Source: a virus. Taken from it: 23,253 bases of DNA. The notes under the pieces were generated by a model. That model saw nothing but the letters and a program-made list of their open reading frames with translations. It made no database searches and had not been told where the DNA came from. This document shows positions 1-23,253 of the stretch, piece after piece (within the stretch, counting starts at the first letter, position 1; each line of letters opens with the position of its first letter). A program made the translations under genes and the position numbers. The stretch covers positions 1-23,253 of the IMG/VR virus record IMGVR_UViG_3300023301_000109; one strand, given 5' to 3'.

Positions 1-765
1 TTACTAACAAACTTAATATCTTACTGGAAACTAGACGAGGCATCAGGTAACGCTGTTGATTCTCATGGTTCTAATACAGGGACAAACATTGCAACCACTC
101 CTTTTTCTGCTGGTAAAATAAATAACGGTGCTCTTTTAAATGGAACGACACAAGGATTTGATTTGTGGGATGCTCCTTTTGATTGGATTGATTGGAATGT
201 CGCATTTAGTATAAACTTATGGGCAAAACACGACTACTCTGCTGCTCCTGGAGGTGGAGCAGCCCCTAACTTTTTTGGTAAACAAGTAGTATTAGTATCT
301 CCTTATCCAGGATTTCAGTTTGGAATGACAAACAGAACGGCATCTGAACTAAACCTAGATTTACAGTTTTTAAATGATTTTTCAGTAAGTGGTAAGGGAT
401 TTACTGTAAGGAGTGTAAACATGTTGCCTTTTCAAAATGTATGGAAGATGGTAACCCTTACTTATGATGGAAGTGGTAATTCAACTGGAGTAAAGATGTA
501 TCTTGATGGAGTCTCTCAGACAATGACAGCTGTCAGTGCAAGTACAACAATTAACGCAACTATTGGTAACAATAAAAAAGCAGCAATTGGAGCTGCCAAC
601 GCCGACGATGGTGTGAATCACTTTAAAGGAATGCTTGATGAGGTAGGAGTTTGGGATAAAACGCTTACAGCTTCAGAAGTTACAGAACTATACAACGGAG
701 GTGCTGGATTATCATATCCTTTTACTTCCACAGCCAACACAGGAGCATTCTTCGCATTCTTTTAA
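1..765 (+). CDS. LamG / concanavalin A-like domain protein, 5'-truncated
   Basis: The reading frame is open from base 1, so the real start lies outside the window and 254 residues of the C-terminal part are visible. The first residues (LISYWKLDEASGNAVDSHG) match the opening of a LamG-like jelly roll (Laminin_G_3 type), and the later part (VTLTYDGSGNSTGVKMYLDG, then DEVGVWDKTLTASEVTELYN) matches its closing strands, so the visible piece is essentially one complete LamG domain. Such domains bind glycans or decorate phage fibres and capsids. A carbohydrate-binding virion decoration or receptor-binding role is inferred from the position just upstream of lysis and tail genes. An internal TTG at 163 should not be taken as the start because the LamG homology begins before it. 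The domain call is fairly secure; the function is not. Confidence 0.8.
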   Translation, partial: LLTNLISYWKLDEASGNAVDSHGSNTGTNIATTPFSAGKINNGALLNGTTQGFDLWDAPFDWIDWNVAFSINLWAKHDYSAAPGGGAAPNFFGKQVVLVSPYPGFQFGMTNRTASELNLDLQFLNDFSVSGKGFTVRSVNMLPFQNVWKMVTLTYDGSGNSTGVKMYLDGVSQTMTAVSASTTINATIGNNKKAAIGAANADDGVNHFKGMLDEVGVWDKTLTASEVTELYNGGAGLSYPFTSTANTGAFFAFF

Positions 766-769
766 AACA

Positions 770-1090
770 ATGACAAATAACCCTGAACAAAAAAATATAA
801 CAATAGCTGAGATGGCAAAGGATATTTCTTATATGGCAAAAGCAATATCTGAAATGAAAGTTACCCTTGAAGTATTAAGTTCAAAAATGATTACTCGTGA
901 TGAAGTTGCTTCAAGATTTGATAGAATGAACACAGAAATAGATAAAAGGTTTGAAGGTATACACTCAAGAGTTGATACTAAATTAGACATAGAGGATTTC
1001 ACACCTTACAAATCTGCTTTGAATAAAGTAAATTGGATAATATTATCAGCTGTAATAGTGTCTTTACTAGCAATAATTGGATTAAAATAA
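770..1090 (+). CDS. XhlA-like small membrane protein of the lysis cassette
   Basis: This 106-residue protein has a hydrophilic, helical N-terminal part rich in Glu, Lys and Met (about residues 10-75, likely coiled coil) and a single C-terminal transmembrane helix (about residues 87-105, VNWIILSAVIVSLLAIIGLK). That layout is typical of haemolysin XhlA-type proteins, which work with a holin and endolysin in phage lysis. The frame is open upstream to 701, but ATG 770 is chosen because it starts four bases after the LamG stop and the earlier codons overlap that gene. No Shine-Dalgarno is present. It is followed one base later by the endolysin candidate, and a holin follows that, which supports a lysis role. 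A generic coiled-coil membrane anchor is the alternative. Confidence 0.65.
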   Translation: MTNNPEQKNITIAEMAKDISYMAKAISEMKVTLEVLSSKMITRDEVASRFDRMNTEIDKRFEGIHSRVDTKLDIEDFTPYKSALNKVNWIILSAVIVSLLAIIGLK

Positions 1091-1091
1091 T

Positions 1092-2144
1092 ATGGAAAAA
1101 ATAATTAGCAATTCAGCACTCCCAGATACAAGACCTGATTCAGAAAAAGTAAAAGATTATTCTACTTCAGAAATATTAACTTCTGGAAAAGAAGTGGTAC
1201 CTTTTGAAAACAAACAAATTAGAAAACTTGCCCTAGAAGAAATTGACCAATGGTATGCAGGTTCTTGTGTACCCCACGCATTTTTAATACAACTTGAGTA
1301 CGAAAATATATCACCTAAAAATATTTCAAGGTTGAGAAATTACAGAAAACGCTCTAACTTTCCACAACCTGGAAGTATCGGTATAAATACATACGATAAT
1401 ATAAGAAAAGGTTTAAGTAATGACTTTCCTACACCTACTGGATTTACAGAAAAAGATGCTACAAATATGCCATATGTCTTAGGAGAACCTATGTTGTTGA
1501 GAGATTTTAATTATTATCTTTATATCAACTCAAGGACACACAAGGTAGAACCTGAAATAATACCACTAGACATTGCAAAGGGTAAAGCTGTAACAATCTT
1601 TATCTATGCAACAAACGATGAGTGGTCACGTGAATTTGTGGAAAATACAGATACTTCTGTTACGTTAAACAACGCCTACATAAGACACGCAGTTTGTTTA
1701 GTTCCAAAAGGTGATTTTACAAAAGAGGGAAAAAGATGGCTTGCTGTTCACGATAGTGCAAAATTTGGTGGGAGATTTTTAAGATACATAAGTTACGAGT
1801 TTCTTGTTGACAGAATTTATTTTGGTGCAAAAGTTCACGCAAAAGATGAAGTTTTAGTAGAACCTGTGGAAGTAGTTTCAGACAAAGCGTATCTTTACTG
1901 CGAGTTTGGAAACAAAGGAGATTCTGTTTTAAAACTTCAAGCAATGCTATTTAATGCAGGAAAACTTGAAAAAAAGTTTATAACTGGATTTTATGGAGCT
2001 TTAACTGCAAAAGCTGTTCTTTGGTGGCAGTTAGAAAACTGGAATTTGTTTACTTCAAGTATCCCAGCACTTTTAGAAATGAAAGGACACTTTTGGGGAA
2101 GCCAGTCTATAAATGCACTAAAAAAAATAAACAAAGAGTCTTAA
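1092..2144 (+). CDS. Putative endolysin: papain-like cysteine peptidase with C-terminal peptidoglycan-binding domain
   Basis: The protein has 350 residues. Residues about 40-250 look like a papain (C1) fold. WYAGSCVPHA supplies a nucleophile candidate C59, preceded at exactly papain spacing by Q53 (the Q-x5-C oxyanion-hole arrangement). IRHAVCLVP supplies H199, and AVHDSAKFGG supplies D221 in the position of the usual Asn. Residues about 273-315 are a PG_binding_1 repeat (GDSVLKLQAML then FYGALTAKAV). A cysteine peptidase joined to a wall-binding domain and placed between an XhlA-like protein and a holin suggests a peptide-cleaving endolysin. There is no signal peptide, which fits holin-dependent release. 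It starts at ATG after AAAATAAT, with no Shine-Dalgarno. A virion-associated maturation or wall-penetrating protease is the alternative. The residue assignments come from motif spacing only. Confidence 0.65.
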   Translation: MEKIISNSALPDTRPDSEKVKDYSTSEILTSGKEVVPFENKQIRKLALEEIDQWYAGSCVPHAFLIQLEYENISPKNISRLRNYRKRSNFPQPGSIGINTYDNIRKGLSNDFPTPTGFTEKDATNMPYVLGEPMLLRDFNYYLYINSRTHKVEPEIIPLDIAKGKAVTIFIYATNDEWSREFVENTDTSVTLNNAYIRHAVCLVPKGDFTKEGKRWLAVHDSAKFGGRFLRYISYEFLVDRIYFGAKVHAKDEVLVEPVEVVSDKAYLYCEFGNKGDSVLKLQAMLFNAGKLEKKFITGFYGALTAKAVLWWQLENWNLFTSSIPALLEMKGHFWGSQSINALKKINKES

Positions 2145-2166
2145 TAAATAAATAATAAATAAATAT

Positions 2167-2376
2167 ATGGAAAAAATAACAAAATTAGAATGGAAGAAAA
2201 GAATTGATTCTTTTCTGTGGAGAGCACTGATGATGATAATAGCTGTGACTGTAGACTTTATATTAGCAAATCTATCAGACTTTAGTTTTACAACAGAAGT
2301 GACAGTTGTGCTTGGATTAATTCTAGGAGAAGTTTCTAAGTATCTTAACAAAAGTAAAGTCTCTTTTGTCGATTAA
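2167..2376 (+). CDS. Putative holin (small two-helix membrane protein)
   Basis: This 69-residue protein has a charged N-terminus, a first membrane helix at about residues 17-35, a short polar turn, a second helix at about residues 43-60 (TEVTVVLGLILGEVSKYLN) and a short tail ending in Asp. Small size, two helices and position directly after the endolysin candidate fit a class II holin, which permeabilises the inner membrane for endolysin release. The GLILGEVSKYLN ending is familiar from small holin-like proteins in candidate-phylum phage contigs; this is from memory and was not checked. Its 22-base intergenic leader is pure A/T. The last 20 bases through the start are identical to the leader of the SSB-like gene on the other strand. 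Confidence 0.65.
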   Translation: MEKITKLEWKKRIDSFLWRALMMIIAVTVDFILANLSDFSFTTEVTVVLGLILGEVSKYLNKSKVSFVD

Positions 2377-2379
2377 TAA

Positions 2380-2408
2380 TTGATTTAACAAGATAAAGAA
2401 TATAGAAT
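2380..2408 (+). promoter_or_regulatory. Candidate sigma70-type promoter for the adaptor-to-internal-protein genes
   Basis: TTGATT at 2380-2385 and TAGAAT at 2403-2408 are separated by exactly 17 bases, in the 71-bp gap between holin and adaptor. It would give a leader of roughly 30 bases before ATG 2448. In AT-rich DNA such matches arise by chance, so support is modest. The 17-bp spacing equals that of the two better promoters on the other strand. Confidence 0.35.
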
Positions 2409-2415
2409 TAAATCA
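2381..2415. repeat. 8-bp inverted repeat overlapping the candidate promoter
   Basis: TGATTTAA (2381-2388) and TTAAATCA (2408-2415) are perfect reverse complements separated by 19 bases, so the dyad spans from the -35 to just past the -10 of the candidate promoter. This looks more like an operator than a terminator, because no T-run follows either arm. It could be a chance match in AT-rich sequence. Confidence 0.4.
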
Positions 2416-2447
2416 GAACATTACTAGAAAAATAATTAAAAATCAAT

Positions 2448-3836
2448 ATGTACCCCCAGATAAATATAAAACATAATATAGGTAATACAATTGATATTCC
2501 AAATCAATTAGATTTTAAAGTATCTACTTATATTAGTAGTGATATTCTTGCGGGGGTCACTGCACTTCCAGTAGACAATGCTGGTGATTTTACAGCGGGG
2601 GCTATTCAAGTATTGGTAGGTTCAGTTGGCTCTGAAAACTCTGAAATAGTTGCATCTTCTTCTCACACAGGTCAATCAATCGTTACCGCCGCGACATTAC
2701 TAGCTCACAACCGAGGTGATATTGTAAGCGAAATAAAGTACGACCAAGCTTCTCTTTGGAGTAGTGCAACAATTGATGGGACTTATCTTGAGGTAGAAAC
2801 AAAAAAATTCTTTACAACTCAACTAAATACAGTATTTTATCACGCTGCGGGAACAGCCGGGACTTACTACAAAGTGCAATGGAAAAACTCAGTAACTTTA
2901 GCAGTTTCAAGTTTCTCTGCACCGATGAGTGTCACAGCTTACCCAACTAATTCAGCAGCAACATTGATTTATCCAGTTCTAAAAGCGATGGGTATTCAAA
3001 CTAACGACACAAGAATCACAATTGAATTTTGTCTATCAGCCCTTGACGATGCTAGAAAATTTACAGAAGGAAAACTTTTTGGGATAAGACATTCGTGGCA
3101 ACAAAAGTTTGAGTTTCCAATTCAAGTATTAGCTGGAACTAATTTTGTTGATTTACCTGCGGACATTGATTTCACTGATACAGATAGGTCTGTGCTGGCA
3201 GCTCGGTTCCTAATTGGAAATGTGATGACTCCTTACAATTTACGATACATCGACAAAAGGAGTTACAATCAAATTGCAATAGGTGCTCAAGGTGGATTCA
3301 ATCAAGAAGTGGTGGCTATCTCTGGAAATGAAATTACCTTAGACAGTGCTGGTGATTTCCCCAACTCTGCATCAGGTGTTGCGTATGTTGCAACGAATGC
3401 CTACAACCAACAGATTATGCAAATTGCATATACAGCTGTGAATTTTGCAACAAATAAACTGACAGGTGTAACTGGTGTGACAAGAGAAATCCCAATCGGT
3501 GCGAAGGTTTGGTCGAGACCAACAATTTCACAACCCATCTACTACACAGTGTACGATGACAAATTGTATTTCGACAGAATAATTCCAAACTCAATGCAAG
3601 GAAATAATCTTTACATTGATTACTACAGGAGAATAGAAGAAGTTACGGACCTCTATCAAGTGCTTTCAGAGCATTATAGAGAAATTTACAAATGGTATCT
3701 TCGTTACGCAATTAAATATCGAAAAGATGTTGACTTGCCAGCGAACGACCCCGACTTAAAGAAGTTTGAAGACTTGGTGCAAGCCTTGGTCAATAACCTT
3801 TATACAGGTCAAGATACAACGATAATCACAAACTAA
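2448..3836 (+). CDS. Putative virion structural protein, head-tail adaptor-like
   Basis: The protein has 462 residues with no signal peptide or membrane segment. Residues 1 to about 165 are rich in Ser, Thr, Ala and Gly and beta-prone, like an added decoration or Ig-like module. From about residue 175 the text is more helical (FCLSALDDARKFTEGKLFG), followed by strands and a C-terminal helical section (YKWYLRYAIKYRKDVDLP). I do not recognise a named family. An adaptor or tail-accessory role is inferred from its place between lysis genes and the tail-hub candidate, as in P22- and T7-like orders where connector proteins precede the hub. It overlaps the next gene by one base (TAATG), suggesting coupled translation. 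The start after AAAATCAAT lacks a Shine-Dalgarno. Confidence 0.5.
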   Translation: MYPQINIKHNIGNTIDIPNQLDFKVSTYISSDILAGVTALPVDNAGDFTAGAIQVLVGSVGSENSEIVASSSHTGQSIVTAATLLAHNRGDIVSEIKYDQASLWSSATIDGTYLEVETKKFFTTQLNTVFYHAAGTAGTYYKVQWKNSVTLAVSSFSAPMSVTAYPTNSAATLIYPVLKAMGIQTNDTRITIEFCLSALDDARKFTEGKLFGIRHSWQQKFEFPIQVLAGTNFVDLPADIDFTDTDRSVLAARFLIGNVMTPYNLRYIDKRSYNQIAIGAQGGFNQEVVAISGNEITLDSAGDFPNSASGVAYVATNAYNQQIMQIAYTAVNFATNKLTGVTGVTREIPIGAKVWSRPTISQPIYYTVYDDKLYFDRIIPNSMQGNNLYIDYYRRIEEVTDLYQVLSEHYREIYKWYLRYAIKYRKDVDLPANDPDLKKFEDLVQALVNNLYTGQDTTIITN

Positions 3837-5302
3837 TGTCAGAAACATTAGAAAACATAAAAATACCATATCCAACAGAGGGTGTTATACGGTCCGCTCA
3901 ACTTAGCGATACTATTTGCCCTGAAAATTCTGTGCAACTTGCACTTAATATGCACTTCGACAGGATAGGGTCTGTAACAACTCGACTTGGAGTTGCCACT
4001 TATGCCCCTACTTTAGCAGGTAGTGTTGGAACTTTTGGAACTTTAAATTCTCAATCAAATTCAATTAAGTATCTTTTCGCAAGAGTTGGAGTAACGGTTC
4101 AAGCTCTAAATTCAACAGCAGGTACTTGGGCTTCAGTTAGAACATCCTTAACTGGTTCAGGAAAAGCTAGGTTTGGTCAATTCCTAAATAGGACTTGGAT
4201 GGTAAATGGAAACGCTGGAGATGTCCCAAAAACTTCTAACGGAGGAACTTTCGATACAACTGATGTTCCAGCAACTCTTCCTAAAGGAGATTTTATTGAA
4301 GCGGGGTATGGAGGTCGCGTGTGGATAGGTGATGCCTCTAAAGATATTCTTTATTACACAGATATTGTTCAGTCAACTGACGGAACATCTTATGTAACTC
4401 CTCTTACTTTTACATTAACAACAAACTTCCTTTCTACCTTTTCTCCTCAAGATGGTGAATCAATGACCGCACTATTTCGAGTACCGAAAGCTCTTCTACT
4501 ATTTAAACAAAATCATATTTACCGAATTTACAGTACAACAAACGTCGACCCGTATCCTGCTTACAATGTTGGAACTTACTCGCAAGAGTCAATTGTCCAA
4601 GCAAAAGATGGTATTTATTTCCATCACTCTTCAGGGTTTTATAAATTTAATTACTCTGGTCAACCCACAGAAATATCTAGGAGAGTTATTGATTTTGTGA
4701 AAGCAATTCCAAGAACTTCTTACGAAAGTGTGACAGGAGTTTATGATGGGAATGATTCCGTGAAGTGGTCAGTTGGTGCAGTGACAGTTGAAGGTGTTGA
4801 GTACACGAACTGTCAAATGAGATATTCAATCTCTACACAAATCTGGACCATCTATGATTTTGGAGGAACAGTTATTACTGCTTTAATTAGCTTTGATAAC
4901 GGAACTACAATCGAGCAAGTTGCTGGAACTTCTACAGGAGTCGTAGCAAAACTTGATTCAGGATTTACTGACCTTGGAGCAAGTATCTCCTACGAGTTGA
5001 TTGATAGATGGAGGTCTTATGTAGAAATGTATTCTCATTCTAAAAAGATTTCAGGGTTTTCAGTTCTATCAGAAAACGGGGGTGGTGCTTTGGTTCAATA
5101 TCAAACTCAAAAAACAGGAGTAAATGAATGGACTGACCTCGGTACGATTAATGAAAACTATGCTTCACTCTTCCCAAATTCCGACACTTCGGACTTCAAC
5201 ATTTCTCGATTGAGAATTCAAGGGATTTCAAAAGGTACACCAATCGTCTTAAACGGTATTGAGTTACTAAAACTATCAGACGAAGGATTAAATAGTAATT
5301 AA
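3836..5302 (+). CDS. Putative tail hub / DNA-stabilisation protein (beta-rich)
   Basis: This 488-residue, strongly beta-predicted protein has alternating Gly/Ser/Thr strands throughout and no membrane segments. The N-terminal stretch (CPENSVQLALNMHFDRIGSV followed by TTRLGV) resembles the opening of phage hub proteins of the T7 gp12 / P22 gp10 class, in which an Asn-rich turn precedes a phrase about an Arg-Gly start. Later blocks (GGRVWIGDASKDILYYTDI and KQNHIYRIYSTT) look like propeller blades. It is translationally coupled to the gene before it, and a tail fibre follows 6 bases after its stop. The placement in the tail tip or hub of a short-tailed phage is inferred; the family match was recognised by eye only. 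Confidence 0.5.
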   Translation: MSETLENIKIPYPTEGVIRSAQLSDTICPENSVQLALNMHFDRIGSVTTRLGVATYAPTLAGSVGTFGTLNSQSNSIKYLFARVGVTVQALNSTAGTWASVRTSLTGSGKARFGQFLNRTWMVNGNAGDVPKTSNGGTFDTTDVPATLPKGDFIEAGYGGRVWIGDASKDILYYTDIVQSTDGTSYVTPLTFTLTTNFLSTFSPQDGESMTALFRVPKALLLFKQNHIYRIYSTTNVDPYPAYNVGTYSQESIVQAKDGIYFHHSSGFYKFNYSGQPTEISRRVIDFVKAIPRTSYESVTGVYDGNDSVKWSVGAVTVEGVEYTNCQMRYSISTQIWTIYDFGGTVITALISFDNGTTIEQVAGTSTGVVAKLDSGFTDLGASISYELIDRWRSYVEMYSHSKKISGFSVLSENGGGALVQYQTQKTGVNEWTDLGTINENYASLFPNSDTSDFNISRLRIQGISKGTPIVLNGIELLKLSDEGLNSN

Positions 5303-5308
5303 AATAAT

Positions 5309-7312
5309 ATGAAACTAACAGACTTATTATTGAACAGACAACTATACAGAGATGCAGACCAAGATGATTCTACAAAGGATGCTGTTTTTCAGTCTGTTAA
5401 TAGTAATCCAGAAGAGCCGGCTCCACTTCTTTCAGGAGAAGCTGCACAAGATATTAATACAAGTAATGTGTTTGTGAATGGGCAACAACTCGAAGAAGGG
5501 ACTATTCCGCAGACGACATTAGATGTTTCAAACTGGGGATGGGGTCAAACTTCAGCTTTTACTTCCGCTGATTTAAATACAGTAAATTGGGGAGCGGGAA
5601 CTTTCACATCAGCAGGAGGAACTTCCTATGCAATTAGTGCGGGAAACACTGGCGACATGTCAGCGAAGACATATGTCTATTTGGATTTACTAGCCTCTGA
5701 AACGCAATATCAAATTACAACAACCTCTGCAGACTCTGTGGGGTTGGGGAAAGTTCTAATTGCTGTGGCTCAAAACGCTGCCTCTAATGCAACTTTTAAT
5801 CTTTCAGAAGCTACTCAAATTGTAGGAGATAATATTCTTGCGAATACAATCAATGCTTCAAAAATGAATGTAGCCCAACTGTCTTCAATTTCTGCGAACA
5901 TTGGTACCATTACATCAGGTCTAATTACCGGAGCGACAGTACAAACAGCCACTTCAGGGTATCGACTGGTTATGTCTGGTTCAAATAACTCTTATGAATT
6001 TAGGTCAGGAGCAACCTTGCTTGCTGAATTGAAAGCTCGAGTTACACCAGATTCAGGATTAGCAGGAGGTGTTTTTCAACACGGAACAGGGGTAACTGGT
6101 ATAGAAATAACAGGTCAAGGAGAGGGAGCTGGTTCAAGAACCATAAGTAGTTTCACATCTAACAATGGATATTTTAGAATTAATGATGGAGATTTATCTT
6201 CAGACAGCATTACCACAAATATTCCATTTACCTCAACAACTACGATTGCTGCTAGTAATCTTTCAGGGACAAACACAGGAAATCAATTTACAAATACAAC
6301 TGCTTCAAGACTTATAGGAAGAACATCGGCTTCAAGTGGAGCGGCACAAGAAATAACTTTAGGAACAGGACTATCTATGTCTGGAACAACTTTGAATGCC
6401 AGTGCCACAGGTGCAAATACAGCTTTGTCTAACTTATCTTCTGTTGCAATAAACACATCACTAATTTCAGACACTGCCAGTCTGGACAACTTAGGGTCAT
6501 CTGGAACTCCTTGGAATGATATTTACGTTGATGATATTTATCTAACTAATGGTTCAGGAGGAATACGCTACAACTCAAACTTAGCTATTGATATTTACGC
6601 AAGTCGAATAGAACTTGGTTCTAGTTACAACGAACTATCTCCTGCCTCTAACTTACTAGCTTCTTTGGGAACATCTGCAAACAGGTGGAATGAAATCTAT
6701 GTAGCAGGAGGCTTCTTCTACGGAGCAATAGACATGAACGGAAATGACATTACTGATGTCGACATTGTTTCTGGTACTTCTGGAAACATTGATTATAGCA
6801 TTACAGGTCGTATTCAGATATCAAATCATTTCGACCCCGCAGATGGAGGAAGTTTCAACATGGGAGGGTCTACAAGATACTGGGGTGATATTTCATACAA
6901 AACACTTACTGACCGAGGGTGTCTTGGTTGGTATGATGATGGCGTGGAAATGAGAAATGGAGAAGTTGTATCAGATGTGGAGGCACTGAAATCACTAAAA
7001 AAACATCCAACATTAAAAACTCCTGCTGGAGCAGCTCGTATTGATTATACTTCTATGCCAAAACACGTGTACATTCCTGCCATGAATCACAAGAAAGAAA
7101 TTTTACCTCAAGATGAAGATGGTAATTATTACGAAATGGTAGAACAGAAAGTAAAAAATGAAGAGACTGGAAAGATGGAAAAAAAATTAGTCAAAATGAA
7201 AGCAGAAGAAGGAGCTGAAACAACTGCACTTATTGCAATCATGATTGGAGCGATTAAAGAATTAAGTGGAGAAATAGATTTATTAAAAAAAATAAGATTG
7301 CCAAAGCAATAA
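5309..7312 (+). CDS. Putative tail fibre protein
   Basis: The protein has 667 residues. The first ~130 are beta-rich with Trp-Gly turns (NWGWGQTSAF). The centre is Ser/Thr/Gly-rich with phrases such as SSISANIGTITSGLITGATV, typical of trimeric fibre shafts. A short motif recurs three times: LGSSGTPWNDIYV (~394), LGTSANRWNEIYV (~452) and MGGSTRYWGDISY (~517). The C-terminal ~110 residues change character to charged and helical, ending in an amphipathic helix (IGAIKELSGEIDLLKK). This resembles the terminal coil of intramolecular-chaperone (S74-like) fibre ends, but I do not see the chaperone's diagnostic catalytic motif. It probably binds the host surface. The start follows AAAATAAT with no Shine-Dalgarno. 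Confidence 0.7.
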   Translation: MKLTDLLLNRQLYRDADQDDSTKDAVFQSVNSNPEEPAPLLSGEAAQDINTSNVFVNGQQLEEGTIPQTTLDVSNWGWGQTSAFTSADLNTVNWGAGTFTSAGGTSYAISAGNTGDMSAKTYVYLDLLASETQYQITTTSADSVGLGKVLIAVAQNAASNATFNLSEATQIVGDNILANTINASKMNVAQLSSISANIGTITSGLITGATVQTATSGYRLVMSGSNNSYEFRSGATLLAELKARVTPDSGLAGGVFQHGTGVTGIEITGQGEGAGSRTISSFTSNNGYFRINDGDLSSDSITTNIPFTSTTTIAASNLSGTNTGNQFTNTTASRLIGRTSASSGAAQEITLGTGLSMSGTTLNASATGANTALSNLSSVAINTSLISDTASLDNLGSSGTPWNDIYVDDIYLTNGSGGIRYNSNLAIDIYASRIELGSSYNELSPASNLLASLGTSANRWNEIYVAGGFFYGAIDMNGNDITDVDIVSGTSGNIDYSITGRIQISNHFDPADGGSFNMGGSTRYWGDISYKTLTDRGCLGWYDDGVEMRNGEVVSDVEALKSLKKHPTLKTPAGAARIDYTSMPKHVYIPAMNHKKEILPQDEDGNYYEMVEQKVKNEETGKMEKKLVKMKAEEGAETTALIAIMIGAIKELSGEIDLLKKIRLPKQ

Positions 7313-7338
7313 TTTAACAATATAATTAAAATAACATT

Positions 7339-8322
7339 ATGTATCCTCAAAATAATCTAAGACCAGGACAAACAGGACAACAAGTAGCTCAACTACAACA
7401 GTTCTTACAGTCTCAGGGGATGCTTTCTGCAGCAGATATTGCGACAGGACCGGGAATTTATGGTCCAAGAACGACTGCCGCTGTCAAAAAATGGCAACAA
7501 CAAAACGGAGTTGATAGTAGTTCAGGTCCAGGTCATTGGGGTCCAAGGTCTATTCAAGCAGCTTCTGGTCGCGGAAATGTTCCAGAAACTCAAGCATCAG
7601 TTGATGCACAATACCGTGATGCCATCTCAAAAAATCCAGCTGTTAGCTCTCTGACAAAAGATGGTAGTTCTTTAGATGAAATTATTTCTGCACTTCAGAG
7701 TGGAAATTTATCTGGAATAACCGATGCTCAAGGTATGCCGTTTAGTGTTAAAGACCAACAAAAAGCTTTGCAATCTGCGGAAGAAGATAATGCTTTGTAC
7801 TACGAAGCACTTCAAGAAAAAGAAACTGCGGAAACAGAATCTTCTCTTGCTCAAAAACAATCTGACTTTCAAAACTATCTACTAAATTCTGGACAACAAT
7901 TCCAAGAAGATAAAACTGAAATGGACCAAAGTGCAGCGGATAACGGTGTGCTGTTTTCAGGTGGAAGAGTTCAGAAAGAAAGAAACTTAGAAAGAGCTTA
8001 CAGCCAAGACCAAGATTACAAGCGAGGAAATTTTGAAAGAAACATCGGTTCAACAGCTCAAGACTTTCAATATAAATATGGGAATAAAGCAACTGAAGGT
8101 TTGAAAGACCATTTTAAAGCCGGAAGTAATTCTTACAATGCAGGTGTCGCCACAGGTGGAGTTAGTTCTAATAGACTATCTAACATCTATAAACCTAAAG
8201 ACTTTAATTTTCAAGGCACAATGAATACTGAAAGAAGTGCCAATTCAAATACAAGAGCCGCAGGAAAACTTTGGAATAAGGGAAATAAATTATTAGCAAC
8301 TGGTTACAATAACAAATACTAA
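7339..8322 (+). CDS. Probable internal virion protein with N-terminal peptidoglycan-binding domain
   Basis: The protein has 327 residues. Residues about 5-75 form a PG_binding_1 domain: LRPGQTGQQVAQLQQFL, then IYGPRTTAAVKKWQQQNGV, with a partial echo (GHWGPRSIQAAS). Residues about 130-215 are charged, Gln/Glu-rich and probably coiled coil. The part around residues 195-215 (SAADNGVLFSGGRVQKERNL) resembles internal or ejected proteins annotated in many uncultured phages. The tail is Asn/Gly-rich. It sits between the tail fibre and the giant metallopeptidase-like protein, where short-tailed phages encode ejection proteins. I infer that the wall-binding domain helps genome entry through the cell wall. 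It lacks a visible catalytic domain, so it is not an endolysin by itself. Confidence 0.55.
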   Translation: MYPQNNLRPGQTGQQVAQLQQFLQSQGMLSAADIATGPGIYGPRTTAAVKKWQQQNGVDSSSGPGHWGPRSIQAASGRGNVPETQASVDAQYRDAISKNPAVSSLTKDGSSLDEIISALQSGNLSGITDAQGMPFSVKDQQKALQSAEEDNALYYEALQEKETAETESSLAQKQSDFQNYLLNSGQQFQEDKTEMDQSAADNGVLFSGGRVQKERNLERAYSQDQDYKRGNFERNIGSTAQDFQYKYGNKATEGLKDHFKAGSNSYNAGVATGGVSSNRLSNIYKPKDFNFQGTMNTERSANSNTRAAGKLWNKGNKLLATGYNNKY

Positions 8323-8323
8323 T

Positions 8324-9394
8324 ATGGCATTAAATCAAATCTATAATAATAAAAATACAGTAACTAGACAGTTGCCTAATGGTGGTGGAAGTTACCAAGC
8401 TCCAGCCTCTCCACAATATAGTCCGCTAGGTGGTATTGGTTCTGTTGATGGTGACTTTACTTTTAAAGAAGGTAATCAATGGTTGAGAACTTCTCCTGCT
8501 CCTCAACAAGCTCCTGCTCCTCAACAAGCTCCTCAAGCTCCTCAACAACCAGCTGTTGATTTGTATGCAAAATATAGAAACCCTAAGACTGGAGATATTA
8601 TGTCACCAGACGAGTATTCAACATATCTAGGACAGAAGGTTCCTCAAGCAAGTGGCAATGGAGAGATTCCTCAATACGCTGGGGATGCTATGACAAATCC
8701 AGATGAGTCAGGTGAAGATTTGACTAAACGATTAAGAGATATGAATAACTCAAGAAATGATATTGCTTCAGGAACTACTGACCCTTACAAAGTTGGAAGT
8801 GATTCTGGAATAGCATATTCTCCACAAGAATTAAAAGCTATCGAGAGTGCCTATGCCGGTGTTTATGACCCTGCTCTAAATGATGTGTTTGCAAGATTGA
8901 AAACAAGAGAAGATGAACAGAAAAGAAAAGAGGATAGAGAAGATAAAATCTTTTCAACAAACGAAAGTATCAGACAGTGGAAAGCTACAACCGGAACCAA
9001 ATCAACAGGAGGAAGTAGCGGAAGTACAAAAGACAGGTTCACTCAAACTCAATTGAATAAAGGTGCCATCGCAGCAGGAATGTCCGAGGAACAGTTCTTG
9101 AAACTTGATGCAGAGTTGGCGAACTACTACGTCAATCCACCCAACGTTTGGAATGGTGATACAGAAAAAAATGAACTAGCTTCAATGGCTATCAAAGATG
9201 TGCTTGAGAGCTACAGACTTGGAGAAATGACAAAAGAAGAAGCTTTAGAAGCAATTGAAGGCATGGGATTATCTGCAGAAGTTACATCTCATTTCCAATC
9301 ACAAATCCCCGGGATTACAGTAGAAGAAGTGAAAGAGGGTTGGTTCAAAAGAACATTGAACAAGGTTGACGACAAGTTTCAGATTTTTGACTAA
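8324..9394 (+). CDS. Hypothetical protein with Pro/Gln repeat, probable internal virion protein
   Basis: This 356-residue protein belongs to no family I recognise. The N-terminal third is disordered in composition, with a Pro-Gln-Ala repeat at about residues 57-78 (QQAPAPQQAPQAPQQP). The centre (about residues 195-240) is very charged (KTREDEQKRKEDREDKIF), then Gly/Ser/Thr. The C-terminal ~110 residues are helical and acidic (MTKEEALEAIEGMGL). There is no signal peptide or membrane segment. It starts one base after the upstream stop (TAATATG) and is followed 8 bases later by the 1435-aa gene, so it is probably co-translated with the ejection-type proteins. A structural or scaffold role is inferred from position only. 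Confidence 0.6.
   Translation: MALNQIYNNKNTVTRQLPNGGGSYQAPASPQYSPLGGIGSVDGDFTFKEGNQWLRTSPAPQQAPAPQQAPQAPQQPAVDLYAKYRNPKTGDIMSPDEYSTYLGQKVPQASGNGEIPQYAGDAMTNPDESGEDLTKRLRDMNNSRNDIASGTTDPYKVGSDSGIAYSPQELKAIESAYAGVYDPALNDVFARLKTREDEQKRKEDREDKIFSTNESIRQWKATTGTKSTGGSSGSTKDRFTQTQLNKGAIAAGMSEEQFLKLDAELANYYVNPPNVWNGDTEKNELASMAIKDVLESYRLGEMTKEEALEAIEGMGLSAEVTSHFQSQIPGITVEEVKEGWFKRTLNKVDDKFQIFD
8492..8556 (+). repeat. Short in-frame tandem repeat coding for Pro-Ala-Pro-Gln-Gln
   Basis: The units GCTCCTGCTCCTCAACAA and shorter GCTCCTCAA variants repeat head to tail here and encode the APAPQQ / APQ linker. The near-identity at DNA level suggests recent slippage-driven expansion. It is likely a flexible linker between the N-terminal segment and the remainder. 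Confidence 0.7.
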
Positions 9395-9402
9395 ACAAAA
9401 CT

Positions 9403-12400
9403 ATGATTAAATATTCCCAAGCAAAGCCAGAAAATAAATACAGGTATTCAGCAGCAAAACCTGAACAAAACAGGTCTTTGCCTCCTGCTCCAAGAACAAT
9501 GCTACCCATTGCGACTCCTATTACTTCTGGACCGAATCAGAATATAATCCCGTTCCAACCTCCTGTTGTGGAGAAAAAACCATACTCATTTCTTGACAGT
9601 GTGGCACAACAAAAACCTGCGAGAGAAGGTCAATTTAAATTTGGTGAACAGAAAGCGGTGGTTCCTCAATTGCTAAAAGATGTTGCTACAAATCAGAAGA
9701 ATAATTTTAATAAAGGGACTGAAGAGTTTCAGAGAGCAGGAGATAAAAGTAGAGAATTATTCCAACCTCTTCAAGATACTGTTCGAAAGCCATTTCAAGG
9801 AGCTTATAATTCTATTGAAGCTGGGAGTAAAGTACCTCTTAAAGTCTTGAATACCCCAGAAATCCAGAAAGGAATGCAGTTTGCTTCAGAGAGAACTTCT
9901 GGAACAGGTATTGTTTCAATGATTGAAGCAGCTGGTCCTGAAGAAACTTTCCGACAGGCATACGATGCCAACAGAGCAGCTCAAGCTGGAGACCCCTCAA
10001 AACTAAATCAATTTTTATATCAACTTGGAGATACTCTTCCCCAGACAGCTTTTGGAGTTGCTCTGAATTTCGTACCAATAGGAGGACCTGCATTATCTAC
10101 TGCATATTGGACTGCTTTATCTGCCAACGAACAGGTACAAAGCCAAGGGTCAGTAGAGAGTTTGAGACCAATTGTCATTGATGTTCTAGGGGATAGGATG
10201 CTTGGAAACTCGATTCAAGGATTATTCAAAGCTCCTGCGGACACACTAAGAAAATCAATTCTTCAAAACTTCGGAGTTGAGGGAGGAACAGAAGTTGCTC
10301 AAGACCTTTTGAAATATCAAGACGCTTACCTACGAGCTGACACTGATGAAAAGAAAGCAAAGATTTTACAAGATGCAAAAGATTATTTTACAAGCGGACA
10401 AATCCTAATGACCTTTGGAGTTGGAGGTGTTTCTGGTGCCACAGTTGGAACTGCCGGATACACAATTAATCAGTCAAAGCAGAAAGACCAAGAGAGGCAC
10501 AGAAGTTTTCTTAACTCAAGTGACCAACAAGAGGCAATGTTTACTCCAGACTTTCCTACCCCTCCTTCCGATTCTAATGCAGTTGTTCCACAAGGCAGCC
10601 AATCTGACATGACAGCAGAGCTACCAAGTCGTTTTGAAACAGCTCAAGAGTTATTAAAGGAAATTGGAAAGCCTCGATACGGAGCTCAAGGTCTAAGTGT
10701 GAACAGAAATGAAGCAAGACAACTTGTGCAGTATTTAGTATCACTACCCAAAAGTACAAATAAGGAAAGAGGAATAGTTTACAAACCTTATGGAGCTCAA
10801 GGGAACGAAGTAGATATCATATTAGGGGATACTGGGATAGACAGTGGTGATTCGTTTTATTCTTCTGGAAAAGTTGTGGTAGAAGCAACTAAAAATTCAG
10901 ACGGAACCTACACAATGAGTAATAGATTAAGAACGCATGGAACTCCCTTATCAAAAGATGCTGTGCTGGACCGTCTTTCTGATGCTAAGTTAATTGAATC
11001 AACAAACAGACCAACCCAAAAAGTTACCAGTAACGAAACTTCTCCAACAGGAGGTCCAGGGTTTAGTCGAATGTCTCGGTCATTGGATAAGATGGTTCAA
11101 GATGGAACAATGCTTCCAGAAGATACCACTATCCTAAAAACACTATTTGAAGGAACAGATGATAGATTGCTAGGAACTATGGACTACTCTACAAATGGAA
11201 GACTTACAAGGTCTCTTGGTAGATTCAGACAAAACGCCATCAACGGTGCAAGAACTCCAGGGTGGGGTTCTATCGAGATGCAAAAAGGATTATCGAACAC
11301 TGGCAAAGGACCGGCTTCAAGGGTTTTTACTCACGAATTTGGACACGCAGGATATTTCTTAGTTCTATCAAAAGAAGAACGTGCGATTTCCGATGGTGTC
11401 TACAACAGTTTAGGTAAGGGTGGTACAAAAGCATTATTCCAAGGAGGACTTGCAAACAACCCCAACTACCACGCAGGTAGTGCTCAAGAATTCTTTGCTG
11501 AAAGTTTTGCTGAATATGTTTTCTCAAATAAAGTTCCAGCCGCTCAAATGGAACCTCTACTTAAAAAAGTAGCAAGAAAATTCTTTGATGGATTAAAGCG
11601 ATTAGTAAATCGTGGAAATATTAGTGCTCTTGAAACAATGAGACCTATCTACGAAAAGATTCTAGCCGGTGATAGCTCAACTCCATTATCTCAATTTGCT
11701 AATCAAGATTCTTCAAGCTTTAAGAATGAGCTTAGAGAGCTGATGAATAAAGGAGCACTTCCTGTTCCGAGTACAGAAAAACCTACAAATGTAGAACCAG
11801 CTCAAGTTCCTCTGGATGCTTTATTCCCTAGTGTCACAAATCAAACACCGAAAAGAAATCCAAACGCTCCGGACCCAACATCTCCTATCGAGCCAGTTGA
11901 AGTTGAACCTAAAGAGAAAGTTGGAGAAGAGAACAGAAGAACTCCAAACAGATTGAAAGTAGGATTGTTCAATCGGTTGGCACAATCTCCGATATCTGTA
12001 ATGAATAAGCTTGGACTAAGAGAAAACTACATAGAACTAAAAGCTGCAAACTTAGCAATGGAGAAAGAAAAAGAGGAGGTATTAAAGCAAATAAGAGGAT
12101 GGATGGATTCACTTCCTAGTTTTAAAGACAGCAGTAGAAGAATTTTTGACCATCTTGATGGAGAAAAAGTTGAGCTTACTCAAGAAGAAGCAAAAGTCGC
12201 TGCAGAAATAAGAACGTGGTTAGACAGTTGGGCTGACCGACTTGAGATAGAACCAGGTGACAGAATTACAAACTACATTACTCACATATTCCCGAAAGAA
12301 GATGACCAAGGTATCCCAGAAGGGATTGAAGCTTTTATTAGGAATACTATCCCCGGAGAAGTTTACAACCCTTTCTTACTAAAACGAACTGGAGCAGAGG

Positions 12401-13710
12401 GTTACCTAAAAGATGTTTGGACTGCACTTGAAGTGTATGGGAAAAGAGCAGTTAGAAAAGTTCACATGGACCCACCTCTAGCAAATCTTAAAGAAGCTAC
12501 TACACAGTTTGAAGATAGTCAGAAACATTTTATTCAAGACTACGTTGCACGAATAAACATGCGACCTACAGATGTTGATAAAGGAATTGATATAAACATC
12601 AAGCAAGTTTTTGGTAATTTATTTGGAGCAAGACCTACTCGCTCAATAACGACGTTCTTGAGAAAATTAAACTCTCGGTCAAAGATTGCAGGGTCAGCAG
12701 TTACTTTTGCAAAAAACCTTACTCAAGGAGTAAACACATTCTCTGAACTTGGTTCAAGATACACAGTTGTGGGTTACTATGGTCTATTTAAAAAAGGTGC
12801 CGGAAAGGAACTAAAAGACAATGGTGTTCTTCTGGATTCTTTTGCACAGGACCAGGTATACAGTGCAGTAAGAAGATTCGCAGAAACAGCAGATAAAATA
12901 TTGTATACGAATATGCGTGTTTCTGAATTCATAAACCGTGGAGCAGCTTATTTTGGAGCTAAAGAAAAGTATCTAGCTGGGAAAGTATCACCAAAGAATG
13001 TAAAAAAAGCTCTAAATAAAACTGTTGAAAAAGGTTATAAACCTACAGAAAAAGACGCTGTCGAGTACGGAAAGTTCGTAGCTGAAACAACACAGTTTAC
13101 TTTCGGAGCATTAGATACTCCTGTAAATATGCAAAGTGATTTAATGAGAACCACATTCCAATACCAAACATTTACTTTGAAGCAAATGGAAAGAATAATT
13201 GGTCAGGTGAAGAATGGAGAGTGGGATAAATTTGCAAGATATATATTTGCTTCTTCATTACTGTTTGCTTACATAGGAAAATTATTCGGGATGGGTCTGA
13301 AAGATGTGTTCCCTTATGTTACATTCGGAGCTCCTCCTGTTCTATCGTTCTTTAATGATGTTTTCCAGGAAGGAATTAAAGGAGAAGATGACTGGGGAAA
13401 TAAACTTGATACAGAAGAAAGAGTAAAATCTGTTGGAAAATCTATATTTACAAACGTGGTTCCTGCCGGTGCACAAATAAAAAGAGGTTATGAAGGTGTA
13501 AAAGCTGTCGATGAGGGGAAAGTTAGAACTGCATCAGGAAAGGTGAAGTACACCATAGACCAAACTCCAACAAACTATGCGAGAGCAGCTCTTTTTGGAA
13601 CCTACAACTTATCAGAAACTCAAGAATACCACGACAAAAAAGATAAGAAAAAAGATGAGAAGAAGAAGACATCATCATCATCTGCAGGAAAGTACGGTCC
13701 TGCGAGATAA
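9403..13710 (+). CDS. Giant polyvalent internal virion protein with HExxH zinc-metallopeptidase motif
   Basis: The protein has 1435 residues. The N-terminus is basic and Pro-rich. Hydrophobic stretches lie near residues 205-235 and 330-355. A gluzincin-like peptidase signature is seen at H644-E-F-G-H648, with a downstream AQEFFAESFAEY (E700 the likely third zinc ligand). This spacing is typical of anthrax-lethal-factor-like and other phage or toxin metallopeptidase domains. Residues ~840-1010 are charged and helical. The C-terminal ~350 residues include TTQFTFGALDTPVNM and hydrophobic segments at about 1277-1316, a layout known from large polyvalent or ejected phage proteins. The last ~25 residues are Lys/Ser-rich. 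As the final late gene, ending one base before the terminator stem region, it is probably packaged in the head and ejected with DNA. The protease target (self, host wall or host protein) is unknown. Confidence 0.65.
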   Translation: MIKYSQAKPENKYRYSAAKPEQNRSLPPAPRTMLPIATPITSGPNQNIIPFQPPVVEKKPYSFLDSVAQQKPAREGQFKFGEQKAVVPQLLKDVATNQKNNFNKGTEEFQRAGDKSRELFQPLQDTVRKPFQGAYNSIEAGSKVPLKVLNTPEIQKGMQFASERTSGTGIVSMIEAAGPEETFRQAYDANRAAQAGDPSKLNQFLYQLGDTLPQTAFGVALNFVPIGGPALSTAYWTALSANEQVQSQGSVESLRPIVIDVLGDRMLGNSIQGLFKAPADTLRKSILQNFGVEGGTEVAQDLLKYQDAYLRADTDEKKAKILQDAKDYFTSGQILMTFGVGGVSGATVGTAGYTINQSKQKDQERHRSFLNSSDQQEAMFTPDFPTPPSDSNAVVPQGSQSDMTAELPSRFETAQELLKEIGKPRYGAQGLSVNRNEARQLVQYLVSLPKSTNKERGIVYKPYGAQGNEVDIILGDTGIDSGDSFYSSGKVVVEATKNSDGTYTMSNRLRTHGTPLSKDAVLDRLSDAKLIESTNRPTQKVTSNETSPTGGPGFSRMSRSLDKMVQDGTMLPEDTTILKTLFEGTDDRLLGTMDYSTNGRLTRSLGRFRQNAINGARTPGWGSIEMQKGLSNTGKGPASRVFTHEFGHAGYFLVLSKEERAISDGVYNSLGKGGTKALFQGGLANNPNYHAGSAQEFFAESFAEYVFSNKVPAAQMEPLLKKVARKFFDGLKRLVNRGNISALETMRPIYEKILAGDSSTPLSQFANQDSSSFKNELRELMNKGALPVPSTEKPTNVEPAQVPLDALFPSVTNQTPKRNPNAPDPTSPIEPVEVEPKEKVGEENRRTPNRLKVGLFNRLAQSPISVMNKLGLRENYIELKAANLAMEKEKEEVLKQIRGWMDSLPSFKDSSRRIFDHLDGEKVELTQEEAKVAAEIRTWLDSWADRLEIEPGDRITNYITHIFPKEDDQGIPEGIEAFIRNTIPGEVYNPFLLKRTGAEGYLKDVWTALEVYGKRAVRKVHMDPPLANLKEATTQFEDSQKHFIQDYVARINMRPTDVDKGIDINIKQVFGNLFGARPTRSITTFLRKLNSRSKIAGSAVTFAKNLTQGVNTFSELGSRYTVVGYYGLFKKGAGKELKDNGVLLDSFAQDQVYSAVRRFAETADKILYTNMRVSEFINRGAAYFGAKEKYLAGKVSPKNVKKALNKTVEKGYKPTEKDAVEYGKFVAETTQFTFGALDTPVNMQSDLMRTTFQYQTFTLKQMERIIGQVKNGEWDKFARYIFASSLLFAYIGKLFGMGLKDVFPYVTFGAPPVLSFFNDVFQEGIKGEDDWGNKLDTEERVKSVGKSIFTNVVPAGAQIKRGYEGVKAVDEGKVRTASGKVKYTIDQTPTNYARAALFGTYNLSETQEYHDKKDKKKDEKKKTSSSSAGKYGPAR

Positions 13711-13773
13711 AAAAACACCTCGTTTAGCAAGCTACATAATGTGTACTTGATGTAAAACGAGGTGTTTCTTTTG
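13711..13773. terminator. Bidirectional intrinsic terminator between convergent operons
   Basis: AAACACCTCGTTT (13713-13725) and AAACGAGGTGTTT (13755-13767) are perfect reverse complements, a 13-bp stem with a 29-base loop that holds a further small TACA/TGTA stem. On the + strand it is followed by TTTCTTTT. On the - strand the matching T-run comes from the A-tract at 13709-13715. It starts directly after the stop of the giant late gene and can also stop - strand transcription from the early arm or from the candidate RNA gene. Confidence 0.85.
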
Positions 13774-13866
13774 TACAAGTAGACCAGTTGGTCGTCTTAG
13801 CAACTCCCTAGCTTGGTAAATCCCCAAGTTTTAAGATATGCCTGCTCGATACGCCCAGCCTAACTC
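13713..13866 (-). ncRNA. Candidate phage-encoded small RNA of ~150 nt, unknown class
   Basis: No reading frame of note occupies 13711-13881, and 13776-13860 is about half G+C, clearly richer than the surrounding AT-rich genes. On the - strand a TTGCCT-17-TATAAT promoter (13873-13901) would start an RNA near 13866, and the 13-bp terminator hairpin would end it near 13713. Foldable parts include CTTGG/CCAAG closing a 7-base loop (13812-13828), UCUUA/UAAGA enclosing that arm, two competing stems, GACC/GGTC (13782-13793) and AGTTG/CAACT (13786-13805), and a 6-base match between the terminator loop (13744-13749) and 13776-13781 that would allow a pseudoknot. The 7-base loop lacks the U33 of a tRNA and no T-loop motif is seen. 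A processed 3' UTR is the main alternative. Confidence 0.45.
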
Positions 13867-13872
13867 ATAATA

Positions 13873-13901
13873 ATTATAGGATTAAACTTCTAAACAGGCA
13901 A
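13873..13901 (-). promoter_or_regulatory. Candidate sigma70 promoter of the small RNA
   Basis: On the - strand TTGCCT (13901-13896) and a perfect TATAAT (13878-13873) are 17 bases apart, the same spacing as the two twin promoters at 16668 and 21376. It lies over the 3' end of the preceding gene and points at a stretch without a gene. The -35 matches the consensus at 4 of 6 positions. Chance occurrence in AT-rich DNA is possible. Confidence 0.45.
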
Positions 13902-14124
13902 GAATTAAAGGCACAAAATTTAGTGCTGTCTTTTTCATACCATTAAGTTTTAATTCTTTGATGAATATTTCTTCTGCCTTCTCTACAATTTCTGGAGTTA
14001 ATTTAATTTTTTTCTCCTTCGCCACTTCAGAAAGTACAACACCAAACTCCAATGCAATTCTTAGTGTTGGATTTCCATACAACGGAGGTCTAAGTGTACT
14101 TAGAATTTTATTTCTTTTTACCAT
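13882..14124 (-). CDS. Hypothetical small protein, last gene of the early arm
   Basis: This 80-residue basic protein is of no recognised family. It is mostly helical in character, with a Lys/Glu-rich middle (KEKKIKLTPEIVEKAEEIFI) and a hydrophobic C-terminus (ALNFVPLILACLEV) too short and too near the end to call a membrane anchor. It starts at ATG within the end of the gene upstream (17-bp overlap), so it is probably translationally coupled and part of the nuclease/regulator operon. The candidate small-RNA promoter lies across its last codons. Confidence 0.65.
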   Translation of the reverse strand: MVKRNKILSTLRPPLYGNPTLRIALEFGVVLSEVAKEKKIKLTPEIVEKAEEIFIKELKLNGMKKTALNFVPLILACLEV

Positions 14125-14362
14125 TTTTCTTTTTCTTAATTATCTCTACAGGTTCAGGTTCAGGTGCAAGTACAGGTTCAGGTTCAGTTGGTTCTGCAGT
14201 TAGCTCGTACCGCTCTGTGTCTGTATAGTAAACAACATGCTTAATAAATCCTTCTGGAGTTATTATTTGTTCCGCAGAGGGCACTAATCCTAATTGATTA
14301 CATAGGTTATTAACAACTTGTACTTTCTTCTCACTTGATTTTTGTATTTCTTCTTTTGTCAT
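14108..14362 (-). CDS. Hypothetical protein with Pro-Glu repeat and Lys-rich tail
   Basis: The protein has 84 residues. The N-terminal ~50 are ordinary and helical (VVNNLCNQLGLVPSAEQII). From about residue 56 it becomes an acidic Pro-Glu linker (EPTEPEPVLAPEPEPVE, encoded by a GGTTCA-type DNA repeat as read on the + strand), and it ends in a run of Lys and Asn. This acidic-then-basic disordered tail suggests a protein- or nucleic-acid-contacting extension. The start follows AAATATAAAT with no Shine-Dalgarno, two bases after the RecB-like gene. No function is assigned. Confidence 0.65.
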   Translation of the reverse strand: MTKEEIQKSSEKKVQVVNNLCNQLGLVPSAEQIITPEGFIKHVVYYTDTERYELTAEPTEPEPVLAPEPEPVEIIKKKKNGKKK

Positions 14363-14364
14363 AT

Positions 14365-14985
14365 TTATATTTCGTTTATGAATTCTTGATAAGCTTTCGA
14401 TATTTCTTTTGCTGATTTAACAATCAACTTCTCCATGTTCTCTATCTCTTTTTCACTAAATTCGTGGTGGAAGGATTTAATCTTTCCAGTAATTTGAATT
14501 TGTTTTTCGTTCTTTCTCCAGAAGTCGTCTACCTCCAGAGACCCCTCCTTTGTTTCTATCCAGTCCAAGTCGCAATACTCCGGAGTCTTTCCAATGCTAT
14601 GTTTCAATGCAACTGCATAGAATTTCAATTGACCGTGCTTTATTACTTTCGCTTGGGTCCAAGGTATCTTTCCTGTTTTATATTCTCTAAAAACATTATT
14701 CACAGAATCGTAACTATCAATGTAAGACAATATTGGAACCCCTAGAACATCTGTCTTAATTTCAAATTCTGGGGTATCACATACTATCAAATCTGGAAGT
14801 AGTTCTGTATGTTTACCTTCTTCAATCAGACCTGCGATTCCTTTCCCAAATCTAAGATACTTAGTATCTAATTTATCTCCAGCCTCAAAATATTCTTTTC
14901 TATATCTGACAGGATTGCTTATCCAACAAGATAGTTGAGACCAAGAAATGTGAGGTTTTGGAAGTATTAGTTTAATTTTTTGCAT
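14365..14985 (-). CDS. RecB/Cas4-like PD-(D/E)XK nuclease
   Basis: The protein has 206 residues. ISWSQLSCWISNPVRYRKEY near the N-terminus is the usual opening of RecB-family nucleases, followed by LRFGKGIAGLIEEGKH. The active-site set appears in order: D90 in SYID, E101-Y-K103 in REYKTGK, then QLKFYAVAL (Q119 to Y123), the Q-x3-Y motif of the RecB/lambda-exonuclease group. No clear four-Cys iron-sulfur cluster is present, so it is not a typical Cas4. In phages such proteins serve as recombination exonucleases. Nearby SSB and primase genes fit a DNA repair or recombination role. It overlaps the upstream gene by 19 bp. No annealing partner is visible in the window. Confidence 0.75.
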   Translation of the reverse strand: MQKIKLILPKPHISWSQLSCWISNPVRYRKEYFEAGDKLDTKYLRFGKGIAGLIEEGKHTELLPDLIVCDTPEFEIKTDVLGVPILSYIDSYDSVNNVFREYKTGKIPWTQAKVIKHGQLKFYAVALKHSIGKTPEYCDLDWIETKEGSLEVDDFWRKNEKQIQITGKIKSFHHEFSEKEIENMEKLIVKSAKEISKAYQEFINEI

Positions 14986-15200
14986 AATATATCTTCTATT
15001 TCATTATCACTACGTACGCCACTCCAACGTTTGTATTTTCCAGCTGGAGTTTGTTGAGTTACAGTTCCTGTTGTGAAATAGTAATTCAATCTAACGTTTG
15101 TATTTTCTTGTTTGTAAGAATACATTATAGGATTTTTTGATTCTATTTCTTTCCAACCATAACACTCTAATAATTCTTTTGTAAATTTAAGCTTCTCCAT
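14967..15200 (-). CDS. Hypothetical small protein
   Basis: This 77-residue protein is of no recognised family. The visible text is an N-terminal helix (FTKELLECYGWKEIE), then probable strands (PIMYSYKQENTNVRLNYYF) and a C-terminal helix, so it is likely a small alpha/beta fold with a Tyr-rich sheet. It overlaps the genes on both sides (14 bp upstream, 19 bp downstream), a tight packing that supports it as real and co-translated. The start ATG follows AACAATTAA with no Shine-Dalgarno. Confidence 0.65.
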   Translation of the reverse strand: MEKLKFTKELLECYGWKEIESKNPIMYSYKQENTNVRLNYYFTTGTVTQQTPAGKYKRWSGVRSDNEIEDILCKKLN

Positions 15201-15798
15201 TTAATTGTTTTGACCTTTCTTCAATTACTTCAAGTAGACTATCTTTATTCTCTGCAGTTAGTTTTGTTGATAATCCAATTTGTTTGATAATTAAATCAAG
15301 AGCTTCTGTGCTCATGCAAGATTGAATTGCTTGAGTGGCTTTCACAATTGCCACATCTGCAATCGGTGAAGGTGTCACAGGAGGAGCTTTGTATCCAGTT
15401 TGGTTGTAAGTTTTACCGTCAACAGCTACTGGAGGATTGTCTACAGGTAGTGGCACAAATGGAACTGAACCAATTGAAACTGTTGTTTCCTCAACTGGTT
15501 TTACTACTTCTTTTTTTCTTTCAGCAATCATGAAATATTCTTTCCACAATTTATTCATATGTGGAGTGATGTAGGCATGAGCTTCTTCTGGGTTTTGAGC
15601 CTTTACGACTATTTCAGGGATAATATTTGCATACTGTCCTGTTGGAATAGTCATTCTAATTGAGTAACTAATCATCTCTACTACTTTTTTTACTTCTTTC
15701 TTCACTACTTTCTTTACTACTTTCTTCACTTCTTTCTTCACTTCTTTCTTCACTTCTTTCTTTACTTCTTTCTTCACTACTTTTTTTACAGTTTTCAT
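15187..15798 (-). CDS. Phage protein with N-terminal Val-Lys-Lys tandem repeat
   Basis: The protein has 203 residues. Residues 4-39 are nine four-residue units VKK(V/E), giving a very basic amphipathic helix. Residues about 42-90 hold a compact domain (SIRMTIPTGQYANIIPEIVV, then NPEEAHAYITPHMNKLW) of a kind I recall from phage early genes of unknown function. After a Pro-rich linker (residues ~115-145) a helical C-terminus follows. The basic repeat suggests binding to DNA, RNA or an acidic partner; this is inferred. A second candidate start at Met-42 would omit the repeat altogether, so the repeat region could be translated or partly leader. It lies 4 bases after the upstream gene, in the same operon. 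Confidence 0.65.
   Translation of the reverse strand: MKTVKKVVKKEVKKEVKKEVKKEVKKVVKKVVKKEVKKVVEMISYSIRMTIPTGQYANIIPEIVVKAQNPEEAHAYITPHMNKLWKEYFMIAERKKEVVKPVEETTVSIGSVPFVPLPVDNPPVAVDGKTYNQTGYKAPPVTPSPIADVAIVKATQAIQSCMSTEALDLIIKQIGLSTKLTAENKDSLLEVIEERSKQLNGEA
15682..15789 (-). repeat. Nine tandem 12-bp units coding for VKKE/VKKV
   Basis: Units of the type GAAGTGAAGAAA (coding strand) with one- or two-base variations repeat nine times head to tail, in frame. Keeping the 12-bp period protects the frame when copies are gained or lost, so length variation between relatives is expected. It is not a CRISPR array, since there are no spacers. Confidence 0.85.
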
Positions 15799-15802
15799 AT
15801 TT

Positions 15803-16126
15803 TTATAATTTAATTTCAGTAAACACTAAAGATGGATTTGCGACGTATGTTGCAATCTCATCTTCTTGTTCTTTTGCTTGAAGTGCTTTCACTTCTTCCT
15901 TCAAATCTTTTATTTCAGATTTAATTTTCTTCTCTTTCTTTTCGAACATTGAACTGTATGTCCAAGTTTTCAGTTGTTTTACAGTGAACTTTCCGACTGC
16001 TGTGTTTGTACTTTTTGCTCCTTTTGCGATTATCTCTTCTATAATTTCTGGTTTCAACGCATCTCTTTGTGTTGTCAGTACATTAATTTGAGCGTCTAGG
16101 ACTGCGTATTTTTCGAATGATGTCAT
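15803..16126 (-). CDS. Hypothetical coiled-coil phage early protein
   Basis: This 107-residue protein has an N-terminal helix (KYAVLDAQINVLTTQRDALK), a short beta part containing GKFTVKQLKTWTYSS, and a long charged coiled coil (about residues 60-90, Lys/Glu heptads). Proteins with this helix, a KTWTYS-like strand and a second helix recur in phage replication regions without known function, by my recollection. It starts one base after the stop of the ribbon-helix-helix gene and follows CAATAAT. No Shine-Dalgarno is seen. Confidence 0.65.
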   Translation of the reverse strand: MTSFEKYAVLDAQINVLTTQRDALKPEIIEEIIAKGAKSTNTAVGKFTVKQLKTWTYSSMFEKKEKKIKSEIKDLKEEVKALQAKEQEDEIATYVANPSLVFTEIKL

Positions 16127-16127
16127 A

Positions 16128-16286
16128 TTATTGGTTTGTTATACAGAAATCAATAAACCCCCTAAATACCTCTCCTTCTGTTTTGTTCTCTTTCTTCGCT
16201 TTTGCTTTTATGTACTTCTGTTGGGTTAGCGTAATCCTGGTATTAATTCTAGCCATTGGGATTGCTTTTTTCTTTGTTTTTATCAT
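16128..16286 (-). CDS. Ribbon-helix-helix (Arc/CopG-like) DNA-binding protein
   Basis: The protein has 52 residues. A basic N-terminal arm (MIKTKKKAIPM) is followed by ARINTRITLTQQKYIKAKAK, a beta-strand plus helix 1 of the ribbon-helix-helix type, then a turn (KENKTEGEVFRGFID) and helix 2. The strand residues with alternating polar side chains and the KTEGE turn are characteristic. Its ATG overlaps the TGA stop of the nuclease gene (ATGA), so translation is coupled. As the second gene of the operon opened by the promoter at 16668-16696, whose spacer carries CCGACA repeats and an ACCGA/TCGGT dyad, it is a good candidate autoregulator. That link is inferred. A short frame on the opposite strand is not favoured. 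Confidence 0.7.
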   Translation of the reverse strand: MIKTKKKAIPMARINTRITLTQQKYIKAKAKKENKTEGEVFRGFIDFCITNQ

Positions 16287-16657
16287 TGTAACTTTATAAT
16301 TTTTTCGGATAATTCTTCGGCTCTTGTTTTTGTGATTGAGATTACACCCTCGTACCTTAATTTTATAATTTCTTCGTACCTAATAAGACAAAATATGTCT
16401 TTGAATTTTATTATTAAATATGAAGGTAGTGGTGGTAAGCAAGCTCCGTCACAAGGTTTTGGTCTGCTGATTTCATCAGAGAATTTCCAGACTAGCCCGC
16501 TCTTTTCTAATGCGGGCAGTCCTTCATCTTGCCCTGATTCAATTTTTGCAAACTGAAAATATTCTGTATTCGTCTGCTTCAATTCGTAGTAACAGTACAA
16601 TCTCTTTTCTCTAAAATACTGGTTTAGAACTGTGTTCCATTTCTGTTCTCGTTTCAT
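16283..16657 (-). CDS. Putative small phage nuclease, RecU / Holliday-junction resolvase-like
   Basis: The protein has 124 residues. YYELKQT gives an E25-x-K27 motif. It is followed by FQFAKIESGQDEGLPAL, GLVWKFSDE, RPKPCDG and SYLIIKFKDIFCLI, an order that recalls the phage proteins related to RecU and penicillin-binding-protein-related factor A (PD-(D/E)XK fold, junction cleavage). The family opinion is from memory of the motif order. The frame is open upstream to 16696, but ATG 16657 is chosen because the earlier codons lie in the promoter. That start is 10 bases after the -10 box, so the transcript would have only ~4-5 leader bases. It uses TGA as stop, showing the standard code. It is the first gene of its operon. 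Confidence 0.6.
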   Translation of the reverse strand: MKREQKWNTVLNQYFREKRLYCYYELKQTNTEYFQFAKIESGQDEGLPALEKSGLVWKFSDEISRPKPCDGACLPPLPSYLIIKFKDIFCLIRYEEIIKLRYEGVISITKTRAEELSEKIIKLQ

Positions 16658-16667
16658 AACCTTGTTT

Positions 16668-16696
16668 ATTATATACCGATGTCGGTGTCGGTGCAA
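16668..16696 (-). promoter_or_regulatory. Sigma70-type promoter A, opening the nuclease/regulator operon
   Basis: On the - strand TTGCAC (16696-16691) and TATAAT (16673-16668) are 17 bases apart. The block AGTTGCACCGACAC at 16698-16685 is identical to that in promoter B at 21393-21406. The spacer holds two direct CCGACA copies and an ACCGA/TCGGT inverted repeat, possible operator sequence. The -35 box directly abuts the stop codon of the helicase gene. The first gene starts at 16657, leaving almost no 5' leader. Confidence 0.8.
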
Positions 16697-17983
16697 CTAT
16701 ATATTTATTGTTAATCTCTCTTGAAAATCTTGACCACTCATGACCGTGTCGTGACAATCCATGTCACACCCTTTCACGACTAAGTGGATGTATAAATTCT
16801 TCTTCAATGCGTTCGACCTCAACACTCGACCTGTGGACTGTTCGTAGTCCACATGTCTAAATGATTTACTTGCGTATATTACGCAAGGGAATGTTGGCAA
16901 CTCGTACCCTGAAGAAATTGCACATTGAGCGATTATGATATGTGGGTGTGGACTTTCATTTACTTTGTGGATAAAGCTCCGGTCTTTTGTAGCTCCAGTT
17001 AAAGTTGAAACATTGTATCCTTCTTTCTTCAGAGCTTTTTCAATCTCTTGAATTTGAGCTGTGTAGTTGGCAAAAATTAGTAGCTTCGGGAATTCTTGAG
17101 CTCTTTCTAGGATGTAGGGTATCTTATTATTCTTGAAAATAATTGTCTCATCACTCATGGTGTCTGTTTTATTTTCTCCTTCCACTATTTTCTTTCCGTA
17201 TAGCACTCCATTCTCTATTGTTCGAAGCCTAGCACGCCTAACAAGGGGGTCCGGTTCTGAAAACGACATATCAGTCACTGCGAGCTTTTGCTCTGCTGTA
17301 AGGTCAATTTCAATGACTTTATGGGTCTGTTCCGGAACATCGAAGAAGTCATTCAGACTACCTGTATACCCAAGTCTTTTAATCAAAGTAGCTAATTCTT
17401 GTTTTATCTCTTCAGTCTTCTTTGGTAGCCAAATTCTTCGAACTCCTCCTATTCGAACTTCAGTGTAATACTTGTTTCGGAACTGGTGGAAATCCCAATT
17501 ATTTCCTAGCAAAACTCCAATTGCCCAAACACTCATAGGTTTCGGAGCGGGAGTTGCGGATAGTAAGTACAATCTTTTCGGAGGATGTTTTTCTAAGAAT
17601 TTCTTTGTAGCATCGAATATCTGTGAGGTCTTTGGAATCTGTATTTTATTTCTCTGAACATACGCAGGCATTACTCCAAGATTGTTGTGAACCTCATCAA
17701 TAATAACTGTGTCAAAGTGAGGTAAATCATCCCAAATCTTTCTCAAGTCTTCTTTACTGATTACCATTACACCTTTATTAGTTTCCCACTTTTTATTTTC
17801 TCGTTCCCAAGTCTTATCATCTCTTTGTTGCTTCGGACAAATAACTAAAGTATCTCCTTCAGCTAAGACTAAAGCGGTCCGAGTCTTTGAAGCACCAGTC
17901 CCAAGAAATAGCCCGCACTTTAGTGGGTCTGCATCTATGATTTTCTTTTGATGGTCGTAGAGTGGTAACATATTAGAATTCAT
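16697..17983 (-). CDS. SF2 (SNF2/DEAD-like) DNA helicase
   Basis: The protein has 428 residues. Motif I is at residues 28-34 (GTGASKT, with Ser where a Gly normally precedes the Lys), motif II is D96-E-V-H99, motif III is S142-A-T144, and motif VI is at 382-390 (QSTGRVLRS). The second RecA-like lobe carries LLIFANYTAQ and GYNVSTLTGA. Such ATP-driven helicases are common in phage replication modules and act on dsDNA or branched structures. Its start overlaps the primase stop by 11 bp, so it belongs to the SSB-primase operon. Its stop abuts promoter A. The altered Walker A may still bind ATP since Lys-Thr is kept. Confidence 0.85.
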   Translation of the reverse strand: MNSNMLPLYDHQKKIIDADPLKCGLFLGTGASKTRTALVLAEGDTLVICPKQQRDDKTWERENKKWETNKGVMVISKEDLRKIWDDLPHFDTVIIDEVHNNLGVMPAYVQRNKIQIPKTSQIFDATKKFLEKHPPKRLYLLSATPAPKPMSVWAIGVLLGNNWDFHQFRNKYYTEVRIGGVRRIWLPKKTEEIKQELATLIKRLGYTGSLNDFFDVPEQTHKVIEIDLTAEQKLAVTDMSFSEPDPLVRRARLRTIENGVLYGKKIVEGENKTDTMSDETIIFKNNKIPYILERAQEFPKLLIFANYTAQIQEIEKALKKEGYNVSTLTGATKDRSFIHKVNESPHPHIIIAQCAISSGYELPTFPCVIYASKSFRHVDYEQSTGRVLRSNALKKNLYIHLVVKGCDMDCHDTVMSGQDFQERLTINI

Positions 17984-20339
17984 TAAAGCTATCTTTTTTA
18001 ATCCAATGGGGACTGAACTTCATCCCAGTATATTCAGCTTCTCCTCCACCATACTGTCGAGTGGAGTAAGAGAATCTATCGTCTTTTGCTCCGTAAGCTT
18101 GTACCTCTTTTTGAAAAGTTATGTTAGCTTTTATTTTTCTTCCACCTTCTGACACACTCCACTTTTTATATTCAGAATATAATTCTGGAGCTTCAATTTT
18201 TTCACCTTCTTCTAGAACGATACACTCACTCAAGAATCCTTCAACTGAGGAATTCTCTGCTCGATAATCGTCTAGCATTTTTGTCTGTTCTTTTGTGACA
18301 ATGAAGTTTTCGTTTTGAGCTAAATCATCAAAACCGTCTAACATCCAGTTTAGAATTCCCGAAATCTCTCCGGCAAGAAGTCCAACACTTGACCGCAATT
18401 TCATATTAGGATTTTTTCTATAATTATTTAAGAACTGCACTGCACAAATTCTTCGCTCTGTTGCTGTTGATACATCATCAACTCGTGGCAGTAGGTTTAC
18501 AGAGAACACAAACTTCGCTTGAGGTCTGAAAGTAAATTGTGGCTTGTATTTAATATCAATAGTTACAGGCTCTCCAGAAATTAGTTTTTTCAACTTATTA
18601 CTTTGGTAGTAGTTTCCGGAAACTTCTTCAATTATATTCAATCGCTTTCCAATAAGTCCGTGCATACCAAACGTGCTGTAAAGACTTTCAAGGTCAATGT
18701 GAGAGGTAGCATCTGGTCCAATAACCATTGATATCGTATCTATGAAGGTCGATTTCCCGTTTCCTCCGTCTCCTACCATGAACAAAGCTCGGTCATAAAG
18801 CATCGAAGAGGATAGAATGTACCCACAGAATTGCTTTATCAACCTAGTTTTATCAATCATTTCATCTCCAGACATCCAACTTGCTACACAATCTTCCCAT
18901 ACTGGACATTCCGCTTTAGGGTCGTAAATAACAGGGTACTGAACCAAAGATACAAAATTAGGATTGTGGGGCATCAGCTCTCGAGTCGCGATGTTTAAAA
19001 TTCCATTCTTCACATTCACTAAAAACCCTCCGTCTTTAGAAATTTTCAGTTCTGGTATTATTGATAAAAGACACGCAACTTTGTCCGATACATTCTTTTT
19101 TGTCCTATATCCCCAAAGCATATCTTCATACAATCCATTCAAAACCATGTCGGACATCTCTTGGTCAGACACCATTTTATAAACTCCGTTGTCGTATCGG
19201 AACACGATTCCAATCTCATTCTTTTTCAAGTACGGATTCAATGCCAGTAATTCTCGTTCGTAATTTGAGTATCGGACTTTGTCTTGTTCTCTTCTGTCCT
19301 TTAGAACGCCGGTGTAAGCTTGTTGGATTAATTGACTTTCTTCAGCACTCATATTGTGAGCAATCACTTCGTGCTTATAAGAATAAGTGTAGTTCCCTCC
19401 GAAAGCACTGTTTATAGTATTAACAATTTCTTGAGCTCCACCTCTTTCAGATTCAATCCCATGCCACCCTACTTTTTCAATATGCTGTAAAGCCTTCTCT
19501 TTTTTCCAACCTGCCTGTCTCATTAGTGAGGCTGTAACCATTAAGGCGTGATTTCTCATTCCCTGTTGAGGCAAGGTATCGGGATGTGCAGAGATTAGTT
19601 TCTGAAAACTTTCTCGGTCTTCAATTGGAAACACTTCATTTACTTTATTAAAGAAACTCTGTTTTTCCGCTTGTGACATTTTTTTAGCTTTGTCACCATT
19701 TAAGCTTGCAATGTCGTTGAAAGATAATGCAGAGTCTTTTGTAGGAAATGCACTTTCAATCGCATCCATTGTGTATGTGTTTGCGGTCTCTTTATGTAAT
19801 CCTTTAATCTTAAACACACCTTCAGTTCCAATCTTCCACTGGTCATCAGTCTTTTTCCAGTAGTAAGTATCCGGTACTCGTAGAATTCTAGTAAGGTCTT
19901 TTACCACAGGGTCCGCTTTTAGTTCTGTTACGATATTCTGTTCCAACTGTTCCCACCTCTTCACTTCACTACTCCATTCTAGTTCTCCTAGTCCTTCTTT
20001 ATAAATGGGTTCATCAAGCACCCAATAAATGTGGTATCCGTTCTTAGTCTCTAAAATAAATGTTGGTGCGAGTTTCTCCTTTATTCTTTCAATCTCTTCT
20101 AAATCTTTTCTTCCGTCTATATCAACGAAGAAAGCATTCAAAGAGCTACAATTTTCTTTTTGTGCGTTTGGTGCATTTTTAAATCCATTGACTGTGAAGT
20201 AACTCTCGTATCCACTTAAATTAAGGTCATCTCTTCTCTCTGTGCTTGCTACTGGCAGTCTACCTGCTCCTGTTTGGTCTATGTACCGGAAAGCATGGTC
20301 CGGAAAGTGTGTTAGGAATTCTTTATTTTTTGTTGCCAT
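17973..20339 (-). CDS. Bifunctional DNA primase (AEP) - SF3/D5-like helicase
   Basis: The 788-residue form begins at MATKNKEF. An archaeo-eukaryotic primase centre is seen in AFFVDIDGRKD (D73, D75), with the later histidine motif ETKNGYHIYWVLDEP (H103). A D5-type region follows, then an SF3 helicase with Walker A GDGGNGKST (residues 523-531), IIEEVSG (Walker B) and an arginine-containing TATERRICAVQF. It makes primers and unwinds DNA at the phage origin. The frame is also open to ATG 20516, which would add 59 basic residues. I prefer 20339 because the known domain begins there and a strong hairpin lies in the extension. Its stop overlaps the helicase start. It is preceded by a ~280-bp structured gap. 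Confidence 0.9.
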   Translation of the reverse strand: MATKNKEFLTHFPDHAFRYIDQTGAGRLPVASTERRDDLNLSGYESYFTVNGFKNAPNAQKENCSSLNAFFVDIDGRKDLEEIERIKEKLAPTFILETKNGYHIYWVLDEPIYKEGLGELEWSSEVKRWEQLEQNIVTELKADPVVKDLTRILRVPDTYYWKKTDDQWKIGTEGVFKIKGLHKETANTYTMDAIESAFPTKDSALSFNDIASLNGDKAKKMSQAEKQSFFNKVNEVFPIEDRESFQKLISAHPDTLPQQGMRNHALMVTASLMRQAGWKKEKALQHIEKVGWHGIESERGGAQEIVNTINSAFGGNYTYSYKHEVIAHNMSAEESQLIQQAYTGVLKDRREQDKVRYSNYERELLALNPYLKKNEIGIVFRYDNGVYKMVSDQEMSDMVLNGLYEDMLWGYRTKKNVSDKVACLLSIIPELKISKDGGFLVNVKNGILNIATRELMPHNPNFVSLVQYPVIYDPKAECPVWEDCVASWMSGDEMIDKTRLIKQFCGYILSSSMLYDRALFMVGDGGNGKSTFIDTISMVIGPDATSHIDLESLYSTFGMHGLIGKRLNIIEEVSGNYYQSNKLKKLISGEPVTIDIKYKPQFTFRPQAKFVFSVNLLPRVDDVSTATERRICAVQFLNNYRKNPNMKLRSSVGLLAGEISGILNWMLDGFDDLAQNENFIVTKEQTKMLDDYRAENSSVEGFLSECIVLEEGEKIEAPELYSEYKKWSVSEGGRKIKANITFQKEVQAYGAKDDRFSYSTRQYGGGEAEYTGMKFSPHWIKKDSFNEF

Positions 20340-20356
20340 ACATTTTTTTGTTAAAG

Positions 20357-20435
20357 CAAAGGTAAAAAGAAAACAGCCAATGTTTTTGTGGAGAGGGAAT
20401 GTATGTAACCCCTCGTAGAACATTGACTGTTTTCT
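20357..20435 (-). terminator. Terminator- or attenuator-like hairpin before the primase gene
   Basis: AGAAAACAG-C-CAATGTT (20368-20384, + strand) pairs with AACATTG-A-CTGTTTTCT (20419-20435), 16 pairs with one C/A mismatch. The 34-base loop contains a second stem, GAGGG/CCCTC (20393-20397 with 20410-20414). On the - strand the stem is followed by a T-rich run (TCTTTTTACC), the form of an intrinsic terminator. The primase ATG lies ~28 bases beyond. As no gene ends just upstream, an attenuator or RNA switch in the SSB-primase message is the likely role. If the longer primase were translated, this sequence would be coding. Confidence 0.55.
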
Positions 20436-20522
20436 GTCTATCTTTACTATTTTTTTGTTTTGAAATTTCTTTATACATACATTTTTTCTCTTCGATGGGC
20501 TAATGGGGAAAGTCATATTTTG

Positions 20523-20613
20523 TAGCGTGACCTATTGCAATATCCTTTTAGGTAATGACCTACACACGCTATCCATTTCCCCCATCAACCCACCGCGAAG
20601 GGTGGGGGTGATG
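20523..20613 (-). promoter_or_regulatory. Multi-hairpin intergenic element between SSB-like gene and primase
   Basis: TAGCGTG (20523-20529) pairs with CACGCTA (20565-20571), enclosing TAGGT-aatg-ACCTA (20549-20562), a TATTGCAATA palindrome (20533-20542) and a direct repeat TGACCTA (20528 and 20556). TAGGT can pair with either ACCTA copy, so alternative folds are possible. Next to it CATCA-a-CCCACC-GCGAAG-GGTGGG-gg-TGATG (20583-20613) makes a strong GC-rich hairpin without a T-run. Such density of dyads beside a primase suggests an origin or an RNA regulator; the sequence alone does not decide. Confidence 0.5.
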
Positions 20614-20622
20614 TTCTTCTAA

Positions 20623-21270
20623 CTAAAACGGAACGTCATCCGGATTAATTTCGTCAGCTGGATATTCCATAGGTTCAACTTTTTGATTGTTGATACTATC
20701 AAAATCGACATCAGCTCTGCTCTTTGAAGTTCCAGATAATTTATGTTTGATATCTTTTTCCACCATAGCTTCTAGGAAAATCATTCTCTTTGTATCATCC
20801 CATATCTTTTCTCCTTTGACTGTCAATTGCTCCATGTCCGGCATACCTTTAGGTTCAGCCATTGTGTAAGCGTGTTTGACAGCTACTCCGTTTTGATTAA
20901 TAAACAGTGAGCTTTTATTTTTCCCGTCTACTTCTTTAACACTTGGTGAAACTTTCATCTCTTGTGTCAAATCAATGTTCGGTAGCATTTTAAGAAACGC
21001 TGTTGAAAAACTATTGCTATAAGATAATTGAAGAATGTAAACATCTTTTTCATCTTGGAAACTAAAGTTCCATGTTTTTCCGTACTCTCCTTCTTTAATT
21101 TTTATGTCAATTAGCTTTCCTGTAAAACTGTCATGAAAAATCTCATGAACAGTTTTGCCTAGTTTATTTATTCGTGTGACTGCTCCTTCAGTTCCTTCAT
21201 TTACTCTTTGGCAAAACTTACCTCCTAAAATTGTAATGTAATTACCGTCGTCTTTGTTTTCAAATCCCAT
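20623..21270 (-). CDS. Single-stranded DNA-binding protein, phage type
   Basis: The 215-residue protein is counted from MGFENKDD. The body is beta-rich (YITILGGKFCQRV, GKTWNFSFQDEKDVYILQLS) as in an OB fold, and the middle (AFLKMLPNIDL) and KGMPDMEQLTVKG are features I recall from phage SSB-like proteins. The tail is acidic and ends DEINPDDVPF, the classic SSB tip that docks replication partners. An upstream ATG at 21324 is rejected because ATG 21270 follows ATAAATAAATAT, the same leader as the holin gene. It is the first gene after promoter B and precedes the primase, as expected for a replication operon. The C-terminal motif is the strongest support. Confidence 0.7.
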   Translation of the reverse strand: MGFENKDDGNYITILGGKFCQRVNEGTEGAVTRINKLGKTVHEIFHDSFTGKLIDIKIKEGEYGKTWNFSFQDEKDVYILQLSYSNSFSTAFLKMLPNIDLTQEMKVSPSVKEVDGKNKSSLFINQNGVAVKHAYTMAEPKGMPDMEQLTVKGEKIWDDTKRMIFLEAMVEKDIKHKLSGTSKSRADVDFDSINNQKVEPMEYPADEINPDDVPF

Positions 21271-21289
21271 ATATTTATTTATTATTATT

Positions 21290-21336
21290 GGTAGGCTACT
21301 ACCATTTTTTGATAATTTATCCAATAAATCGGATAA
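21290..21336 (-). promoter_or_regulatory. Two small hairpins in the SSB leader
   Basis: GGTAG/CTACC (21290-21294 with 21299-21303, 4-base loop) and TTATCC/GGATAA (21317-21322 with 21331-21336, 8-base loop) lie in the ~100-base leader between promoter B and the SSB start. The first lies about 20 bases before the start codon and could affect its access. They are short stems in AT-rich DNA, so support is limited. Confidence 0.35.
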
Positions 21337-21375
21337 GATTTTGTTCTTTTTTTAGGAAGAAATAAATCTTCGCTT

Positions 21376-21404
21376 ATTATACACCTGTGGTTGTGTCGGT
21401 GCAA
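21376..21404 (-). promoter_or_regulatory. Sigma70-type promoter B, opening the SSB-primase-helicase operon
   Basis: On the - strand TTGCAC (21404-21399) and TATAAT (21381-21376) are 17 bases apart, within the same AGTTGCACCGACAC block as promoter A. A further shared part GGTnTATAATAA surrounds the -10. The spacer contains a CACC/GGTG dyad. Transcription would start near 21369 and give a ~100-base leader to the SSB-like gene. Confidence 0.8.
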
Positions 21405-21437
21405 CTTAGTTATAAAAGTGCATAAACTGTGTACAAC

Positions 21438-21614
21438 TTACTCATTTTTGGCTCTTCTGGTATCTCTCCACTGCTTCATTTTCTCTGTGTTCCCTTTATT
21501 ATAAAAGGATTTTCTACACTTATCTCCGCAGTAGGACCTAAATCTTGCGTTCGGCAATTCTCCACCGCACACTTTACAATTATCTCTAATCTCTACTTTA
21601 AAACTTCTTTTCAT
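21438..21614 (-). CDS. Small zinc-ribbon / zinc-finger protein
   Basis: The 58-residue protein contains C13-K-V-C16 and C29-G-D-K-C33, a CxxC...CxxxC set able to bind one zinc. The residues around it (NCKVCGGELP, then SYCGDKCRKSFYNKG) and the basic tail (KQWRDTRRAKNE) match the common small phage and bacterial proteins with a treble-clef-like or zinc-ribbon finger. A DNA- or RNA-binding helper role is plausible. It starts at ATG 21614, nine bases after the upstream gene, with no Shine-Dalgarno, and ends just before promoter B, so it closes the operon from the right edge. Its coding character and the even Cys spacing make it credible despite the size. Confidence 0.7.
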   Translation of the reverse strand: MKRSFKVEIRDNCKVCGGELPNARFRSYCGDKCRKSFYNKGNTEKMKQWRDTRRAKNE

Positions 21615-21623
21615 AGGTGTTAG

Positions 21624-21965
21624 TTATTTTTGTAAAGTTTTTATCTTAACCTTTGCATCTTTAATAGATAATTTTATTGAGTCAATATCCTCCTCCCGAG
21701 CACTTATAAACATTTCAAACTGCTCTTTTGTTTTGTAATCGTGGCACACATCGAGAAACCTAAACTTTTTCCTTTCTTCTGCTACTGCTTGTTGTATAGA
21801 CTCTGCTATAAAGTCTCTCAATTCTGATTTAGTAGAGCTACCAAAGTCGTCAATAACTTCTGCCAACTTGTTTGGAAACTTATTGACAAACTCTTTTATT
21901 TTCTGTTCTATAAATGCTTCGTCAATTTCTTCTGATATGTACAATAATTCTTTCAATTTTTTCAT
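21624..21965 (-). CDS. Hypothetical helical protein
   Basis: This 113-residue protein is almost fully helical and highly charged (Lys/Glu/Asp), with probable coiled-coil stretches (ISEEIDEAFIEQKIKEFVNK and EEDIDSIKLSIKDAKVKIKT). There are no cysteine pairs, membrane segments or recognised motif. Proteins of this kind in phage early regions are often small partners of replication or host-takeover proteins, but nothing here shows which. The start follows AATTTATAAAT. It lies 4 bases after the WDGH-domain gene and 9 bases before the zinc finger, in one operon. Confidence 0.65.
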   Translation of the reverse strand: MKKLKELLYISEEIDEAFIEQKIKEFVNKFPNKLAEVIDDFGSSTKSELRDFIAESIQQAVAEERKKFRFLDVCHDYKTKEQFEMFISAREEDIDSIKLSIKDAKVKIKTLQK

Positions 21966-21969
21966 ATAT

Positions 21970-22392
21970 TTATAAATTAGAAATTCTTTTTAATACATCT
22001 GCCGAAGTGTGTCCGTCAAACTCAGGTGCTTTCTCTAAAGTTTCAGCAAAAGAAGTGTCGTTCCATTTATCGTTTGGTAAGTGGTATGTTATTTGTTTAT
22101 CTTTTTGTTTATCTATTCCTAGAATAAACCAACTTTCGTAACTAGACCCATCTGAATGTAATTTAGAACGCCACACCGAAATATTGCTTTCCCATTGTCT
22201 ACACAACGCTATGTAAAGTGTAATTCTGTGCTCGTACAGTTCTTTAAATGTGTGGTAGCCGTCTGATGTGTTCTCTGTTACCTTAACCGACTCCTCCTGC
22301 ACCTGCACCGTATAACTGTCTATTGCCTTTCGTGCATTTTCTTCTGACCCTGCGTGTACTATGTTGTTTATTAGTTCGTCTTTTATGTTCAT
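21970..22392 (-). CDS. WDGH-domain phage protein
   Basis: This 140-residue protein contains the strongly conserved phrases DGYHTFKELYEHRITLYIAL, SVWRSKLHSDGSSYESWFIL, ITYHLPNDKW and FDGHTSADVLKRI. Together they match the widespread WDGH domain family of phage proteins of unknown biochemical function. The last motif here has F in place of W (FDGH). It lies in a run of small early genes, one base apart from the next, and follows AAAATAAATAAC. A host-interaction or DNA-related role has not been shown for the family that I know of. Confidence 0.8.
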   Translation of the reverse strand: MNIKDELINNIVHAGSEENARKAIDSYTVQVQEESVKVTENTSDGYHTFKELYEHRITLYIALCRQWESNISVWRSKLHSDGSSYESWFILGIDKQKDKQITYHLPNDKWNDTSFAETLEKAPEFDGHTSADVLKRISNL

Positions 22393-22393
22393 G

Positions 22394-22651
22394 TTATTTA
22401 TTTTTAAGGTCTTGTTTTTTAAACAACTCTATATATCTTAGTTCATTTTTCGCTACATTATTTTCAATGTGTAGCAGGGCTTCTTCTTCTGTTTCAAATT
22501 CATTACACTTTGTAGCTACAATTCGTGTTTCCTCAAACATTCCTAACCACTTGACTGTCTGTTTGTTGTTGTCAATTACTAGGTAAGTCATTCTTGTAAA
22601 GTCCCTTTCAGGCTTAATTATTGAAATAAATCTTTTTATAAATTGATTCAT
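22394..22651 (-). CDS. Hypothetical small early protein
   Basis: This 85-residue protein is of no recognised family. The N-terminal ~20 residues are basic and partly hydrophobic (MNQFIKRFISIIKPERDF). A strand pair follows (MTYLVIDNNKQTVKWLGMFE) and then a C-terminal helix with acidic residues (FETEEEALLHIENN). The helix phrase resembles small SPOR-like or DUF1653-like folds only loosely, so no call is made. It starts at ATG after TATAAAAATAT. An inner ATG at residue 21 would omit the basic part. Confidence 0.6.
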   Translation of the reverse strand: MNQFIKRFISIIKPERDFTRMTYLVIDNNKQTVKWLGMFEETRIVATKCNEFETEEEALLHIENNVAKNELRYIELFKKQDLKNK

Positions 22652-22657
22652 ATATTT

Positions 22658-23104
22658 TTATATAATTACAGCTTTATAAGTAACTCCATCTACTATTACA
22701 TCTACTTCTTTGCCTGTAAGTGATAGTGTTTCTGTTCTGTGGTCTTGTATGTCTTCCTCTTCGTATTCATTGGTATCTTCTAATGTTCCTGAAAGTATTC
22801 TCACTTTGTTGTCGTACATACAAAACCCTAAAACTTTTTTCCACCTACTTTGCACAAAAACCTCATCATCAATCGCTAAGTGTTTTTCATTAAACATTGC
22901 AGGTATTAGAAAACGAACATCGATTTTGTTAAGCAAAAAAATTTCTGTCTTGTTTTTATCCCAAACAGAAATTGTGCCGCATCCGTAATAAGAATTATTT
23001 ACCTCACATTCTTGCCCTATTATCTTGTTTGGTCTTTCACTATCAGGATTTCTTGTATTCCCTATCACTCGCACATGGTTTGTTTCTATTGTAATGTTTT
23101 TCAT
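22658..23104 (-). CDS. Hypothetical beta-rich early protein
   Basis: This 148-residue protein, counted from MKNITIETNH, is mostly beta in character (VRVIGNTRNPDSERPNKIIG, GTISVWDKNKTEIFLLNKID) with an acidic linker near residues 115-130 (EDTNEYEEEDIQDH) and a short C-terminal strand part (EVDVIVDGVTYKAVII). No catalytic motif or family was recognised. A TTG at 23122 is open in frame, but ATG 23104 fits the A/T-rich leader and lies 5 bases after the previous stop. It belongs to the small-gene operon that continues beyond the right edge. Confidence 0.6.
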   Translation of the reverse strand: MKNITIETNHVRVIGNTRNPDSERPNKIIGQECEVNNSYYGCGTISVWDKNKTEIFLLNKIDVRFLIPAMFNEKHLAIDDEVFVQSRWKKVLGFCMYDNKVRILSGTLEDTNEYEEEDIQDHRTETLSLTGKEVDVIVDGVTYKAVII

Positions 23105-23109
23105 ATATG

Positions 23110-23253
23110 TTATTTGTCGCAATCTTTAAGAGTTAATAATTCTTCTCTCATTAAATTTATTTTCTTTCTTACATTTTCTTGCCCTTTAGAAAATTCTGCC
23201 GTGTAAGTGGGATGTTCCTCTCCCGCTTGATACATCATTTCGTGGTATACAAT
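23110..23253 (-). CDS. Hypothetical protein, 5' end cut by the window edge
   Basis: Only the last 47 residues are visible; they are open to the right edge (IVYHEMMYQAGEEHPTYTAE ... LREELLTLKDCDK-type end with Lys/Glu helices). The end is helical and charged, with no recognisable motif. Its stop TAA lies 5 bases before the start of the next gene, consistent with one operon. Too little is present to say more. Confidence 0.55.
   Translation of the reverse strand: MVYHEMMYQAGEEHPTYTAEFSKGQENVRKKINLMREELLTLKDCDK

Follow-up and report, generated by a model that had tools for sequence, protein, structure and literature searches.

An IMG/VR virus fragment of ~23 kb very probably carries a genuine non-coding RNA gene in the gap between two convergent gene blocks (positions 13901-13709, - strand, of the window, which is the whole 23,253-nucleotide stretch analysed here). 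The same site holds the RNA in related phages, its helices covary, a covariance model built from some members found others that had not been seen by eye, and a promoter is conserved together with the RNA. As judged from sequence comparison, these observations uphold the original prediction of a free-standing RNA gene at this junction.

Anatomy of the RNA gene

Directly upstream of the RNA lies the last early gene (13882-14124, - strand), which encodes 80 aa and is conserved in RNA-bearing and RNA-lacking phages alike. Convergent with the RNA is the last late gene (9403-13710, + strand; 1435 aa), in the place of which other phages that keep the RNA have unrelated genes. None of the listed ORFs belongs to the RNA body itself; those that reach into it are short and overlap the flanking genes, in agreement with the earlier view that no credible reading frame lies between the late and the early gene. 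The body had also been described as GC-richer, and its G+C content is 0.46 compared to 0.37 in the window.

A promoter of the form TTGCCT-17-TATAAT had been placed at 13901-13873 (- strand), where it is indeed present. The -35 hexamer TTGCCT (13896-13901) falls within the final codons of the 80-aa early gene, and the -10 hexamer TATAAT (13873-13878) suggests a start of transcription near 13866. With 10 of 12 positions matched, this is the best sigma70-type match between 12 and 16 kb of the window. The number of promoter-like matches in the same interval shows no excess (9 found versus 11.5 in shuffles), and conservation is therefore the real evidence for the promoter. A strict pattern, consisting of TTGC, two free bases, 16-18 nt and a TATAAT-like hexamer, occurs at this position in 13 of the 19 RNA-bearing phages and in none of 10 RNA-lacking junctions, and three more RNA-bearing phages have TTGCNN located 17 nt from a weaker -10. 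The RNA thus comes with a conserved sigma70-type promoter of its own at a fixed place, which phages without the RNA lack as well.

The gene ends in an enlarged intrinsic terminator hairpin with an inner hairpin (13713-13767, - strand). As predicted, its 13-bp stem is perfect, pairing 13713-13725 with 13755-13767, and it is followed by a run of seven T (U-tract at 13709-13715), which together form the intrinsic terminator expected of a small RNA gene. An A-run on the 5' side of the hairpin would enable the terminator to stop the convergent late operon too. A pseudoknot between the terminator loop and the body had also been proposed. The six-base complement on which it was based exists, but its length is at the level of unrelated pairs (mean longest match 6.1 within a sequence versus 5.9 in cross-pairs) and the pairing is not conserved; the pseudoknot was consequently rejected.

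Between promoter and terminator, folding and the match of covariance model R1 delimit a rod domain closed by helix P1 (13774-13869, - strand, as are all of its parts). The 5' strand of P1 (TATGAGT T AGGCTGG, 13855-13869) aligns with the family sequence UU-ACUGG, and the 3' strand (CTGGTCTACTTGTA, 13774-13787) aligns with CUGGU-UU. The alignment further identifies a conserved AUCG (13847-13850), of which UCG is the 5' strand of P2, and a conserved ACGAC (13791-13795), of which CGA is the 3' strand of P2. Above P2, folding places P3, P4 and a variable apical hairpin with internal loops between them (13799-13842), a part that varies in length from 43 to 103 nt across relatives. In L022 (17118-17271) and L018 (9932-10078), the upper rod is enlarged to about 95-103 nt versus about 50, with the P1/P2 base unchanged.

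In individual minimum-energy folds, the rod is ordered as an outer P1, a 2x2 UU/UU loop, ACUGG paired with CUGGU or UUGGU, a small asymmetric loop, P2 (UCG/CGA), a loop of ~4x4, P3, P4 and a variable tip. The UU/UU loop is exchanged for pairs in the window, L003 and L029. Of 19 sequences, 18 adopt such a P1-closed, unbranched rod as their minimum-energy fold, which shuffled sequences almost never do. The sole exception is L019, whose best fold lacks the rod and in which the rod is present when the sequence is folded with its flanks. The conserved letters are found in the internal loops and in a G-U-rich helix, and the loop tips are variable. The region 13711-13866 folds with -49.8 kcal/mol (z = -4.24; none of 200 shuffles reached this value), part of which comes from the terminator, since the rod by itself has z = -2.29. 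The predicted transcript is about 155-160 nt long. Taken by itself, the window sequence makes a suggestive case only for an RNA gene.

Members, covariation and loss

Relatives were gathered by searching IMG/VR with the D5-like primase (17973-20516) as the query, which gave primase identities of 53-73%, and additional relatives were gathered with the 80-aa early protein. The 80-aa gene served as a marker of the orthologous convergent junction, and the junction was read in each contig. No relatives were found by tblastn of the late gene against IMG/VR or by a DNA search of phage records. A primase scan of genome contigs gave merely 21-42% identical fragments, nearly all from Bacillota, and no prophages of the clade, which is why no host can be named.

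Fifteen clear members were identified (the window, L003, L010, L012, L018, L019, L021, L022, L026, L029, L042, L044, L045, L134, and L225), with L046 and L105 as near copies of L022 that were grouped with it. Four more diverged sequences (L028, L036, L111, and L116) are probable members on the basis of site, promoter and fold, and are weak or undetected with covariance models. In the RNA-bearing junction, seen in at least 14 phages besides the window, the 80-aa gene is followed by the promoter, a body of ~95-150 nt and the large terminator hairpin. In the 10 RNA-lacking junctions (L006, L007, L008, L009, L033, L017, L039, L095, L106, and L113), the 80-aa gene is followed at once by a short, simple hairpin of 16-30 nt, without a promoter. 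The relatives are metagenomic contigs, several of them fragmentary, and absence of the RNA elsewhere in the genome holds for the contig DNA only. The last late gene differs in many members although the RNA is retained, which assigns the RNA to the early side and rules it out as a part of the late gene. L101 has TTGCGT-17-TATAAT at the same site (5204-5330) and a body of ~100 nt without a match to the model, which may represent a member that has diverged strongly or else another RNA.

The check originally suggested was to align relatives and look for covariation, and compensatory changes in paired columns do exceed both shuffles and slid controls, as in a conserved structured RNA family. For the two arms P1 and P2 in 17 members, 58 double-change cells were counted versus 25.5 +/- 3.9 in shuffles (0 of 500), shuffle counts not being probabilities for related sequences. 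In the same 17 members, 76.8% of the P1/P2 cells were paired, compared to 62.7% in shuffles and 38-52% (about 42% overall) with partners slid. The concern over shuffle counts among related sequences is answered by the slid control and by the unseen members described below. A native alignment of 11 sequences and a model-fitted alignment of 16, the latter of which leans towards structure, give the same covariation picture. The inner part of the 3' hairpin was too gappy in a MAFFT alignment for pair counting. Between L012 and L225, the inner letters of this hairpin are kept (CTTAGCAAATAATTTCAAATTATA) and the lower stem changes from GTTAC/GTAAC to GTCTT/AAGAC in a compensatory manner.

Covariance model R1 was built from 11 members, and its E-values, which are rough, were 5.7e-11 for the window (a training member, matched at 13766-13870) and 2.6e-6 and 0.005 for L018 and L022, respectively, which are outside the training set. 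With E-values of the same rough kind, R1 also found two members that had been unseen by eye, L134 (record of L024; 4e-6) and L225 (1.2e-7), which in both cases follow immediately on the 80-aa gene and have the promoter. A DNA pattern scan for the rod motif returned one true member, which was already known (L056 = L026), while the other hits were due to chance and were rejected by the covariance model. Weak model hits in L025 and L048 lay away from the junction and were rejected on inspection.

Presence and absence of the RNA on the primase tree require two changes versus 6.0 in shuffles, with 0 of 500 as low, which would most simply be explained by an ancestral RNA gene that was lost twice. 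The original prediction held that absence from close relatives would speak against the gene. This applies in part only: the RNA is absent from a well-supported clade of six and from one other lineage, which is best read as losses of an older gene. Its loss in two lineages implies that the RNA is not essential in all hosts.

Relation to known RNAs and probable function

The RNA had been said to match no nameable class, and this holds in Rfam 15, where no match at the gathering cut-off was found for the window and seven relatives. A relaxed Rfam search gave chance-level hits only, which differed between members, and ARAGORN identified no tRNA or tmRNA in the window. 6S RNA is a rod-shaped non-coding RNA which acts in trans on a protein. 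The RNA described here is likewise rod-shaped and non-coding, but its folds have small internal loops only and lack the 6S closing stem with a large central bubble mimicking an open promoter, and Rfam gave no 6S match. The large ornate RNAs GOLLD and ROOL are often found in phages. The present RNA, at ~155 nt, is a simple rod plus hairpin. Both GOLLD and ROOL are structured non-coding RNAs of several hundred nt that form homo-oligomers, have no known protein-coding role and were discovered by comparative genomics (PMC12286853).

We favor, with middling confidence, the reading of a free-standing gene for a stable ~155-nt RNA which would act in trans by binding a protein, in a regulatory or decoy role. 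Host RNA polymerase would make the RNA separately from the early operon, and P1 and the terminator would lock the 5' and 3' ends, respectively, which may render the RNA long-lived. Protein binding in trans is suggested by the pattern of conservation and appears the most likely mode of action, because the conserved letters lie in internal loops and the G-U-rich helix and the tips are variable. No phage gene family appears with the RNA in every case. As no accessory phage gene tracks the RNA, the likely binding partner is either a host factor or one of the core phage proteins, and the RNA would titrate or regulate this partner. More tentatively, the RNA may belong to an undescribed phage RNA class in which the rod would capture the substrate of a particular host protein or imitate it, thus acting as an RNA-based inhibitor made early in infection, with RNA polymerase, a ribonuclease or a defense protein as examples of candidate targets.

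Many Hfq-type phage sRNAs use an exposed segment to base-pair with mRNAs of the phage or the host, and the ordinary sRNA gene anatomy seen here, with a sigma70-type promoter and an intrinsic terminator with a U-tract, would suit such an antisense RNA. Precedents are lambda PreS and VP882 VpdS, phage sRNAs that work with Hfq on mRNAs or host sRNAs (PMC12197685). These are likewise small non-coding phage RNA genes, and the promoter-terminator anatomy is typical of such sRNAs. However, they are Hfq-dependent and rely on RNA-RNA contacts, whereas a structured rod is conserved here and the short leader and linker and the variable loop tips offer no evident conserved single-stranded seed. A target search covering the phage mRNAs found no consistent duplex partner among 27 ortholog clusters (best mean rank 0.24, with 9 genes), and we consider antisense action less likely than protein binding. 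The constant location at the 3' end of the early operon could alternatively indicate a cis-acting element, in which rod and hairpin would shield the early mRNA at its 3' end and stop convergent transcription without any separate function of the RNA; the hairpin is also bidirectional in sequence, with an A-run and a U-run. What makes this improbable is the promoter inside the last gene, which is conserved together with the rod and lacking in phages that have no rod. Furthermore, relatives terminate with a hairpin of 16-30 nt only, and the conserved internal loops would be needless for a mere stabilizer.

The phi29 prohead (packaging) RNA is a free-standing RNA of 120-174 nt in which the 5' and 3' parts pair in a helix, features that are shared by the RNA described here. 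A structural role in the virion or in DNA packaging would also agree with its compact, structured form, similar size and separate 3' hairpin domain. The packaging role raised in the original prediction is nevertheless very unlikely, since the phages have genes for a portal and for the large subunit of a terminase, and related lineages have the same genes and do without the RNA. The terminase large subunit and portal were identified in RNA-bearing L012, whereas the phi29 RNA works with its own type of packaging ATPase in place of a classical terminase. The RNA is, moreover, a linear, unbranched rod in nearly all members, without the three-way junction and the interlocking or conserved kissing loops of the phi29 RNA, and it occupies another genome position. 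Conserved internal loops combined with variable helix lengths are typical of ribozymes and aptamers, and this combination is also seen here. Catalysis, such as self-cleavage, or the sensing of a small molecule is still scarcely to be expected, as Rfam gave no ribozyme or riboswitch match, relaxed thresholds included, and there is neither a downstream gene nor an expression platform on the same strand.

Structured phage RNA genes are rarely recognized because each is confined to a small clade. With its constant genomic position, a minimum of 15 members with covarying helices, loss lineages that serve as natural controls and a working covariance model, the putative trans-acting RNA can be tested for its function once one member phage and its host are cultured. 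If a host protein is bound, phages would have an RNA-based tool in addition to the means of cell takeover already known.

Proteins encoded near the RNA

The 80-aa protein belongs to a family of small proteins (A4) of about 72-80 aa, which is well conserved in all these phages, where it closes the early operon. Neither the A4 family nor the 1435-aa late protein (9403-13710) has a match in Pfam or PHROG. The late protein contains HEFGHAGY, which resembles the HExxH motif of zinc metallopeptidases. An early protein encoded at 15187-15798 starts with a run of KKEV/KKVV lysine repeats, and the product of 14108-14362 of the window has a tail rich in EPEP/PEP.

Follow-up and report, generated by a model that had tools for sequence, protein, structure and literature searches.

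A conserved leader RNA upstream of a phage primase-helicase gene, with a hairpin loop complementary to start regions and a putative role in translational control

What does a densely structured interval directly upstream of a primase-helicase gene do in an uncultured phage? The window analysed here is a 23,253-nt stretch of viral DNA (IMG/VR record IMGVR_UViG_3300023301_000109), in which both genes flanking the interval lie on the minus strand, the coding sequence on one side ending at 20623 and the ATG of the primase lying at 20339. An earlier note, made from the letters alone, had proposed an origin, an attenuator or an RNA switch at this place. The flanking genes are as follows.

17973-20339, minus strand: primase-helicase, D5_N / DUF5906 (Pfam DUF5906 and D5_N; PHROG DNA primase), the presumed regulated gene
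20623-21270, minus strand: gene of 215 aa, 5′ of the interval, SSB-like by its C-terminal tip

The 215-aa gene gave no match in the Pfam search and belongs to a PHROG of unknown function; its product ends in ...DDVPF, which we take to mark it as SSB-like. Upstream of the window's start codons the sequence is A/T-rich, with no evident Shine-Dalgarno motif (22 sites judged by eye, at least one of them misplaced).

The dense structure that the earlier note claimed for the interval is borne out by folding, the minus strand reaching −86.2 kcal/mol vs. −57.5 kcal/mol for shuffled sequences (z −6.15), with none of 200 shuffles as good. The interval divides in two, namely a hairpin with its 5′ flank near the primase (z −6.45 on the minus strand) and a GC-rich/multibranch part near the SSB-like gene.

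20323-20483, minus strand: conserved leader RNA of the primase gene, on the evidence of hairpin covariation, loop complementarity and an open leader ORF
20355-20448, minus strand: long imperfect hairpin with 34 pairs in the window, from the fold and from covariation over 17 loci
20493-20613, minus strand: GC-rich/multibranch structured stretch with two competing folds, found only in the window and outside the conserved element

The stretch 20485-20622 has a z of −3.49 on the minus strand and −1.76 on the plus strand, and it contains the GC-rich hairpin seen earlier (20583-20613), which competes for the same bases with long arms at 20493-20511/20577-20595. The direct repeat TGACCTA is present at 20528 and 20556, but at 7 nt it is short, and it was not found in any relative. 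A search for relatives of this part with a 17-mer of the multibranch element found none, returning three matches in unrelated sequence, and relatives with a long interval carry other content there, such as a tRNA in L037. The idea of a riboregulator had been built on TAGGT pairing with either of two ACCTA copies; that pairing was found only in the window, whereas the idea itself gains support from pairing between the hairpin loop and start regions, set out below.

Several genes were seen between the SSB-like gene and the element in other loci. The tRNA gene of L037 lies at L037:5737-5810 (Rfam 48.9 bits; ARAGORN 4-nt anticodon), and L018 has tRNA-like arms at the matching position that were called by no tool. 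A class I methyltransferase-like gene lies there in L005 (L005:4485-5072, Pfam) and L039 (L039:1-435), and the sequence suggests one in L007, L013, L014, L022, L040 and L261 too.

From two scans came 39 viral contigs whose primase is mostly 57-73% alike, and nearly all of them have a hairpin upstream of that gene. Dropped from these were L032, which starts inside the primase, and the copies L017 and L036 (of L016), L019 (of L018) and L026 (of L025). Later scans added two close relatives, L261, with an element of the type lacking a leader ORF, and L241, without the element. The element is thus present in 33 of 35 non-redundant records, the window included (32 of the first set plus L261), and absent in L029 and L241. 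The pairing and open-frame tests below cover 32 loci, and the fold, strand and shuffled-flank tests cover 34, which also include L021 and L038, near-copies of L018. Farther away, 39 distant primases (about 29-38% alike) were found, and no such leader was seen at the nine inspected, for which only fold energy and the sequence upstream of the ORF start were considered. No similar DNA was found in named phages, and a search of genome contigs gave distant D5 primases only, which were left unused.

Across the loci the hairpin has 28-44 pairs over about 70-116 nt and is found immediately 5′ of the primase gene or, where another gene is inserted, of that one; in the window the long hairpin reported earlier is indeed present, with arms at 20355-20384/20419-20448. 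The earlier note had suggested a check for covariation across relatives, and this is strong, the structure being conserved. In 17 aligned hairpins (MAFFT on hand-cut hairpins, with the alignment's own consensus as the structure), 18 of the 21 consensus pairs show changes on both sides, the covariation score is 0.642 vs. 0.285 for shuffled alignments, and all five measures lie above every one of 500 shuffles. Sliding the partner by 1-3 columns lowers the paired cells from 91.3% to 38-50%, a comparison that favours the real pairing because the structure is the consensus of an alignment of cut-out hairpins. Of the two strands, it is the sense strand that gives the better fold in 32 of 34 loci, and its G-U pairs number 135 vs. 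42 on the antisense strand, a comparison biased by the choice of the hairpins on the sense strand; this asymmetry and the G-U pairs suggest a structure formed by RNA. In our judgement it is close to certain that the element is real.

Several of the hairpins had their limits trimmed by hand, and L018 and L035 were placed by hand. A covariance model, R1, was built on the same 17 of 34 loci as the covariation test. In 16 of 33 whole records it has a single match site, which lies upstream of the primase, and it often matches both strands there because the element is an inverted repeat. Of the 17 loci outside the model it recovers L010 (E 3e-4) and L011 (E 4e-5), neither of which was used to build it, and the remaining 15 hairpins, which are divergent, escape it with E allowed up to 1. 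It has no match in L103-L105, three named phages with distant primases. The loop-motif pattern GGTTNGTTACATTNCC occurs in at least 120 stretches; R1 run on 80 of them (L106-L185) matches L168 only, which is the contig of L004, and among the 120 stretches listed L168 alone encodes a primase relative. At the Rfam gathering score the window has no match, and a permissive search gave only sub-threshold hits, the best being mir-6 with 27.3 of 58 bits. A second long hairpin of different sequence was observed between the element and the primase start at L009:303-397 and L025:5891-5983.

A stable inverted repeat at this place might act as DNA, either as a replication origin or as a recognition hairpin for the primase, and its position beside the primase gene, the length of the repeat and its single copy per genome are in keeping with such a role. 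However, the cumulative GC skew turns near 13.75 kb, with gene direction, and not at 20.4 kb, and only short two-copy repeats were found, with no iteron array; the origin proposed in the earlier note gained no support. The better folding of the sense strand and its excess of G-U pairs also speak against a DNA element, which would further leave the start-codon complementarity and the leader ORF described below unexplained, and we regard this reading as highly improbable. The stable stem directly before an ATG would also fit transcriptional termination or attenuation upstream of the primase, as had been proposed too. However, the minus strand showed no terminator-like site at the stem, the T residues taken for a T-run after the hairpin are part of its 3′ arm and paired, and L007, L027, L028 and L035 lack a long T-run there, so that a terminator is scarcely credible.

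The loop of the hairpin is complementary to sequence around start codons, as listed here for the window.

20398-20407, minus strand: PKb, the loop strand of the hairpin (anti-start sequence), from complement tests
20474-20483, minus strand: PKa, the 5′ strand, a 10-nt exact complement of the loop that contains the start codon of the leader ORF, from complement tests
20337-20344, minus strand: PKc, an 8-nt complement of the loop overlapping the primase start codon, from complement tests and significant over loci

PKa is the only copy of the loop's 10-nt complement on the window's minus strand; the 8-nt core of that complement has two copies there, in PKa and in PKc. In the 34-locus set, the 18-nt loop centre has a mean exact complement of 7.97 nt within the 70 nt 5′ of the hairpin, vs. 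5.0 in shuffled flanks. When loops and 5′ strands were permuted between 32 loci, a locus's own complement averaged 8.03 nt vs. 5.41 nt, the top of 5000 permutations being 6.41 nt; same-sense matches and the region −150..−60, the controls of this test, gave no signal. The complement between the loop and the 3′ flank is weaker yet significant over these 32 loci (5.56 vs. 4.95 nt permuted, top permutation 5.50). In most loci the 5′ strand that pairs with the loop holds or adjoins the ATG of a small ORF. Pairing over the primase start (PKc) is seen in the window and in L003, L004, L005, L006, L007, L014, L018, L022, L023, L028, L039 and L040, and, farther away and by eye, in L035, giving 14 of 32 loci with PKc and 18 without.

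The paired sequences themselves differ from locus to locus, with about 15 different loop/start pairing sequences within one phage group, in which the loop and the start strand change together. The core is AATGTATGTA in the window and elsewhere includes AATGTAAC, AATGCAAC, AATGTAGAA, AATGCTAA, CGATCAAA, CTACTAAA, CTTCCAC, CTTCTAC, CTTCGACAA, ATACTAC, CCATCAC, ATAACCCGCAAA, TCGCGAAA and TGCTACA. PKc varies jointly with the loop as well, in L039/L040 (AAATGCTA) and in L018 (ATACTAC). Duplex fits give a second pairing stretch past a small internal loop, for example in L008, L031, L033, L018, L024, L009 and L015. The linker between PKa and the stem is just 2-7 nt in L009, L006, L027, L033, L030 and others, and since the linker is this short, the full stem and the loop pairing are estimated hardly to coexist in cis at such loci; the stem and the pairing of the loop with PKa may therefore be alternatives there.

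The start codon within PKa opens a reading frame that runs through the hairpin.

20323-20478, minus strand: leader ORF of 51 codons plus stop, running through the hairpin and ending 17 nt inside the primase gene, from open-frame and stop-position tests

Another frame of the window, 20340-20516, lies in frame ahead of the primase and is open. In 11 of 11 relatives examined this extension is closed 2-87 nt upstream of the start of the primase match, and the start at 20516 was rejected as that of a primase N-terminal extension, the ORF not being a conserved primase N-terminus because of these closures.

With the rule that any ATG 12-36 nt 5′ of the hairpin may open a frame, provided that it stays open beyond the loop, the leader ORF extends through the loop in 25 of 32 loci vs. 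7.1 expected from shuffles; for these ATGs read in the +1 and +2 frames, the counts of open loci are 7 and 5. Its stop lies at most 20 nt from the start of the next gene in 16 of 23 loci vs. 6.6 expected, the other 7 stopping elsewhere. This count omits L010 and L016, in which the leader ORF and the gene that follows are fused; it uses hand-set next-gene starts for L002, L015, L023, L027, L034 and L037; and it scores as misses L031, for which the primase start was kept despite a pyrimidine-dimer glycosylase gene coming first, and L030, for which the match start served as the next-gene start. The P values of both tests overstate the case because the loci are related. Stop and next start overlap as ATGA in L003, L023, L027 and L040 and as TGATG in L024. 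The 7 of 32 loci without a leader ORF form one clade in the primase tree (98/97), and all 7 have PKc. In five ORF-less loci (L005, L006, L014, L022 and L261) the paired 5′ strand was seen to read ATG-TAG, a start followed by an immediate stop.

The earlier note had looked to codon-constrained protein sequence as a sign that the interval is coding, and here the outcome is split: the leader ORF has been maintained as an open frame, yet its peptide shows no conservation, with frame-shifting indels in most of 17 pairs compared and 76/89/103 substitutions at codon positions 1/2/3. Because the frame stays open while the peptide is not conserved, it seems to be ribosome passage that is kept and not the product. 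If the ORF instead encoded a fast-evolving functional small protein, with the hairpin merely tuning its expression, the open frames in 25 loci and the similar peptides of close pairs such as L034/L037 and L008/L031 would find an explanation. However, the indels, the substitution pattern and the want of a shared peptide do not fit this reading, and the ORF is lost in a whole clade and fused to different proteins in L010 and L016, which makes a functional peptide very improbable.

A gene lies between the element and the primase in L002, L010, L015, L016 and L031, the inserted ORFs belonging to the Endonuclease VII family in L002 and L016 (with its copies L017 and L036) and encoding the pyrimidine-dimer glycosylase in L031. 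The ORF at L010:5029-5532 (no family assigned) and the Endonuclease VII ORF at L016:5361-6005 start at the leader's start codon, with the hairpin within their first codons, so that masking at these two loci would act on the inserted protein.

Taken from sequence comparison, the reading that we consider rather likely is that the element is a cis-acting leader RNA that would control translation of the primase-helicase through a coupled leader ORF carrying its own anti-start loop. Against it speak the lack of the element in L029 and L241, the loci without a leader ORF or without PKc, the leader ORFs that stop elsewhere, the short linkers and the genes inserted ahead of the primase. Without a ribosome on the leader ORF, the hairpin would stand and its loop could cover the start region or regions, and with the starts covered initiation would be low in this genome, whose genes show no evident Shine-Dalgarno motif. 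Should a ribosome get to the leader start first, probably while the RNA is nascent and the loop is yet to be made, it would melt the hairpin, remove the anti-start loop and terminate at the primase start, where it could reinitiate. In the clade without a leader ORF, the primase start would be the loop's only target. The SSB-like protein, an antisense RNA and the growth state are candidate triggers, and both the sign of the control and its trigger are our inference. Since the ORF contains its own inhibitor, a leader under translation would stay translated and a silent one would stay silent, as in a latch. A stronger form of this proposal, which we hold possible but short of probable, is a self-latching translational switch, in which the start is masked by a loop inside the same ORF, ribosomes destroy their own repressor, passage and not the peptide matters, and a bistable leader decides on primase-helicase synthesis in a phage lacking Shine-Dalgarno motifs.

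Control of replication genes by a leader ORF and a pseudoknot is known mostly from plasmids. The phage leader is closest to the IncL/M replicon, which it resembles in parts without being a member, and a similar plasmid leader is that of IncB/IncI repY-repZ. According to passages of PMC8125031, the leader peptide of the IncL/M replicon is coupled to repA, a pseudoknot enables repA translation, and an antisense RNA blocks it. The repB-repA arrangement (pMU604, pCTX-M3), as these passages present it, is like the phage leader in that a small leader ORF is translationally coupled to a replication gene and the loop of a hairpin engages in a pseudoknot (PMC8125031). In contrast, the phage leader regulates a D5_N/DUF5906 primase-helicase and not a member of a plasmid initiator family, the best conserved partner of its loop is the leader ORF's own start, and its leader peptide is not conserved. 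The pairing could nevertheless be an activating one of the repB/repA kind, in which leader translation opens the RNA and the loop pairs near the primase start to enable its translation, possibly set by an antisense RNA. The coupling of the leader ORF to a replication gene next to whose start the loop can pair fits such a pseudoknot, as does the plasmid precedent in the cited passages (PMC8125031); however, the loop's pairing with the leader's own start is better conserved than that near the primase start, and PKc is limited to 14 of the 32 loci, overlapping the very start codon there. We consider activation unlikely.

A protein might act on the leader in its stead, the SSB-like protein or another phage protein binding it and blocking translation in the manner of T4 gp32. 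The leader adjoins the SSB-like gene, and passages of PMC535899 report that T4 gp32 acts through a pseudoknot together with unstructured repeats and that the SSB of M13 represses another essential message. A protein operator would be compatible with the leader switch, as its trigger; taken by itself, it leaves unexplained both the free joint change of loop and start strand and the open leader ORF, and appears distinctly unlikely. The T4 gene 32 operator is alike in that it lies at a phage replication gene, with a pseudoknot near the start, and the homing endonuclease gene segG overlaps that pseudoknot, in parallel with the Endonuclease VII ORF over the element in L016 (PMC535899, in part). It differs in being the binding site of an SSB in the SSB's own leader, and the passages of PMC535899 concerned describe no leader ORF running through it.

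For the favoured reading, a leader whose loop would mask starts until a ribosome passes, two further systems offer likenesses. In the aapA3 and timP type I toxin mRNAs, alternative pairings mask or open the start and are thought to be important on the nascent RNA (passages of PMC6733600); start masking in timP involves a pseudoknot (PMC11228461, in part), and start masking on nascent RNA is described for aapA3 and, with the opposite sign, for MS2 (PMC6733600, in part). These mRNAs have a single toxin ORF and an antisense antitoxin, whereas the phage leader ORF hands over to a replication gene. The stop of the leader overlapping the next start in L003, L023, L024, L027 and L040 resembles termination-reinitiation gene pairs, of which those with ATGA/TGATG-type overlaps were strictly coupled in 13 of 14 tested cases (PMC6728339, in part). 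In contrast to such pairs, the upstream ORF of the phages contains an anti-start hairpin, and its product is not conserved.

A description of the element was found neither in print, as far as the open-licence literature goes, nor in Rfam 15, and the analysis yields a covariance model for an RNA family unmatched there. Little is known of the timing of replication enzyme production in uncultured phages, and conservation alone suggests here that selection keeps ribosomes passing through an ORF whose sequence is not conserved. The leader also offers a testable case of start-codon masking in a genome that has no evident Shine-Dalgarno motifs and in which control should depend above all on how accessible the start is.
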